A DNA stretch of 64,000 nucleotides from Synechococcus sp. MU1617 (lineage in GTDB: Bacteria; Cyanobacteriota; Cyanobacteriia; PCC-6307; Cyanobiaceae). The translations under genes were made by a program, and so were the position numbers. The stretch spans positions 1 through 64,000 of the forward strand of contig NZ_VTLB01000003.1 in NCBI RefSeq assembly GCF_020514235.1. The letters run 5' to 3'. This document shows positions 1 to 64,000 of this stretch, piece by piece (within the stretch, counting starts at the first letter, position 1; every line of letters begins with the position of its first letter). The notes beneath the pieces are model-generated. The model saw only the letters and a program-made list of their open reading frames with translations, did not search any database and was not told where the DNA came from.

Positions 1-93
1 CCTGAGAAAATAGCTCGATGCCAGGTAAAACATTCTCTGAATAGGTTGATGATGCGCTGATTGCTGAAGCAGTCACCATCACCACCTGCGAAG

Positions 94-125
94 AAGCCAC
101 CTCATCTTGAGGTGGCTTTTTTGTT
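94..125 (+). terminator. Rho-independent terminator of an upstream gene
   Basis: A 9-bp perfect stem (GCCACCTCA / TGAGGTGGC) with a 3-base loop is followed by a run of T. The T run lies only on the right, so it terminates rightward transcription coming from before the window. Frame 1 is open from base 1 to a TGA at 58-60, so the first 60 bases may be the last 19 codons of that upstream gene, but they are too short to identify. Confidence 0.8.
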
Positions 126-144
126 GTAAGGTTTTAGTAGTCTT

Positions 145-1089
145 TTGCGCCAATCTGTGCCAAGACGTTCGCTTCTTCGACGCTTAAGTGGGCAGATATG
201 GCAGGCCTGCCAGCGTTGGAATAACGCTGAATGTGTTGATTTAAGTGCTGCGTTTGCTTATTTCGTTCTTCAGTCGTTCTTCCCGCTGCTTTTAATCGCG
301 TTGTCTGTCGCTGCACGGGTGTTTGGCAAAACGGACAGTGTGGATAATGTTCTGGCCTCCGTGACGCAGGTCTTGCCGCCATCAGCAATCAGCCTGGTTG
401 ATTCAACTTTGCGTGGCTTGGTCGATCAAGGCTTCGGGGCTGGAATTCTCGGTGTTGTTGTTTTACTCCTCACAGCTAGTAATGCCTATTTAACGCTCCA
501 GCGTGGAGCTGATCGGTTGTGGTCCGAGATTCTGCCGGAACCATTAATTGGTTTGTCTTGGTGGCAACAAGTTGTGCAGTTTTGTAGAACGCGTATTGAG
601 GCTTTTCTGACTGTTTTTGCGATATCTGTTTTGATTGTTTTTCAACAGTTGGTGCTTAGCGTCGGGCAGCTTCCAGAAGAGATTCTTGGCATTTTGGATG
701 GGGTTGTTCCTGGCTTGATGGGATTTGTGCGCTCCAGTCCAATTCTTCCCCTCGGGCGGATTCTTGTGCCAGCCTTGATCTTGTCCTTGATGGCCTGGCT
801 GCTTCAGGTGGTGTTGCCCAGTCGTCGTGTTCCTTCGATCCCTCTCATCCCTGGCTCCTTGTTGATTGGATTTGGTCTGGCTTTTCTCAATAAAATTTTG
901 AGTTTGAGTATTGTTTCCCTCGGTAATCGCTATCAGGCCTATGGCGTAATTGGCAGTGTTTTGGTTTTGACGCTTTGGGTCTGGTTGGTGGGTGTAATTC
1001 TTTATTTTGGCCAGTGTTTAAGTGTGGAATTGGTTGCAGTTCGTCTTGCCAAACCTCGGCTCGGGGAACCGAACAGTGTGACGCCTTGA
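145..1089 (+). CDS. YihY/BrkB family inner membrane protein
   Basis: An integral membrane protein of about 314 residues with around six hydrophobic segments. The N-terminal stretch with a conserved Asn-Ala-Ala-like region just before the first membrane helix and the polar-residue pattern fit the YihY/BrkB family (formerly mis-called ribonuclease BN). No enzymatic role is established for the family; transport or envelope functions are suspected. The only starts are weak ones: TTG at 145 or GTG at 157 (310 residues). It follows a strong terminator, so it probably has its own promoter in the 20-40 bases before the start. Confidence 0.85.
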   Translation: MRQSVPRRSLLRRLSGQIWQACQRWNNAECVDLSAAFAYFVLQSFFPLLLIALSVAARVFGKTDSVDNVLASVTQVLPPSAISLVDSTLRGLVDQGFGAGILGVVVLLLTASNAYLTLQRGADRLWSEILPEPLIGLSWWQQVVQFCRTRIEAFLTVFAISVLIVFQQLVLSVGQLPEEILGILDGVVPGLMGFVRSSPILPLGRILVPALILSLMAWLLQVVLPSRRVPSIPLIPGSLLIGFGLAFLNKILSLSIVSLGNRYQAYGVIGSVLVLTLWVWLVGVILYFGQCLSVELVAVRLAKPRLGEPNSVTP

Positions 1090-1142
1090 ACTTTGATTCA
1101 ATTCTGCGAAGCTGATTCAACGGACCCTCTCCGTTGAAGCCA

Positions 1143-1493
1143 ATGAACCGACCACCAGCAGTGTTGTGGATTGCAGTTGTTTTGCTGCTGCTGGTGCCAA
1201 CCGCTGCCGGTCGTCTCTTGCTTGATCTCGCCGGTGGTGTGCTGCTGGCTCTAATCGCGCTTCCGTTGATCCTCTCGGGGCTGGGCTGGATTGGTTGGAA
1301 GCTTTTGCAGTCCAGGATGATCAGCTGTACCGCCTGCGGTGCCACCGGACTGAAGGGGGCTGGAGTTTGTGCAGTCTGTGGAACGCCCTATCCCAGTGCA
1401 GGAGACAATCCCGCCAGTGCTGCAGTCCCGTCTACTCCCGCCAGTGATCTCACCATTGACGTTGTCGCTCACGACGTGGATTCCGATTCTTGA
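1143..1493 (+). CDS. Small membrane protein with C-terminal zinc-ribbon-like cysteines
   Basis: About 116 residues. Two hydrophobic segments occupy roughly residues 8-60, then a Cys-x2-Cys ... Cys-x2-Cys arrangement (SCTACG and VCAVCG) follows, as in small zinc ribbons, and the tail is Ser/Asp-rich. I do not recognise a named family. ATG at 1143 is preferred; an in-frame TTG lies at 1134. Its 3' end overlaps the convergent DUF2834 gene by 25 bases. A zinc-binding cytoplasmic tail is inferred from the cysteines alone. Confidence 0.65.
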   Translation: MNRPPAVLWIAVVLLLLVPTAAGRLLLDLAGGVLLALIALPLILSGLGWIGWKLLQSRMISCTACGATGLKGAGVCAVCGTPYPSAGDNPASAAVPSTPASDLTIDVVAHDVDSDS

Positions 1494-1822
1494 GCCTGCA
1501 GCTGTCGTTCCCGCAGGAATAAGAAAAACGGAGCAGCACAGGCAAAGGCCACGCCAAAACTTAAGGGGATGGCCAGCCACCAGCCTTTGATCTTTTGACG
1601 TGGGCCTTCCACACAGATCCATAGCGTGACGGCACTGGCTCCCACCAGCAGGTCAGCGCTCAAGGAGCGTGAGGCGGCTGTGCTGTTGGAATCGGCGATA
1701 AATCGCGCCAAATCAAAGGCCTGTCCACCCCCTTCAGCGATGAACTCCAGGTTGGCTTTCCAGGGCAGGATCGCTCCCAACACAGCCAGAAGCAGATAGA
1801 TCCAAGGCAGGGCTTTACGCAT
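1469..1822 (-). CDS. DUF2834 domain membrane protein
   Basis: A 117-residue protein with three hydrophobic segments near residues 5-22, 55-72 and 83-103. The pattern (ILPWKANLEF, then a long polar loop, then paired helices) matches the DUF2834 family common in cyanobacteria. The function is unknown. It is last in a minus-strand run after xseB, whose stop it overlaps by 8 bases, so co-translation with exonuclease VII subunits is likely. A functional link to DNA repair is not supported by the sequence. Confidence 0.75.
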   Translation of the reverse strand: MRKALPWIYLLLAVLGAILPWKANLEFIAEGGGQAFDLARFIADSNSTAASRSLSADLLVGASAVTLWICVEGPRQKIKGWWLAIPLSFGVAFACAAPFFLFLRERQLQAQESESTS

Positions 1823-2084
1823 CGTTTGTGGCTTTGAGGGTTGTGGGATCGAGTTCGATAATCGACTGTTCGACGCTGTCGAGCAGCTTCTGGCAACGGT
1901 TCAGATAAACCTCGCCGTGGAGAACTTTTTGCTGCAAGTCCGCCAAGGCAACATTGTCGTTCTGCAGCTCAGCAAGCAGTAGATCCAGAGCCTGCATGGC
2001 TTCTTCGTAGCTCAGGCCTTCGGCATCCTTTCGCCAACCTTCGATGCGATCACGGTGCTCTTTGTTGACTTGGCGCTTGCTCAT
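1815..2084 (-). CDS. xseB: Exodeoxyribonuclease VII small subunit
   Basis: An 89-residue helical protein whose core (LSYEEAMQALDLLLAEL then a Leu-rich second helix ending LLDSVEQSI) is typical of XseB, which forms the coiled-coil fingers that bind the large subunit. Exonuclease VII degrades single-stranded DNA from both ends in the cytoplasm. The gene starts at the last base of xseA's stop (1-base overlap), the usual coupled arrangement. The C-terminal extension past the core is short and polar. Confidence 0.93.
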   Translation of the reverse strand: MSKRQVNKEHRDRIEGWRKDAEGLSYEEAMQALDLLLAELQNDNVALADLQQKVLHGEVYLNRCQKLLDSVEQSIIELDPTTLKATNDA

Positions 2085-3247
2085 CAGGAGGTGGTGTTGG
2101 GTTCACTGCGCTGGATCTGATCGACCCGGGCCTCAAGGCTTCCGTCGCTCATTCGAATGTTGAGCTGATCACCGATCTTGACGGATTCCAGGCCTGAGAT
2201 GGACTCGCCGGCTTCGTTGCTGATCAGGGCTAAGCCGCGTTTCAGCCAGCGTTCCGGTGAAAGCGCCTTGAGCAGTTGGTGCTTTTGGGCAAGCTCCTGG
2301 CGTAAGCGCCTGATCTTCTCCAGTGGAGATTGTTGCTGCAGCGCAACGGTCCGATCCTGAAGCCGCTGACGCTCGCGAAGGATCCTTCCCAGCAGTGCGT
2401 CTCTCAATCGGCTTTGCCGTTGCACAAGTGCCTGGCGTTCCGCCTCGCGGTCGGGCAGCAGTGCCACGATCGCCGCCGTTGGTGTGGCTGCGCGATGGTC
2501 TGCCACCAGGTCGGCGACGGTGAGATCGTCCTCATGGCCCAAGCCTGTTACGACAGGTATGGGGTAGTCCGCCAGGAGGCGGCAAAGGGCCTCGTTGTCG
2601 AACACTGCCAAGTCTTCTCGGCTGCCACCGCCGCGGGCGAGCACCAAAGCTTGAAGTCCCAGCTCGGTGGAGCGTTCGGCCAAGTTCTCCAGGGTGCTGA
2701 TGATCGTCGGGGCCACGGACCCCTGCACAGGAATCGGCACCACGATCAGTTGGGTCAGGGGCCAGCGTTCCGCCGCGGTGCGGAGCATGTCGGCCAGGGC
2801 GGAACTAGGCACGCTGGTGAGCACTGCGATGGACGAGGGTTGGCTCGGAAGCGGCCTCTGACGGCTGGGGTCGATCACCCCTTGCTGTTCCAGCAGTTGA
2901 CGCACCCGTTCAAAGTCGCGGAGCACCGTGCCGAGACTGGGGCGGATGTCCAGCGCCTGAACCGTAAGGCTGGCCCGCGCTGCCCAGAAATTGAGCTTGC
3001 CCACAACGGTGACGCCGTCCCCGTCCTTGGGCTGATAGCTCAACTGCGCCAGTTTCGAAGCCCACACCACACCGGAAATACTGGCGGATCCGTCGGTGAG
3101 CGTGAGCCACAGGTGGCCCTTCTTGAGTTGAGGGCGGGAGATTGTTGCCTCCAGCAAAAAACGCGGCGCAAAGCCGCGTTCCAGCAGGCTTCCGATGGCT
3201 GTGTTCAGCTCAGCAACGGAATAGGTCGGAAGACGATCAACGCTCAA
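2084..3247 (-). CDS. xseA: Exodeoxyribonuclease VII large subunit
   Basis: The catalytic subunit of exonuclease VII, 387 residues. The N-terminal OB-fold DNA-binding domain (about residues 5-105, with KKGHLWLTLTD) is followed by the catalytic domain, which shows ARGGGSREDL near residue 205 and the GLGHEDDLTVADLVADHRA signature. It is somewhat shorter than the E. coli protein (about 456), with the shortening in the coiled-coil/C-terminal region. Its start overlaps the upstream small membrane-protein gene by 11 bases and its stop is coupled to xseB. Confidence 0.95.
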   Translation of the reverse strand: MSVDRLPTYSVAELNTAIGSLLERGFAPRFLLEATISRPQLKKGHLWLTLTDGSASISGVVWASKLAQLSYQPKDGDGVTVVGKLNFWAARASLTVQALDIRPSLGTVLRDFERVRQLLEQQGVIDPSRQRPLPSQPSSIAVLTSVPSSALADMLRTAAERWPLTQLIVVPIPVQGSVAPTIISTLENLAERSTELGLQALVLARGGGSREDLAVFDNEALCRLLADYPIPVVTGLGHEDDLTVADLVADHRAATPTAAIVALLPDREAERQALVQRQSRLRDALLGRILRERQRLQDRTVALQQQSPLEKIRRLRQELAQKHQLLKALSPERWLKRGLALISNEAGESISGLESVKIGDQLNIRMSDGSLEARVDQIQRSEPNTTS

Positions 3248-3440
3248 GGCGGCTGTAGGCGTAACCCCAGTAAATGCAGATAACGGCCGAGATGCTGGTC
3301 AGCAGAACGCCCCAGTGCTGGTGGATTTGGGTGGCACCAATCGTGCAGATCACCAAGGCGCTGCTGAGCAGCCTTGATCCATCACGTCTGTTCTGAACGT
3401 ATAGCGGTGCCAACGATTGCCTCGGTGGAATCCTTCCCAC
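3237..3440 (-). CDS. Small hypothetical membrane protein
   Basis: A 67-residue ORF with two hydrophobic stretches (about residues 24-36 and 43-60) and an Arg-rich N-terminus. It overlaps the xseA start by 11 bases, which suggests it heads the xseAB operon. I do not recognise the family. The real start may lie further in, since the first 15 residues look unlike a conserved N-terminus. Confidence 0.5.
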   Translation of the reverse strand: MGRIPPRQSLAPLYVQNRRDGSRLLSSALVICTIGATQIHQHWGVLLTSISAVICIYWGYAYSRLER

Positions 3441-3474
3441 TGTGCTGCATCAGCGGTGGCTGGTGGAGAGACAA

Positions 3475-3505
3475 CAAAAAACCCCCCGGCAGGCCGAGGG
3501 GTCTT
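3475..3505 (-). terminator. Terminator of the hli gene
   Basis: On the minus strand, a 9-bp stem with one mismatch (ACCCCTCGG / CCGGGGGGT) and a 4-base loop is followed by TTTTTT. It lies just downstream of the small Hli gene. Confidence 0.75.
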
Positions 3506-3524
3506 GTGAATCCGCGGCGCGGAA

Positions 3525-3665
3525 TCAGCCGAGGCCGATCTGGGACAGGATGCCCTGGCCGGTCAGGAGCTCGGTGCCGAGGCCGATCACGATGCCCAGC
3601 ATGGCCAGACGACCGTTCCAGGTCTCAGCGAAGTTGACGAAGCCGAAGCGTGCGTTGTCGGACAT
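3525..3665 (-). CDS. High light-inducible protein (single-helix Lhc-like)
   Basis: A 46-residue protein with the Hli/Scp chlorophyll-binding signature FAETWNGRLAMLGIV, one transmembrane helix containing the Glu-x2-Asn-x-Arg pair that ligates chlorophyll, and the typical C-terminal GILSQIGL. Such proteins sit in thylakoids and protect photosystem II assembly intermediates under light stress. The open frame extends upstream, but ATG at 3665 (MSDNARFGF) gives the usual short Hli N-terminus. It has its own terminator and stands alone between hrpB and the xse operon. Confidence 0.92.
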   Translation of the reverse strand: MSDNARFGFVNFAETWNGRLAMLGIVIGLGTELLTGQGILSQIGLG

Positions 3666-3757
3666 TGGTGTGAACCAGGTGGTTTCTACAAATGTAACAA
3701 AGGTTGGAGTTTTGTTGCATGTGCTAAGGGCTACGCAATTGGCCTTCCGCACATTTT

Positions 3758-6262
3758 TCAAGGTCGTCCTTCGTCCGACCTGCGTTTGGTCCGGGACGTC
3801 GGCAGCGCCTCGCGGGGATCGTCGGGCCAGGGGTGCTTGGGGTAGCGTCCCCTCATCTCCCGGCGCACCTCCTGGTAGCTGCCTTGCCAGAAGCCTTTGA
3901 GGTCGCGTGTGCGTTGCAGGGGACGTCCGGCTGGTGAGAGCAGTTCCAGCGTGATGGGGATGCGGCCATTCAGCACGTGGGGGCCGTCGTCAGATCCGAA
4001 CATCTCCTGCAATTTCACGGCGAGGATGACCTCATCGGCGGTGTAAAGGAGTGCCGCCTGGCGGCCGGAGGGTATCGGGATGCGGCGCGGCAGCAGACCA
4101 TCCAGTTGTTGCCTGAAGCTCCAGTTCAGATCGCCCCAAAGTGCTTCTTCCAAAACTGTGACGCTGATGTCGTTCCAGCCCAGGCAGCCTTCCAGGCTGG
4201 GACCAAGCCAGGTGTCAGCCTGCTCCAGCAGTGTTGTCAGATCGCGATCAGGCCAGGGGGCGCCAACCTTTTGGTGCATCAATGCCAGCCTTTGGCGCAG
4301 CTGATGGGAGCTGTCTGTCCATGGCAGGGCATCAAGGCTGGCACTCTTCTTCAGCTGCTCAATCAGCAGGGTTCGGCAGAGCGCTGGGGCTGGCGAAGGC
4401 TGTGGCGTGCGGCGCACCACCAACGCCCCCAGTTTCAGCTGGCGTTCGGCGCGGACCCGCTGGCGGTCAGGATCCCAGCTGGCCTCGTCCTGCCAGTGGC
4501 CGTCCCGCTCAGCGATGCTCTCCAGAGTGCTCTGGCTCAGGGCTACTGCCATCTGGATCCGCGTGTCCCTGCCGCCCATGTCGACCCTGGCAACGGCCAG
4601 GGCTGGACTGCCCAGGAGCGGATCCCAGGGCAGCAGCGTGGCTCCGCGGCCCTGACGCAGCTGATAGCGACCGGTCTGGTCTGGACGCTGTTGCGCCAGC
4701 CATTCCGGAAAGGCCGCCAGGATCAGATCGCCAGCATTGACGGAAGCGTCTCGCTCCTGGTGTGAGGTGCCAAGTCGTTTCAGTTGACGTCGGAGTTGCT
4801 GGCTGAGCGTTCGCAGGGACGGATGGCGCTGGATGTTGTTGAGCCGGGCCTCGAGATCGCTGCCGATTTGGCGGCGATCGAAGGGATCCCGTTCGCTGAG
4901 GATTGCCGCCAGATCACACCCCAGCTGTGGGGCGCCCTGTTCATGGGCTTCCAGCAGCAGCATTCCGAGACGGGGGTGAACACCTAGGCCGCCGATCAAC
5001 CGTCCTCGCTCGCTGATGCGGCCGTCGAGCTCCAGCAGGCCGAGTTGTTGCAGGCCGTGCTGTCCCTCCTGCATGGCTGCTGCGGGGGGAGGGTCCAACC
5101 ACGGCAACTCTTCTCCTAGCCCAGCTCCCCACTGGGCCAGTTCCATCAGCACCGGCTGGGGATCTGCCAGCAGAAGTTCAGGGGGGTGAAAGGGGGGGCG
5201 TCGTTGTTGCTCTGCCGGCGACCAGAGGCGGATGCAGCGGCCCGGACACTGTCGTCCTGCCCGGCCCCGGCGCTGCTCTGCACTGGCCAGGCTGGAGACC
5301 ACCGTCTCCAGGCCCTCCATGCGGGTGTTGGGGTCATAGCGCAGTTGACGGCTGAGGCCACTGTCAATCACCAGGCGAACTCCATCGATGGTGAGGGAGC
5401 TCTCGGCAATGGCGCTGGCCAGGATGATGCTTCCGTCCTGGTTGGGTTCGCAGCGCTGCAGGGCTGAACTCTGCTGCTGCAAGGGCAGTTGACCATGCAG
5501 CGCCTGAATCTTCCAGTTCTGCAGGGAAGGGGCGGCCGTCAGGGTCTGCCTGCAGCGTTCAATCTCCGCTAGCCCCGGCAGGAAAACAAGAACACCGCTC
5601 CCCTGCGGTTGGTCGAGGGTGTGTTGCTCGATGGCGCGTAACACCTGCTTTGGCAGGGGTTCGTCCGGCCGTGGTGGTTGGTGGTGGGTCTCCACCGGGT
5701 AACAGCGGCCCGGGCTTTCCAGCACCGTCGCTTTGGGGAGTCGTTCCCTTAGATCGGATAGATCCAGCGTGGCCGACATCAAGATCACGGCGAGATCGGG
5801 ATTCAGCAGAGGCCTCGCCTCTCGCAGCAAGGCGAGGGACAGGTCCGCATCACGCCCCCGCTCATGAAATTCATCAAAGATCACGCACCCCACCCCATCC
5901 AGCGAGGGGTCGCTCTGCAAGCGCCGCAGGAAGAGGCCGCCAGTGATCACCTCCACCTGGGTGCGCCCGGAACGCTTCTGTTCCCCGCGCACGGCATACC
6001 CGATGCGCGCACCGATCTCTTCTCCGAGGCTCGCGGCAAGGCGGGCGGCGGCAGCTTTGGTGGCCAGCCGCCGTGGCTCGATCATCCAGATTTTCTGACG
6101 GTCTTTAAGAATGCAATGGCCTTCCGTCAGGGCTCCGATCAGCGCCAGGGGAACCCGTGTGGTCTTGCCCGCCCCAGGCGGTGCCTGGAGCAGAACCGTT
6201 TGCCCTGGGCGCACCACAGAACAGATCTGCTCCAACAGGGCATCGATCGGGAACTGGCTCAA
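3758..6262 (-). CDS. hrpB: ATP-dependent helicase HrpB
   Basis: An 834-residue DEAH-type helicase. Walker A is GAGKTT (about residues 30-35), motif II is DEFH (130-133), motif III is SAT, and motif VI reads QRRGRAGR. The C-terminus (RTRDLKGFWQGSYQEVRRE ... HPWPDDP) is the HrpB_C domain that separates HrpB from HrpA. The length fits the family (about 800-850). It is expected to be a cytoplasmic RNA-helicase-like ATPase; its physiological role in cyanobacteria is not clear. A hydrophobic small ORF ends 19 bases upstream of the start. Confidence 0.94.
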   Translation of the reverse strand: MSQFPIDALLEQICSVVRPGQTVLLQAPPGAGKTTRVPLALIGALTEGHCILKDRQKIWMIEPRRLATKAAAARLAASLGEEIGARIGYAVRGEQKRSGRTQVEVITGGLFLRRLQSDPSLDGVGCVIFDEFHERGRDADLSLALLREARPLLNPDLAVILMSATLDLSDLRERLPKATVLESPGRCYPVETHHQPPRPDEPLPKQVLRAIEQHTLDQPQGSGVLVFLPGLAEIERCRQTLTAAPSLQNWKIQALHGQLPLQQQSSALQRCEPNQDGSIILASAIAESSLTIDGVRLVIDSGLSRQLRYDPNTRMEGLETVVSSLASAEQRRGRAGRQCPGRCIRLWSPAEQQRRPPFHPPELLLADPQPVLMELAQWGAGLGEELPWLDPPPAAAMQEGQHGLQQLGLLELDGRISERGRLIGGLGVHPRLGMLLLEAHEQGAPQLGCDLAAILSERDPFDRRQIGSDLEARLNNIQRHPSLRTLSQQLRRQLKRLGTSHQERDASVNAGDLILAAFPEWLAQQRPDQTGRYQLRQGRGATLLPWDPLLGSPALAVARVDMGGRDTRIQMAVALSQSTLESIAERDGHWQDEASWDPDRQRVRAERQLKLGALVVRRTPQPSPAPALCRTLLIEQLKKSASLDALPWTDSSHQLRQRLALMHQKVGAPWPDRDLTTLLEQADTWLGPSLEGCLGWNDISVTVLEEALWGDLNWSFRQQLDGLLPRRIPIPSGRQAALLYTADEVILAVKLQEMFGSDDGPHVLNGRIPITLELLSPAGRPLQRTRDLKGFWQGSYQEVRREMRGRYPKHPWPDDPREALPTSRTKRRSDEGRP

Positions 6263-6281
6263 AGCGGTGTTGCCGCTCGCT

Positions 6282-6386
6282 TCACGGGACGAGATTCATC
6301 AGACCTAAAAGCATCAGGCTGCTGATGGCGCCGACCGCGGCCAACAGCCGCACAAGCGGGCCGATGGAAACAACAAGGGAGGCCAT
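6282..6386 (-). CDS. Candidate 34-residue hydrophobic microprotein
   Basis: An ATG-initiated ORF reading MASLVVSIGPLVRLLAAVGA then a second hydrophobic half ending NLVP, stop TGA. Nearly the whole peptide could form one membrane helix, and there are no charged residues except one Arg. It lies just upstream of hrpB on the same strand. I compared it with the small photosystem and cytochrome b6f subunits I know (PsbI, PsbM, PsbY, PetG, PetL, PetN, PsaI, PsaM) and it matches none. No good Shine-Dalgarno is visible, so coding status is uncertain. Confidence 0.4.
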   Translation of the reverse strand: MASLVVSIGPLVRLLAAVGAISSLMLLGLMNLVP

Positions 6387-6484
6387 AAAGACTTTCTTAA
6401 AGGCCGAATTGATTCCGGTCTAGCTCCCTTGTCTGTCGCCTCGCTGCATTCATTCGCACGCCTTTACAGAATCCCCGTGCTTGA

Positions 6485-6868
6485 TCAGCGCACGTGACGG
6501 GTCCCATCAACGGGGTGATACTCCTCTCCAGTGAGCTCCTCGAACACGATGGCCGGGAGGCCCGTCTCGAACATGGTCTGCAGCGCTTCCTTGAGATAAG
6601 GGTTCCAGCCTCCGGTGCTCACCTGGCCGTGGCGGACGGTCCAGTCCCAGGTGCCCTGAAGGTCACGGGGGATCCGGCCTTCCCGGTCACGACGGGCCAC
6701 CAGATCAAGAGATTCGACAAGGCCCACGGTGATGGGCTCCTTTCCGTAGGCCGGAGTCAGGCTCAATTCCAGGCGAACCGGATCTTCTTTCATCAGCCGA
6801 AGCCGAAACCGGGGGGGCAGCTTGATGCCCTTGATGACCGCGGCAACGATGCGTGTTCTCTGATCCAC
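6485..6868 (-). CDS. Conserved hypothetical protein
   Basis: A 127-residue soluble protein with no signal peptide and no membrane helix. It has a basic N-terminus (VIKGIKLPPRFRLRLM) and alternating strand-like segments (VRLELSLTP; ITVGLVESLDLVA; WDWTVRHGQVSTGGWNPYL). It looks like a cyanobacterial lineage-specific family, but I cannot name it. Minus-strand neighbours are 33 bases upstream (DUF2973 protein) and about 100 bases downstream (microprotein/hrpB). Confidence 0.75.
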   Translation of the reverse strand: MDQRTRIVAAVIKGIKLPPRFRLRLMKEDPVRLELSLTPAYGKEPITVGLVESLDLVARRDREGRIPRDLQGTWDWTVRHGQVSTGGWNPYLKEALQTMFETGLPAIVFEELTGEEYHPVDGTRHVR

Positions 6869-6901
6869 TCAGGCGACCCCTGTCGACTCCAAGCGCCCAA
6901 T

Positions 6902-7174
6902 TTATTCAGTGCCGGGTCCAGCGGCCGTCGAGGCTTCGTCATCGTCACCACCAAAGCGCACCGTCAGCAGGGCTTCTTCCGTGATGCGCCCCTCGCTGTC
7001 CAGCAGTTCTGGGTGGACGGTGACCTGGCCTGTGCGGTCGCTAGGAGCGTTGCTGGGCACGCTGTTGATCGGACCGCTGGCAGCGCGAAAACCCTTGCTC
7101 ATCACGCGGAAGGCCTGCCACAACAGGGCCACGAATAGCGCTCCGTAGATGAGGGGAAACATCGAACCGAGCAT
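6902..7174 (-). CDS. DUF2973 domain membrane protein
   Basis: A 90-residue protein with one N-terminal transmembrane helix (about residues 6-24) and a C-terminal segment [22 protein letters not shown] that matches the DUF2973 family of cyanobacteria and plastids. The tail is acidic. The function is unknown. ATG at 7174 is used; a second ATG four codons in is possible. It is likely transcribed with the downstream 127-residue protein. Confidence 0.8.
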
Positions 7175-7312
7175 GACCCTCCGTCCCAGCTAGACGTCTG
7201 CATCCTCACGCTATCGGGACCCCGGTCGCATGTGGTCACAGCTTTGACATGGAACGTGGCTTTTTTGGGATCTGCTCTGCGTAGCGTCGAGGCAGCCGAT
7301 CGCCCTGAAGCT

Positions 7313-8449
7313 GTGGTCAACTCCCAGTCCCGCCCGCTAGTCGTCTCCGCTTTGGCGGGGGGATTGCTGGTGGCCGGTGTGTCGGTGCTTCCCTTAACCG
7401 TTGCGCCTCAGCAGGCCGAGGCCCGCCCGGCCATCCGTCGTGACTCATTCGTGGCAGCCGCTGTGAAGCGCAGTGGTCCGGCAGTGGTCACCCTGGAGAC
7501 GGCGCGGACCGTCAATCAGTCCAGTGTTGCGGGTGTGCCGCCGGCCCTGATGCGGGACCCCTTGTTTCGCCACTTCTTCGGCATCCCACGCTCCACAGCC
7601 CCGCGCTCCCGGGTGCAGCGCGGCCAAGGCAGTGGGGTGATCTTCGATGCCAAGGGCCTGCTGCTGACCAACGCCCATGTGGTGGAGGGGGCAGATCAAC
7701 TGACCGTGGGCCTCTCCGATGGCAGGAGGGTGCCCGCCCGAGTGGTGGGAAAAGACAACCTCACCGATCTCGCAGTGGTGCGTCTGGAGGCCCCCGGGCC
7801 CTGGCCTGTTGCCGATCTGGGGAATTCCGACCGGCTCAGCGTGGGCGACTGGGCGATTGCCGTGGGCAATCCCTACGGGCTGGAAAGCACGGTGACCCTT
7901 GGAATCATCAGCAACCTCAATCGCAATGTTGCCCAGCTGGGAATTTCCGGCAAACGTCTTGATCTGATTCAGACCGACGCGGCGATCAATCCCGGCAACT
8001 CGGGCGGGCCATTGCTCAATGCCGACGGTGAAGTGATCGGCATCAACACCTTGGTGCGATCAGGACCTGGGGCGGGTCTGGGCTTTGCTATCCCGATTAA
8101 TCGCGCTCGAACGATTGCTCAGCAGCTGGTCTCCAGCGGCAAGGCCCGTCATCCTGTGATCGGCATCCGTCTGTCGCCGGTGCCCCGGCCCACCCCCACA
8201 TCCCCGGTGCCGCCAGGTGCGGTGATTCGCGGGGTCCAGCCTGGAGGGCCAGCGGACCGCGCCGGGCTCAAGGTGGATGATGTGATCACGCGTCTTGATG
8301 GTCAGGCTGTCGCTGACCCTGCCGCGGTGGTCAGTTCCATTGAACGTCGCGGTGTCGGTGCCTCGATTGTGCTGGAGGTGAAGCGTGGTCAGGAGCTGGT
8401 CACGATTGACGTCAAGCCGGTCGATTTATCGGCCTTGACTCCTGGCTGA
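7313..8449 (+). CDS. HtrA/Deg-family serine endoprotease
   Basis: A periplasmic or lumenal trypsin-like protease with one PDZ domain, involved in quality control of damaged proteins. With the GTG start at 7313 (378 residues), the catalytic triad is His122 (TNAHVVEG), Asp152 (LTDLAVV) and Ser230 (GNSGGPL). The PDZ domain spans about residues 285-375. The N-terminus is a signal peptide ending AEA. An in-frame GTG at 7232 would add 27 residues before the signal peptide and is less likely. It resembles the cyanobacterial HhoA/HhoB/HtrA group, but I cannot assign which one. Confidence 0.93.
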
Positions 8450-8459
8450 TGCTGCGGGC

Positions 8460-8648
8460 TTAGGCGTCGTCGGCGTCCCTCAGTTGTTCAACGCATTGGG
8501 TGATGCACTCGCCATCGTCGAGCGAGCAGGTGGTGATGCACTCGAAATAGGTTTCCACCGCGTCCCAGGTCTGTTCATGGGGTGCCGGGCCTGGGGTTGA
8601 TGACCCGCCAACGGTTTCGATGTTGCCTGGGCCGGAAACCATGTTCAT
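8460..8648 (-). CDS. Small acidic protein with twin Cys-x3-Cys motif
   Basis: A 62-residue protein with an N-terminal Gly/Pro/Ser-rich half and a C-terminal helix pair containing two Cys-x3-Cys motifs (CITTC and CITQC) separated by six residues. The arrangement resembles small CHCH-type or metal-binding helical hairpins. The residues are acidic elsewhere, there is no signal peptide and no family is recognised. It is convergent with the protease gene, 10 bases away. Confidence 0.7.
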   Translation of the reverse strand: MNMVSGPGNIETVGGSSTPGPAPHEQTWDAVETYFECITTCSLDDGECITQCVEQLRDADDA

Positions 8649-8761
8649 CGGTGCTACGGGTCAGTTTTGTCAGCTTATGCAGATGAAAACTGCAGGTAAA
8701 GAGAAATAAGTCTTCCTGCCTAAGACTGTGTGAAGTTTTCGGTGCTGCGGTCTGATGCCAG

Positions 8762-10486
8762 TCAGGCCGCCTTTTTGCGCCGGGCATCTCGAGCTTTTTG
8801 CTTTTCCTTGTTGGCTTTCCGCTTGGCTTCTCGCTCCACAGCCAGTTCTTTCTCCTTGGCTTCAGCCCTTTCCTCTTCTTTTTTCTCGAGGTAGTAGTTG
8901 TAATCCCCTCTGTACATCACCAGTTCGCCCTCTCGCAGTTCGACGATCCGGTTGGCCACGCGGGATATGAAATAGCGGTCGTGAGAGACCAGCAGCGCCG
9001 CTCCTTCGTAGGCCATCAAGGCGTCCTCGAGCATCTGCTTGGCCGGGATGTCGAGGTGATTGGTGGGCTCATCCAAGACCAGAAGATTGCAGGGGGTGAG
9101 CAGCATTAGCGCCAGTGCAAGACGGGCTTTCTCGCCTCCGCTGAGCTTTCCAACCTCCTTGAACACCGTGTCGTTGCTGAAGCAAAAACTGCCCAGCAGC
9201 GAACGAACTTGGGTCTGGGTCCAATCGGGGACCGCTTCGTACATCGTGTCAATCACGGTCTTGGACAGATTCAGGGCTTCGGCCTGGTTCTGTTCGAAGT
9301 AGCCCGCAATCACGTTGTGCTCCCCAAGCCTGGCACTGCCTTCATCGGGGGTTTCAACCCCCATCACCAGGCGCAGCAGGGTCGACTTGCCCGCACCATT
9401 GGGGCCGACGAAGGCGATGCGGTCACCCCGTTCAACCTCCAGTTCAGCCCCCAGGAACAGGATTTTGTCCCCATAGCTATGGGTGACGTTGTCGATCAAG
9501 GCAACCTGAGCTCCGGAGCGCGGGGCAGGCGGGAACTGAAAACTTGGCCCGGCCACGGATTCGATCGGCGCCTCCACCCGTTCCACCTTGTCCAGTTGCT
9601 TCTCTCGGCTTTTGGCTTGGGTGCTGCGGGTAGCGCTGGCACGAAAACGATCGATATAAGCCTGTTGGGTGGCGATGTCTTTCTGCTGGCGTTCGAAGGC
9701 CGCCTGCGTGGCCTCCCGTTCCATTTGTTTCTGTTCCAGGTGGGCGGTGTAGTTCCCCAGGTAGCTACGGGACACCCCCCTCTCCGTGGAGACAATTTGA
9801 TTGCAGACCCGGTCGAGGAAGGTGCGGTCGTGGCTGATCACCACGAGGGCAGCGCTCTGCTCCAGCAGGTAGTTCTCCAGCCACTGGATGGTCTCGACAT
9901 CCAGATGGTTGGTCGGTTCGTCCAGCAGCAGCAGATCCGGTTCCTGGAGCAGGATTTTCCCCAGGGCGATTCGCATCTGCCAGCCCCCGGAATAGTCCTT
10001 CACCTGCAGCTCAGCGCCCTCCGGAGTGAATCCGATCGTGGGCAGGAGCTTGTCGATGCGGGCATCGAGTTCGTAGCCATGCAGTGCTTCGAAGCGGCTC
10101 TGCAGCTGTCCCAGTTTTTGGATCAGCTGGTCTAGATGATCCGGATCTTCAGCAGCGCGTTCCGACCCCATGGCTTCTTCCACCTGCTGTTGCCGGTTCA
10201 TCACTTCGGCGGCTTCGCCGAAGGCTTGAAACAGTTCCTGGCGCACGGTGCGCTCCAGGTCCACGTCGAATTCCTGTTGGAGGTAGGCGATGCGGGGCTC
10301 CCCTTGCCGAACCACCTGGCCGCTGGTGGGCTCTTCGTGCCCGGCAATCAGACGCATCTGGGTGGACTTGCCGGCGCCGTTCACCCCCACCAGGCCGATC
10401 CTGTCTCCGGGTTTCACCTCCCAGGTCACGGCCCGGAGCACTTCCCCCGTCGGGTAGATCTTGCTGACGTTTTCGAGTCGCAGCAC
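8762..10486 (-). CDS. ABC-F family ribosome-associated ATPase
   Basis: A 574-residue soluble protein with two ABC ATPase domains and no membrane helices. The first Walker A is GVNGAGKST (about 34-42) and the second GPNGAGKST; signatures are YSGGW and LSGGE, and each half has LLLDEPTNHLD or the like. A charged linker lies between the halves and a Lys/Arg-rich tail closes the protein. ABC-F proteins of the Uup/EttA/YbiT type act on translating ribosomes. Subfamily assignment is uncertain; the basic C-terminal tail is Uup-like. Confidence 0.92.
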   Translation of the reverse strand: MLRLENVSKIYPTGEVLRAVTWEVKPGDRIGLVGVNGAGKSTQMRLIAGHEEPTSGQVVRQGEPRIAYLQQEFDVDLERTVRQELFQAFGEAAEVMNRQQQVEEAMGSERAAEDPDHLDQLIQKLGQLQSRFEALHGYELDARIDKLLPTIGFTPEGAELQVKDYSGGWQMRIALGKILLQEPDLLLLDEPTNHLDVETIQWLENYLLEQSAALVVISHDRTFLDRVCNQIVSTERGVSRSYLGNYTAHLEQKQMEREATQAAFERQQKDIATQQAYIDRFRASATRSTQAKSREKQLDKVERVEAPIESVAGPSFQFPPAPRSGAQVALIDNVTHSYGDKILFLGAELEVERGDRIAFVGPNGAGKSTLLRLVMGVETPDEGSARLGEHNVIAGYFEQNQAEALNLSKTVIDTMYEAVPDWTQTQVRSLLGSFCFSNDTVFKEVGKLSGGEKARLALALMLLTPCNLLVLDEPTNHLDIPAKQMLEDALMAYEGAALLVSHDRYFISRVANRIVELREGELVMYRGDYNYYLEKKEEERAEAKEKELAVEREAKRKANKEKQKARDARRKKAA

Positions 10487-10556
10487 CGGCGGAAGGCGTG
10501 ATGCCCCCCATCATCCCTGTCGGCAAACTGGTGACGGTTCCCGGAGGCTGGTCGCC

Positions 10557-10733
10557 ATGCTGAAACTGGAGCAGCTGGCCGCTCTCGTGGTGGCTGCAGG
10601 CTTGGCGATCGTGAGTTATTTGCTCTTCTTCAGTTGGGCCGGAGGTGGCGGATACGAACGCCGTCAGCGCACTGAGCCCAAGGCATTCCTGACGTCCGAA
10701 GCTCCAGAGTTCAAAGACCGCCTCTCGCCTTGA
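10557..10733 (+). CDS. Small single-helix membrane protein
   Basis: A 58-residue protein beginning MLKLEQLAALVVAAGLAIVS. It has one transmembrane helix (about residues 6-26) and a charged C-terminal tail. ATG at 10557 is chosen because the upstream extension overlaps the divergent ABC-F gene and is low-complexity Arg-rich. No family recognised. Its last 23 bases overlap the convergent Nif11-like gene. Confidence 0.65.
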   Translation: MLKLEQLAALVVAAGLAIVSYLLFFSWAGGGGYERRQRTEPKAFLTSEAPEFKDRLSP

Positions 10734-10941
10734 CCAGCCAGCGTTGGCTGTCTTCATCATCGAGGCTGGCCAGATGCTCCCGCACCTCTTGGGTCGTGAC
10801 GGGTAGCCCTAGTTGGTCGCCCAGGCTGCAGATGCTGGCCATGGCGCCGTTGGGATCTTGCAGCGCCTGACGGAACAGCGCCTGGGTCTGCTCCGGATTG
10901 CTACTGATTCGGGCGTACAGCTCTGCGGCGTTGGAAGCCAT
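10711..10941 (-). CDS. Nif11-like domain small protein
   Basis: A 76-residue helical protein. The first 58 residues (ELYARISSNPEQTQALFRQA, then DPNGAMASICSLGDQLGLPV, then TTQEVREHL) match the Nif11/nitrile-hydratase-like leader pattern: paired helices with the SDP-like turn and a final acidic helix. The protein ends WLVKARGGL, i.e. a Gly-Gly close to the C-terminus, with no core peptide after it. Nif11 domains are leader peptides for secreted or lanthipeptide precursors in marine cyanobacteria, but many stand alone with unknown roles. No modification enzyme is nearby. Confidence 0.7.
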   Translation of the reverse strand: MASNAAELYARISSNPEQTQALFRQALQDPNGAMASICSLGDQLGLPVTTQEVREHLASLDDEDSQRWLVKARGGL

Positions 10942-10988
10942 CGCGATCTGAGCAACTGCTCAAACGCTATTCAGAGCCGAAGGTCTTG

Positions 10989-11288
10989 TCAGGCGGCTTG
11001 TTCGATGCCGTCATCGTGCTGCCCCAAGGCCGAGGCGTCCTTCATGCTGCGGGCATCCATGCAGAGCACTTTGCGCAGTTGGGCGTAGTTGGCGGCCTGG
11101 GTGCTGCGCCCTTCCTGGGAGGCGTTGTATTCGGCCCTTTGCAACACGTGGTGCAGGTGGGTCAGCAGGTAAGTGCTGACCACAGCTGAAACCAGCACGT
11201 CACTGTTTTCAGCGCTGCGACGAGGGCGTCGGGACCGAGGGCGGGAGCCGGCTGGGCTGCGACGGGGGCGTGGTGTGGCTTGTGTCAT
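10989..11288 (-). CDS. Hypothetical protein with basic N-terminus
   Basis: A 99-residue protein. The first 25 residues are rich in Arg, Pro and Ser; the rest is predicted helical (SAVVSTYLLTHLHHVLQRAE) with one Cys. A good Shine-Dalgarno (GGAG, six bases before the ATG at 11288) supports the start. No family recognised. It is divergent from the ribbon-helix-helix gene at 11394, which makes that regulator a candidate controller. Confidence 0.65.
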   Translation of the reverse strand: MTQATPRPRRSPAGSRPRSRRPRRSAENSDVLVSAVVSTYLLTHLHHVLQRAEYNASQEGRSTQAANYAQLRKVLCMDARSMKDASALGQHDDGIEQAA

Positions 11289-11393
11289 GGGGTACTCCGA
11301 GGAGGACCAATGCCCCCACCATAGTCATGGATACTACCCTTGACCATCTCTGTACACTTTTTAGTAGCAGAGCCTCTTCTTGGGGATCCGGTC

Positions 11394-11687
11394 GTGCCCA
11401 CCCGTCAGACCTCATCCAGTGGGAAGCCCAAGTCCCCAAGAATTCAGGTGGTTCTGCCTGAGGATCTTTGTGAACGCTTGACCGCCATGGCCGAGCTGGA
11501 ATCCCGCACGGTGAGCAACATGGCGCGGGTGCTGATCCAGCAGGGGGTTCAGCGCCACGAACAAGCTCTGGAGGCGTCTGCTCCCGCCCCAACCCGCGAG
11601 GAACGCTTGCGGTCGGCTCTGGAATCGCAACAGCCCCGCCGTTTGCGGGGCGCTCCCAGGCGCTTGCGCCTGCATCGGCCCGGTTAG
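11394..11687 (+). CDS. Ribbon-helix-helix (CopG-like) DNA-binding protein
   Basis: A 97-residue protein. Residues about 15-52 (IQVVLPEDLCERLTAMAELE then SRTVSNMARVLIQQGV) read as a beta-strand and two helices, the CopG/MetJ/Arc fold that binds DNA as a dimer. The C-terminal 25 residues are strongly Arg-rich. The start is GTG at 11394; an upstream TTG at 11340 is possible but lies within a likely promoter region. It is not paired with an obvious toxin. Its end overlaps the convergent anmK stop by 4 bases. Confidence 0.75.
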   Translation: MPTRQTSSSGKPKSPRIQVVLPEDLCERLTAMAELESRTVSNMARVLIQQGVQRHEQALEASAPAPTREERLRSALESQQPRRLRGAPRRLRLHRPG

Positions 11688-12823
11688 GCCGGATTCACCT
11701 GTACGCCGAGCACGGCTTCCCGCCTGGCTCCGGTGACGGCGGGCACATTGCCGGGATGCCCTTTGTGGTGCCACCAGGCCAGTAACGCGAAGACCAGGGC
11801 TTCTCGGGCTGCAGTCGGCACCCCCAGCCTGCTGCTTTCGTCGAGCTGCAACCCTCGGCAGCGCCGCCGCAGCTCATCGATCAACACCGGGTTTTGACTG
11901 CCACCTCCAGCTGTGATCAGTTCGATTGGTGCGATGCCACGTCTTTGGCGCAGGTGCTCCAGATCCTGGGCGACCACAGCAGCGGGAAAAGCCGTCAGGG
12001 TTGCGATGGCGTCCGCCGCTGAGGCTCCACCGAGCTGAAGCAGGCGCCGGTTGAGGTCGTCCTGCCCGAAACACTCCCGTCCTGTGGATTTCGGTGGTGT
12101 CAGCTGGAAGTAATCCTCTTGAAGCCAGCGCTGGATCCAGCCCTCATCCGCACGGCCCTGCGCTGCCATCGCTCCACCATTGTCGAAGGGTTGGGCTCCA
12201 TTGGTGAAGTGGCGCATGCCCAGGTCGATCAGGCTATTGGCCGGTCCGCAGTCCCATCCCAAGACAGCGGTATGGCGGTCGCCTCCACTGCCGGGGGGGA
12301 TCAGGGTGAGGTTGGCAATGCCGCCCAGGTTCAGCAGTGCCCGCCAGCCCTGCGTGCGTCCCAGCAGCGCCGCATCTGCCCGAGGCACGAGCGGTGCTCC
12401 CTGTCCCCCAAGCACCAGATCAGCCGCGCGGAAGTTGTGGATCACCGGCCTTTGCAACAGATGGGCGAGCAGTGGGGCCTGCAGCATCTGCCAGCTGGCC
12501 CCTGCTGCCCCTTGGGCCGGGGGGCGGTGCCAGACGGTCTGGCCATGGCAGCCGATCAGCTCAGCTTGTGCATCGGGGTCGCAGGCCCGTGCCGCGTCGG
12601 CTTGCACCTCCGTGATGGCTTCTGCCAGCTCTAGCCAGACGGCTGCCGGCATCGGTTCGCCCTGGCCGGCTGCCACCACCTGCTGCTGCAGTTGGAGCGG
12701 ATAGGGCTGATGGTGGTGGTGAAGCAGGGACCACTGAGGACGCTGGGATGGGCCGTCGAAGCGCGCCAGCACGGCATCAACACCGTCAGCACTGGTTCCG
12801 CTCATCAGCCCGAGGCAGTGCAT
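11684..12823 (-). CDS. anmK: Anhydro-N-acetylmuramic acid kinase
   Basis: Phosphorylates 1,6-anhydro-MurNAc to MurNAc-6-phosphate in cell-wall recycling. The 379-residue protein begins with the family signature GLMSGTSADGVDAVLARFDG and shows further ATP-binding-fold motifs (NLGGIANLT; GWDCGPANSLID; TAGGGSQNPVL). The length is typical. It is the last gene of the minus-strand block headed by the NADH dehydrogenase; ktrA ends 4 bases upstream. Confidence 0.95.
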   Translation of the reverse strand: MHCLGLMSGTSADGVDAVLARFDGPSQRPQWSLLHHHHQPYPLQLQQQVVAAGQGEPMPAAVWLELAEAITEVQADAARACDPDAQAELIGCHGQTVWHRPPAQGAAGASWQMLQAPLLAHLLQRPVIHNFRAADLVLGGQGAPLVPRADAALLGRTQGWRALLNLGGIANLTLIPPGSGGDRHTAVLGWDCGPANSLIDLGMRHFTNGAQPFDNGGAMAAQGRADEGWIQRWLQEDYFQLTPPKSTGRECFGQDDLNRRLLQLGGASAADAIATLTAFPAAVVAQDLEHLRQRRGIAPIELITAGGGSQNPVLIDELRRRCRGLQLDESSRLGVPTAAREALVFALLAWWHHKGHPGNVPAVTGARREAVLGVQVNPA

Positions 12824-12827
12824 CGGC

Positions 12828-13532
12828 TCAGTTTTTCGGGAGCCGTTGCAGGTCGTCCACCAGTCCCATCACCACCAGCAGATGTCCCTCCTCCAGCACG
12901 TGGGATGCCGGTGGGTTCACCATCAGGCTGCTTTGTGGTCCCGCCGCCAGCACGTTGACCCTGAAGTTTTTGCGCAAATTCAGATCCCTGAGCGAGCGCC
13001 CCACAAAGGGTTCTGGAACCTTGATCTCCTCGATGCAGTGCTGTTCATCCAGGGCCAGCCGCTCCATCAGGTTGGGGCGCACCAGTTCCAGCCCCAGGCG
13101 CTCGCCCTGCATCCGCGAGGGAAAGATCACTCGGTCGGCCCCCACCCGCTTCAGCATTTTTTCGTGGAGGTCACTCGTTGCCCTCGCGATCACCTGGCGA
13201 ACGCGGCTCCCCTCGCTGTCTTTGGCGATCAAGGTCGCGGTGATGCTGGCTTCGATCGGTTCACTGATCGCCACCACAACAGTGCCCATTTCCAGCACGC
13301 CGGCTTCCCGCAGGGCCTCTTCGTCGGTGCAGTCCACGACGCGGGCCTCCACGCTGGGCTCCACTTGACGAAGTTCATCCACCGCTCGCTCTGAGCGGTC
13401 CACGGCCAGCACATCCGCTCCGTTCTGAAGCAGTTCCCGGCACACGGCGATGCCGAAACGGCCCACGCCGATGATCGCGAAGCCGAGGCGATCGCTGCCC
13501 TGGACCGGGCTCCACTGCCACCACTCCTTCAT
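12828..13532 (-). CDS. ktrA: KtrA/TrkA-type regulatory subunit of potassium uptake
   Basis: A 234-residue cytoplasmic RCK protein. The N-terminal Rossmann domain has GVGRFG (about residues 22-27) for nucleotide binding, followed by an acidic residue ending the second strand (LAVDRSE), and the C-terminal RCK_C domain begins near residue 150. It gates the KtrB channel encoded immediately upstream in the same direction. The pair constitutes Na+-dependent K+ uptake in cyanobacteria. Confidence 0.92.
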   Translation of the reverse strand: MKEWWQWSPVQGSDRLGFAIIGVGRFGIAVCRELLQNGADVLAVDRSERAVDELRQVEPSVEARVVDCTDEEALREAGVLEMGTVVVAISEPIEASITATLIAKDSEGSRVRQVIARATSDLHEKMLKRVGADRVIFPSRMQGERLGLELVRPNLMERLALDEQHCIEEIKVPEPFVGRSLRDLNLRKNFRVNVLAAGPQSSLMVNPPASHVLEEGHLLVVMGLVDDLQRLPKN

Positions 13533-13556
13533 CGCTGCCTCCCCCGCTGATCGCGC

Positions 13557-14972
13557 TCAGACATACAGATCCTCGCTGGGGTAACCGACTCGATTCTGGC
13601 GATTCATCTGGATTTGTTCCTGAGTCATCGCTTCCCAGATCGCACTCAGCAGCAAAAGGATGCCCAGTCGTCCCACAAACATTCCCACCATCAGCACCGC
13701 CTGGCCGAAACGGGGGAGTTCAACGGTTACCCCCAGATCCAAACCCACGGTGGCAAAGGCGGAGATGCAGGTGAACAGCATTTCCATAAAGGTGAACGAA
13801 TCCTTGCCGTTCAAATTGCTGGCGATGCTGATCAGCATCGCCATGGCCATCACGAACAGCAGGGAGCCCACCGTGATGCCGACGGCCCGCAGCACCACCT
13901 TGTCGCTGATACTTCTGTTGCGGATCACCACCACCTCCCGGCCCCGCAGGGTGGAGCGGGTGGCCGCCATCAAGGCCGCCACGGTGGTGGTCTTGATCCC
14001 ACCCCCGGTGCCGCCGGGGCTGGCCCCGATGAACATCAGCACCATCAGCAGCAGCAGGCTGGATTCGGTGACGGTGTCGAGCGAGAGCGGAACGGTGCTG
14101 AAGCCGGCTGTGCGTGCCGTGACGGATTTGAACAGTGCGGTGAGCCACCGCTCAGACAAGGGCATGCCAGCGAAGATCTCGCCCTGGTTCAACCATTCCG
14201 TCAGGGCCAGCCCCCCTGCTCCGAAGGCGATCAAGATCATGGTGGTGCGCAGCACCAGGCGGGAGTGCAGGCTCAGACGACGCCGGCCTTGCCGTCTGCG
14301 CAGCAGCTGCGTGCTCAGATCGCTGGTGACCCGCCATCCCAGGCCGCCTGCCACGATCAGCAGCATCACCACGGCATTCACAACGCCATTGCTGCGGTAG
14401 CGCTCGAGGCTGTCGCTCCAGAGTCCGAATCCCGCGTTGTTGTAAGCCGAGATGCTGTGGAACAGCGCAGCCCAGAGGCGTTCTGCGTGGTTGGGGATGT
14501 CATCGAAGCCGAAGTGATACAGGATCACGGCCCCCAGCAGGATCACCAGCGTCGCCGTCAGGGCAATGCCACGAAACGTGCGCCCGACGCCCCCCACGCC
14601 GAATTCATCCAGGGCCTGGCCCCGGTCCAGCCGGCGTCGCAGGGCTGTTCCTTGCACCACAAAGCCCTGCAGAAACGTGGTGATGGCCATCAGGCCAAGG
14701 CCCCCCGCCAGGATCATCAGGGCCAGCACCACCTGGCCGAAAGTCGTGAGATCGGTGCCGATGTCGATGATCGACAGCCCCGTCACGGTGATGGCTGATG
14801 TGGCTGTGAACAGAGCTTCCCAAAGCCCAACGCGGCTTGAGGAGCACAGCGGAGTGGCCAAAAGCAGCGTGCCGATCAGCACCACTAGCAATCCAGTCAC
14901 CACGGTGAACTGGGGAACCGTGAGCCGACGATGCCAGCCCTGGCTGCGTTCGATGGCCCTTCCGATCGGCAC
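13557..14972 (-). CDS. ktrB: KtrB-type potassium transporter membrane subunit
   Basis: A 471-residue TrkH/KtrB superfamily protein with about ten hydrophobic segments in four M1-P-M2 repeats. P-loop-like segments include TATSAITVTGLS, SISAYNNAGFGL, TARTAGFSTV and CISAFATVGLDLG; each has the selectivity-filter Gly expected for KtrB. Located in the plasma membrane. It is encoded 24 bases upstream of ktrA. Confidence 0.93.
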   Translation of the reverse strand: MPIGRAIERSQGWHRRLTVPQFTVVTGLLVVLIGTLLLATPLCSSSRVGLWEALFTATSAITVTGLSIIDIGTDLTTFGQVVLALMILAGGLGLMAITTFLQGFVVQGTALRRRLDRGQALDEFGVGGVGRTFRGIALTATLVILLGAVILYHFGFDDIPNHAERLWAALFHSISAYNNAGFGLWSDSLERYRSNGVVNAVVMLLIVAGGLGWRVTSDLSTQLLRRRQGRRRLSLHSRLVLRTTMILIAFGAGGLALTEWLNQGEIFAGMPLSERWLTALFKSVTARTAGFSTVPLSLDTVTESSLLLLMVLMFIGASPGGTGGGIKTTTVAALMAATRSTLRGREVVVIRNRSISDKVVLRAVGITVGSLLFVMAMAMLISIASNLNGKDSFTFMEMLFTCISAFATVGLDLGVTVELPRFGQAVLMVGMFVGRLGILLLLSAIWEAMTQEQIQMNRQNRVGYPSEDLYV

Positions 14973-15001
14973 AGGCGCGCGTGAGATCTGACCAGTGTTG
15001 T

Positions 15002-16819
15002 TCAGGATCCGCCGTAATGCCAGAGAATCAAGGCCGGCACGAGAATGGTCATGATCACCGTCAGGCCAAGTCCGTAGCGGGTGACGTCAAGAAAGCGATA
15101 ACGGCCTGGGCCGAACACCATCAAATTGGTCTGATACCCCACGGGGGTGAGAAAAGACTGACTGGCTCCGAACAGCACTGTGATCAGCAAGGCGGTGGGG
15201 GACAGCTGCAGGGACGGAGCCAGTTGCACTGCCACCGGCGCCAGCAGGGCGACTGAGGCCGCATTGCTCATCACCTGCGTCAACAGCGTGGTGCCGATGA
15301 AGACCACCATCAAAGCGGCATAGCTTGGCCAGCCCGCTAGCCCCTGTTGGAGCACCAGGGCGAGGGCATCGGCCAGGCCCGTTTTCTGCATGGCAACACT
15401 GAAACTGGTCAGGGATCCCAGCAGCAGGATCACGTCCAGTCGGATTGAGCGCTGCAGTTCACCAAGGCGAAGGCAGCCGGTGGCCACCACGCTCACCATG
15501 GCCAACAGCACCGCCGCCACTAGGGGGATGGGGGTGAGAGTCGGCAGCAGCAGCATCGCCAAGGCGATGCTGACGGCCACGGGCTTGCGCCGCACGGTGG
15601 GCAGGTCATCCTCCAGACGATCCAGCACCAAAAGGTCGTTGCTGGCCTGCAGGCCGCGGATGGAGTCGATTGGTGCCTGGAGTAGCAGCACATCGCCCTC
15701 CCTCAGGATCACCTGGCCGAGGCGTTCCTGAACGGTCTCCTGGCCGCGGCGCAGGGCGAGAACGGTGGCGTTGTGGCGCTGCCGGAACCGTAGTTCCCGC
15801 AAACTGGCACCGGCCAAGGTGGAGCCAGCAGGCAACAAAACCTCCACGGTTTTTTGTCCACTGGCCTCTTCGGTGTTCAGGCTGAAACCAGCGTTCTGCC
15901 CCTGGGTTGTGAGCTGAATTGTGTGATCCTGCTGGAGCCGCAGCAGATCAAGGCGAGTGACCCGCAACAGCAGATGATCGCCGGCCTCAAGACGACGGTC
16001 CGCCAGGGGTGGCAGGAGTCGCTCTCCACCGCGCTGTAGTTCCAGCACGTCAACGTCGAAACGACGTTGCAATCGACTGTTTAGGAGAGAGCTGCCCACC
16101 AGCTCCGACTCCGGTGGTATGCGCACTTCCGTGCAGTAGCTGCTGGTCTTGGGGTTGCCGCCGAGGTCATCCGTGCTGGCACCTCGGTCCGGCAACAGCA
16201 CCCTTGGAGCCAAAACCAGATAAATGGCCCCTGCCAGCCAGACCGGCAGGCTGATCAGGGTGAAGCTGAACAGATCGAGGGAGCCATAGCCCAGTTGTTC
16301 ACTGATATCGCTAACCAGCAGATTCACAGAGCTGCCCAGCAGGGTGAGGGTGCCCCCCAGAACGGTTGAAAACGACAACGGCAACAGCACCCGGGATGGC
16401 GAAATGCCGCGCCTTTGGCACCAGCCCTCCACCACGGGTAGCAGCGATGCCACCACGGGCGTGTTGGGTACAACTCCCGATACCGGGGCGATCACGAAAG
16501 CCATCAGCGCGATCAGACGGCGCGAGGAGCGGATCCGCTCCGAGGCGATCAGGGCCCTCAGGCGATCCAGGGCACCGCTTTTGAACAGTGCAGCGGAGAC
16601 AGGGAACAGGCCCAACAGGGTGATCAGTGCAGGACTGCCGAACCCCGCTAGGGCCTCCTGGGGATTGAGCACACCGGTGGCGATCAGCAGGCTCAGGCTC
16701 AGCAACCCGGTGAGCTCCGGGGTAATCACTCCGGTGATGAACAGCACCACCGCCAGCCCCAACACGGCCAGGGTGATCAACGCTTGAGGGTTCTGAAGAG
16801 CGCTGCTCAGCTCGGCCAT
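15002..16819 (-). CDS. SLC13/DASS family permease with two RCK_C domains
   Basis: A 605-residue membrane transporter. N-terminal and C-terminal groups of hydrophobic helices (about residues 10-200 and 420-600) flank two cytoplasmic RCK_C (TrkA-C) domains (about 225-300 and 320-395, the second with VEVLLPAGSTLAGASLREL). This architecture is typical of SLC13-like sulfate/anion or cation-coupled permeases. The substrate cannot be read from sequence. It is placed 29 bases upstream of ktrB and overlaps the end of hflX by 13 bases, implying co-expression with K+ uptake. Confidence 0.88.
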   Translation of the reverse strand: MAELSSALQNPQALITLAVLGLAVVLFITGVITPELTGLLSLSLLIATGVLNPQEALAGFGSPALITLLGLFPVSAALFKSGALDRLRALIASERIRSSRRLIALMAFVIAPVSGVVPNTPVVASLLPVVEGWCQRRGISPSRVLLPLSFSTVLGGTLTLLGSSVNLLVSDISEQLGYGSLDLFSFTLISLPVWLAGAIYLVLAPRVLLPDRGASTDDLGGNPKTSSYCTEVRIPPESELVGSSLLNSRLQRRFDVDVLELQRGGERLLPPLADRRLEAGDHLLLRVTRLDLLRLQQDHTIQLTTQGQNAGFSLNTEEASGQKTVEVLLPAGSTLAGASLRELRFRQRHNATVLALRRGQETVQERLGQVILREGDVLLLQAPIDSIRGLQASNDLLVLDRLEDDLPTVRRKPVAVSIALAMLLLPTLTPIPLVAAVLLAMVSVVATGCLRLGELQRSIRLDVILLLGSLTSFSVAMQKTGLADALALVLQQGLAGWPSYAALMVVFIGTTLLTQVMSNAASVALLAPVAVQLAPSLQLSPTALLITVLFGASQSFLTPVGYQTNLMVFGPGRYRFLDVTRYGLGLTVIMTILVPALILWHYGGS

Positions 16820-18483
16820 GGCGGCGACTCGCCGATCGTCAATTGCGGCGATTCTGCCCCGGGATCAAAAAATTGCTCGCGCAACCACTGCTGTAGGCCC
16901 TGCAACCCATCCCCCCGCACGGCCGAGAGAAAAAGGGCGTCGGGTTCCCGCTGATGAATCGTCTCGATCGCAGTCGCCTCACAGTGGTCGATCTGATTGG
17001 CGATCACCCGGCGCAAGGCTGTGCTGTCGAGGTCATCGAGCAGGCGATGCACTGTGTCGAGGTGGCCTTGCCAGTCGGGGTCGGCAAGGTCGACCACCAG
17101 CAGCAGCACATCGGCGTCCAGTGCCTCCTCCAGCGTCGCGCGGAAGGCTTCCACCAGTGGGGCGGGGAGATCGCGGATGAAGCCCACGGTGTCAGTGAGC
17201 AGAAGCCGTTGGGGTCGTGCCCCAGGGCAGGGCAGGTCGAGTTTCCGCGTGGTGGGGTCCAGGGTGGCGAACAACTTGTTCTCCGCCAGCACGCGATCAC
17301 TGGCCCGTTTGCCACACAAGGCATTGAGCAGGCTGGATTTCCCCGCGTTCGTATACCCAACCAGTGCCACCCGCGGCAGACCACGCCGCTGATCCCGCAA
17401 GCGGCTGCGGTGGGATTGAAGTTGGCGTTGATCTCGAAGCAGTCGTTCGATGCGTCGGCTGATGGCCCTTCGGTCCTTTTCCAGCTGTGTTTCCCCAGGG
17501 CCGCGCGTGCCGATCCCGCCGCCCTGCCGGGAGAGGCTGCTGCCACGTCCCAGCAGGCGCGGCAGCCGGTAGCGCAGCTGAGCCAGTTCCACTTGAAGCC
17601 GTCCTGCAGCACTGCCGGCCCGCTGGGCAAAGATGTCGAGGATCAATTCGCTGCGGTCGGAGACCGGGCAGCTGAGCAGCCGTTCCAGATTGCGCGCCTG
17701 CACGGGGGTGAGCTCCCTGTCGGTGATGACTAGGGAGGCCTGGCAGCGGCGGATCTCGAGGGCGGCTTCCTGAAGTTTTCCGGAGCCCCAGAGCGTTTGG
17801 GGATTGGTTTGGCCCCGGCGCTGGCTGGTCCGGGCCACCGGTTCGGCGCCTGCACTGCGCACCAGTCCTTCCAGCTCAGCCAGATCCCGCTGGTCGCGCT
17901 GCTCATCGCCACTGGTGAGCGTGAGCAGAAGCACCCGCTCGTCTCCGGCCGCGGCGCTGATGCTTTGGGGTTGAGGTTCGTCCGGTGTGAGGGTGCAAAG
18001 GTCCCTCAGATCGCCCTGTTCAAAAGGCCTCCAGCCATCGGGTTGCGATGGGTCAGGGATCAACAGTTCGGCCGGCCGAGCTCCATCGGCCGCCGGGCAC
18101 GGTGCAAAGCGCAGCCAGTGCCGAGGAGCGATGTCGAGGGCGACCACGGCGTCGCGGGGATCCTGGTGCAGCCCTTTGCGGGCGAAAGGGCAGCTGATCA
18201 GTCGCCATCCCCCGCTGCTCCGCCGCGGTGTTGCCGGCAGATGTTGCAGCAGCGAATCGCTGCCGGTGAGAGGCCCCAGCCAGAGCAGGCGGCAGAGCCC
18301 ACGGCCGTCCAGCACCAGATGCAGTGGCATCTCCAGATCCAGCACCAGATCGGCCAAGCGTTCCAGGCTCAGCAGATCGGCCCCGCAGTCTTCGGGATGA
18401 CGGCGATGGCTTAAGCGCTCCAGCTGCCGTTGCTGGCTGGGGCGCAGACCACGACAACGCCCGCCGAGGTGGGATTGCTTCAA
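16807..18483 (-). CDS. hflX: Ribosome-associated GTPase HflX
   Basis: A 558-residue GTPase. The HflX domain (LITDRELTPVQARNLERLL, then DRSELILDIFAQRAGSAAGRLQVELAQL) precedes the G domain with GYTNAGKSSL (G1), DTVGFI (G3) and ANQID (G4). GPGETQLEKDRR is the family signature. It is longer than E. coli HflX (426) because of a roughly 180-residue N-terminal extension, as in many cyanobacteria. HflX splits stalled ribosomes under stress. It overlaps the upstream oxidoreductase gene by 4 bases (ATGA). Confidence 0.93.
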   Translation of the reverse strand: MKQSHLGGRCRGLRPSQQRQLERLSHRRHPEDCGADLLSLERLADLVLDLEMPLHLVLDGRGLCRLLWLGPLTGSDSLLQHLPATPRRSSGGWRLISCPFARKGLHQDPRDAVVALDIAPRHWLRFAPCPAADGARPAELLIPDPSQPDGWRPFEQGDLRDLCTLTPDEPQPQSISAAAGDERVLLLTLTSGDEQRDQRDLAELEGLVRSAGAEPVARTSQRRGQTNPQTLWGSGKLQEAALEIRRCQASLVITDRELTPVQARNLERLLSCPVSDRSELILDIFAQRAGSAAGRLQVELAQLRYRLPRLLGRGSSLSRQGGGIGTRGPGETQLEKDRRAISRRIERLLRDQRQLQSHRSRLRDQRRGLPRVALVGYTNAGKSSLLNALCGKRASDRVLAENKLFATLDPTTRKLDLPCPGARPQRLLLTDTVGFIRDLPAPLVEAFRATLEEALDADVLLLVVDLADPDWQGHLDTVHRLLDDLDSTALRRVIANQIDHCEATAIETIHQREPDALFLSAVRGDGLQGLQQWLREQFFDPGAESPQLTIGESPPWPS

Positions 18484-19625
18484 CGGTTCAACAACCAGGC
18501 GCCAGCCGAGCGCAGACCCAGGGAGAGCCCTGGCAGGCGCGTGAGATACGTGGCCCGTCGAAGCTGAAAGGCCAAGGGGCCAGCGAGGGTGATCCCCATG
18601 CCGGTGAGGGTGGCGTCACCGACACCGAGGCTGAGCATTTCGCCTCGGTCCTCGAACTGGAAGGGTTGAGGCTCTTCGTCCATCCTGAGCTTCGCGATGG
18701 CAGCTGCAGTGGTACCGCCCTGCTGCATCGCCACCTGGGCGCTCGCGGGCCATGGGCTGCCTGGCTGGGCTGAGACATCCCCGATGGCGAACGTGTTGGC
18801 GTTCCCCACCAGGCGCAGGTCATCGTCAACGGCCAGACGGCCCCGTTCCAGCACAGGCGTGGGAGAGATGGCGGGGATGGAGGGACTGCTCCCTGCTGTC
18901 CAGACCAAGCCTGTGTGCCGCAGCACAGCACCATCGGCAAGAACAGCAGTGCAGGACTTCACTTCGCTCACGCTGGTGTTCAGCTGCACCACCACCCCTT
19001 TGCGTTCCAGCGCGGCCTGGGCCCGCTCCCGATTGAACGCTGTACTGCCGGGAAGGATTACATCGCCCATCTCCACCAGTCGAACGCTGGCAGCACCGTC
19101 GATCAGATCCGCCAGCTTGCAGGCCAGCTCCACGCCGGTGGGTCCCGCGCCAACAATGATCAGACCGGCATCTTCATCCCGTTGCTGATCCAGGTTGTTG
19201 ATCCATTGCTTGAGGCGGCTCACATCGCTGAGGTCTCGGAAGCCTGAGCTGTGTTCCTTGACGCCTGGAATGCCGAAATCGTTGGCTTTCGAGCCCGTTG
19301 CCAACACCAGTTGCGCCCAGCCCAAGCGGTCCCCGGAGGCCAATTCGATGCTTTGGCTGGTTTGATCGATTCCAACAACGCTGTCTTGAATCCAGCAGAC
19401 GCTGTTGTTCAGTAGTTGGTCATAGCGGGGGGCCACCTCCCAGCCTTGAAGCTCATCGCTAAGCAGTTCGTACAGCAGCGGTTGAAACAGAAAGCGATCC
19501 CGCGGTTCGATCAGAACGATGGGGCAGCTGGGCTGTCGTCGCTGAAGAGCAAGTGCTGTGAACAGTCCTCCGAATCCACCGCCAACGATCACCACGGCAT
19601 CCGATGGGGACGAGGGTGAACGCAT
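18480..19625 (-). CDS. Type II NAD(P)H dehydrogenase (NDH-2)
   Basis: A 381-residue FAD-dependent oxidoreductase with the N-terminal FAD motif VIVGGGFGGLFTALAL (about residues 11-26), a second dinucleotide motif IIVGAGPTGVELACKLA (about 155-171), and the FAD-binding C-terminal TFAIGDVS segment. It resembles cyanobacterial NdbB-like enzymes that oxidise NAD(P)H and reduce quinone at the membrane surface. It heads the six-gene minus block; its start is about 70 bases from the divergent cysH start. Confidence 0.88.
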   Translation of the reverse strand: MRSPSSPSDAVVIVGGGFGGLFTALALQRRQPSCPIVLIEPRDRFLFQPLLYELLSDELQGWEVAPRYDQLLNNSVCWIQDSVVGIDQTSQSIELASGDRLGWAQLVLATGSKANDFGIPGVKEHSSGFRDLSDVSRLKQWINNLDQQRDEDAGLIIVGAGPTGVELACKLADLIDGAASVRLVEMGDVILPGSTAFNRERAQAALERKGVVVQLNTSVSEVKSCTAVLADGAVLRHTGLVWTAGSSPSIPAISPTPVLERGRLAVDDDLRLVGNANTFAIGDVSAQPGSPWPASAQVAMQQGGTTAAAIAKLRMDEEPQPFQFEDRGEMLSLGVGDATLTGMGITLAGPLAFQLRRATYLTRLPGLSLGLRSAGAWLLNR

Positions 19626-19692
19626 GAAAGGAACTGCTGATTCTCAAACGATAGGAACCACCGTCGGTCCCACGACAGGGGAAGATGGCGTG

Positions 19693-20460
19693 ATGACGGA
19701 GGCCCCCGAGTCCATGGTGCCCATGGCGGTGCAAAACGAGTTGCTCGAGGGGCGCAAGCTGCTGGAGTCGATGGAGCCTCAGCAGCGGTTGGCTTGGGGA
19801 CTCGAGCAGTTCGGCGAGAACTTCGTCCTCACCACGAGTTTCGGGATTCAATCGGCTGTGCTTTTGCACATGCTGAGCACCCTCCCCGGCGGTGATGCTG
19901 TGCCGGTGATCTGGATCGATACCGGTTATCTGCCTCCAGAGACGTACACCTACGCCGATCAACTCACCCAGCAGCTCAGGATTCGTCTGGTGGTGAGTCA
20001 GAGCGAGATGTCCCCAGCTCGTATGGAGGCCCTCCATGGTCGGCTCTGGGAGTCCGGTCGAGTGGAAGACATGGAGATTTATCACCGTATCCGCAAGGTA
20101 GAACCCCTGGAGCGGGCGCTCAACAACCTGGACACGCGCTGCTGGGCTAGCGGTGTGCGGCGTGGGCAGACCGATCACCGCCGCTCGATGACGGCATTGG
20201 ATCCGATTCGGGATCGCTGGTCGTTGCGACCCTTGCTCGAGTGGACGCAGCGCGACGTTTACTACTACATGCAAGCGAACAATCTCCCCCAGCATCCGTT
20301 GTTTGAGCAGGGTTATTCCACCGTGGGGGACTGGCATTCCAGTGGACCTGATGTGGGAGAACTGAGTGGCCGCGACACCCGATTCGGCGGACTGAAGCAG
20401 GAGTGTGGAATCCATGTACCCCAGGAGGCCAATGAAGGGCTAATGGGTGAAGGCATCTGA
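19693..20460 (+). CDS. cysH: Phosphoadenylyl-sulfate (PAPS) reductase
   Basis: Reduces PAPS to sulfite in assimilatory sulfate reduction. The protein has the PP-loop TTSFGIQSAVLLHM, the DTGYLPPETY segment, and the catalytic Cys in QECGIHVPQ near the C-terminus. The paired Cys ligands of [4Fe-4S] APS reductases are missing: the position before IRKVEPL reads YHR instead of CC, so this is the thioredoxin-dependent PAPS type. ATG at 19693 (255 residues) follows GGGGAAG; GTG at 19690 is equally possible. Longer in-frame starts run into the divergent gene. Confidence 0.92.
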   Translation: MTEAPESMVPMAVQNELLEGRKLLESMEPQQRLAWGLEQFGENFVLTTSFGIQSAVLLHMLSTLPGGDAVPVIWIDTGYLPPETYTYADQLTQQLRIRLVVSQSEMSPARMEALHGRLWESGRVEDMEIYHRIRKVEPLERALNNLDTRCWASGVRRGQTDHRRSMTALDPIRDRWSLRPLLEWTQRDVYYYMQANNLPQHPLFEQGYSTVGDWHSSGPDVGELSGRDTRFGGLKQECGIHVPQEANEGLMGEGI

Positions 20461-21189
20461 GTGGCGGGGTCTGAACGGGGCGGCGGTCGCGCTCTGCTGA
20501 TTGGCAACAGCCGCTGGCATTGGGCTCAGCGGCATGACCATGGTGTTCGTGTTGATCACGGGGGCCCAGATCCTGCTCGCATCGGGAGCGAACCTCCGAT
20601 CTGGGCGGCGGTGGGGTCGGTGCCCGAGCAGCTCATGGCCCATCAGGATCTGCGCATTCGCCTTGAGGATGTGCCCTTTCCGCAGGCGCCACCTTGGTTG
20701 GGTGTGGATCGAGCCCTCGGGGCCTGGATGGCCTGGCGCTGCAGTCAGGAGCGAAAGCTCGACTGTTCCAGGGGCTTGCTTCTGGTGGATGCCGGCACCG
20801 TCTTGAGCATCACCCGGGTGACGGCTGATGGTTGTTTTGGAGGAGGTCAGTTGATTCCCGGCTACCGGCTTCAACTCCAGGCCATGGCAGAGGGAACCGT
20901 CGGCCTTCCCTCAACTGCTGACCTCAGCGACGACGACGAGGCCTTCCAAGAGGTCTTCCCACAACTGACCGTCGCAGCCATGCGGCGCGGTGTGTTGGAG
21001 GCGATGTTGGCCACCATCACAGCGGCTCAGCAGCATGCCCAAGGGCTGCTGTGGATCTGCGGTGGCGACGCTGCCCTGGTGCAAAGGCACTGGACAGGCT
21101 CACCATCCTTGTTGCAGCTGGAGGGCGATCTTCAGTTGCAAGCGCTGCTGAATTTGGGTGCTGGGCTCAGCTCAGGTCGAGATCGCTGA
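20461..21189 (+). CDS. coaX: Type III pantothenate kinase
   Basis: Catalyses the first step of coenzyme A synthesis. A 242-residue protein of the ASKHA fold: phosphate-1 motif LLIGNSRWHWA near the N-terminus, GVDRALGAWMAWR, and LLVDAGTVLSIT (phosphate-2). The start is GTG directly after the cysH stop with no spacer, so translation is probably coupled. The N-terminal LIGNSR replaces the DxGN of other CoaX proteins, common in marine cyanobacteria. The last 23 bases overlap the convergent prxQ gene. Confidence 0.88.
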   Translation: MAGSERGGGRALLIGNSRWHWAQRHDHGVRVDHGGPDPARIGSEPPIWAAVGSVPEQLMAHQDLRIRLEDVPFPQAPPWLGVDRALGAWMAWRCSQERKLDCSRGLLLVDAGTVLSITRVTADGCFGGGQLIPGYRLQLQAMAEGTVGLPSTADLSDDDEAFQEVFPQLTVAAMRRGVLEAMLATITAAQQHAQGLLWICGGDAALVQRHWTGSPSLLQLEGDLQLQALLNLGAGLSSGRDR

Positions 21190-21634
21190 TCAGTGTGTCG
21201 GCCATGGTGGCCGCTTTCACCTTGAGATAAATCCGCTCGAGTTTTCCCTCTTCATCAATCAGGAAGGTGTGGCGCATCATTCCCATGTATTCGCGCCCCA
21301 TGAACTTCTTCAACCCATAGCTCTCATAGAGGCTGGCGACGGCACAGGGCTCCTCATCGGTGAGCAGGGTGAACGGAAGTTCGTGCTTGTTGATGAATTT
21401 GTTGTGGGAGGTGGCCCCGTCCTTGCTGATGCCCAAGACGGTGATGTTGTGGGCCTTCAGTTCCTCCCAGCGATCGCGGAAGTTGCAGGCTTCTTTGGTG
21501 CAGCCTGGGGTGTCGTCCTTGGGATAGAAGTACAGAACAACCTTCTTTCCGCGCAGTGAAGCGAGGCTGATGGGATCGCCGTTTTGATCGGGCAGGGTGA
21601 AGTCGGGGGCGGCGTCGCCGATTTGCAGACTCAC
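21167..21634 (-). CDS. Peroxiredoxin Q / Bcp
   Basis: A 155-residue thiol peroxidase that reduces hydroperoxides using thioredoxin. The peroxidatic Cys45 and resolving Cys50 lie in DDTPGCTKEACNFRD, spaced four apart as in PrxQ. No signal peptide, so cytoplasmic. Single gene on the minus strand with its start about 90 bases from the next plus-strand gene. Confidence 0.95.
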   Translation of the reverse strand: MSLQIGDAAPDFTLPDQNGDPISLASLRGKKVVLYFYPKDDTPGCTKEACNFRDRWEELKAHNITVLGISKDGATSHNKFINKHELPFTLLTDEEPCAVASLYESYGLKKFMGREYMGMMRHTFLIDEEGKLERIYLKVKAATMADTLISDLDLS

Positions 21635-21726
21635 GGAAGAGGTTTTTTCTGTGGCGGCAGCGTACGGCCTTCAGGACAAGACTGTCTGTGCTGCTTACGT
21701 TGCAACCAGCCTGCAGCTTTTGGGCG

Positions 21727-22224
21727 ATGGTGTCGCGGATTCGGGTCGAGCAAATCGCACGCTCTATGGCGGCTCTGGGCCTTTTGACCATGGGGGTGAG
21801 TGCACTCGTTGCGCCGCGACAAGGGTTCTCGTTCGATCACGGTGCTCCTCAGCCGTCGCCGGCGGACCTCAGCCGGCGGCTGATGCAGCGTGAAATCACC
21901 CTGCATCAGCGCAGCGAAGCCGAAACCCTGCTGATGGAGTTCACCCGCGCGCAGATGACGCGCCATTACTGGGGTGAATTCGCAAGTTCTCTGCAAGATC
22001 TGGGCCTGTCCTCCGGGCCGCAGTTGCTGGCGAGGGTGGATCGTGATGCTGTTCGGACCCGGCTGTGGCTTGAGCCCCATCACGGCACGGAGGCCTACCT
22101 GGCGGAGGTGGAGCGCTCGGGCGGTCGATTGCGGATGCACCACTGTCGTGGTGATCGGGAGGGAACAGGCCAGGCTGAGGCCGGGCGTTGTCCAGATGGC
22201 TGGCAACGCATTCAGTTGAATTGA
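21727..22224 (+). CDS. Hypothetical exported or membrane-anchored protein
   Basis: A 165-residue protein from ATG at 21727. A hydrophobic segment near residues 12-30 follows a basic N-terminus, and the rest is polar with helices (ADLSRRLMQREITLHQRSEA). Two Cys near the C-terminus could form a disulfide. The layout is pseudopilin-like, but there is no clear prepilin cleavage motif. Family not recognised. An upstream in-frame start at 21688 adds 13 residues. Confidence 0.65.
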   Translation: MVSRIRVEQIARSMAALGLLTMGVSALVAPRQGFSFDHGAPQPSPADLSRRLMQREITLHQRSEAETLLMEFTRAQMTRHYWGEFASSLQDLGLSSGPQLLARVDRDAVRTRLWLEPHHGTEAYLAEVERSGGRLRMHHCRGDREGTGQAEAGRCPDGWQRIQLN

Positions 22225-22529
22225 CTTGCGAGTTTTAGTTTTGATCCCACGTTGGGTTCGAGCCGATCTGAATTTTTCAGTTTTAGGTGATTCTCATGTG
22301 AGGGAGAATTCTCTTGACTGGCTTGGGTTCCCTAGGCGACCTAGCTGGGTAGGTGATTCCTGATTTGAGCTTTGAGAAGGTACAAATCGGCCTGAATTTT
22401 TGAGTCTCGCGCGTCTCTTTCTTTGGAAAGCTAGTGGTATCGGCACTCTTGGATCCTTAAGGCTTTTGGTGATGCACGCAGTTTCTATTTTCAGGGCTAC
22501 GTTTTTCTTGACGTCCCTTTTTGTCGTCC
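22225..22529 (+). other. Long non-coding leader before the DUF1400 gene
   Basis: About 300 bases with no convincing ORF, noticeably AT-rich. The 10-mer CTGAATTTTT occurs twice, at 22268-22277 and 22392-22401. I cannot identify a clear promoter or riboswitch. A 5' leader or small RNA is possible given the strongly optimised gene that follows. Confidence 0.35.
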
Positions 22530-23171
22530 GTGTTTAATCGTCTCGCTGCTGGCCTGCTGGCCGGTGCATCCCTCGCCGCCTTGGCTGTCCCTGCTGAAGC
22601 AGGCACCAAGCGTCCTGTCCGCTGGAACACCGGCGGCGCCGTGTGGACCACCACTTCTTCTGAATTCAAAACCTTCCTCAGCACCGGTGAAATCACCGAC
22701 CGTGCTCTGGATGCCGGCATCAACAACTCCGGTTGGACTGCCGAAGAAATCCAGGAAGGCATGACCAAGACCTATGCCGTCGACATCATCGGCGTGCATC
22801 GCTTCCTGTACTCCGACGACGGCGTCAAGTTCCTGAAGGATCAGACCCGTTCTTACTTCCCCTACTGGAAGATGAAGTCCACCTCCGTGGTAGCCCTTCG
22901 TTCCGCGATCATCGCCGACTCCATCGACGGTGAAATCTCCTCCGCCGGCATCATGGCTGAGCTGCCCGTTGACTTCCGCCTGGCTGACACCTGCGGCACT
23001 TACGACGGCATCCAGAACGTCTGCGCTCCCGACAAGTGCGAAGGCGACGCCCAGTGCACCTCGCTGCTGTCCTGGTATGTCTTCCTGCCCGCCTGCGTTC
23101 AGGCCAACTCAGTGCTGCCTGAGCCCGCTGCACGTCCCGCCTACGTCGCTCCTGCACGTCCCCTCTGGTGA
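22530..23171 (+). CDS. Secreted stand-alone DUF1400 protein
   Basis: About 213 residues. A signal peptide (MFNRLAAGLLAGASLAALAV then cleavage after AEA) precedes a domain (SSEFKTFLSTGEITDRALDA ... VDIIGVHRFLYSDDGVKFL) that matches the DUF1400 domain usually found at the N-terminus of cyanobacterial alpha/beta hydrolases. Here no hydrolase follows; instead there are four Cys near residues 150-170 and a Pro/Ala-rich tail. Start GTG at 22530 or TTG at 22521. Third-codon positions are strongly biased to C/G, suggesting high expression. A strong terminator follows. Confidence 0.8.
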   Translation: MFNRLAAGLLAGASLAALAVPAEAGTKRPVRWNTGGAVWTTTSSEFKTFLSTGEITDRALDAGINNSGWTAEEIQEGMTKTYAVDIIGVHRFLYSDDGVKFLKDQTRSYFPYWKMKSTSVVALRSAIIADSIDGEISSAGIMAELPVDFRLADTCGTYDGIQNVCAPDKCEGDAQCTSLLSWYVFLPACVQANSVLPEPAARPAYVAPARPLW

Positions 23172-23196
23172 TCAGGCCCTGAGCCCTTTGCCTTCA

Positions 23197-23221
23197 CCCC
23201 GGCTTCGGCCGGGGTTTTTTT
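23197..23221 (+). terminator. Terminator with UUCG tetraloop
   Basis: CCCCGGC-TTCG-GCCGGGG followed by seven T residues, 25 bases after the DUF1400 stop. The convergent rarA-fusion gene ends within its T run. Confidence 0.92.
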
Positions 23222-25388
23222 ATGGCGTGCTTCGTTCGCCTTGGATCAATTGATGGCGCATCGGCAGTCGCAGGCCAACCTCGCCCAGGCTGTTCAAGGA
23301 TCGGCGCAACTGCGTCAGCACCTCCGTGCTGATTTCTCCCATGGCCTGCCGGTAGGGCGACCCTTCGGCCAGCCATCGCTCAGCCAGCTCCGTCCCCCCC
23401 GGCAGGGTTAGATGCTCCACCCACTCCTCACAACGGAGCTGCCAGCCGGCGTTCGCCAACAACTCGTCCGGACGCAGCTGCAGCTCAAGCCACTGCTGTT
23501 CTTGAGCCACCAGATCGCTGAACAGCTCGGCCGTATCTCCGTTTTGCTGGAGCGCACCGGCGGGCCCCATTTCGGCGCGGCTGACCAACAGCCGTAAGCC
23601 CGTTGTCGGTAGGGCATGCCGGTTGATCGCCTCCAGCAGCGCTGTCCAGTTCTGTCCTTGCAGGTCGGCCGCGGCGAGCCGTCCTCCGATCCAGTCGAAG
23701 GCTTGGCTCGGTGGCAGAGCATTGAAGTCGCCGGTCAAGAGGTCTGGCCGATGCTCCGGTTCGAGCAGATCCATCTGCGCTTCCAAGCGGCTGCGGTCGG
23801 CTTCGTTGTCGCAGAGCACGGTCACGCCACCTTCCGGGGCGGCCCTCAATGGATCGAGGGCCCAGATCAGCGAGCGCATCCCTAACAACAGCACCCGATC
23901 TCGACGGGTCCAGGGAATCTCTCGCCAAAGCCGCTCGCGCAGGCGCTGCAGTCGTTCCCCCTCCTGCCCGAGTTGACGCTGCACCCAGCGATCCACGCCG
24001 GGACGGTCGGGTCCGCTGCTCAGCAGCAAGGGCTGGTCGGCTGCCAGCTCCGCGGCCGCGGCGAGTTGGGCCGCCCGGCGTTCGGCCATCCGCTCGCGCC
24101 GTTCTCCTTCCCAGCCGAGTTGGCCGGGCTGCCAGAACACTTCCCCTTGCAGGGATGTGGGGAGGTATTGCTGCTCTACCCAGTGTTCCGCGTAGGCGTG
24201 GGGGTAGCGGTAGCCCGCGCCATCGCCAAAGGCGGCTCCATCGCGGTTGGCATCGCGCAAATGACCGGGCACGTCTTGTTTCTGTGCATCGCGCACTGTT
24301 TTGAGGGCATCAAAGAAGCCCAGAACGCTGTTGCTCTTCTCTGTGCCCGCCAGGTACAACGCGGCCTGTGCCAAGGGATACAGGCCTTCGGGCAGCCCCA
24401 CCCGTTCGAAGGCTGCGGCACAGGCTTCCACCACAACGATGGCCTGTGGGTCGGCCAGGCCGATGTCTTCCCCTGCTGCAATCAGCATCCGTCGAAAAAT
24501 GAAGCGCGGGTTCTCACCGGCTTCCACCATTCGCGCCAGCCAGAACAGCGCCGCATCGGCATCGGAGCCCCGCAGCGATTTGATGAAGGCGCTGATGGTG
24601 TCGTAGTGGGCATCGCCGTGCTTGTCGTAAAGCACAGCCCGCTGCTGGATGGATTCCTCGGCGATAGCCAGGTTGATCTGAATCACGCCGTCGCCATCGG
24701 GCTCGGAGCTCTCCACCGCTAGTTCAAGGGCATTGAGCAGGCTGCGGGCGTCTCCTCCCGCCACATCAACGAGGTGGTCGGCGGCATCGCGGCTGATGGC
24801 GATTGAGCGGTCGCCGTAGCCCCTCTCGTCGTCCGCAAGGGCACGTTGCAGCAGCCTCTGCAAATCCTCCGCCTCCAGCGGCAGTAGACGAAACAGCCGT
24901 GAGCGGCTGACCAGCGCCTTGTTGACTTCGAAATAAGGGTTTTCCGTGGTGGCACCGATCAGGGTGACGGTCCCGTTCTCCACCCACGGCAACAGCGCAT
25001 CCTGTTGGGCGCTGTTGAAGCGGTGCACTTCGTCGATGAACAGGATCGTGCGCAAGCCATGCCGTTCAAGACGCTGGCGTGCAGCATCCACCTCGATTCG
25101 CAGGTCCTTAACGCCGGCCAGCACGGCGTTAAGGCTGCTGAAGTGAGCGCGGGTGTGGTTGGCAACGATCCGCGCCAGGGTCGTTTTGCCGACCCCGGGC
25201 GGGCCATGCAGGATCAGGTTGCCGACCCGATCGGCCTTGATGGCACGGCGCAGGAGCCGTCCGTCGGCCAGGATCCCGCTCTGGCCTTCAAATTCCTCCA
25301 GCGTGCGCGGCCGCATGCGGTCGGCCAGGGGTGCCAGCCGCCGCAGTTGCTGTTCACCTTGAAAAGCGAAGAGGTCCTGAGCCAACAA
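23220..25388 (-). CDS. RarA/MgsA recombination ATPase fused to a C-terminal domain
   Basis: A 722-residue fusion. Residues 1-430 are the RarA (MgsA) AAA+ ATPase with Walker [10 protein letters not shown] (62-70), Walker B FIDEVHRF, and the tetramerisation region ([19 protein letters not shown]). Residues about 440-722 form a Rossmann-like domain with [17 protein letters not shown] and [17 protein letters not shown], resembling an SAM-methyltransferase fold but lacking motifs I can assign catalytically. This RarA/unknown-domain fusion is known from cyanobacteria. RarA acts at stalled replication forks. Confidence 0.9.
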
Positions 25389-25542
25389 ACCATCGGCGAT
25401 GACCCAGTGTCCCTGACGTTCTCAATCGGCGCTTGAGCTGGGCCGAATCGAATGTTTTTTGGCGTGCCTGTTTCGAAGCCTGCAGACCTTCGCAGTCAGG
25501 CCCCCAAGAACCCTGCATAATCCGGGTCAAAGCCCTATTGCC

Positions 25543-26616
25543 GTGCGTCATCCGCAGCGACTTCTGCTCACCCTCGCCGCTCTGATCACGGTCAGTTCCT
25601 GCAAAAGCGAGGCACCGAAGCCGCCGCCACCGAAGGTACAGGCCGTTCCCGCTCAGCTTGCTGAGTTCACCGAGGGTGTCGACACCGTCAGCACCTTGGA
25701 GGCCAGCAACCTTGTCGAGCTCGCTGCCCAGTCGGGAGGAAGAATTCTTGAGTTGAAGATTCGCCAGGGTGATGAAGTTGCACCTGGTCAGCTGTTGGTG
25801 GTGCTCGATCAGGTCGAGAAAAAAGCCAAAGCCGACACCGCCAAAGCCAATTACGAGCGTTACGTCTACCTGACCGAGACGGGTGCTGCGTCGCAGAAGG
25901 AATTGGATCGCTACCGCACCCAATACATCGCAGCCCAGGCCGAGCTCGACTACAGCAATCTGAGCTCACCCTCTGCTGGCACGGTTGCTGATGTGAAGGT
26001 GAAGGTGGGCGATGTGATTCAGCAAGGCCAGGTTTTCACCAGCCTGGTGCAGAACAACGAATTGGAAGCACGTGTTGAGGTGCCCGCCGTGTTCTCGACA
26101 CGTCTGGCTCTAGGACAGCCGGTGTTGCTCAGTGCTCCAGGCAGTTACGAGTTGATTGCTACTGGAGAAGTCGGCTCGATCGACCCAAGGGTCAACAAAC
26201 AGACCCAAGGATTGTTGGTGAAGGCGGTCTTCCCGAACACCGATGGGCAACTGAAGGATGGGCAGCGTCTGCGCACGCGGGTGCAGATCAAGGCGGAAGA
26301 ACAGCTGGCCGTTCCCTTCGCCGCTGTCACCCAGACCTCGGGCCAGAGCTTCGTGTTCCGACTCGGCAGTTTCGAGGAGCTCAAAGAGAATCCTGGCAAG
26401 GCCGATCTTGAGACCCTGGAGAAGGGGATCAAGGCCGGCAAACTTCCCGCTGATGCCAAGTTTGCCCTGCAGACGCCGGTCACGGTGGGCGAGCTGGAGA
26501 ACCAGCTGTATCCGATTACCAAAGGACTGGAAGCCAATCAGATGGTGGTCACCACCAATCTGCTCAACCTGAAACACGGCATGCCTGTGCAGGTGCAACC
26601 CGCCAAGGCGAACTGA
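25543..26616 (+). CDS. RND efflux periplasmic adaptor (lipoprotein)
   Basis: A 357-residue membrane-fusion protein of the AcrA/MexA type. GTG at 25543 gives a lipoprotein signal with lipobox VSSC near residue 20. Then come a Pro-rich linker, a barrel-sandwich hybrid with a very short hairpin (biotinyl-lipoyl halves around residues 40-150), a beta-barrel and a membrane-proximal domain. The hairpin is short relative to AcrA. It precedes the RND permease by 9 bases. Confidence 0.9.
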   Translation: MRHPQRLLLTLAALITVSSCKSEAPKPPPPKVQAVPAQLAEFTEGVDTVSTLEASNLVELAAQSGGRILELKIRQGDEVAPGQLLVVLDQVEKKAKADTAKANYERYVYLTETGAASQKELDRYRTQYIAAQAELDYSNLSSPSAGTVADVKVKVGDVIQQGQVFTSLVQNNELEARVEVPAVFSTRLALGQPVLLSAPGSYELIATGEVGSIDPRVNKQTQGLLVKAVFPNTDGQLKDGQRLRTRVQIKAEEQLAVPFAAVTQTSGQSFVFRLGSFEELKENPGKADLETLEKGIKAGKLPADAKFALQTPVTVGELENQLYPITKGLEANQMVVTTNLLNLKHGMPVQVQPAKAN

Positions 26617-26625
26617 GGTTGATCG

Positions 26626-29600
26626 ATGTCTGCTTCCAATAACTTCATCACCCGGCCGGTTCTCAGCACGGTCTGCAGCCTGCTGATCGTGATCGTCGGT
26701 TTGATCGCGATTCCGATCCTTCCGATTGAAAACCTCCCCGACATTGCTCCTCCCACGGTGAAGGTGCAGGCCACCTACGTGGGCGCTGACGCTGTTGCGG
26801 TTGAACAGGGGGTCACCTCCGTGCTCGAGCAGCAGATCAACGGGGTGGAGAACATGGACTTCATCACCTCCAACAGCTCCTCGGATGGTGTGAGTTCAAT
26901 CTCGGTGTCGTTCGACAGCGGAACCGATGGCAACATCAACCAGGTGAATGTTCAGAACCGCGTCTCCCTGGCTGAACCTCAGCTGCCGGAAGAGGTGCGC
27001 AAGTCGGGTGTGACGGTGAACAAGGCCTCCAACTCGATCCTCCTGGTTTACAACTTCGTTAACGAAGACCCCTCCAAAACCGAATATTCGGTGGAGACGA
27101 TCAGTGGTTATCTCGACAAGAACCTCACCGACAACGTCAAGCGGGTGAAGGGCGTCGGTGATGTCACCTACTTCGGTAACCGCAAGATCGCCTTTCGTCT
27201 CTGGCTGGATCCCGAGAAACTGACCGCCAACAATCTTTCGGCCACCGATGTGGTCAACCAGCTGCGCAGTCAGAACCGTCTGGTGCCAGCAGGCAAGATC
27301 GGCGGCTCCCCTGCGCCGGAGGGGCAGGAATACACCTTCACGGTACAGCTTCAGGGTCGTCTAACCAGCACACAGGAATTCGAAAACATCATTCTCAGAA
27401 CCACCGATGCCGGTGGCCTGGTGCGGTTCAAGGATGTGGGGCGGGTGGAGCTTGGCGGTGAGATCTACGGCATCGATGCCATGGATCTCAAAGGCACGCC
27501 TTCGGTAGGCATCGCCATCTATCAGCTCTCGGGCAGTAACGCCATCGAGGTCTCCAACGGCGTTAAGGAGGTGTTGGGTGAGTTCGAGAAAACCCTGCCG
27601 GTTGGTCTCGGCGTGCAGAAGATCTACGACACCACCGACTTCATCAACCAGTCGATCAAAGGTGTGACCAACTCCCTGCGGGACGCAGTGATCCTGGTGG
27701 TACTGATCCTGTTTCTGTTCCTGCAGAACTGGAAGGCCACGCTCGTACCCGCCATTGCTATTCCAGTGGCTTTGATCGGCACCTTTGCCCTGGTGCTGGC
27801 TTTCGGTTTCTCGCTCAACCAGCTCACCCTGTTCGGTCTTGTGCTGGCCACCGGCCTCGTGGTGGATGACGCCATCACCGTGGTGGAAGACACCTCTGCC
27901 AAGAAGGCTGAAGGGATGACGTCGGTGCAGGCCGCCATGGAAACCATGGATGAGCTGTTCGGGGCTGTGATCGCCACGTCGCTGGTGAAGATGGCGGTGT
28001 TCCTGCCGGTGCTGTTCTTCCCGGGTGCCACCGGCACGATCTACAAGCAGTTCGCCGCCACGATCCTTTTCTCGATCGGCATCTCCACCTTCAACGCACT
28101 GACGTTCTCGCCGATGCTGTCGGCTTTGCTGCTGTCCCGCGAGACCAAGGAGCTCAGCCGCAATCAGTACGCCACGGCCGGCGTGGTTCTTGGCTTTATC
28201 TATGGCCTGCTCAGTGCTGGCAACGGAGCGGCAGCTGCTCTAATTCCAACGGTGATCGGTGCGGTGATCGGCTTCATCGCGGGCAAGATCAGCGCGCTGC
28301 CCTTGCGTCTTCCCTTCACCGCTGGTGGAGCGGCAGTGGGTGTAATCACCACAGGCGTGATCTTCTCCAATCCGATCCCGGTGGTGCTGTTTACCGCTAT
28401 CGGAGGCGGCGTTGGCTACTTCATTCCGGTGATCTTCACCAACTTCAATCGCCTCTACGGCGGTTTTGAAAAGCGCTACGCCACGATCCTCGACGGCGTT
28501 CTCAAGGCTCGCCCGATGGTGATGGCAGCCCTGGCTGCGGGCATCCTGCTCACCGGATTTGCCTTCACCCGCATTCCCGGTGGTTTTGTGCCGATTGAAG
28601 ACCAGGGCTACGCCATCGGTTTCGTTCAGGCTCCTGACGGGGTCTCCAACGAGAAGACCCTGGCGATCAACCGTCAGGTTGCTGAAGTGATGCGCACGGA
28701 AGAGGACATCGCATCGGCAGCCCTGTTCAGCGGCGCCAGTCTCGATGGCAACGCGCCCAACAAGGGTCTGTTCTTCATTGGCATGAAGCACTGGGATGAA
28801 CGGCCCGGTAAAGACCACACCGTGGGTGCTGTGGTGAAGCGGCTCAACGCCAAGATGTACGACGCCATTGATGCCGGACGGGTGTTCGTGGTGGAACCTC
28901 CCTCCATTCCCGGCTACGGCACCGGCGGCGGTTTTGAGTTCCAGCTGCTCGACCAGAGCAGCGGTGTGTACTCGCTGAATGAGTTCTTCGGCACGGCCCA
29001 GCAGATCATGCAGGCCGGCAATGCCGATCCCATTCTCAATCGGGTCTATTCGCTGTTTTCGCCCCAGGCTCCGCAGTACAAGATCGATGTAGACCGTGAG
29101 CAGATGGCATCGCTCGGGGTCGACTTCGGTTCAGCGATGTCGGCTTTCAGCGTCAACTTCGGTGGTCAATATGTGAACGACACCTTCCAGGAGGGCAAGG
29201 TTCGTCGCGTCTATGTGCAGGCGGATGAGGTGAGCCGGGCCACCCCACAGCGCTTGTCGGCCATCTATGTCGCCAATACCAAGGGTGAGCAGATTCCTCT
29301 CTCGGAGTTCTTCACCGTGAAGCAGACGGTGGGACCCAGCGTCATTCCCCACTTCAACTTGTACCGCTCAATCAAGATTGAGGGCACCCCCAAGGAGGGC
29401 AACAGTTCCGGTCAGGCGATTGGGGCGATGAAGCAGATCTTCAACGCCGGCAGTTATCAAGGTCTTGGTTTCGACTGGACTGGCATCTCCCGCGAAGAAG
29501 TGAAGGCCGGATCCCTCGCCGTGGTGATCTTTGCTCTTGGCATCCTGGCGGTGTTTCTGGTGCTGTCGGCTCAGTACGAGAGCTATACCGATCCGATCAT

Positions 29601-30057
29601 CATCCTGCTGACCGTGCCGACGGCTCTGCTGGGAGCCCTTGTGTTCCTTGGGGCGGCCGGCCAGGTGCTCAACATCTATGCCCAGGTGGGTCTGGTGATG
29701 TTGATCGGCTTGGCTGGCGGTAACGCGATTCTGATTGTCGATCTGGCCAATCAGAAAATGGGCGAAGGTGAGTCGGCTCTGGAAGCCGCCAAGTTTTCGG
29801 CCAAGTCGCGTCTACGACCAATCTTGATGACGGCGATCTCTTCCCTCACCGGATTCCTGCCGCTGATGCTCGCCAGCGGTGCTGGTGCGCAGAGTCAGTC
29901 ATCCCTGGGTCTGGTGGTGTTCGGTGGTCTGTTGGTGGCCACCTTCCTCTCCACCCTGGTGGTGCCTGTCTTCTATGTGGTGATGAAGACCCTGCTGGGA
30001 GAGGCCGATGCCAAGCCCCCTGAGGACGGCTCAACGCCCACCCCGCAACCGAGCTGA
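26626..30057 (+). CDS. RND multidrug efflux permease
   Basis: A 1143-residue AcrB-type proton-driven exporter of the plasma membrane. The first helix (RPVLSTVCSLLIVIVGLIAI) is typical, and the conserved Asp pair of helix 4 is in GLVVDDAITVVED. The protein is about 100 residues longer than usual. The excess lies at residues about 506-615, between helices 6 and 7, and is hydrophobic with probably three to four extra membrane segments. No outer-membrane TolC gene lies nearby. Substrate unknown. Confidence 0.93.
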   Translation: MSASNNFITRPVLSTVCSLLIVIVGLIAIPILPIENLPDIAPPTVKVQATYVGADAVAVEQGVTSVLEQQINGVENMDFITSNSSSDGVSSISVSFDSGTDGNINQVNVQNRVSLAEPQLPEEVRKSGVTVNKASNSILLVYNFVNEDPSKTEYSVETISGYLDKNLTDNVKRVKGVGDVTYFGNRKIAFRLWLDPEKLTANNLSATDVVNQLRSQNRLVPAGKIGGSPAPEGQEYTFTVQLQGRLTSTQEFENIILRTTDAGGLVRFKDVGRVELGGEIYGIDAMDLKGTPSVGIAIYQLSGSNAIEVSNGVKEVLGEFEKTLPVGLGVQKIYDTTDFINQSIKGVTNSLRDAVILVVLILFLFLQNWKATLVPAIAIPVALIGTFALVLAFGFSLNQLTLFGLVLATGLVVDDAITVVEDTSAKKAEGMTSVQAAMETMDELFGAVIATSLVKMAVFLPVLFFPGATGTIYKQFAATILFSIGISTFNALTFSPMLSALLLSRETKELSRNQYATAGVVLGFIYGLLSAGNGAAAALIPTVIGAVIGFIAGKISALPLRLPFTAGGAAVGVITTGVIFSNPIPVVLFTAIGGGVGYFIPVIFTNFNRLYGGFEKRYATILDGVLKARPMVMAALAAGILLTGFAFTRIPGGFVPIEDQGYAIGFVQAPDGVSNEKTLAINRQVAEVMRTEEDIASAALFSGASLDGNAPNKGLFFIGMKHWDERPGKDHTVGAVVKRLNAKMYDAIDAGRVFVVEPPSIPGYGTGGGFEFQLLDQSSGVYSLNEFFGTAQQIMQAGNADPILNRVYSLFSPQAPQYKIDVDREQMASLGVDFGSAMSAFSVNFGGQYVNDTFQEGKVRRVYVQADEVSRATPQRLSAIYVANTKGEQIPLSEFFTVKQTVGPSVIPHFNLYRSIKIEGTPKEGNSSGQAIGAMKQIFNAGSYQGLGFDWTGISREEVKAGSLAVVIFALGILAVFLVLSAQYESYTDPIIILLTVPTALLGALVFLGAAGQVLNIYAQVGLVMLIGLAGGNAILIVDLANQKMGEGESALEAAKFSAKSRLRPILMTAISSLTGFLPLMLASGAGAQSQSSLGLVVFGGLLVATFLSTLVVPVFYVVMKTLLGEADAKPPEDGSTPTPQPS

Positions 30058-30347
30058 TGGCTGAGCTGAACACTGAGGTGAATCAGCGCAAGCCCTTCAG
30101 TGGCATGCGTGTGTTGATTGCTGTGGCTATCGGTGCCGGACTTGGTTTGGCGGTGGCCTATTTCCTCAAGGTGCTGATTGACAACAGCCCTGCCGAGATT
30201 GCTCTGGGTCGTTTGCGTCTCTTCTATTTGATGGTGATCACATCAGGCGGTCTGGGGGGATTTGCGATCGAGACGATGCGTCAGTTGCAGGAGCAGGCCA
30301 CCGATCCTGCCTATCGGCACAGCAATTCACATCGCGGTGGTCGCTAA
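30057..30347 (+). CDS. Small membrane protein of the RND operon
   Basis: A 96-residue protein with two transmembrane helices (about residues 17-38 and 54-74). Its ATG overlaps the permease stop by one base (TGATG), so it is translationally coupled. It could be an accessory subunit, as small proteins such as AcrZ are for AcrB, but it shows no similarity I can claim. Family not recognised. Confidence 0.75.
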   Translation: MAELNTEVNQRKPFSGMRVLIAVAIGAGLGLAVAYFLKVLIDNSPAEIALGRLRLFYLMVITSGGLGGFAIETMRQLQEQATDPAYRHSNSHRGGR

Positions 30348-30354
30348 GACTGGG

Positions 30355-30795
30355 TCAGTAAACCTCGATGGTTACGGGTGATTTGAATAACGCTGGGTTG
30401 TATTCGACAAGCCGTTTGTAGAAGCTGCGGGCTGATCTGTTGTTCTTGAATCGGATAAACCCTGTTCGTGTTTCATTCCCTTCGAGGAAAGAAATGGCGA
30501 AATCAATGTCGCCTGTTTTTTTGAAGAAGCGGATGAACTCGCGGCGCCGGCTGTCATAGAGATCAATGCTCTTGACCTCGTCTTTGTCGAGTACGACGAG
30601 CTCTGATGGGAAATTAATGATGAGCTGATCGCCTCGGATTTGTGGATGACATGTTGCATAGGCGTTGGAGATTGTGCATAGTGCTTCCACTTTGAAGCTG
30701 CCTGACGCTGAATCAGGCATGTTGGCGAGGACCGGTGTAAAACTTGCACTCATGGTGCTGAGTGCCAAGACAATGCTTGGTAGGCGCATGGGCAT
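30355..30795 (-). CDS. Secreted hypothetical protein (PH-like layout)
   Basis: A 146-residue protein with a signal peptide (cleavage after VLA near residue 24). Two Cys are eight residues apart (CTISNAYATC), followed by alternating strand segments (LIINFPSELVVL; DEVKSIDLYD; DFAISFLEG; TGFIRFKN) and a final helix (ARSFYKRLVEY). The strand-strand-helix order resembles a small pleckstrin-homology-like fold. It shares general layout with the product at 31756-32199. No named family. It is 8 bases from the end of the RND operon, convergent. Confidence 0.6.
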   Translation of the reverse strand: MPMRLPSIVLALSTMSASFTPVLANMPDSASGSFKVEALCTISNAYATCHPQIRGDQLIINFPSELVVLDKDEVKSIDLYDSRRREFIRFFKKTGDIDFAISFLEGNETRTGFIRFKNNRSARSFYKRLVEYNPALFKSPVTIEVY

Positions 30796-30842
30796 TCTGA
30801 TTTCAATTGTGTGATATTTTATCGCGAGCTTTTAACTGTGTT

Positions 30843-31706
30843 TTGAAGGGCTTCGCCGCGACTCTTTCTGTGATTGCTGCCTCTACAGCGGCGGCTGCTC
30901 CTGCTGGGGCAATTTATGCAAATTCTGCAATTTTTTCGAGTCCCGTCGTGGCGGCGCAGCACCTTGCTCAGGTGCGGGGGGGCGAGCGAAATGAGAGAAA
31001 CACCCGCTCCGATGACCCCGGCACCCCGGTTCAGCCTGCTGCAAGCGCAGAGGATGCACTCCGCAGCATTCGCTTCATCACGAGGGCGAAATTCATCGTG
31101 ATGCCTGTTTTCGATAAATCAGGTTCTTCGATGCAGTATGGATCTGCGGGTGGGTCGATGACAACCACCAACGAATTCGCTACCGAAGTTCTGAACGATT
31201 CAATTCGTGAGGCCGGCGCGACCACAATCTCCTGGTTCAAGGTGAATTCCGCCATGAACAAGAAATTTGGTCAGACAGGTTTGAATCGCGCAGATCTGAC
31301 CAACGACTCTTTCATTCCCGAATTGATGGAAGTTGGTAAGACTCTCGGAGCGCGCTACATCATTCGTCCAGTCATCCTAAATATGACGGACACCTCAAGT
31401 ACGGAGACGAAGACGAATCCGGCTGCTTTTGTTCCAGTTTTTGGGATGTTTGCAAGCTCTACAAAAACAAAGACGAAGTCGAGCGCGACTGTAACGTTGA
31501 AGATTGATATCATCAGTATTCGGGAAGAAGATATTATCGGCGCTAAGCGTTTTGAGGGCGCTGTGAGAGATGAAAAGACGTCGTCTGGTTTCTCCTATTC
31601 CTACGGCGCGAGTTCTTCGGCAGGTGGGATGTCTGCCAAAGCGAAGGGTGCCTTGTTTGATGCGATCTATCAAGCAGTCGACTTTATCTCCGACAAAGTC
31701 GACTGA
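30843..31706 (+). CDS. Exported CsgG/LpoB-like protein
   Basis: About 287 residues from TTG 30843 (TTG 30807 is the alternative). The N-terminus MKGFAATLSVIAAS ... APAGA is a signal peptide. The mature part carries the CsgG/LpoB/TolB-N fold pattern: strand AKFIVMPVFDKSG, helix TEVLNDSIREAG, the strand ARYIIRPVILNM, strand SATVTLKIDIISI, and a C-terminal helix DAIYQAVDFISDKVD. There is no lipobox Cys, unlike most CsgG proteins. An RGGERNERNTRSDD segment near residue 48 is positively charged and low complexity. The exported role is inferred; partner proteins may be the two secreted products on either side. Confidence 0.7.
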   Translation: MKGFAATLSVIAASTAAAAPAGAIYANSAIFSSPVVAAQHLAQVRGGERNERNTRSDDPGTPVQPAASAEDALRSIRFITRAKFIVMPVFDKSGSSMQYGSAGGSMTTTNEFATEVLNDSIREAGATTISWFKVNSAMNKKFGQTGLNRADLTNDSFIPELMEVGKTLGARYIIRPVILNMTDTSSTETKTNPAAFVPVFGMFASSTKTKTKSSATVTLKIDIISIREEDIIGAKRFEGAVRDEKTSSGFSYSYGASSSAGGMSAKAKGALFDAIYQAVDFISDKVD

Positions 31707-31732
31707 TTGCTGTCAGGCTTAACGTCTCATCG

Positions 31733-31757
31733 AAGGGGTCTTTGGAGGCCCCTTTTT
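31733..31757 (+). terminator. Probable terminator of the CsgG-like gene
   Basis: AAGGGG pairs with CCCCTT around a short inner loop, followed by TTTTTATTT. The structure overlaps the stop codon of the convergent minus-strand gene at 31756. Confidence 0.6.
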
Positions 31758-32199
31758 ATTTGACTTCTGCTTCTGCGGCCTTGCGTCGTAGGGCTGCAAG
31801 CATGGGGTTGACATATTGGGAATCGCTGAAGTTCACAATCATATTTTGCTTGTCTCCAAAGTCATCTCTGTAGTTGATGCTGAAAACATGGCGATGAACT
31901 GCTTTTTTGAACAGAAGGCCGATGATGCCGATCCGAGCGGCCAGCTCTGTGTCCATTTTGAGCTTGGTTGAATCGGTGTAATTCCAGGCTCGGATGTTGC
32001 TGTATTTGATTTTGGTTGCTCGACCCGTGTCAAACCTTGCCGACATGGATCTGCGCATGAAACTCACATTGCATTGCTCCTCGAGTTCGATTTGCGAAAC
32101 GCAGTTGGCGTTGAAATAAAACTGCTGAGCTTGAGCACCGGTCGCGCCCAATGCCACCGCCAGAGCGATGGCCGGTGATTTTCTGAGTAAAGATTTCAT
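31756..32199 (-). CDS. Secreted hypothetical protein
   Basis: A 147-residue protein with a signal peptide (MKSLLRKSPAIALAVALGAT then AQA cleavage). Two Cys nine residues apart (CVSQIELEEQC) come next, then strand-rich sequence (KIKYSNIRAWNYTD; HVFSINYRDD; QNMIVNFSD) and a C-terminal basic helix. The order of elements echoes that in the product of 30355-30795, although identity is low by eye. Unknown function. Upstream of it is about 170 bases of non-coding sequence to the pgm stop. Confidence 0.65.
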   Translation of the reverse strand: MKSLLRKSPAIALAVALGATGAQAQQFYFNANCVSQIELEEQCNVSFMRRSMSARFDTGRATKIKYSNIRAWNYTDSTKLKMDTELAARIGIIGLLFKKAVHRHVFSINYRDDFGDKQNMIVNFSDSQYVNPMLAALRRKAAEAEVK

Positions 32200-32369
32200 T
32201 TGACGACGTTTAGATCAGTGGATCCTATATCGATACGACCTTTTCGGTCTAGATGTTGATTACTCCTTTGATATTTGGGTTGGAGTGTCGCTGAACTTGT
32301 TTTTATTTTTCAGATAGACGCCTTCCCTCAGTCAGAAAAGACGTCTCGCATCGTCACCCTGAAAGGGGC

Positions 32370-34043
<1,674 letters not shown>

Positions 34044-34139
34044 CTATATGCGGAACCTAAACATGGAAATCCTCTTGCAATGCGTCGGGCGCGACCAGTT
34101 GACGCCGCTACCCTTTGGCCCGCACCAATCCCGTCGACC

Positions 34140-34490
34140 ATGCATCGCTTTCTGCTGCTGTTGATCGTCGGTATGGCTGGCATGGCTTCGTCAGTTGGTG
34201 CATCTCAGAGTTGGAAACGGGCCCTTCCTTTGACTGTGGCTTCCCAGGAGGCAGTCAATGCCGCCAATGCTGTGATCACTCAGTCTGGCTCGGAAGAATG
34301 CCTGCGCGGCAAGCTTTCCAATGCCATCGTGCGGTTGTCCAACAGTTGCGATGTGTCTGGCCACTCGTCTACAGCGTGTGAGTTGGCCTCTGAAATTGCT
34401 GGTCAGGAAAGCGAACTCAGCATGGGTGAGATGCTTGCCACATCCGAGACCCTGCTCGATCTTCTCGGCGATCAAGCGACATCCCACTGA
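34140..34490 (+). CDS. Secreted hypothetical protein with four cysteines
   Basis: A 116-residue protein beginning with a signal peptide (MHRFLLLLIVGMAGMASSVG). The mature portion is helical with Cys at about positions 53, 69, 80 and possibly a fourth, suggesting disulfides. Family not recognised. ATG at 34140 is preferred to far-upstream in-frame starts, since those overlap pgm's 5' end and lack coding character. Confidence 0.65.
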   Translation: MHRFLLLLIVGMAGMASSVGASQSWKRALPLTVASQEAVNAANAVITQSGSEECLRGKLSNAIVRLSNSCDVSGHSSTACELASEIAGQESELSMGEMLATSETLLDLLGDQATSH

Positions 34491-34546
34491 TCAACTCAGT
34501 CTTCTGGAGACATTTGGCGGGACAGTTGATTCAAGAATCACCAGCC

Positions 34547-34660
34547 ATGGATTCACGGCTGCAGATGCCTGTGGACACGATCAAGAAGCACCCCGACGTG
34601 ACCGTGGCGGTTTTGGATACTGTTCGCGGAGAAGTCGCCGCCCTGATGCAGGGCCAGTGA
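34547..34660 (+). CDS. Candidate 37-residue ORF
   Basis: ATG to TGA: MDSRLQMPVDTIKKHPDVTV then AVLDTVRGEVAALMQGQ. The composition is protein-like (amphipathic helix, charged residues) but there is no clear Shine-Dalgarno and no recognised family. An in-frame TTG at 34526 would add seven residues. It could also be the remnant of a longer gene. Confidence 0.25.
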   Translation: MDSRLQMPVDTIKKHPDVTVAVLDTVRGEVAALMQGQ

Positions 34661-34687
34661 TTCAGCTTCGGCTTTGATTGAGGCAGC

Positions 34688-35059
34688 TCAGGCCTGACGC
34701 GCTTTGGGCTTTTCTTTTTTGATCGCAGGCTCGGCGCAAACCCTCGGGATGCGTCGGGCTGTGGTGGTGATGGTGTCCTTACGCCGGAAGTCGTTGGTGT
34801 TGGCGACTTTGGCTTCATCCATCAAGGACCACAGCACGTCTTTGCAGAGACCGGGCAACCTGGAGTGATCCATCAGAGGATCGGCGAGCTCACGGGCCCT
34901 CGCGCATGCCTCCGTTGAGTTGTCGCGTGAACACGCGTAGGCGGCCTGTTCAATGCTGCGCAATTGATCCTTGCTAGGCCATGGCTCGAAGGGCTCAGCC
35001 GCGATTGCGGGACTGGCGATGGCGAGGAGCAGCAGAACGCGTGTGAGCTTGGAAGTCAT
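34688..35059 (-). CDS. Secreted Cys-containing hypothetical protein
   Basis: A 123-residue protein with a signal peptide (MTSKLTRVLLLLAIASPAIA). The mature sequence has four Cys (ACSRDN; EACARA; LCKDVL; VCAEP), probably two disulfides, and a Lys-rich tail. It resembles small secreted proteins common in marine Synechococcus, function unknown. The 215 bases upstream to 35275 hold nothing I can support. Confidence 0.7.
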   Translation of the reverse strand: MTSKLTRVLLLLAIASPAIAAEPFEPWPSKDQLRSIEQAAYACSRDNSTEACARARELADPLMDHSRLPGLCKDVLWSLMDEAKVANTNDFRRKDTITTTARRIPRVCAEPAIKKEKPKARQA

Positions 35060-35274
35060 GGGTACAGTTTGGCGTGCTTTGCGCAGTTGAAGCCAATCAA
35101 TATTTTGAAAGATAGGTCGGCAAAGTATTTGATGATGACTTGATCGCGTCAGCTTTCGCTCGATCTGCTTTCATTAGAGGGGAAAGATCATTTTCTTTCG
35201 CTTCTCGATGATGATGATGGAGTATGTTTTCTCGTTCATTGCATTGATATCCCTTGGTGAAGGTGTCTAGGTGT

Positions 35275-37377
35275 CTACAACGGTTTGTAGGCCCAGAATT
35301 GATACATACTTTGAAAGGTCGATGGATTGTTGTTCTCGAATTCTCCCCAGTTGCTCAGTGAGGTTCCATTGCTGTCCTCTGGAAAATGGTGCTGGTAAGC
35401 AGTCTTGATGGATTTCGGAAGCATGAATCCACAAAACACTAATTTCTCGGCTGCTAAAAGTTCTTCCAGGGTCCTGGTGGTGAATTGATGCTCCTGAACG
35501 TGAAAGCAAAGGTCGCGGCACTCGGAGAGCGAATAGAAGTCATTCGCAAGGATTGATAGATCTTTTAGTTTATGCTGATTATCGTCAAAGACTTGCTTGC
35601 GAAAATCTCTGATGCCTGCCGGTGTGCTTTGAATGCTCAGGTTTTGGATCAGCTCTCGTGCTGCTGAGACTTTCTGTCTGGCAAGTTTGCTGTAGAGGCC
35701 GATCTTGAAATAGCCGCCGGGCTTCAGTTTGCTGTTGAGTGTTGCCAGCCCCTTGGCGGGATTTTGCATGTGATGCAGGACGCCGCTGCACTCAATCACG
35801 TCATAGACATTCTTGAGTTGATTGGCATCCAGAATGTCGAGTTGCTGGAGCAGAACATTATTCATGTTGTACTCCTGAGATTTTCTTGCTGCGTAGGCCA
35901 GGCTATTTTTGCTGATGTCAATGGCAGTGATTTGCGCATTTTTATAGCGACTGGCGTTGATCACTTGGTTTCCCGTTCCGCATCCGGCAATTAGGATCTT
36001 TGGGCTTGAGTTGAGTGAGAGTTCATTCGTGAACGCAAGATTTGCAATGGTTGTTTCTAAGGAGATGAACTCAGCTGTTGGTTTTGCGAAATGGGGATGA
36101 GTGTGGTCTGCATGTTTGTATCGAGGGTATGGATTTTCTTCGTACATTTGCTGGACTGCAGTTGAGATATCGTCGGTTACTTCCTCGCAGAGGCTGAGGC
36201 TCGCTTTGATGCTCTTCTCTGCTTCGACCTCGTTGTATTGGGTGTCGATGAAGGCTTTGCTCTCATCGCTGTTGATGGGGTATTTGCTGATTGCTTCTTG
36301 AGTTGTAAGGTCGTGGATGGGTGCATAGCAGCCAATCATGGGTAAATATCGATTGAAAAGCTTTTCGCTTTTCTTCGCTTCTGCGATCAGATCGTTGATC
36401 CATTTTTTTTCCTCGTCTGATTGCCAATAGACATATTCATTGAGGAAGCATTGTGTGGCCAGGGCTTCCAGGAGGAGTTGTAGTTGTGGTGTTATTGAGC
36501 TGTCGGTTCTGATGTGTACCAAGAATTCCTGCCTTAGGCGTGTGAGGAATTCCTCGATCTTTTGATGAGGCGGTATAAGTAACGTCAGTGATTTTCTAAA
36601 GATCCAGTCTGAGGCAAGGCGATGAAGGGCCTGATTCTGGTCTGTGATGATGGGGTTTGATTTGGCTGCTGTTTGTATGTCTTCAAGGTAGTCTTGAACG
36701 AAGAGTGTGCAGAGTTTGCGATGGGAGAAGTCTTCGCGATTGAGCAGTATTTCGTAGGCTTTTCTGGCGTGCTCTCTATTTAGTGGGTTGATCTTGATGT
36801 CGCTGGCAAGGCTTTTCAAGTTTTGTAGCGCTTCGATGTTGCTTTCATCGAGCTCGATGGCCTTGACGGTAGCTGTTAGCGCTTCATCTGTTTTTCCAAG
36901 GTCTCGATAAATGCTGCCCAGATTCATCTGGACAGTTGACGATCGATCGTCAAGATCGAGTGACTTTAATGTGAATTGAAGTGCTTGATCAAGCTTTCCG
37001 ATGTCCCGATATAGATTCCCAATATTGCTGTAGATCTGCGGGTCGTTCGGCTCGAACTCTATGGCCTGTTCGTAGTTTTCAAGGGCTTCTTGGATTCTGC
37101 CACTGTTCTTGCATATGATCCCGAGATTGCAAAAGACTGCGGGATCAGACGTTCCCGCATTGATCATTTTTTTGTAAAGCGACTCGGCTTCCCTGAGTCG
37201 ACCTGTCTGGTGTGAATAAATGGCTTGGTTGAACCATTTTTGAAAGTTCAGTTGCGGCTTTTTTGTTGATTTACTTGCTTTTCCATTTGCTGCTTCTCCA
37301 AATCCAGCCACTTCATTTCTCTTTGCTTGTTTGAGTTTAGAGCTGAGCCAGTGGTCTTCATCTCCTCTCCACCCCAT
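35275..37377 (-). CDS. TPR-repeat protein with C-terminal methyltransferase domain
   Basis: About 700 residues. Tetratricopeptide repeats occupy roughly residues 45-200 (with PAVFCNLGIICKNSGRIQEA-type repeats), a linker of about 200 residues follows, and a class I SAM-methyltransferase domain closes it: motif I ILIAGCGTGNQVI, IECSGVLHHMQNP, LKPGGYFKIGLYS. Such TPR-methyltransferases occur in glycan and surface-modification islands. The start is uncertain: ATG 37377 lies inside a repeated sequence that copies the end of the PLD-like gene, and the open frame extends up to 37458. AT-rich relative to neighbours. Confidence 0.75.
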   Translation of the reverse strand: MGWRGDEDHWLSSKLKQAKRNEVAGFGEAANGKASKSTKKPQLNFQKWFNQAIYSHQTGRLREAESLYKKMINAGTSDPAVFCNLGIICKNSGRIQEALENYEQAIEFEPNDPQIYSNIGNLYRDIGKLDQALQFTLKSLDLDDRSSTVQMNLGSIYRDLGKTDEALTATVKAIELDESNIEALQNLKSLASDIKINPLNREHARKAYEILLNREDFSHRKLCTLFVQDYLEDIQTAAKSNPIITDQNQALHRLASDWIFRKSLTLLIPPHQKIEEFLTRLRQEFLVHIRTDSSITPQLQLLLEALATQCFLNEYVYWQSDEEKKWINDLIAEAKKSEKLFNRYLPMIGCYAPIHDLTTQEAISKYPINSDESKAFIDTQYNEVEAEKSIKASLSLCEEVTDDISTAVQQMYEENPYPRYKHADHTHPHFAKPTAEFISLETTIANLAFTNELSLNSSPKILIAGCGTGNQVINASRYKNAQITAIDISKNSLAYAARKSQEYNMNNVLLQQLDILDANQLKNVYDVIECSGVLHHMQNPAKGLATLNSKLKPGGYFKIGLYSKLARQKVSAARELIQNLSIQSTPAGIRDFRKQVFDDNQHKLKDLSILANDFYSLSECRDLCFHVQEHQFTTRTLEELLAAEKLVFCGFMLPKSIKTAYQHHFPEDSNGTSLSNWGEFENNNPSTFQSMYQFWAYKPL

Positions 37378-37406
37378 CCCCGCATCGAGTCTTTTGACGA
37401 TCCAGT
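37298..37406 (-). repeat. Direct repeat copy A
   Basis: 109 bases matching 39210-39318 with about six mismatches by eye. It contains, on the minus strand, the last 15 codons of the PLD-like gene (LDRQKTRCGDGVERR, stop at 37358) plus about 60 bases of downstream sequence, so it is a displaced copy of that gene's 3' end. Confidence 0.9.
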
Positions 37407-37575
37407 CTCCCGAGCCAGGGGACAAGCCATCTGCGCGGACATCTCGTGGGATGTCCAAGAGGGGGATTTGGACTTATCCCTGAATCGATACAGTCCATTG
37501 GTGGAGGGTCGAGACAAGTACTTGCTCGATGCGCTCAGGAGACTGGCAGAGAAGAAGAGGCGTGGATTTAGGTAG
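37407..37575 (+). pseudogene. Possible remnant of an hsdM-type DNA methylase C-terminus
   Basis: Directly after repeat A, the plus strand reads ICADISWDVQEGDLDLSLNRY followed by a charged helical tail ending RRGFR and a TAG stop. The D-L-S-x-N-R-Y pattern is characteristic of the C-terminus of type I restriction-modification M subunits. No start, catalytic NPPF motif or partner subunits remain. It lies in antisense to the preferred TPR-methyltransferase upstream region. The identification rests on one short motif. Confidence 0.35.
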
Positions 37576-37670
37576 ATGCAATTACTAAGTGTGCGACTTA
37601 CGATGCAATAGTAAATTTGTATTTTTAAATGGCATGTACTTATTGTTGTTTTTCCTCGCCCTAGCACTAT

Positions 37671-38216
37671 TTATCTTGCGGTGAATCCAAGTATGGGCGC
37701 GATTCTTGTTTCGAGGTGTGAGTAGTAAGTTAAGTCTCCAAAGGACTTTTCAAGCAGGGTTTTTAATTCGCTTGTGTAGCCTTTGGCTCTTGTTATTATG
37801 TGTTTTGGTTTTAATTCGATTATGTGCTCAAGAAGTTTGAATCCGCTTCCCCTCGATTTTCTCTCTAGGTGTTGGTGAACTGCCAGATAAAAGATTGTGT
37901 CGAATTCTCCATCTAATGAATCTAAGTTCTCTTCTTGTGATAGATCAGATTCTATAATCCGAGTCTTGTTTTTCGGCAACATATGACTTAGTACTTCAAT
38001 GTTTTTTTTATCTAACTCAATGCACGTTATGTGAAGGCATCCTGCTTGAAGTGCTTGTATTCCAAGGTGACCTGTATTTGCTCCGATGTCAAGTATCCTC
38101 TTGTTGGCGCAAAAGTATTTCAGGGCTTGTAGGTCTTGAAGTCTTTCATGGCTTGACAGAAGCATGTCTTTCATTTGCTTAGTTGTAGCAATTATCATTG
38201 CCTCATTGTATATCAT
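37671..38216 (-). CDS. Class I SAM-dependent methyltransferase
   Basis: A 181-residue protein with motif I RILDIGANTGHLGIQAL (about residues 40-56), an acidic end to strand 2 (CIELDKKNIEVL), and strand 4 FDTIFYLAVHQHLERK. It is small, essentially just the Rossmann core. The substrate is unknown; a role in glycan or lipid decoration is inferred from its sulfotransferase and TPR-methyltransferase neighbours. AT-rich, with many TTT/AAA-type codons. An ATG at 38198 could be the true start. Confidence 0.75.
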   Translation of the reverse strand: MIYNEAMIIATTKQMKDMLLSSHERLQDLQALKYFCANKRILDIGANTGHLGIQALQAGCLHITCIELDKKNIEVLSHMLPKNKTRIIESDLSQEENLDSLDGEFDTIFYLAVHQHLERKSRGSGFKLLEHIIELKPKHIITRAKGYTSELKTLLEKSFGDLTYYSHLETRIAPILGFTAR

Positions 38217-38230
38217 GAAACTATTTGATT

Positions 38231-39166
38231 CTACTCAAACATCTGCGCCTTCATGATTCGATCGTAAAAGCCATATTGCTTGAGTGCCTGAGTGATTTCA
38301 TTTTCAATTCCCTGCTCTTGCTCTTTGGTGAATGGGAGTTTATTTTCTCTAGGGAAGTCGCGGAACGCATATTTGTCTTCTCCCTGTAGTCCCATCAAAG
38401 AGAAGATATCGTCAGATGCAAGCAGCTCCTGAAAGCCGAATGCTTTGACAAACGCATGCTGCTGAATTTGTTTGATGAATTCTTTGTGCATAGCCGGTGT
38501 CAATGCTGATGTGCCGGGGCAATGGCTTTCGAGAGTAATTTGTTTTTGGGTAAATTCAGTAGGGGACAAATCTCTTTCTCCTTGCATTGCCTGCCTTTGA
38601 AGAAATGTTCGTAAATATTTGGATCGTAAGTAGCTGATTGGCTCCCGCAGGCAAACTGAAACCAAGGCTTGCCTGCGGGTTGATTCTGATATGGCTTTGC
38701 AAGCTGAAATGTAAGCAAACGTTTGGTTGCTATCAATATGGCTTGATCTGCATACTAATGAAGCTGATGTGTCGCACAATCGTTCTGATGATATGACAGC
38801 AGGTTTGCCTGATTCGTTTGAGGCTTCTTCTATTAGCTTTATTGATTCTTTGAGAATTTTGAAATATGGATTTTCCCCTAGAGTGGATATTTGGCTGCCC
38901 GTTGAGAGAATTGCTGAGTTGATTATTAGTGAATTGAAAAAGTTTGTAGGCTCTTTCCTGGGGTCTATTGTTGAGAGCCAATTTAGTAGTGTTTCTGGAT
39001 TTGCCCCACCTGCTGATGGATTTGGATTTCCTTTTTTTCGTGTCCCAGATGCTTGGTAGGCTTCTTTTTGGAAAACCAAATAGTTTGCTGAGTTGGGTAG
39101 TAGATATTTTTGGATAACAGTTGTGCCTGTTCTTGGTGCTCCAATATGAATAACAGTTTCATGCAT
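38231..39166 (-). CDS. Sulfotransferase family protein
   Basis: A 311-residue protein with the PAPS 5'-phosphosulfate-binding loop at its N-terminus (IHIGAPRTGTTVIQKYL, about residues 6-22) and a later CLREPISYLRSKYLR segment fitting the 3'-phosphate-binding motif. It would transfer sulfate to a glycan or small molecule. ATG at 39166 gives the expected short N-terminus; the frame is open upstream through repeat B to 39397, which is a repeat artefact. AT-rich; part of the repeat-bounded cassette. Confidence 0.8.
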   Translation of the reverse strand: MHETVIHIGAPRTGTTVIQKYLLPNSANYLVFQKEAYQASGTRKKGNPNPSAGGANPETLLNWLSTIDPRKEPTNFFNSLIINSAILSTGSQISTLGENPYFKILKESIKLIEEASNESGKPAVISSERLCDTSASLVCRSSHIDSNQTFAYISACKAISESTRRQALVSVCLREPISYLRSKYLRTFLQRQAMQGERDLSPTEFTQKQITLESHCPGTSALTPAMHKEFIKQIQQHAFVKAFGFQELLASDDIFSLMGLQGEDKYAFRDFPRENKLPFTKEQEQGIENEITQALKQYGFYDRIMKAQMFE

Positions 39167-39209
39167 AAAATCTATGCCCTTTAGGTTTATTTTAATCCAT
39201 CTGGCATTA

Positions 39210-39318
39210 CCGAATCCAGCTACTTCATTTCTCTTTGCTTGTTTGAGTTTAGAGCTGAGCCATTGGTCTTCATCTCCTCTCCACCCCATCGCCGCATCGA
39301 ATCTTTTGACGCTCCAGT
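39210..39318 (-). repeat. Direct repeat copy B
   Basis: The partner of copy A, offset by 1,912 bases. It comprises the genuine 3' end of the PLD-like gene (its stop lies at 39270) and about 60 bases beyond. Confidence 0.9.
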
Positions 39319-40679
39319 TTGCGTTGGATCCGTGGTGTGATCCCCAGCTCAGCGCTGTCCCAGAGGCGATCCATCTCACGGGTGAAATGCGCAGCAAGCT
39401 TGGCGGAGTGAATCACCAGCAGCGTTTCGTCGTTGGTGTGAGCAGCGGAGGGGGACCAATTGAAGGATCCCGTGATCACTTTGCGCTGATCGATCACTGC
39501 GAACTTGTGGTGGAGCTTGTCGCCGCGGGCGAGACGAGGGGTGCCGATTCCTTTCAGGCCCTGCTGCAGCGGGTGATTGCCAGCTTCCACCTTGCAGCTG
39601 TGATCTGGAAGGGTGACCCCCAGGAGATCGAGCACTTCCGAGAAGGGGCGGCTGGCAAAGCCAGGATCCGCAACCAGTCTGAACTCAACGCCTCGCTCGA
39701 TCTGGTCCCGCAGCACGTTGGTGAGTTGCTGTGCAGAGAACACAAACAGGGCCATATCAATGCGCTCTCGTGCCGCTTCCAACTGGTCAGCCAACAGGTT
39801 CAGCCCGTGATTTGCATCTCTTTTCGGATGGGGGGAGAACAGCGCATCCACTCGGGTGCCACCGATCTGCACGGTTTGCACGCCTTCTTTTGCTTTCTGC
39901 AGGCCAAAGCGACTGTCCTGCTCGCCACCGGGGCCATCCCCCCACATCTGGGTGAATTCCTTGCGGAACACCAGTGCGAGCTCAGGGCTGTGGAACCGCA
40001 GCAGGTGATTCACGTTGCCGCGGCTGGATGGCCGGCCAGCATCACCGTGAAGGCCGGAACTGGTGAGATTGGCGCTGCCCGTAATCACCGTTGTTTGATC
40101 GATCACCAGAAATTTGTGGTGCATCAAGCCGCTGCCGCTGCTCCCGTCTTCGGTGTCGTCAATCAGTGGAATCTGCGCGGCTTGAAGGAGCGCCACGGCA
40201 TCAGCGTGGAAGGCTTCTTCCGGACTCGTGCTGCCATCCCCATTGCTGTCGGCCAGGCGGTTCAACTGATCCCAGCGCTGCCTGCCTCGCTGGTTCAATC
40301 GGCTGGGTCGTTGTTCGCTCCAGGCTTGGCTGTAGCTGTTCTCCAGGATGACGGCAATGCGAACACCACGGTTCTCGGCTGCGATGAGGGCCTCGGCAAT
40401 CCTTGGAAGACTGAGCTCTTGCACGGCCACCAGCACCTCGTCGTTGGCGGCATCAATGGCTTCAATCAGCCATGCCTCCATGTCGTCACCATTGCGCCAG
40501 TCGCCTGTGAGGGGTGAGCGGTAGCGCGATCTGGCGTTGTGGTTGAAGACCACATCGATCTGCTTGGGCATCGCTAGATCTGCCGGAGCCGTGCCCACCA
40601 CCGATCCCGCCTGGCTGCAGCCACTGCAGAGAAGAGCCGCTGCCATCCATCCCAGCTTGCTCTTCAGCATCGAGACCAA
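39270..40679 (-). CDS. Phospholipase D-like lipoprotein with EF-hand loop
   Basis: A 469-residue exported lipoprotein (hydrophobic signal with Cys at about 18-21). Two HKD motifs are intact: HHKFLVID (His187, Lys189, Asp194) and HHKFAVID (His390, Lys392, Asp397), both followed by the GSxN motif. Between the first N-terminal half and HKD1, DSNGDGSTSPEE (residues 144-155) forms a canonical calcium-binding EF-hand loop. PLD-fold enzymes hydrolyse phosphodiesters; the substrate is unknown. Its 3' end is duplicated at 37298-37406. Confidence 0.88.
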   Translation of the reverse strand: MVSMLKSKLGWMAAALLCSGCSQAGSVVGTAPADLAMPKQIDVVFNHNARSRYRSPLTGDWRNGDDMEAWLIEAIDAANDEVLVAVQELSLPRIAEALIAAENRGVRIAVILENSYSQAWSEQRPSRLNQRGRQRWDQLNRLADSNGDGSTSPEEAFHADAVALLQAAQIPLIDDTEDGSSGSGLMHHKFLVIDQTTVITGSANLTSSGLHGDAGRPSSRGNVNHLLRFHSPELALVFRKEFTQMWGDGPGGEQDSRFGLQKAKEGVQTVQIGGTRVDALFSPHPKRDANHGLNLLADQLEAARERIDMALFVFSAQQLTNVLRDQIERGVEFRLVADPGFASRPFSEVLDLLGVTLPDHSCKVEAGNHPLQQGLKGIGTPRLARGDKLHHKFAVIDQRKVITGSFNWSPSAAHTNDETLLVIHSAKLAAHFTREMDRLWDSAELGITPRIQRKLERQKIRCGDGVERR

Positions 40680-40709
40680 GACCTTGCCTTGATCAGAGTT
40701 CCCCCGTCT

Positions 40710-40916
40710 TCAGTGGGGCATCTCCGATGTCTTCAGCATCGCAATAAACCAGAGTCCGCTCAACACGAGGGCGACGCCCACACCAGCTCCGATGCTGACC
40801 CGTGCCATCACCAAAGGCACCACCAATGGAAAAACCATCGCCCCCGCGAGGGGGGTGATGGCCACGAACCAGCGCAAGGACGCCGGTGCTTTGGGATCGG
40901 AAGGGTTCAGAACCAC
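40710..40916 (-). CDS. Small two-helix membrane protein
   Basis: A 68-residue protein with two hydrophobic segments (about residues 16-36 and 41-60). GTG start at 40916. It overlaps the end of the DUF4912 gene by 10 bases, so the two are probably coupled. No family recognised. Confidence 0.6.
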   Translation of the reverse strand: MVLNPSDPKAPASLRWFVAITPLAGAMVFPLVVPLVMARVSIGAGVGVALVLSGLWFIAMLKTSEMPH

Positions 40917-41995
40917 TCGGCGCGGGCTTCGCTGGCGGGGTTGCTGTTGTCTTCCGGGGTCTCACGTTTGAAGTTGAGCGTGATGTTGCGCTTCTGTTCC
41001 CCATCCGAGGCGGTCGCCTCAATGGCGTACATCTGCTCGCCATCCCGGAAGGGCACCTGGATTCGGAATGTTCCGTCGGTGGAGAGAGGCACTTCTTCGC
41101 CGCCGATGGTGAGGCGAGCTGAAGGGTCGGTGGCGCCGTAGACGATCAGTTCGGCGTCAGCCACCAGCCAGAAGGAGCGTTGGCGAGGAGCCACACCACC
41201 AAGACCAGATTCGTTGCGACCGCTTGCCCAGAGACCAGCTCCCGAATCGTTCAAGCCGCTGCTGTCACCGGAGACGTCAAAACCTTCTTGGAATTCTTCA
41301 GAGCCAACCCGACGGCGGCTGAAGTGGACCGTGGCAGTTTGGTAGAGCCGTTCATGCAAGCCACTGTTGCTTGACTCGATCGGCGCGACGGGAGCTGCAG
41401 CGGATTCGGCCGGGGCCGCATCGAGGCTGAAGGGCACGAACTGATCAAGAATCTGTTCGCTGGGGTGCAGAGCGGGCACGCGGGCCACTGAGGAGAAGGC
41501 CAGAGACATCCAAGTGGCGCCGATGCGATAGCCCAACTCAACCCGGTAATCCCGGTCGCAGAGAGGAACAGGCAAGTACCACTCTGTGCTGTGGCTATCG
41601 ACGGGCACTTCCTGCAAGGTGTGCGGATGGGCATTGCCGTCCTGCATGCCGGTCACGTCCGCTAGGCGCAGGCAAAGTCGGCTGGCTCCATCTTTTTGGG
41701 CCACCTTGCGGTCTGCGTCCGAGATCTCCCAGAACACGTAGGCCCACTGGGGATCACGGGGCAGGAACACCACGCGGGTATCGCTGCTGCCCATGGCCGG
41801 TGCGTTGAGTTCCGCCTCGATGGCCTTCAGGTCTCCACCACGCTTCTGCTGACGCTGGGCAACCTCGTCGACCAGGGTCTCCTTGCTCTTGCGGCTGTAG
41901 AGCGGCACCCCTAGGTCGCTGGCGATCTGACGTAGTTGACGAAGGGTGAGACGTGCCAGTGATGACAGGGTTGGGGACACGTCCAAAAACTCCAT
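40907..41995 (-). CDS. DUF4912 domain protein with Rho-N-like N-terminus
   Basis: A 362-residue protein. The N-terminal 45 residues (LTLRQLRQIASDLGVPLYSR then SKETLVDEV) form a Rho-N/SAP-like helix-extended-helix, and residues about 70-200 contain the DUF4912 domain (VVFLPRDPQWAYVFWEISD; CDRDYRVELGYR). The C-terminal part has an immunoglobulin-like strand pattern (LIVYGATDPSARLTIGGEEV). Function unknown; common in cyanobacteria. Divergent orientation is absent: it is simply 169 bases upstream-ward of the cpcG stop. Confidence 0.8.
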   Translation of the reverse strand: MEFLDVSPTLSSLARLTLRQLRQIASDLGVPLYSRKSKETLVDEVAQRQQKRGGDLKAIEAELNAPAMGSSDTRVVFLPRDPQWAYVFWEISDADRKVAQKDGASRLCLRLADVTGMQDGNAHPHTLQEVPVDSHSTEWYLPVPLCDRDYRVELGYRIGATWMSLAFSSVARVPALHPSEQILDQFVPFSLDAAPAESAAAPVAPIESSNSGLHERLYQTATVHFSRRRVGSEEFQEGFDVSGDSSGLNDSGAGLWASGRNESGLGGVAPRQRSFWLVADAELIVYGATDPSARLTIGGEEVPLSTDGTFRIQVPFRDGEQMYAIEATASDGEQKRNITLNFKRETPEDNSNPASEARAEWF

Positions 41996-42112
41996 GTTTC
42001 GTTTGGGATCATTGTGATCCGAAAAATTCCTTTTCGAAGCGTGAAGGGGCCAAGGGTCAGTGGATCCTGACTACTGGTTGAGCGCTGACCTCGGGGATCA
42101 CAGTCAGTGACA

Positions 42113-42138
42113 CAAAAAAAGCGGAGCCGAAGCCCCGC
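42113..42138 (-). terminator. Terminator of cpcG
   Basis: On the minus strand GCGGGGC-TTCG-GCTCCGC is followed by a seven-T run. It lies 27 bases beyond the cpcG stop. A T run on the plus side too makes it potentially bidirectional. Confidence 0.9.
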
Positions 42139-42164
42139 TTTTTTGAAGTTGCTTGGGGCCGGGA

Positions 42165-42935
42165 TCAGCGGCCGATGCTGCGGTAGGGCACTTTCGACAT
42201 GTAGTCCATGTCGGCGCCGCCGCTGGGGGAGACCCCGCGGGGGCCAGACATTTCGGCAGCCCAGGCCATGTAGTCCTGAGGGGAGCCACCTTTGCGGATC
42301 TTGGCGCGGGCGGGAACCTTCTTGGCGGGGCCGCCGGTGAAGACGATCTGGGGGAAGCCCAGGATTCCCCGGTAGTACTCGTCGTAGCGGGGGGTCGTGA
42401 TGTTGAACGGCGTGTCGCCCAGCTCGCGGCCGGGAAGCACGCGGTTGCGTTGGTAGGGAACCGTGTCGTAACCGAAGGAGTCGAGGTACTCGGCGCTGTC
42501 GAGCAGAACATCGACTAGGCCTTCCAGGCCTTTGGTCGCAATCACGATGGACCAGGAGAGTTCTTCCCCCTTGCCATTCACCTTGCGTCCCAGGATCCGC
42601 TCGCACAGGTGACGGACAACTTTGTAGTTGCTGTTGAAGCCGTAGAAGGTGCGCTTGAAGGTGTCGGAGAGCACCAGGCCGCGAATGAAGTCGCGAACGG
42701 TGATCTGGCCATCCTTCAGCTGGGACTCAAGGTTGACGTCCCGATCTGTTTTGAAGGCGTGGAAGAAGATCTGCCGGTAGGCGGCTTCCACGACGGTGTC
42801 GAGATTGTCCCGATCGTCTGCGATCTCAAGGGAGTAGGCCCGGGATCCCTCATCGGAGCCGACACGGAGATTCGGAACACCAGTCCTCAAAGAGTTCTGG
42901 GTGATCGGTGCGTACTCCAGGAGAGGAATGGCCAC
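42165..42935 (-). CDS. cpcG: Phycobilisome rod-core linker polypeptide
   Basis: A 256-residue linker that attaches phycocyanin/phycoerythrin rods to the allophycocyanin core on the thylakoid surface. It begins MAIPLLEYAPITQNSLR and contains the Pfam PBS-linker domain (about residues 25-170; VVEAAYRQIFFHAF, GQITVRDFIRGLVLSDTF, VVRHLCERILGRKV). The C-terminal 80 residues are the core-binding region typical of CpcG. Monocistronic with its own terminator; the S-type lyase lies about 100 bases upstream. Confidence 0.96.
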   Translation of the reverse strand: MAIPLLEYAPITQNSLRTGVPNLRVGSDEGSRAYSLEIADDRDNLDTVVEAAYRQIFFHAFKTDRDVNLESQLKDGQITVRDFIRGLVLSDTFKRTFYGFNSNYKVVRHLCERILGRKVNGKGEELSWSIVIATKGLEGLVDVLLDSAEYLDSFGYDTVPYQRNRVLPGRELGDTPFNITTPRYDEYYRGILGFPQIVFTGGPAKKVPARAKIRKGGSPQDYMAWAAEMSGPRGVSPSGGADMDYMSKVPYRSIGR

Positions 42936-43042
42936 GCGACTACAACATCCACTGTCGGCGATCGTAGAAGTGCTGGGTCTTGCCCCCTTCAGCAGCTGTT
43001 GCAGCGATTACATGCCGTAATACTTGCTCTAAGTATTTCTGC

Positions 43043-43636
43043 TTACCAGCCGAAGGGGGCGAGGGCGGCTCCGTTCGAAGCAATCGCTGGGCTGGTCTGA
43101 TCAACATCGTCCAGCTGCCGGGTCTCGATGCAGAAGGAGGCGTTGTTGGAGAGCCCTTGCACCGTGCTGGTGCGCAGTCGTACGTTCTCGCTGGTGAACC
43201 AAAAGCGCTCGAGCGAACTCATCATTTCGTAGTCCGTGGTGAGGATCAGGCCGTTTTCGTCGTCCATGCGGAACTGGCCCGCCACCGGTGCTTTTTCGGC
43301 GTAACCGCGATCCCGCAGCAACAGTCCGCGTCGCCCCGTTTCGTCTTCGGGGATCAGTCCGAACATGGTCTGGTCTTCATGGGATTCGCCGGCGCGATCC
43401 CAGGCCATCGATCCGCTCCAGCGCACCCAGCAACCGCCAACGATCTGCTCGACGCTGGCGTTGTTGCGCTCGGCGATCTCCGCGAGCCGCTCGTCCCCCT
43501 TCAGCAGTTCCTCCACCACGATGAACGAGGCTCCAGCTTCGGCGCGGCGATGCAGCAGGTGGTGTTGGCTGCGCTGCGAGGTCCAGCGGCCACAGCTCAG
43601 GCGAAAGAAGCTGAGGGCGTCCGAGATCTCAAGCAT
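43043..43636 (-). CDS. cpcS: S-type (CpcS/CpeS) phycobiliprotein lyase
   Basis: A 197-residue lipocalin-fold enzyme that attaches phycobilin to Cys on phycobiliprotein subunits. The N-terminus FFRLSCGRWTSQRSQHHLLH matches the CpcS/CpeS/CpeU family, and SMAWDRAGESHEDQT follows the family's beta-barrel. The exact paralogue is uncertain; CpcS is chosen from its position beside cpcG and its overall character. Confidence 0.85.
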   Translation of the reverse strand: MLEISDALSFFRLSCGRWTSQRSQHHLLHRRAEAGASFIVVEELLKGDERLAEIAERNNASVEQIVGGCWVRWSGSMAWDRAGESHEDQTMFGLIPEDETGRRGLLLRDRGYAEKAPVAGQFRMDDENGLILTTDYEMMSSLERFWFTSENVRLRTSTVQGLSNNASFCIETRQLDDVDQTSPAIASNGAALAPFGW

Positions 43637-43698
43637 CGCCGGCGTTGAGGAACTGGATTGATGATGGCAGCCCGACCGCGTCAGTCACGAGAGCCATG

Positions 43699-44037
43699 TC
43701 AGCCACGGCAGCGGGCTTCGGAGGCGCTGATCAGATCGTCGAGGGTTAGTGCCAGGGGAGGCTTGCCCAGCTCAAGCGCCAGTTGATCCAGTTGCTCGGC
43801 GGCAGCATTGAGCTGCAGCAGCAGGGTATCGAGGAACATTTGATCTTCAGCGACAACGGGTTGTTGCTGGCACCAAAGGCGTCGTTGGCTTTCGTCTGGG
43901 ATCGCGCCAGTGTTCTCTGGAGCAGCCATGGCCTGAAAGCTGTCCAGGCAGTGGCTCAATACCCGCAGGTGATGGCGATCCAGCTGGGGCAGCAGGGTGG
44001 CGTCGATGCGTTCAATCGTGGCCCTGTCGATGGCCAT
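43699..44037 (-). CDS. Hypothetical protein downstream of sufR
   Basis: A 112-residue mostly helical protein (IERIDATLLPQLDRHHLRVL ... LLQLNAAAEQLDQLALEL). Its ATG overlaps the sufR stop by one base, so it is probably co-translated with the repressor. No domain recognised. A longer frame upstream runs inside sufR and is rejected. Confidence 0.75.
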   Translation of the reverse strand: MAIDRATIERIDATLLPQLDRHHLRVLSHCLDSFQAMAAPENTGAIPDESQRRLWCQQQPVVAEDQMFLDTLLLQLNAAAEQLDQLALELGKPPLALTLDDLISASEARCRG

Positions 44038-44681
44038 CAGCCCTGCGCCAACGGGGTGATGCGGAAGCCGCAGGCGTGGCCGCCCTCGAGTCGCCAATGC
44101 ACCCGTTCCACCCGGCAGTCCGGCACGGTGCGTCGGATCAGCAGTAATTCCTGGTCGCACACCGCGGGGAATTCTTCGGCAATGCGCTGCACAGAGCAGT
44201 GGGCTTCCTCGAGCCTCCAGCTGATGCCGTCGTCATCCCGGCTGCAGACGGTGACGTAGCCCTCGTCGCGCCGCAACAGTGCCAGATGTTCGAGTCGAGC
44301 CTCCAGGGAGGCCTCGCCGAGGCTTTGCCGGTACTGGCTGGCCTTCGACTCCGCCTGCTGATCCAGCAGTTGGCGCACGGTCGCTTCGGGGAGATGGCTG
44401 CGCATCGAATCCAGCAGGCCGAGGGCGAAGCGGCCGCTGCCATCAGGGAACTGGGCCCGTCCTTCGTCGGTGAGGCACCAGCGGTTGCTGGGGCGCCCCG
44501 GACCGCTGGCATTGCTGCTGGCGCAGACCAGGCCGCTGTCGGCGAGGGAGCGCAGGTGACGCCGCATGGCCTGAACGGAAATGCCCACAGCTCCGGCCAG
44601 GGCGCCAGCGTCCTCCTCTCCCCGCTCCAGTAGCAGGGAGAGCACGGCGTCGCGGGTGCTGTCGGGGGCCGAGGCGCTCAT
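44037..44681 (-). CDS. sufR: SufR, iron-sulfur cluster biogenesis repressor
   Basis: A 214-residue DeoR-type transcriptional regulator. The N-terminal winged helix (SLLLERGEEDAGALAGAVGI, then SVQAMRRHLRSLADSGLV) binds DNA; the C-terminal region contains Cys residues (AHCSVQRIAEEF, VCDQE, DCRVERV) that coordinate a [4Fe-4S] cluster in the Synechocystis protein. It represses the suf operon, which is divergently encoded from 44840. ATG at 44681 (MSASAPDS) is preferred to the in-frame upstream start at 44702. Confidence 0.93.
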   Translation of the reverse strand: MSASAPDSTRDAVLSLLLERGEEDAGALAGAVGISVQAMRRHLRSLADSGLVCASSNASGPGRPSNRWCLTDEGRAQFPDGSGRFALGLLDSMRSHLPEATVRQLLDQQAESKASQYRQSLGEASLEARLEHLALLRRDEGYVTVCSRDDDGISWRLEEAHCSVQRIAEEFPAVCDQELLLIRRTVPDCRVERVHWRLEGGHACGFRITPLAQG

Positions 44682-44770
44682 GACGAGGCGAAACCTCCCC
44701 ACACGATGCCATCGAATTGCCTCGGCATGTCGGCCGAGTTGAGGGTCACAATGGAGAGCCCGCTGACCGG

Positions 44771-44814
44771 AGGCCTGTTGGCCTAGGCTTCCAGTAAGGA
44801 AACCGCGGGGTTTC
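44771..44814. promoter_or_regulatory. Two inverted repeats between sufR and ftrC
   Basis: AGGCC-TGTT-GGCCT (44771-44784) and GAAACC-GCGG-GGTTTC (44799-44814) lie in the roughly 160-base divergent region, 26-69 bases before ftrC. They are candidates for SufR operators. The published Synechocystis operator has a CAAC-N6-GTTG form, which neither matches exactly. Confidence 0.45.
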
Positions 44815-44839
44815 GTAATTCGCCGCTCCCTCCACCTCC

Positions 44840-45196
44840 ATGTCCGACGCCCCTCAAGAGCCGACAGCAGAAAGCCTGGAGGTCATCCGCAAGTTCGCTG
44901 AAACCTACGCGCAGCGCACCGGCACCTATTTCTGTGCGGACCCCAGCGTTACCGCTGTTGTTCTGAAGGGTCTGGCGCGTCATAAGGACGATCTGGGGGG
45001 AGCGCTTTGCCCCTGCCGCCATTACGAAGATAAGGAGGCCGAGGTCTCCCAAGCCTTCTGGAACTGCCCATGTGTCCCTATGCGCGAGCGCAAGGAATGC
45101 CACTGCATGCTCTTCCTCACCGAGGACAATCCCTTCGCTTGCCCTGAGAAGACGCAGACCATCACGACAGAAACGATCAACGCCACCGCCGGCTGA
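44840..45196 (+). CDS. ftrC: Ferredoxin-thioredoxin reductase catalytic subunit
   Basis: Transfers electrons from photosynthetic ferredoxin to thioredoxin through a [4Fe-4S] cluster and an active-site disulfide. The 118-residue protein has the complete signature CPC-x16-CPC-x8-CHC (Cys57, 59, 76, 78, 87, 89). It forms a heterodimer with the variable subunit, encoded elsewhere. It is the first gene of the suf operon here, 5 bases before sufB, so SufR probably controls it. Confidence 0.95.
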
Positions 45197-45201
45197 GCCG
45201 A

Positions 45202-46641
45202 ATGACCAGTACCTCCACACGGGATCTCGTCAGCCAGCCGTACAAGTACGGCTTCGTCACCGAGATCGAGACCGACAAGATCGCCAAAGGTCTCAGTGAA
45301 GAGGTCGTTCGCCTGATCTCGGCCAAGAAAGAAGAGCCGGACTTTCTGCTGCAGTTCCGGCTCAAGGCCTTTCGCCACTGGCTCACCCTCGAGGAGCCCG
45401 ATTGGGCTGCCCTTGGTTATTCCGAGATCGATTATCAAGACATCATTTATTACGCAGCTCCCAAGCAGCAGGAGAAGAAGGCCAGCCTCGATGAGGTGGA
45501 TCCCAAGCTGCTGGAAACCTTCGACAAGCTCGGCATTCCGCTGAGCGAGCAGAAGCGTCTCAGCAACGTTGCGGTGGATGCTGTTTTCGACAGCGTTTCG
45601 ATTGCCACCACCTACAAGGAGAAGTTGGCGGAACACGGGGTGGTGTTCTGCTCCTTCAGTGAGGCGGTTAAGGAGCACCCCGAGCTGATCGAGCGCTACC
45701 TCGGAACGGTTGTCTCCAGCAACGACAACTATTTCGCCACCCTGAACTCAGCGGTGTTCAGCGACGGATCCTTCGTCTTCATCCCAAAGGGCGTCGAGTG
45801 CCCGATGGAGCTGTCCACTTACTTCCGAATCAATTCTGGTGACACCGGACAGTTCGAGCGCACCTTGATCGTTGCCGAAGAAGGTGCCTCGGTGAGTTAT
45901 CTCGAGGGCTGCACGGCACCGATGTTCGACACCAACCAGCTGCATGCGGCGGTGGTGGAACTGGTGGCCCTTGACGACGCCTCCATCAAATACTCCACGG
46001 TTCAGAACTGGTATGCCGGTGATGAAAACGGCGTCGGTGGCATTTACAACTTCGTGACCAAGCGAGGCCAGTGCCGCGGTGATCGCAGCCGCATCAGCTG
46101 GACTCAGGTGGAGACCGGTTCAGCTATTACCTGGAAATACCCCAGTTGCGTGTTGCAGGGTGCTGATTCGGTGGGCGAGTTCTATTCAGTGGCCCTCACC
46201 AACAACTGCCAGCAGGCCGACACCGGTACCAAGATGGTCCACGTCGGACCGCGCACCCGCTCCACGATTGTGAGCAAGGGCATCAGCGCCGGCCGCTCCA
46301 GCAACAGCTATCGCGGTCTCGTGCAAATGGGGCCCAATGCCAAAGGCGCTCGCAACTACAGCCAGTGCGATTCGATGCTGATCGGTGATCAAGCCGCTGC
46401 GAACACGTACCCCTACATCCGTTCGCAGCAGCCGCAGGCGGCCATCGAGCATGAGGCCAGCACCTGCCGCATCTCCGAAGACCAGCTCTTTTATCTGCAG
46501 AGCCGTGGCATCGGGTTTGAAGAGGCCGTCTCGATGATGGTCAGCGGCTTCTGTCGCGACGTCTTCAACCAGCTGCCGATGGAGTTTGCCGCTGAGGCTG
46601 ACAAATTGCTGGCCCTCAAACTCGAGGGGTCTGTGGGCTGA
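45202..46641 (+). CDS. sufB: Fe-S cluster assembly scaffold SufB
   Basis: A 479-residue component of the SufBCD scaffold on which Fe-S clusters are built. The sequence includes the well-conserved [19 protein letters not shown] and [18 protein letters not shown] regions, and the C-terminal [13 protein letters not shown] that matches SufD. Length is typical. Confidence 0.97.
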
Positions 46642-46684
46642 TCCCCTCCCCCGCTTTGTCTCTGTTTTTTCAACGACGCCTTCC

Positions 46685-47473
46685 GTGATTCGCCCTGACG
46701 CTGAGCTGCTGCTCGATATCCAAGACCTGCATGCCTCCGTCGAGGACAAGCCCATTCTCAAGGGTGTGAACCTGCAGGTGAGGGCGGGTGAGGTGCATGC
46801 CGTGATGGGCCGCAACGGCAGTGGCAAGAGCACGCTCTCCAAGGTGCTGGCTGGACATCCCGCCTATCGGGTTACGGGTGGCACCGTCCGCTATCGCGGC
46901 CAGGATCTGTTTGAGCTGGAGCCTGAAGAGCGGGCCCGTCTGGGGGTGTTCCTCGGATTTCAGTACCCCGTTGAAATTCCTGGCGTCAGCAACCTGGAAT
47001 TCCTGCGGGTGTCCACCAATGCCCGGCGGGAAAAGCAGGGGGAGGAGGAGCTCGACACCTTTGCCTTCGAGGACCACGTGCACGAGAAGCTCAAGGTGGT
47101 TCAGATGGATCCTGCTTTCCTCGAGCGCAGTGTGAATGAAGGCTTTTCCGGGGGAGAGAAAAAGCGCAACGAGATTCTGCAGATGGCGTTACTGGAGCCT
47201 GTGGTGGCGATCTTGGATGAAACCGACTCCGGCCTGGATATCGATGCTCTGCGCATCGTGGCCGGAGGTGTGAACCAGCTGGCGACGGAAGACAACGCCA
47301 CGCTGCTGATCACCCACTACCAGCGTCTGCTCGATGAGATCACTCCGGACTATGTGCATGTGATGGCGTCAGGCCGGATCCTGCGCACCGGAGGCCGGGA
47401 GCTGGCGCTTGAGCTGGAGCAGACCGGATACGACTGGGTGGATCAGGAGCTGGCCGCTCAAGGAGCTGCTTGA
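46685..47473 (+). CDS. sufC: Fe-S assembly ATPase SufC
   Basis: A 262-residue ABC ATPase of the SufBCD complex. Walker A is GRNGSGKST, the signature is SGGEKKRNE, and Walker B is [15 protein letters not shown] at 46685 is the only sensible start: the longer frame runs back into sufB. It is 43 bases after sufB and overlaps nothing else. Confidence 0.95.
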
Positions 47474-47475
47474 CC

Positions 47476-48654
47476 ATGGCGAGCAGTGTGCTGGCGCCAG
47501 TGCAGGAGCGCGGTCGAGCCGCCCTGGAACAGCTTGGTTTGCCCAACCGCCGCCAGGAGCCCTGGCGTCTCACCGACCTCAAACGGCTTGCTGCTGTATC
47601 GGCATTGCCGGCCAGTGCTTCGCCGCTGTCCACATCCCTGCCGGCCAGCCTGGAAGGGGTGACCCGGCTGGTGATTAATGGGTTTGATGATCCCTTGGCT
47701 GGGCAGGTTCTTCCGGACGGAATCACAGCGCTGAATGCCGAAGAGCTTGAGCAGGCCCTCGGCCACACCCTGGACCGCTGCGGTTGTGCCCAGGTCTGGC
47801 CCGTGGAGTTCAACCACGCCAAAGCCCAGCAAATCCTTGCCCTCAGGGTGCGGGGACGGGTCGGCCCGTTGGAGCTGGTCCTTGCGGCGGGTGCCGGGTT
47901 GAACGCCACGCGGGTTTTACTGCTGTTGGAGGAAAAGGCAGAGCTGGAGCTGATGCAGGTGCTGCTGGCTGAGGGGGCGTCGGCTCACAGTCATGTGTTG
48001 GAAGTGCATCTGGGGCAGGAGGCCAAGCTGCGCCATGGCGTTCTGGCCACGGCGGATGGCGCGTCATCGCTGATGGCCCATTTGGCTGTCGAGCAGGAGC
48101 CTCGCAGCTCCTATGCCCTTACCTCGGTGGTTCAGGGCTGGAACCTGGGACGGGTTGAGCCTCGGGTGGTGCAAGTGGATGGCCAGGCGCAGACCGTGCT
48201 CAAAGGTTTGGCTGTGGCCGGCGCCGATCAGCAGCTGGCCACCCACTCCGCGGTGCGCTTCGACGGGCCGGAGGGAGAGCTGGATCAGTTGCAGAAATGC
48301 CTGGCCGGTGGTCAATCCCATGCAATTTTCAACGGTGCCATCAGTGTTCCCCGCGATGCTCAGCGCACCAACGCTGCGCAGTTGAGCCGCAACCTGCTGC
48401 TGTCTGAACGTGCCCGGGTGGATACCAAGCCCGAGCTGGAGATCGTGGCGGACGATGTGCGCTGCGCCCACGGCGCCACCGTGTCGCAGCTTCAGGACGA
48501 TGAGCTGTTTTATCTCCAGAGCCGGGGTATCGCTGCGTCGGATGCAACGGCGCTGCTTCTGCGTGGTGCCTGCCAGGAGGTGATTGCCCAGCTTCCTGCT
48601 GCGGCTCAGGCTTGGCGCCCCCTGGAGCGCGTGATGGAGAGCCTCGCCTCATGA
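47476..48654 (+). CDS. sufD: Fe-S assembly protein SufD
   Basis: A 392-residue paralogue of SufB. It ends with the family's C-terminal core ([22 protein letters not shown]...). ATG at 47476 is just after the sufC stop; an in-frame TTG at 47470 overlaps that stop. Its own stop overlaps the sufS start by four bases (ATGA). Confidence 0.94.
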   Translation: MASSVLAPVQERGRAALEQLGLPNRRQEPWRLTDLKRLAAVSALPASASPLSTSLPASLEGVTRLVINGFDDPLAGQVLPDGITALNAEELEQALGHTLDRCGCAQVWPVEFNHAKAQQILALRVRGRVGPLELVLAAGAGLNATRVLLLLEEKAELELMQVLLAEGASAHSHVLEVHLGQEAKLRHGVLATADGASSLMAHLAVEQEPRSSYALTSVVQGWNLGRVEPRVVQVDGQAQTVLKGLAVAGADQQLATHSAVRFDGPEGELDQLQKCLAGGQSHAIFNGAISVPRDAQRTNAAQLSRNLLLSERARVDTKPELEIVADDVRCAHGATVSQLQDDELFYLQSRGIAASDATALLLRGACQEVIAQLPAAAQAWRPLERVMESLAS

Positions 48655-49931
48655 CGATCGCCGCCGAAGCACGATCTAGTGCTGATTTTGTGGATTTATC
48701 GTCTCGATATCGTGCCGATTTTCCGATTCTTGAGCAGTGTGCTCCCGATGGTCGGCCGCTGATTTATCTCGATCACGCTGCCACAAGCCAGAAGCCTCGT
48801 CAGGTGCTGGAGGCGCTGCAGCAGTACTACAGCTGCGACAACGCCAACGTGCATCGCGGTGCTCACCAGCTGAGTGCCCGCGCCACCGATGCCTTTGAAG
48901 CAGCCCGCAGCACGACGGCGGCCTTCGTGGGCGCCGCCAGTGCCCGAGAGATTGTCTTCACCCGCAATGCCAGCGAAGCGATCAATCTGGTGGCGCGCAC
49001 CTGGGGTGACGCCAACCTCAAGCAAGGGGATGAAATCCTCCTCACGGTGATGGAGCACCACAGCAACCTGGTGCCCTGGCAGCTGTTGGCTCAGCGCACC
49101 GGTTGCGTGCTGCGCCATGTGGGTATCTCCGAATCTGGTGAGCTGGATCTGCAGGATTTTCGGGCCCAGCTCAACGAGCGCACCCGACTGGTGAGCCTGG
49201 TGCATATCAGTAATTCCCTGGGCTGCTGCAATCCTCTTGATCAGGTGATCCCCGCAGCCCATGCCGTTGGCGCCAGCGTGCTCGTGGATGCCTGCCAGAG
49301 CCTGGCTCACAAGCCGATTGATGTTGCGGCTCTCGATGCCGATTTTCTGGTGGGCTCCTCCCACAAGCTCTGTGGCCCCACCGGCATGGGTTTTCTCTGG
49401 GCGCGGGAGTCGCTGCTGGAGGCGATGCCTCCTTTCCTGGGCGGCGGGGAAATGATCCAAGACGTTTTCCTCGACCACAGCACCTGGGCGGTGTTGCCCC
49501 ACAAGTTCGAAGCGGGTACGCCTGCCATTGGTGAAGCGGTGGGCATGGGGGCCGCGATTCGTTATTTGCAAGCGGTGGGTCTGGAGGCGATTCAGGCCTG
49601 GGAGGCGCAGCTCACCCGGCATTTGTTCAACCGGCTGCAGGCCATTGATGGTGTGAGGGTCTTGGGCCCCACGCCTGAGCAACAGCCCGAGCGCGGTGCT
49701 CTGGCCACATTCCTGGTGGATGGGGTGCATGCCAACGACATTGCCGCTCTGATGGATGCCTCCGGGATCTGCATCCGCAGTGGTCACCATTGCTGTCAGC
49801 CCTTGCACCGTCTCTATGACGTGACGGCTTCAGCGCGAGCCAGCTTGAGCTTCACCAGCACCTTTGAAGAGATCGACCGCTTCAGCGAGGAGCTCGCCTC
49901 CACGGTTGCCTTCCTGCGCGAACACAGCTGA
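48651..49931 (+). CDS. sufS: Group II cysteine desulfurase SufS
   Basis: A 426-residue PLP enzyme supplying sulfur for cluster assembly. PLP-Lys lies in GSSHKLCGPTGMGF, and the catalytic Cys is in IRSGHHCCQPLH near residue 380. YLDHAATSQKP near the N-terminus is typical. Last gene of ftrC-sufBCDS. No SufE gene lies in the window. Confidence 0.96.
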   Translation: MTIAAEARSSADFVDLSSRYRADFPILEQCAPDGRPLIYLDHAATSQKPRQVLEALQQYYSCDNANVHRGAHQLSARATDAFEAARSTTAAFVGAASAREIVFTRNASEAINLVARTWGDANLKQGDEILLTVMEHHSNLVPWQLLAQRTGCVLRHVGISESGELDLQDFRAQLNERTRLVSLVHISNSLGCCNPLDQVIPAAHAVGASVLVDACQSLAHKPIDVAALDADFLVGSSHKLCGPTGMGFLWARESLLEAMPPFLGGGEMIQDVFLDHSTWAVLPHKFEAGTPAIGEAVGMGAAIRYLQAVGLEAIQAWEAQLTRHLFNRLQAIDGVRVLGPTPEQQPERGALATFLVDGVHANDIAALMDASGICIRSGHHCCQPLHRLYDVTASARASLSFTSTFEEIDRFSEELASTVAFLREHS

Positions 49932-49941
49932 GCTAGCTCAG
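49928..49941. repeat. 14-base perfect palindrome at convergent stops
   Basis: CTGAGCTAGCTCAG. The sufS TGA is its left part (49929-49931) and the TGA of the minus-strand small gene is its right part (49938-49940). Confidence 0.85.
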
Positions 49942-50111
49942 GCGGCCAGCTGATCGTTGCTTGCTGCTGATTCGCGTTGCGGCAGGGGGACAACCTTGTT
50001 GGTCTCAATGGCGTACTTCACCCAGCGGTAAGAGCGTGCGCCGGGACGGGGTGCCGCGTTGATCGGCTCAGGGCTGGCGTAGCTGTTGCCGCGGTAACGC
50101 AGGATCCGCAT
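49938..50111 (-). CDS. Small DUF4278-like protein
   Basis: A 57-residue protein starting MRILRYRGNSYASPEPINAA and containing ARSYRWVKYAIETNKVVPLP. The N-terminal Y-R-G-x-x-Y motif resembles the short DUF4278 family of cyanobacteria. It is soluble and basic. It is convergent with sufS, sharing the palindrome described at 49928. About 140 bases upstream are non-coding. Confidence 0.7.
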   Translation of the reverse strand: MRILRYRGNSYASPEPINAAPRPGARSYRWVKYAIETNKVVPLPQRESAASNDQLAA

Positions 50112-50253
50112 TAATACTCAAGAGGCTGGCGCCACCCTCTCAGGTTCAACGCTTTTTGTTGGGTTCCGTGGGGCACAGGTTGAAGTTTCCTGCTGGTTGC
50201 TGGCTCAACCCATCACATCTGCTGAACGGGGTTGTGTGGGTTGTAACCATCTG

Positions 50254-50592
50254 CTAGCTCAGCTCTGGTTCTTCGGTGGATGCAGAGGTTTGCCGCTCAA
50301 TCCGTTTGATCGCCTTGAGGATGAGAAACAGCATCCAGGCCACAAGGAGGGCTTCGATGATGGTGTCAAATAACTTTCCAATCTCAATGGCGCCGCCGAA
50401 ATAGTCGATTTTGAGATCTTCGAAACTGCCTTTGGGAACCAACGGGTTCAGGAGTGGCATCAACAGGTCTTTGGTGACTGAATCGACGATTCTTGTGAAT
50501 TGCTGCCCCACAATGAATGCAATCGCGACCGTCAAAGCACTGCCCTTGGTGAAGAAGAACTCGACAAATTCGCGGCGCCAACGTTGAAGCAT
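50254..50592 (-). CDS. mscL: Large-conductance mechanosensitive channel
   Basis: A 112-residue channel that releases solutes on hypo-osmotic shock. N-terminal amphipathic helix and TM1 (TKGSALTVAIAFIVGQQFTR), a periplasmic loop, TM2 (IIEALLVAWMLFLILKAI), and a short charged C-terminal helix. The GxxA/G packing of TM1 is as in other MscL proteins. ATG at 50592; TTG at 50595 would add one residue. Confidence 0.92.
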   Translation of the reverse strand: MLQRWRREFVEFFFTKGSALTVAIAFIVGQQFTRIVDSVTKDLLMPLLNPLVPKGSFEDLKIDYFGGAIEIGKLFDTIIEALLVAWMLFLILKAIKRIERQTSASTEEPELS

Positions 50593-50687
50593 CAATACGA
50601 AACCAAGCTTTTTTTATCGTATATGGACTTTAGATTTGGTCTATTTATTGTCTCGATCTGTCGTGATTTGATGATGCCCTCTGGCCT

Positions 50688-52601
50688 TCACTTTCGCTGC
50701 TCAGACAGGCCCAATTGACGCCGAAAAAAGGCTTCTGTCTCTTCCAGAACCTGGATTTGGGTGGCTTGGTTGCGGAAGCCATGGCCTTCGTCGTCGAAGA
50801 GCCGCACCTCCACCGGGATGCCATTGCTGCGCAGGGCTTCGGCCATGCGTTCGGTTTGTTCCGGAGGCACCACCTTGTCTTTCAACCCCTGGAAGAACAG
50901 CACCGGACAGCGAATCCGATCGGCATGAAACAGTGGCGACCGTTGCTCATACAAAGGACGCGCTGCGGGCCATTCCCCCACCAGGCGATCCACATAGCGC
51001 GCTTCAAACCGGTGCGTGTCTTCAGCCATGGCTGTGAGATCACAGACCGCATAGCGGCAGGCTCCGGCCCGGAACACCTTGGTGAAGCAGAGGGCCGCCA
51101 GGGTGGTGAAGCCGCCGGCACTGCCGCCTTCGATGGCGATCTTGCCGGGATCGGCGCGACCGGCCTCGATCAGGGCCTGGGCTGCGGCGGCGCAGTCGGC
51201 CACATCCACCACGCCCCAGCCCCCGTTGAGGCGCTCCCGATAGTCCCGGCCGAATCCTGTTGAGCCGCCGTAATTCACGTCCACGACGCCCCAGCCTCGA
51301 GAGGTCCAGTACTGAATCGCGAGGCTGAGGCCGCGGCGGGCCATGGCCGTTGGTCCGCTGTGGCTTTTCACCAGCAGTGGGGCGGCCCCTGGTGGGTTGC
51401 CGCTGGGGGGGTAATACCAGGCATGGGTGCGTTCCCCTTGATGGCCGTCGAACCACAGCGGTTCGGCCACGCTGATTGCCTCAACCGGTAACGGTGCCGT
51501 GATGGCGGGGCTGTGGCTCCAGAGCGGGGTGGCCGGTCGCAGGTCGAGTTCCAGTAGGCCGGCCACGCTGGTGCTGTTGCTGGCCACGGCTACGGCGCGG
51601 CCGTGGCATGCGCTCAAGCCCGCGAGGTCATCAAACGGTTGCGACAACGGCTGCACCGTTCCATCCAGACCGAGCCGTTGCAATGACCAGGCCCCGCGGC
51701 TGCAGACGGCAGCGATCAGCCGTTCCCCATCCCAGGCCGTGGTGCTCATCCTGTAGATCCACTGGGGCATGGCCGTTTCGGCCGCCATCGGCCAGGGCCT
51801 CTCCCAGGCGGCGTCGGCGCTGGACTGGAGCATCAGGTTCCACCAACCCGTGCTGTCCTCCGCCACAAGCAACTGCCCTTCGGGCAGCCATTGGGGTTGA
51901 AACACCGAGACGCCGTCGCCTCCGGCCAGCTGACGAGGTCTGAGTAGCCCGCCTGTGTCGCTGAACTCCGCGCACCAGAGACTGCTGCTGTCCCAGGGCA
52001 TGGCGGGTTGCTGCCACTCCACCCAGGCGAAGCGCTGGCCATCGGCGCTCAAGCAGCCATAGCCGGCAAAGTCCGTCGGTTGGTGCAGCAGCAGCGGCGT
52101 CTGATCCGTTGCGTTCAGCTCCAGGGTCACCAGCTCGTCATGGCCGTTGATTTCACGGATTCCGATCCAGCGCTGCCTCGGCAGATCGAGGACGCCATCC
52201 GCAAGCTCCCAGTCGCCCTCCCGGCTGAGCCGTTGAGCTGCTGCCAGGGGGGTGGGGTGATTTGTGTTGGTCTGCGGCAGGCGCCAGTCCTGACGCCAGA
52301 GGCAGCCGCGCTCGATCCAGGTCAGGATCAACCTGTCCTGCTCCGCAGCAGTGGCGAGCACGCCGCCGCCGTAGTCATGCACGCGACTGCGCAGATTGCT
52401 GGGGGCCGGCGTCAGCTCCTGGGGCGTTGCCTCGGAATCGCCGAAACGGCGGATCAAGGCTGTGGTGCGGCCGCGCTCCTGGGGGCGCTGTTCCAGCCAG
52501 ATCAGCCATAACGTTGCATCGGGTCCACTGACCAGGGACGGTTCCTTGAGTCCCGGCAAACGGCCAACGGCATGTTGCGCGGATAACGGAACGGCTCCCA
52601 T
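50688..52601 (-). CDS. Prolyl oligopeptidase family (S9) serine peptidase
   Basis: About 637 residues. An N-terminal seven-bladed beta-propeller (WIERGCLWRQDW-type repeats, about 20-390) is followed by an alpha/beta hydrolase domain with the nucleophile motif GGSAGGF (Ser about 490), and Asp/His completing the triad in the FFQGLKDKVVPPEQ and FDDEGHGF segments. Acyl-aminoacyl peptidase-like. No signal peptide is obvious. ATG at 52601 is preferred to TTG at 52637, because the latter would crowd the divergent def start. Confidence 0.9.
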   Translation of the reverse strand: MGAVPLSAQHAVGRLPGLKEPSLVSGPDATLWLIWLEQRPQERGRTTALIRRFGDSEATPQELTPAPSNLRSRVHDYGGGVLATAAEQDRLILTWIERGCLWRQDWRLPQTNTNHPTPLAAAQRLSREGDWELADGVLDLPRQRWIGIREINGHDELVTLELNATDQTPLLLHQPTDFAGYGCLSADGQRFAWVEWQQPAMPWDSSSLWCAEFSDTGGLLRPRQLAGGDGVSVFQPQWLPEGQLLVAEDSTGWWNLMLQSSADAAWERPWPMAAETAMPQWIYRMSTTAWDGERLIAAVCSRGAWSLQRLGLDGTVQPLSQPFDDLAGLSACHGRAVAVASNSTSVAGLLELDLRPATPLWSHSPAITAPLPVEAISVAEPLWFDGHQGERTHAWYYPPSGNPPGAAPLLVKSHSGPTAMARRGLSLAIQYWTSRGWGVVDVNYGGSTGFGRDYRERLNGGWGVVDVADCAAAAQALIEAGRADPGKIAIEGGSAGGFTTLAALCFTKVFRAGACRYAVCDLTAMAEDTHRFEARYVDRLVGEWPAARPLYEQRSPLFHADRIRCPVLFFQGLKDKVVPPEQTERMAEALRSNGIPVEVRLFDDEGHGFRNQATQIQVLEETEAFFRRQLGLSEQRK

Positions 52602-52644
52602 AACGGCTGATTCAGGCCAATTACCATGCTGAATCAACGCGGCA

Positions 52645-53256
52645 TTGGTCTTGGCAGGAAGCTTTGCAGAGTTGGCCCGTCAGGCCGATAAGTCGCGGGA
52701 CACGATGCTGGTGCCCAAGACGGCCCTCGAAACTCCTCCTCTGGAGATTCACACCCTGGGCGATGAGGTGTTGAGGCAATCCGCGCGCCGCATCGGCAAG
52801 GTGAATGAGCAGGTGCGGGAGCTGGCCCGCGACATGCTGCGCAGCATGTACACCGCGAAGGGCATCGGCCTGGCGGCTCCTCAGGTGGGGATCCACCAGC
52901 AGCTGCTGGTGATTGATCTCGATCTTGAAAATGCAGCCACGCCGCCCCTGGTGCTGATCAATCCGGAAATCACGGCGGCCAGCGCCGGGCTCGACACCTA
53001 CGAAGAGGGATGTCTCAGCATCCCTGGGGTTTACCTCGATGTCGTCCGCCCTACTGCGATTGAACTGAGCTTCCGCGATGAGATGGGTCGGCCCCGGAAG
53101 ATGAAGGCCGATGGCCTGATGGCCCGCTGCATTCAGCACGAGATGGACCATCTCAATGGCGTGTTGTTTGTTGATCGCGTCACCGATGAAGACGGTCTGC
53201 AAAAGGAGCTCAAGGAGAAGGGTTTCGAGCGCCAAGATGTGCGGAGCGTCGCCTGA
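52645..53256 (+). CDS. def: Peptide deformylase
   Basis: Removes the N-formyl group from nascent proteins. All three motifs are present: GIGLAAPQVG (motif 1), EEGCLSIPG with the metal-binding Cys (motif 2), and QHEMDHL (motif 3, His and Glu). The protein is 203 residues; the N-terminal extension FAELARQADKS is shared with other marine cyanobacteria. Starts are TTG at 52645 or TTG at 52651. Confidence 0.95.
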   Translation: MVLAGSFAELARQADKSRDTMLVPKTALETPPLEIHTLGDEVLRQSARRIGKVNEQVRELARDMLRSMYTAKGIGLAAPQVGIHQQLLVIDLDLENAATPPLVLINPEITAASAGLDTYEEGCLSIPGVYLDVVRPTAIELSFRDEMGRPRKMKADGLMARCIQHEMDHLNGVLFVDRVTDEDGLQKELKEKGFERQDVRSVA

Positions 53257-53259
53257 GTT

Positions 53260-53457
53260 ATGCCGATGAAACCCCTGGCCGGCGTTTTCCTGGCCCTCGC
53301 CTGTGTTCTGGGTATCGCCAGCACCGGCTGTGTGTTTGAACTGGCCTACGGCGATCCCGATCTCGGGGTCAAAACCACCAGTTGGATCCTGGCCCTGGCG
53401 GCCCCTGGAACCGTGGGGACTCTTCTGTTCGCGATTCGCCTGAACAAACCGGCCTGA
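53260..53457 (+). CDS. Small two-helix membrane protein
   Basis: A 65-residue protein with hydrophobic segments at about residues 6-28 and 40-58. It begins 3 bases after the def stop, so probably in the same transcript. An ATG two codons in is equally possible. Family not recognised. Confidence 0.65.
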   Translation: MPMKPLAGVFLALACVLGIASTGCVFELAYGDPDLGVKTTSWILALAAPGTVGTLLFAIRLNKPA

Positions 53458-53507
53458 TCGGGGGCGACCGATCCAGGCATCACTTTTACGATCCGCTCAG
53501 TTCCTCC

Positions 53508-54137
53508 ATGGACGTGATGGCACGCTTTCGAATCGTGGCCGCTGCCGGCCTCGCTCTCGCAGCGACCTCTGCACCGGTGGCCCTGGCCCAGGGTTCGCTG
53601 TTCACGGCGGTGCCCGTGGAGTTAGGCAATTTCGTTTTGGTATCGGCCCCGATCGGTCAGGGCGAGCGTTCGCAGCTGAACATCTACGAGCAGCGCACCA
53701 CGAAACGTCCCTGTTTTGCTGTGGCCGCAGGATCACCCGCCATGGTGGATCCCTTGTTGTCCAAGTTTGATTTCACTGGGGTCTGCAACCGCTACATCGA
53801 TGGCAACGGTTATTCCCTGCGCATCGGGGGTGATGACCTCGGCACCCGATACCGGCTCAGCGTGGTGAACACCGGTAGAGATATCGAGTTGCTGGCCACT
53901 CCGACCAAGAATCCCTCCCAGCCGACCATGCTTGTGGCTCGGGCCGGTGGTGCCGCAAGTGGCTTTGTTCAGCTCAAGCTTGAGCCGGGCTGGACCTTGA
54001 AGCGACGGGCCTATGGCAAGAAGAGCCTGGGCCATCTCTACGTCTATCGGGACAGCGCACCAGTGGCTGGTTCCAGCCCAAACAAGGCGCCTGCTGAGAC
54101 TGAACAGATCGAGAGCTCTACTGCTCCGTCTTACTGA
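53508..54137 (+). CDS. DUF3747 family secreted protein
   Basis: A 209-residue protein. A signal peptide (RFRIVAAAGLALAATSAPVA, then LAQ cleavage) is followed by the DUF3747 domain (FVLVSAPIGQGERSQLNIYE), which is a cyanobacterial secreted beta-rich domain with two Cys. The function is unknown. ATG at 53508 (or 53517) is chosen; the longer frame overlaps the upstream gene. Confidence 0.85.
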   Translation: MDVMARFRIVAAAGLALAATSAPVALAQGSLFTAVPVELGNFVLVSAPIGQGERSQLNIYEQRTTKRPCFAVAAGSPAMVDPLLSKFDFTGVCNRYIDGNGYSLRIGGDDLGTRYRLSVVNTGRDIELLATPTKNPSQPTMLVARAGGAASGFVQLKLEPGWTLKRRAYGKKSLGHLYVYRDSAPVAGSSPNKAPAETEQIESSTAPSY

Positions 54138-54219
54138 GCCAGTACAGAACCGGTGTAAACACCTGTTGTTCTTCTTTGTCAGTGATTTCACACTGAAGGA
54201 GGACCCCCCGGAGGCTGTG

Positions 54220-54362
54220 ATGAAAACAACGGTTGTGCAATGGTTCCACTGGTTCGGTGAAGCGATGACCCATGCGCTGGGGTCGTTCGACGACCGCCAT
54301 CTCCAGCCCCCACCGATCGGCACCCAGCCCTACCGGGACACGCCTGAGAAGCGAGCTCGCGA

Positions 54363-54369
<7 letters not shown>
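54220..54369 (+). CDS. Small hypothetical protein
   Basis: A 49-residue ORF beginning MKTTVVQWFHWFGEAMTHAL and ending KRARDY. GGAGG five bases before the ATG is a good ribosome binding site. The sequence looks soluble with an amphipathic Trp-rich N-terminus. Its last 7 bases overlap the convergent comM end. Family not recognised. Confidence 0.55.
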
Positions 54370-56327
<1,958 letters not shown>

Positions 56328-56382
56328 TGTCAGCGGCGAAGTGGCGCGGTGACAGCCAGACTGAGCACAGTTCAGCAGTGGC

Positions 56383-58359
56383 ATGACCCACCAGCTTCAG
56401 AACCTGCGCAATCAGGCCGCCAAGCTGCGTCGGCTTTCGCAGCCCTACTTCTTCCCCTACACCGAAGACAACGGTTGGCAGTTCTTTGGACTGCTGGTGA
56501 GCCTGCTCTTCTGTGTGGCAGGGATCGTGCTGTTCCTGGTCACCGGGTTGATGAACGGCCTGTCGTGGCTGTTGCCGGAGTTGACCGGCCAGTACCTCGG
56601 TGGTGTCCAGTCCTCCCTGGCCATGCTCTGGTCCCGTGGATGGGGGGCCGGGATTAGTGCCCTGTTCGTTCTGGGGGCTGTGGTCTTCGCTTCCGTGCGG
56701 GGCCAACTCAGGCATCGCCGCTGGCTGCCTTGGCTGTTTCTCGGCCTAATCATCCTGATGCTGTTGAGTGTGAACGGCATCAATGCCGGTATCACATTCA
56801 TCGCCAGGGATCTGACCAATGCGTTGATCTCTAAAGACGGCGATGCGTCTTATCGCAACCTCTGGATCTACGGCGCCTGTTTTGCGGTCGCGCTGCCGAT
56901 TCGCAGCCTGCAGTTTTATTTCACCCAGAAACTGGGGCTGTTCTGGCGGGAATGGTTGTCGCTGAGCCTGGTGGACGACTATCTGCGGGATAGGGCCTAT
57001 TACGTGCTCAATCCCAATGATGAAGCGGCCACCAATGTTGATAACCCAGATCAGCGTATTTCCGAGGATGTTCGTGATTTCACAGCTCAAGCACTTGGTT
57101 TCGCGCTCAATATCTTTGATTCAATTCTCACGTTTTCCCTCAATATTCTCATCCTTTATTCGGTGAGTGAGGGTTTGACGTTCGCTCTCTTGGCCTATGC
57201 CGCGGCGATTTCGGTCTTGATGATTGTTGCCGGTCGCAAGCTGGTGCGGTTGAACAATTTCCAGTTGCGTTTTGAAGCGGATTACCGCTATGGCCTCGTG
57301 CGGGTGCGGGACAACGCCGAATCGATTGCTTTCTATGCCGGAGAGCAGCAGGAAGCCAAGGAGGTGACGCGTCGTCTGGCCACTGTCGTTGAGAACTTTA
57401 ATCTGCTGATTGTCTGGGAGGTGCTGCTGCGGGTGCTGCAGCGCTCAAGCATCTACGCCAGCAATTTCATCCCTTATCTGATTCTTGCAGCGCCGATTCT
57501 TGCTGGGGAAATGGATTACGGCGGCTTCGCTCAGGCGAACGTTGCTTACAACCTAGTTGAGGGATCGTTGTTTTTCATCATCTACAACATCGAAGCCTTG
57601 GCTCGTTTTTCGGCATCGATCAACCGGCTTGAAGGTTTTCAATCAAACATCTCCAACCTGGATCGCGAGGAGTGGAGTGATTACGTGCCGCGAATTGTGC
57701 CGTCCGAGCACCTGGCGCTTCAGGGGGTGACGGTCAAAACACCTCGCACTGACAACGTGCTGGTTCGTGATCTCAGTTTTTCCCTTGACAGCGCCGAGGG
57801 GCTGCTAGTGGTGGGCCCCTCAGGCTGTGGCAAAACCTCACTGCTGCGGGTGGTGAGTGGTCTTTGGGGTTCGCCGACGGGCACCGTTTATTCCCCTGGG
57901 CAGGGAGACCTGTTGTTCATTCCCCAAAAGCCCTACATGGCGTTGGGATCCCTGCGTGAACAGCTTTGTTATCCCCTCGATCAGGCCCGTTTCAGCGATG
58001 AGCAGCTTCGGGCTGTTTTGGATCAAGTGATGCTGGGCAAATTGCTGCAGCGTTATCCCGACCTCGACATCAAGCAGGACTGGCCGCGGCTGCTCTCTCT
58101 GGGTGAACAGCAGAGGCTGGCCTTTGCGCGGCTGCTGCTCAATTCGCCCAAGGTCGTGGTGCTGGATGAAGCCACCAGTGCCCTGGATGTCGAGACCGAA
58201 TCCCGCCTTTATTCCCTGTTGCGAGACCGGGAGGTGGCTTTCATCAGCGTGGGCCACCGGCCAACCCTGAAGGACTTCCATGACACTGTTCTGGAGCTCA
58301 GCGGTGATCGCGACTGGCGGCTGATCCCGGCGACCAGCTATGACTTCGGGCGTTCCTGA
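56383..58359 (+). CDS. SbmA/BacA-like ABC transporter (membrane-ATPase fusion)
   Basis: A 658-residue transporter. The N-terminal ABC_membrane_2 domain has about six transmembrane helices (roughly residues 40-410), and the ATPase domain has Walker A GPSGCGKTS, the LSLGEQQRLAFAR signature and VVLDEATSALD. The family imports vitamin B12, peptides or other bulky substrates, or exports very long-chain acyl compounds. The substrate here cannot be stated. It is followed 9 bases later by an Hli gene. Confidence 0.9.
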   Translation: MTHQLQNLRNQAAKLRRLSQPYFFPYTEDNGWQFFGLLVSLLFCVAGIVLFLVTGLMNGLSWLLPELTGQYLGGVQSSLAMLWSRGWGAGISALFVLGAVVFASVRGQLRHRRWLPWLFLGLIILMLLSVNGINAGITFIARDLTNALISKDGDASYRNLWIYGACFAVALPIRSLQFYFTQKLGLFWREWLSLSLVDDYLRDRAYYVLNPNDEAATNVDNPDQRISEDVRDFTAQALGFALNIFDSILTFSLNILILYSVSEGLTFALLAYAAAISVLMIVAGRKLVRLNNFQLRFEADYRYGLVRVRDNAESIAFYAGEQQEAKEVTRRLATVVENFNLLIVWEVLLRVLQRSSIYASNFIPYLILAAPILAGEMDYGGFAQANVAYNLVEGSLFFIIYNIEALARFSASINRLEGFQSNISNLDREEWSDYVPRIVPSEHLALQGVTVKTPRTDNVLVRDLSFSLDSAEGLLVVGPSGCGKTSLLRVVSGLWGSPTGTVYSPGQGDLLFIPQKPYMALGSLREQLCYPLDQARFSDEQLRAVLDQVMLGKLLQRYPDLDIKQDWPRLLSLGEQQRLAFARLLLNSPKVVVLDEATSALDVETESRLYSLLRDREVAFISVGHRPTLKDFHDTVLELSGDRDWRLIPATSYDFGRS

Positions 58360-58368
58360 AGCGGCCGG

Positions 58369-58569
58369 ATGACCTCCACCAGCGAGCCCCCTGACACCAC
58401 GTCCGTTCCGGAGACGTCCGCTACCACCAACGATGTGCCTGCCTTCGGCTGGAGTGGCTATGCCGAGCGGGTGAATGGCCGCTTCGCCATGGTGGGTTTT
58501 GTGGCTGTGCTGCTGATCGAGGTGCTCAGCGGCGACACGTTCCTGCATTGGGCGGGCCTGCTTCCCTGA
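58369..58569 (+). CDS. High light-inducible protein
   Basis: A 66-residue Hli protein with a longer soluble N-terminus. The signature WSGYAERVNGRFAMVGFVAV contains the chlorophyll-binding Glu, Asn and Arg, then the helix continues and the protein ends with a short lumenal tail. Start at ATG 58369, just after the ABC transporter stop, so co-transcription is likely. Confidence 0.92.
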   Translation: MTSTSEPPDTTSVPETSATTNDVPAFGWSGYAERVNGRFAMVGFVAVLLIEVLSGDTFLHWAGLLP

Positions 58570-59046
58570 TCAGGGCAGGCGGATTAGATCCACATCCCAG
58601 CGGCCGTTTCGGCTTACCTGCACCGCCAAGCGCCGGCCTGAGCCGTCCAGGCTGACGCTGCGGGGTACACCCGGTGGATCCAAGGGAAGCCGTTGCGTCG
58701 CCCCAACGTTGCGCCGGTAGAGCACCAGTTCGGTGCGGTCTTCCCGCTGTTGGACCACGGCCAAGCGTTGCCCATCGGCACTGATGCTGACGCTGATTGG
58801 TTGGGCATCCGCACGGTTGAGGCCAGGCAGTGGGACAGGGTTGCGAGTGCGCAGGTCGATCAGTTCGACCCGCTCCCGTCCATTGCGTTGGCCCAGGCTG
58901 GCCAGCCAGCGTCCCCCTAGGGATGGATCCCGCCGGCTGTTCACCGATTGACGCAGCAGGCCGTTGAGGTCGGGCCGAGGGGTGGGCCTGGGGCTGCTGC
59001 ACCCGGTCATCAGCATCAGGCTGAAAAGCAGAGCGACGCGGATCAT
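58570..59046 (-). CDS. TolB-like beta-propeller lipoprotein, copy 1
   Basis: A 158-residue lipoprotein (lipobox MTGC near residue 15) with two to three TolB/WD-like blade repeats (ISVSISADGQRLAVVQQ; RSVSLDGSGRRLAVQVS). It is too short to form a full propeller alone. It overlaps the paralogous copy 2 by four bases and its end abuts the Hli stop with no gap. Function unknown. Confidence 0.8.
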   Translation of the reverse strand: MIRVALLFSLMLMTGCSSPRPTPRPDLNGLLRQSVNSRRDPSLGGRWLASLGQRNGRERVELIDLRTRNPVPLPGLNRADAQPISVSISADGQRLAVVQQREDRTELVLYRRNVGATQRLPLDPPGVPRSVSLDGSGRRLAVQVSRNGRWDVDLIRLP

Positions 59047-59573
59047 GGCTCTGACGACAACGCCGGTGTGGAGAGGCTCTGCCCAGGAGGACGGTCCGGT
59101 TCGAGCAGATCACTTAGATCCAGCAGTTCCACGCGCCACCGGCCCTGATCCGTCACCTGGAGGGCGATTTGCTGTGCATCAGGCGCCAGGCTGAGCTGCA
59201 CCGGGTCTCGGCCTCCCGGCAGCGGCAGGGGATGCATCCGGCCGTTTAATCGGTCGGTCACCACCGCGAGTCGGCGGCGCCCCCGCTGGGTGATCGCTGC
59301 AAGGTAGCGGCCGTTCCAGCTCAAAGAGGGGGAGCTGTGGGGTTGATGGCGGCTCAGCTGAGGAACAGACACAACTGATCTGTCGCTGAGACGGCGCAGC
59401 TGCACCGTGGGTCTGCCGCCGCGATCGCTGATGACCGCCAGCCACTCACCACTGCCACTCAGGGCTGGTGCTTGCTGACTGGTTGCGAGTAAGGCACCAC
59501 CGGCCCGTTCACTGCGACCGTTGCAGCCCGCCAGCACCAGACTGGCGAGCAGGATCAGCAGCGGGCGAGACAA
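59043..59573 (-). CDS. TolB-like beta-propeller lipoprotein, copy 2
   Basis: A 176-residue lipoprotein (lipobox LAGC near residue 17) similar along its length to copy 1 (blades SPSLSWNGRYLAAITQR and VQLSLAPDAQQIALQVT). Together the two could supply a complete half-propeller pair. It is translated first; copy 1 follows with an ATGA overlap, indicating tandem duplication in one operon. Confidence 0.8.
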   Translation of the reverse strand: MSRPLLILLASLVLAGCNGRSERAGGALLATSQQAPALSGSGEWLAVISDRGGRPTVQLRRLSDRSVVSVPQLSRHQPHSSPSLSWNGRYLAAITQRGRRRLAVVTDRLNGRMHPLPLPGGRDPVQLSLAPDAQQIALQVTDQGRWRVELLDLSDLLEPDRPPGQSLSTPALSSEP

Positions 59574-59578
59574 CTGGC

Positions 59579-60511
59579 TCAGTCGTCGAAGCGGGAGCTG
59601 TTGTCCCGCGGTCTGCCGGAGGAGGGCCGTGAGCTGCGGGGGGGTTGGCGGTTGCTGCTGGGCCGGTTCGAGGCCAGTGGCTGTTCCGCGGATCGCCTGG
59701 AGTCGCTCGCGGCACTGGAATTGGCGCTGGGGCGTCCCCGGTTCGGTGCCGCACTACTCGGCGCTGAACTGCGGCTGGGGGTGAAGGCGGCATCCTCTGC
59801 TCCTGAGGGAGCGGGTTCGCCGGAAGGACGCTCAGGCCGCCCCATCGGACGGCTGCCGCGGCGTTGTTCGTCTCGATCCGTCCGTCTGGAGCCGAAGTCG
59901 GGACGGCGTTCATCCCGGGCTTCTCCGGCACGGAAGCGAGCCATGCGACGGGAGCGTTCGTCGTTTTGTCCCCAGCCGGAATCGCCTTGATCAGGTCCTG
60001 AGGAGCGACGACTGGCGGCTTCCTCAGGAATGGCGGCACGGCTGGAGCGGCGCGGCCGGTAGAACTCCTCTTCGGGCCGGTCTTCGGCCTCATCGTCTCG
60101 GCCGGAGAAGCGGCGTCGCACCGGCTGGGGTTCATCAAAACGGTCGTAACCGCCGTCCTCCCAGCCGCCCCGGAGACCGCCTTGGCCTCCGCCCCGGGCT
60201 GGCGCGGGTTCGTCGTCGAAATAGGCGGAGCGCCGCGCCTGCTCGGTGGCGACGCCACGCAGGCGCACGCTTTCGTAGGCGAAGAAAACGGTTGTCCCTG
60301 CTAACAGGAACTGGCCGAACTGAAGAATCGGGTCGAGGCGCCAGCCCTGGAAGAACAGGATGCCGCCGCAGAGCAGCCCGATGGCTGCAAAGAACACGTC
60401 GTAGTCCCGGGCCAGGGCGGGCTTGAACGACCGCATGAAATAGAGCAGAGCGCCGCCGACGGCCAAAACGATGCCGACGATGCTGGCCCAATTGAGACTG
60501 GCGTTAACCAA
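59579..60511 (-). CDS. Ycf66 family protein
   Basis: A 310-residue protein. The N-terminal 90 residues contain three hydrophobic helices with the Ycf66 pattern (MVNASLNWASIVGIVLAVGG; DVFFAAIGLLCGGILFFQGW; TTVFFAYESVRLR). The rest is a long disordered, Arg/Ser/Pro-rich tail. Ycf66 is also plastid-encoded in some algae; the function is unknown. It is encoded between psbX and the TolB-like genes. Confidence 0.88.
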   Translation of the reverse strand: MVNASLNWASIVGIVLAVGGALLYFMRSFKPALARDYDVFFAAIGLLCGGILFFQGWRLDPILQFGQFLLAGTTVFFAYESVRLRGVATEQARRSAYFDDEPAPARGGGQGGLRGGWEDGGYDRFDEPQPVRRRFSGRDDEAEDRPEEEFYRPRRSSRAAIPEEAASRRSSGPDQGDSGWGQNDERSRRMARFRAGEARDERRPDFGSRRTDRDEQRRGSRPMGRPERPSGEPAPSGAEDAAFTPSRSSAPSSAAPNRGRPSANSSAASDSRRSAEQPLASNRPSSNRQPPRSSRPSSGRPRDNSSRFDD

Positions 60512-60560
60512 AGCTCTGCTCCCGCTTAGGAGTCAGTCTACGAGGGGCGCCAGGGGAAGA

Positions 60561-60683
60561 TCAGAGCTTGCGATCGACTTGGTCGGTCTGGCTCAGCAGA
60601 AACAGGGCAATGGAGGCAGGAATCACGACGATCACACCTCCCCAAAGGAGGCTGCTCAGAAAGTTGGAGAGGGAGGGGGTCAT
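60561..60683 (-). CDS. psbX: Photosystem II protein PsbX
   Basis: A 40-residue single-helix PSII subunit near cytochrome b559 and the quinone exchange cavity. It reads MTPSLSNFLSSLLWGGVIVV, then IPASIALFLLSQTDQVDRKL, clearly matching cyanobacterial PsbX in length and pattern. It is encoded upstream of ycf66 on the minus strand. Confidence 0.95.
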   Translation of the reverse strand: MTPSLSNFLSSLLWGGVIVVIPASIALFLLSQTDQVDRKL

Positions 60684-60745
60684 GGGGTTACTGCCGTCTG
60701 CATCAAAGCCGCGGTGATCTTAAGAAGCGATGCCGTCTTTCTACG

Positions 60746-61093
60746 ATGAGGAGACGATTTGCTTTGAGCTTTGTGATGCCGCTGCTGCTCCAGGCCCTGC
60801 CAGTTCTCCACCTGTTTCTCGGCCTGCTGTTGGCTGCCTGGACCCTGGCATTCCTGCTGCGCATCGTGCTCACCTGGTACCCCCAGGTCGACCTGAATCA
60901 GGGGGCCTGGCCTGTGGTGGCGTGGCCGACGGAGCCGGTGCTGGCGGTCAGCCGCCGCGTGATCGCCCCGATCGGTGGGGTCGATGTCACCCCGGTGATT
61001 TGGGTGGGTTTGATCAGTCTCGTGCGCGAGTTATTGGTCGGTCAGCAGGGGCTGCTCTCACAGATCCTGATGAACGCCCAGGCGGCTGCCTGA
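60746..61093 (+). CDS. YggT family membrane protein
   Basis: A 115-residue protein with two hydrophobic helices and the YggT/Ycf19 pattern FLLRIVLTWYPQVDLNQG ... PVLAVSRRVIAPIGGVDVTP. In plants and bacteria the family helps thylakoid or cytochrome biogenesis and osmotic tolerance; the precise role here is unknown. ATG at 60746 or 60776 (MPLLLQ). Confidence 0.9.
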   Translation: MRRRFALSFVMPLLLQALPVLHLFLGLLLAAWTLAFLLRIVLTWYPQVDLNQGAWPVVAWPTEPVLAVSRRVIAPIGGVDVTPVIWVGLISLVRELLVGQQGLLSQILMNAQAAA

Positions 61094-61095
61094 GC

Positions 61096-62442
61096 TCAGG
61101 GGAGCATCTCCTGCTCCACGAATTTGGTGTGCACATCGCCGTTGATGAACTCCGGCCGATCCAGCATCTCCAGGTGGAATTCCACAGTTGTTGGGATCCC
61201 GGTGACGGCACATTCGTTCAGGGCCCGCTTCATCCGGGCCATGGCGTGGTCGCGATCCTTGCCCCAAACGATCAGCTTTCCGATCAGGGAGTCGTAGAAG
61301 GGTGGGATGTCGTAGCCGGTATAGACGTGGCTGTCGACGCGCACACCCGGCCCGCCGGGGGGCAGCCATCCGGTGATGCGTCCGGGGGCGGGACGGAAGT
61401 TATGGCGCGCATCCTCAGCATTGATCCGGCATTCGATGGCATGGCCGGTGAGTTGGATTTCTTCCTGGCGCACGCTGATGGGTTCGCCACCGGCGATGCG
61501 CAACTGCTCGGCGATCAGATCCACACCCGTGACCATTTCGGTCACCGGGTGCTCTACCTGGATCCGGGTGTTCATCTCCATGAAATAAAAGCCCCCGCTG
61601 CGGTCCAGGAGGAATTCCACCGTTCCGGCGCCCTCGTAATTGATGCTTTGGGCAGCAGCTACGGCGGCTTCTCCCATGCGGCGGCGCAACTCGGGATCCA
61701 GGGCTGGGCTTGGGGCCTCCTCAAGCAGTTTCTGGTGACGGCGCTGAATCGAGCAGTCCCGCTCGCCAAGATGCACCACATTGCCGTGGCGGTCGGCCAA
61801 CACCTGCACTTCCACGTGGCGCGGCCGATCGATGAATTTCTCCATGTACAAGCCGGGGTTGCCGAAGGCGGCTTCCGCTTCCCCCTGGGCTGCTTTGTAG
61901 AGGCTTTCCAGCTGACTGGCGTCTGGGACAAGGCGCATGCCGCGACCGCCGCCGCCGGCGGTGGCCTTGATCATCACGGGATAGCCCATCTCTTCGGCCA
62001 GGACGGCCGCTTGCTTTGTGCTGCTGAGCAGACCTGCACTGCCGGGCACCGTGGGAACCCCCACCGATTGCATGGTCGACTTCGCGGTCGACTTGTCCCC
62101 CATCGAGCGAATCGCGTGGGGGGACGGTCCAACGAAGGTGAGGCCGTGATCACGGCACATCTCGGCAAACTTGTCGTTCTCCGCCAAGAAGCCGTAACCG
62201 GGGTGGATGGCGTCAGCACCGCGGGAGGTTGCGGCCGCCAGGATGTTGGGAATGTTGAGGTAGCTCTTGCTGCTCAGGGCTTCGCCCACGCAGACCGCTT
62301 CATCTGCGAGCTGCACATGCAGAGCGTCTTTATCCACCGAGCTGTAAACCGCCACGGTGGCGATGCCGAGCTCGCGGCAGCTTCGAATGATCCTGAGGGC
62401 AATCTCGCCGCGGTTGGCGATCAGCACTTTGCCGATGGGCAT
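61096..62442 (-). CDS. accC: Biotin carboxylase subunit of acetyl-CoA carboxylase
   Basis: Carboxylates biotin on AccB in the first step of fatty acid synthesis. A 448-residue ATP-grasp enzyme with [20 protein letters not shown] at the N-terminus, the Gly-rich loop [14 protein letters not shown], and [13 protein letters not shown]. Full length. It is convergent with yggT, 2 bases apart. Confidence 0.97.
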
Positions 62443-62518
62443 CCCGCAGCATGTTCAGGCCTGACGCCGGATCGTATCAGCGCAGACCGAAGATGCCGAG
62501 AGCGAAGACCCTGCCCGG

Positions 62519-62524
62519 TATGAT
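62519..62524 (+). promoter_or_regulatory. Probable -10 box of the tRNA gene
   Basis: TATGAT lies 37 bases before the tRNA. No good -35 hexamer is seen, so this is only a tentative promoter. Confidence 0.35.
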
Positions 62525-62561
62525 CTGTCCTCGACAACACCCGAGCGGTGAAGTCGACCAC

Positions 62562-62643
62562 GCGGATGTGGTGGAATTGGTAGACACGCACGTTTGAGGG
62601 GCGTGTGGCTTCGGCCTTGCGAGTTCAAGTCTCGCCATCCGCA
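62562..62643 (+). tRNA. tRNA-Leu (anticodon GAG)
   Basis: 82 bases folding as a class II tRNA. The acceptor GCGGATG pairs with CATCCGC (62636-62642) with discriminator A. D arm GGTGGAATTGGTAGAC, anticodon stem CACGT/GCGTG with loop TTGAGGG, a long variable arm (GGCTTCGGCC), and T arm with GTTCAAGTC. The 3' CCA is not encoded. Confidence 0.95.
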
Positions 62644-62652
62644 TTTTTTTCT

Positions 62653-63936
62653 TTGGCCCGTCCCCGCCCAGCAGAACCAGGACCGGCCGTAGTTCTTGTT
62701 TCGAACGGTCCCGGTGAGTTGACCACCTGGGTCCGCCCACTGGCCGAGCGGCTGCACGCCAGCCTTCGCCTGCGTCCCCGGTCTTCGAATGCACCGGCAT
62801 CCCTGCATTTGGTGTTGGTGCCCTGCCCCAATGCCACCGGCCAGGAGCGCGCGGCAGCTGAGCCCTGGGGCTTGTTTGAGCGCATCGTGCCGGCATGGCG
62901 CTTTTGGTCGCTGCTGTTGCGTCCCCAGCGCTACGGCCCATGGCCGCAGAAGGGTGTGGTGGTCTTCTTGGGCGGTGATCAGTTCTGGACTGTCCTGCTC
63001 TCGGCCCGTCTCGGCTACCGCCACATCACCTATGCCGAGTGGGTGGCGCGTTGGCCGGGCTGGAACGATCGGATTGCGGCGATGTCGGACGCGGTGAGGC
63101 GCCAGCTGCCGGTCCGTTACCAGCCCCGATGCCGCGTGGTTGGCGATCTGATGGCGGATCTGTCGTCCTTCGCTCGCCGCGAGGATCCCCTCCCTGAGGG
63201 CCGGTGGGTGGCCCTGCTGCCGGGATCCAAGCCGGCCAAGTTGAGCGTTGGTATGCCCTTTCTGCTCGACACCGCGGATCGTCTGGCTCGGTTGCAACCC
63301 GGATGCCGCTTTCTGCTGCCGCTGGCTCCCACTACAAGCGTTGATGAGCTGCTGCGTTTCGCCGGCGCATCCAACCCGATTGCTTCCCGCTACAGCGCCT
63401 CCGTGGCGTCGCTTGACCGGAGTGGGTCTGCAACAGAGATCGTGACCGCGGCTGGGACGCGGATTCTTCTGCTGGAGCAGCATCCGGCCCATGGCCCCTT
63501 GAGCCAGTGCGCCCTGGCCCTGACCACGGTCGGTGCCAACACGGCCGAACTCGGCGCCCTTGCGGTGCCGATGATCGTGATTGTTCCCACTCAGCACCTG
63601 GAGGTGATGCAGGCCTGGGACGGCGGGCTGGGGCTGCTAGCGCGACTGCCGGGTCTGCGGCGTCTGATCGGAGTTCTGTTGACTTTCTGGCGTCTGCGTA
63701 ACAACGGGTTTATGGCCTGGCCCAACATCAGTGCGGGTCGCGCCGTGGTGCCGGAGCGGGTGGGGGCGATCACCCCCGAGGCGATTGCGCTGGAGGCCTG
63801 CGATTGGTTGAACGCGCCCGAGCGGTTGGAGGGTCAGCGCCAGGACCTCCAGGCCTTGCGCGGAGAGCCTGGGGCGGTGGCGGCATTGGCCTCCGAGGTG
63901 AGGGGGTTGCTTCCTCGAGAGCTCAACGCTTCCTAG
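62653..63936 (+). CDS. Lipid-A-disaccharide synthase-related protein
   Basis: About 427 residues, an LpxB-like GT-B glycosyltransferase relative common in cyanobacteria. The N-terminal VVLVSNGPGELTTWVRPLA replaces the usual LpxB GExSGD start, and later segments (VVFLGGDQFWTVLLSARLGY; LLPGSKPAKLSVGMPFLLDT; TTVGANTAELGALAVPMIV) follow the LpxB order. The substrate is unknown. TTG at 62653 is the first plausible start; the only earlier candidate is inside the tRNA. A tRNA-mRNA co-transcript is implied. Confidence 0.75.
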   Translation: MARPRPAEPGPAVVLVSNGPGELTTWVRPLAERLHASLRLRPRSSNAPASLHLVLVPCPNATGQERAAAEPWGLFERIVPAWRFWSLLLRPQRYGPWPQKGVVVFLGGDQFWTVLLSARLGYRHITYAEWVARWPGWNDRIAAMSDAVRRQLPVRYQPRCRVVGDLMADLSSFARREDPLPEGRWVALLPGSKPAKLSVGMPFLLDTADRLARLQPGCRFLLPLAPTTSVDELLRFAGASNPIASRYSASVASLDRSGSATEIVTAAGTRILLLEQHPAHGPLSQCALALTTVGANTAELGALAVPMIVIVPTQHLEVMQAWDGGLGLLARLPGLRRLIGVLLTFWRLRNNGFMAWPNISAGRAVVPERVGAITPEAIALEACDWLNAPERLEGQRQDLQALRGEPGAVAALASEVRGLLPRELNAS

Positions 63937-63964
63937 GCTGCGCTGGACTCTGGTTTCGACGACC

Positions 63965-64000
63965 ATGACTCCGTCCAATCCGGTCGAACGCAGCGCCGAG
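63965..64000 (+). CDS. Partial ORF at window end
   Basis: ATG followed by eleven open codons (MTPSNPVERSAE) to the window edge. Position and spacing fit the start of another plus-strand gene, but the product cannot be named. Confidence 0.35.
   Translation, partial: MTPSNPVERSAE

Follow-up and report, generated by a model that had tools for sequence, protein, structure and literature searches.

A repeat-flanked gene cassette in Synechococcus sp. MU1617 is very probably the remnant of an island integrated into a PLD-like gene

The window analysed here, a stretch of 64,000 nucleotides from contig NZ_VTLB01000003.1 of Synechococcus sp. MU1617 (assembly GCF_020514235.1; genome G000 in the following), contains a locus that is very probably the decayed remnant of an integrative island, belonging to a clade of tyrosine integrases that is specific for a PLD-like gene. 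As expected of such a remnant, the window shows a duplicated PLD 3' end, AT-rich cargo enclosed by the two copies and the N-terminal fragment of an integrase; the integrase itself, both island edges and empty sites can be recognized, judging by sequence, in its relatives. The locus exposes a widespread integration hotspot, and the cargo found at this same spot differs greatly among relatives.

The direct repeat and the genes it encloses

The locus comprises the following features:

39270..40679, minus strand: the target gene, full length, for a PLD-like lipoprotein whose two HKD motifs lie at codons 187 and 390; PF13091, E 4.5e-46, homologues aligned to the gene end
39490..39506, minus strand: putative attachment core AAGTTCGCAGTGATCGA in the second HKD motif (HHKFAVID), the shortest stretch from which the relatives' island edges agree
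39210..39318, minus strand: left repeat copy, made up of the PLD 3' end and stop, a leader of 60 nt and VAGFG codons that are vestigial (GTA replacing the GTG start)
38231..39166, minus strand: cargo gene, sulfotransferase-like by P-loop motif only, without family match
37671..38216, minus strand: cargo gene for a small methyltransferase (PF13649, E 5.4e-7)
37393..37578, plus strand: integrase remnant, approximately residues 35-96, aligned to integrases
37392..37406, plus strand: 15-nt near-match (14/15) between integrase remnant and PLD 3' end, a putative deletion junction that stops at the repeat edge
37298..37406, minus strand: right repeat copy, with the displaced remnant of the PLD 3' end (~16 codons) and the leader and start of the TPR-methyltransferase gene
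35275..37311, minus strand: TPR-repeat methyltransferase gene with a likely GTG start (MAGFG...)
34688..35059, minus strand: small conserved gene by which the hotspot's right flank is recognized in relatives

The initial annotation had described two 109-base repeats, about 94% identical with six mismatches and 1,912 bases apart, each consisting of the 3' codons and stop of the PLD gene and about 60 nt downstream, with AT-rich genes between them, and our measurements agree on all these points. The copies (37298-37406 and 39210-39318) align over 109 nt without gaps and are identical at 103 positions (94.5%), with a start-to-start distance of 1,912 bp; in a blastn search of their own genome, this match has an E-value of 2e-43, and four other matches all have E-values of at least 0.49. 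The copy at 39210-39318 holds 49 nt of the PLD reading frame, including its TGA stop (39272-39270), and 60 nt downstream, and the repeat also extends over the leader of the TPR-methyltransferase gene downstream and its initial codons (GTG start, MAGFG). Matches to PLD reach query codon 465-469 in 23 of the 27 genomes of the genus (G000 included) that have a PLD match, so that the repeat's PLD part represents the gene's native 3' end. The idea that the repeat is a leader common to GFG-type TPR genes was dropped, since the PLD alignments extend to the gene end and identify the first half as PLD's own.

The GC content is 41.3% between the repeats versus 60.1% in PLD and 60.1% in the window. One of the enclosed genes had been annotated as a sulfotransferase, a label that is only partly borne out: we assume it to be plausible from a P-loop-like GAPRTGTT stretch, but for the product of 38231..39166, Pfam, NCBIfam and the PDB sequences gave no match, and neither did a profile search of the latter. 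Its structure prediction from five sequences reached a mean pLDDT of 50.5. Conservation of this gene is much higher in its 3' third than in the 5' part, and its relatives in G030 (first copy), G015 and G017 sit after a PLD 3' end. The small methyltransferase (37671..38216) was found in G000 alone among the 34 genomes of the genus searched, G000 included. No tRNA gene lies within 20 kb of the locus in the window, whose single tRNA gene is at 62562-62643.

A tyrosine integrase remnant

The locus had been thought to carry an hsdM-like remnant and to be devoid of an integrase. Both views had to be revised, as the supposed methylase remnant (37393-37578) represents the N-terminal part of a tyrosine integrase: it aligns in frame with the integrase N-terminus (residues 35-96), is 69% identical to an integrase fragment (E 2.6e-22) and yields no Pfam match at E-values up to 1, methylase families included. 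The hsdM label was dropped after this alignment. The open frames matched by the remnant encode ~354-392 aa; full-length relatives match PF00589 in 3/3 and PHROG integrases in 2/2 tested cases, and the catalytic residues R210, K251, R324, H347 and Y356 are invariant in all nine aligned integrase relatives. No intact integrase is left in the remnant's own genome. The remnant lies beside the PLD 3' copy, in the place and orientation expected from better-preserved islands, and apparently ends at the same truncation point in G000 as in G015.

Islands at the PLD-like gene in relatives

At loci L126-L137 of other genera, integrase genes or fragments lie antisense and 141-186 bp from a second PLD 3' copy in 14 of 15 cases, the single exception being a second fragment in L127. 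Locus L145 (G057), which stands outside this count, has one integrase piece 165 bp from a PLD 3' copy and another at a distance of 122 bp from a stretch that matches PLD residues 364-430 weakly (43%). The partial PLD copy that adjoins the integrase in relatives begins at codon ~358-392, and the full PLD gene is found on the other side of the island at 7 of 12 loci, being cut by the end of the stretch in two and lying beyond it in three. The left and right island edges of the relatives agree from AAGTTCGC onwards, and in some islands already from ~40 bp before the core. From these edges, the crossover appears to be the DNA coding for PLD's second HKD motif (HHKFAVID) at codon ~392, with the island supplying the rest of the gene. 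The 109-bp unit itself was considered as the attachment site and dropped, because the shared stretch starts ~190 bp or more further upstream in the relatives. Several islands have a TGGCTY-repeat arm after PLD; the control for this arm motif was a single-base shuffle of related sequences. A third conserved small island gene (A4) aligns poorly in its distant rows.

At least two PLD 3' ends occur in 18 of 33 genomes with an integrase match versus 7 of 367 without one (Fisher p 5e-17, uncorrected for kinship and presuming that both searches drew the same 400 genomes). The exceptions are these seven genomes, with several PLD ends and no integrase match, and 15 genomes with an integrase match and a single or no PLD end, carriers of a sister clade of integrases among them. 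G015 and G030 show a similar order to that in the window, with a longer right edge, and in G017, a PLD 3' end with a relative of the cargo is located on a different contig from PLD. No tRNA genes are found in the PLD-island loci L126-L137.

The choice of target gene agrees with the integrase tree, in which the two clades score 100/100. None of the eight sister-clade copies lies 141-186 bp from a PLD 3' copy; their target is a methylpurine-DNA glycosylase gene, named by Pfam in L139 and L143 only, so that the group's label in the tree is partly inferred. A repeat is present upstream of the integrase in six of the seven sister-clade copies in the tree; L141 has only 338 nt of flank.

Empty sites

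The initial view that the duplicated PLD 3' end marks an insertion of foreign genes is supported by four genomes of the same genus (G002, G023, G033 and G012), in which an empty site with a single repeat copy is found and PLD is followed by the TPR-methyltransferase gene. In G008 and G004, PLD adjoins the right-flank gene, without a TPR-methyltransferase gene. In 23 loci, 47 to 12,148 bp separate PLD from the conserved gene that comes next, and the loci of the relatives exclude a common gene order without any empty site. A tree of two flanking genes did not separate island gain from loss. PLD is interrupted in several genomes, including the empty-site genomes G002 and G023; keeping it whole can therefore not always matter.

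Origin of the locus

We propose that a tyrosine integrase recombined the attachment site of an island with the DNA coding for the second HKD motif of the PLD-like gene. This integration would have swapped PLD's last ~77 codons for an island-borne equivalent, such that PLD could stay whole, and moved the original PLD 3' end across the island to its distant edge, next to the integrase gene; the junction of the excised island circle would contain AAGTTCGCNGTNATCGA. A deletion via the 15-nt near-match may then have taken out PLD codons ~393-452 together with the attachment arm and the beginning of the integrase gene; what stayed behind would be the 109-bp repeat and an island probably unable to move alone. 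The right edge in the window looks like the scar of such a deletion, joining integrase to PLD through the near-match, and the 109-bp repeat is what erosion left. A repeat-mediated swap of possible surface-glycan genes, as initially suggested, is not supported as the primary mechanism, given that relatives show site-specific integration at PLD codon ~392, well upstream of the repeat; homologous recombination may have acted later at the locus.

Several observations speak against the island reading, among them the interrupted PLD genes, the genomes in which integrase match and multiple PLD ends do not coincide, the edges that agree from ~40 bp before the core, the closer likeness of the two repeats to each other than to G002 and the loss of any intact integrase from the own genome. 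The left copy, moreover, is no typical left edge: where a TGGCTY-repeat arm would be expected, it has the TPR-methyltransferase leader. This leader and the first codons could stem from a second island of the same family, which the island landed in or carried in tandem, with a later loss of the TPR gene. Such tandem islands are the best account of the unexpected leader, albeit an unproven one that we put forward less firmly than the rest.

The same leader is also what homologous recombination alone might have produced, a possible but on balance improbable course of events. Here, the cargo would have arrived by transformation or transduction, anchored in shared PLD and TPR-methyltransferase DNA and with an illegitimate join on the left, so that leader and five codons fit a retained PLD-leader-TPR start of the recipient, to which foreign DNA was joined; the integrase fragment would be a passenger from an older island elsewhere. 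Consistent with this, the repeats are closer to each other (94.5%) than either is to G002 (89.0 and 85.3%), which also fits a duplication within the lineage, the sulfotransferase-like gene with its conserved 3' third and divergent 5' part resembles a mosaic, and the apparently common truncation of the integrase in G000 and G015 suggests that a decayed cassette may have spread. By itself, however, this course leaves unexplained why the integrase fragment lies beside the PLD 3' copy in the very place and orientation seen in better-preserved islands. If the PLD 3' end and TPR leader had been duplicated in tandem long ago and unrelated genes had since drifted in between the copies, this would account for two related copies that differ at 6 of 109 positions, but such a history is highly improbable, as it is contradicted by the four same-genus genomes with one copy and no cassette, and as the cargo is AT-rich and patchy and the integrase fragment abuts the right copy. 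Least credible of all is the insertion of an hsdM-bearing restriction-modification island, for which the Eco57I-type methylase among the PLD-site genes of G005 could be cited, and which the in-frame alignment of the remnant to integrase residues 35-96 and the lack of a methylase family match contradict.

A possible link to phages

Eight of the ten better-preserved islands encode a homologue of the N-terminal half of the T4-like cyanophage primase; these proteins of 131-214 aa match only that half of gp61. The gene hints at a dependence of the islands on phages. All relatives of the integrase in 50,697 phage records have less than 60% identity, as do those in plasmid records, and a scan of viral contigs with short peptide patterns gave one distant match (26%). 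As a conjecture that we consider unlikely to hold in full, the PLD-site islands and the methylpurine-DNA glycosylase sister clade might be phage-dependent elements of marine and freshwater picocyanobacteria, which enter enzyme genes by recombination at conserved codons and employ the stand-alone homologue of the gp61 N-terminal half to replicate, or to disturb the phage, upon cyanomyovirus infection. The window locus would then be a domesticated fossil that keeps only cargo.

Relation to known integrative elements

Tycheposons reportedly go back to Hackl et al. 2023. PMC10872708 and PMC10187409 describe them as tyrosine-recombinase elements that carry cargo in marine bacteria, initially Prochlorococcus, and are bordered by a tRNA gene; unlike them, the PLD islands have no border tRNA, neither at L126-L137 nor at the window locus, a comparison by description and not by integrase sequence. 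The picocyanobacterial integrase family outlined in PMC10187409 is located upstream of tRNA-Phe or tRNA-Cys and was missed by the models used there. Like this family, the PLD-type enzymes are tyrosine integrases in Synechococcus and Prochlorococcus islands with variable cargo, but they match PF00589 and lie in protein genes, again compared by description only. PICMI phage satellites, as sketched in PMC10803314, are likewise small integrase elements of marine bacteria with a primase gene; they are inserted beside fis and depend on alpA and a primase, whereas PLD islands have only the homologue of the gp61 N-terminal half and no full primase by the integrase. The closest parallel may be the dusA-specific genomic islands, which integrate in the 5' end of dusA according to Farrugia et al. 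(2015; PMC4482086). In both cases, a conserved part of a protein gene is cut, one end is replaced by an island equivalent, and the displaced end forms the repeat; differences lie in the target (the codons of PLD's second HKD motif, ~392), the picocyanobacterial hosts and the decay of the copy in the window. By this comparison, the working mode seems to be that of known islands in protein genes, of the dusA type, with a target that we did not find described: in a literature search, no title or abstract opening among the matches listed names PLD as an integration target in cyanobacteria.

What began as an odd repeat becomes a mapped integration hotspot in abundant photosynthetic bacteria, with one integrase clade and one short target in a catalytic motif. 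The hotspot comes with a gene end, supplied by the island, that can preserve an intact host gene, with both filled and empty sites, and with islands ranging from near-complete to fossil, which makes gene gain testable for Synechococcus islands that do not sit at tRNA genes. If the primase-like gene truly links the islands to T4-like cyanophages, it would also suggest how they travel between cells.

A repeat of the PLD gene end

The two direct repeats of about 94% identity described in the initial annotation are borne out: 103 of their 109 nt are identical, and a search of the strain's own 2.32-Mb genome (G000) revealed no further copy, the four other matches all having E >= 0.49. The repeats and their surroundings are as follows.

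34688-35059, minus strand: conserved small gene, right flank
35275-37311, minus strand: TPR-repeat methyltransferase gene
37298-37406: copy 1, the right repeat
37393-37578: remnant next to copy 1
37671-38216: small methyltransferase gene
38231-39166: sulfotransferase-like gene
39210-39318: copy 2, the left repeat
39270-40679, minus strand: PLD-like lipoprotein gene (PLD), with two HKD motifs

In minus-strand reading, copy 2 comprises the final 49 nt of PLD, including its TGA, and 60 nt past the stop. This is the native end of the gene, since same-genus PLD proteins align through it (23 of the 27 genomes with a PLD match). Copy 1 stands ahead of the TPR-repeat methyltransferase gene; GTG 37311 (MAGFG) is the likely start codon of that gene. 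At the corresponding codon copy 2 has GTA, and the cargo gene behind it therefore probably starts at ATG 39166. The stretch between the repeats is AT-rich, as had been noted (41.3% GC, against 60.1% for both PLD and the window).

The empty site that had been proposed as a check exists: in G002, G023, G033 and G012 the TPR-methyltransferase gene follows directly on PLD and there is a single repeat copy, to which the cassette of the window maps with both its ends. G008 and G004 lack the TPR gene as well, leaving about 50 bp between the end of PLD and the right-flank gene. As to gain in G000 versus loss in the empty-site genomes, a tree of the two flanking genes is weakly resolved near G000.

An integrase remnant and its full-length relatives

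The remnant had been labelled hsdM-like and the locus described as lacking an integrase; neither holds, as the remnant, which adjoins copy 1, matches an integrase in frame (69% identity over residues 35-96, E 2.6e-22). In the relatives examined, its counterpart opens a protein whose first residues are MLKKPPRVRDNNGALQVRLRLDGRDHFINRLGRWDDPVAQARAQAICAEIW (frame from G005). A search with this frame yields matches in 33 of 400 family genomes, including the window's, where the remnant is the only one; among the matches in other genera are uninterrupted frames of about 354-392 aa. Two frames from PLD-associated islands and one from a sister clade match PF00589, and both PLD-island frames also match PHROG integrases. 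Invariant in 9/9 aligned integrases are R, K, R, H and Y, which were set by eye against the residues that PMC10187409 gives for lambda integrase.

Twelve loci of relatives (L126-L137) hold better-preserved islands. A partial PLD 3' copy lies 141-186 bp from an antisense integrase gene or fragment in 14 of 15 cases, the sole exception being a second fragment (residues 65-141) in L127. The full PLD is on the side opposite the integrase in seven loci, is cut by the stretch end in two (L132, L137) and falls outside the fetched stretch in three (L126, L131, L136). In G005 (twice), G015, G020 and G030, extra PLD ends likewise have the integrase remnant known from the window beside them. L131 (G144:C1:1324000-1343900) is a tandem array of two integrases and four PLD 3' ends within 20 kb; the G144 genome has five PLD-end matches.

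When the left and right island edges are printed next to empty sites, all three are alike from AAGTTCGCNGTNATCGA on, which encodes K-F-A-V-I-D of the second HKD motif (HHKFAVID, codon 390); upstream of it, right edges are island sequence. Because agreement starts about 40 bp earlier in G291, G235, G332 and G324 and in the pieces in G005, G015, G020 and G030, this 17-bp stretch is, on these alignments, the minimum that all share and should not be read as a measured crossover point. TGGCTT/TGGCTC repeats flank the site on both sides (P side, 19 vs 0.9 in single-base shuffles; P' side, 16 vs 0.3; ten and eleven related sequences) and look like candidate integrase arm sites.

Origin of the window's version

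In G015 and G030, PLD is followed in turn by a sulfotransferase-like gene, an integrase fragment, a PLD end of ~100 codons and a TPR gene, the last differing in G030 from the window's. The integrase truncation point is apparently common to G015 and the window. The window's right PLD end has only ~16 codons, and its edge, 37406, coincides with a 15-nt stretch matching PLD's own end at 14/15; a deletion joining integrase codon ~35 to PLD codon ~453 would have shaped this edge. The PLD stop is followed by arm repeats in several islands, and in the window by the TPR leader with five codons from a TPR gene. Copies 1 and 2 are closer to one another than to G002. Either of two events would account for the left copy: tandem islands whose first cargo gene was lost later, given that every island unit starts with a PLD end and leader, or homologous recombination on one side. 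What the window preserves is a fossil site-specific island, and elements of this kind are known.

Cargo genes and the state of PLD

The small methyltransferase gene occurs in G000 only (1/34 genus genomes), and the sulfotransferase-like gene has six matches across 5/34. Those in G000, G015, G017 and the first in G030 lie behind a PLD 3' end; none was seen preceding the second in G030 or that in G007 (34% identity). In G017 the gene and its PLD 3' end (L087:8042-9171, G017:C9) are on a different contig from PLD, and a nearby gene, whose start resembles that of a serine recombinase, may encode such an enzyme. Family and structure searches gave no confirmation of the sulfotransferase label, and fold prediction was poor. 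The gene is a mosaic, its 3' third (window 38231-38520; L066, L082, L087) being far more conserved among relatives than its 5' part, as if the 3' end had been repeatedly exchanged. Other hotspot genes include an Eco57I-type methylase of 1,048 aa in G005 (L080:5471-8617) and a 2,379-aa open frame in G007 (L072:4660-11799).

The PLD frame itself is interrupted in several genomes, among them G002 (L063), G013 (L065), G004 (L069), G023 (L079), G024 (L081) and G015 (L082), so that any benefit of restoring PLD is not general; in some species PLD looks dispensable or in decay. The best NCBIfam scores of the window's PLD protein, below cut-off, are to DrmC and the NucT nuclease. Its activity may be that of a nuclease and not of a lipase.

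A primase-like gene

A zinc-ribbon protein of 131-214 aa is encoded in 8/10 island units whose integrase is complete or nearly so (L126, L127, L128, whose integrase is broken by stops, L129, L131 twice, L132, L133, L136, L137); among these ten it was not found in the two units of G144. Five of six tested match PHROG 47, DNA primase. One has matches in 505 phage records, of which 372 bear the name Synechococcus phage, and in phage syn9 the match spans about the first 170 of the 328 residues of the primase gp61. By sequence, the islands' protein appears to be a stand-alone counterpart of the N-terminal half of gp61, the T4-like cyanophage primase, a hint that the islands may depend on phages. 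Its gene was not found in G000, and the phage and viral collections searched contained no close relatives of the integrase. Positions in alignment A3 include:

L126:1959-2408, primase-like gene
L133:7838-8482, primase-like gene
L136:9021-9596, primase-like gene

Spread of the hotspot

An 80-residue PLD end is present in 199/400 family genomes, 25 of which have two or more matches (counted from the rows of that search). Taking both searches to cover the same 400 genomes, several PLD ends occur in 18/33 genomes with an integrase match vs 7/367 without (G017, G019, G185, G244, G251, G286, G306; Fisher p 5e-17, kinship ignored). The gap from PLD to the next conserved gene ranges from 47 to 12,148 bp at the 23 loci where a single fetched stretch contained both genes; 18 of these are from the genus, counting G000, and 5 from elsewhere.

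In a tree of 16 integrases, a PLD clade (9) and a sister clade (7) are split with 100/100 support. None of eight sister-clade copies (L138-L144) has a PLD match beside it. A repeat lies upstream of the integrase in 6/7 sister-clade tree members (best pieces 82-98% identical) and falls within a methylpurine-DNA glycosylase gene in both loci tested, which suggests that this clade targets that gene and leaves a truncated copy beside the integrase:

L139:8508-8864 and 13349-14149, methylpurine-DNA glycosylase target
L143:15228-15947, methylpurine-DNA glycosylase target

Among the papers listed by the literature searches, we found no title or abstract opening describing PLD as an integration target in cyanobacteria. 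It is the hotspot and its island family, rather than the repeat itself, that would be of interest to specialists.
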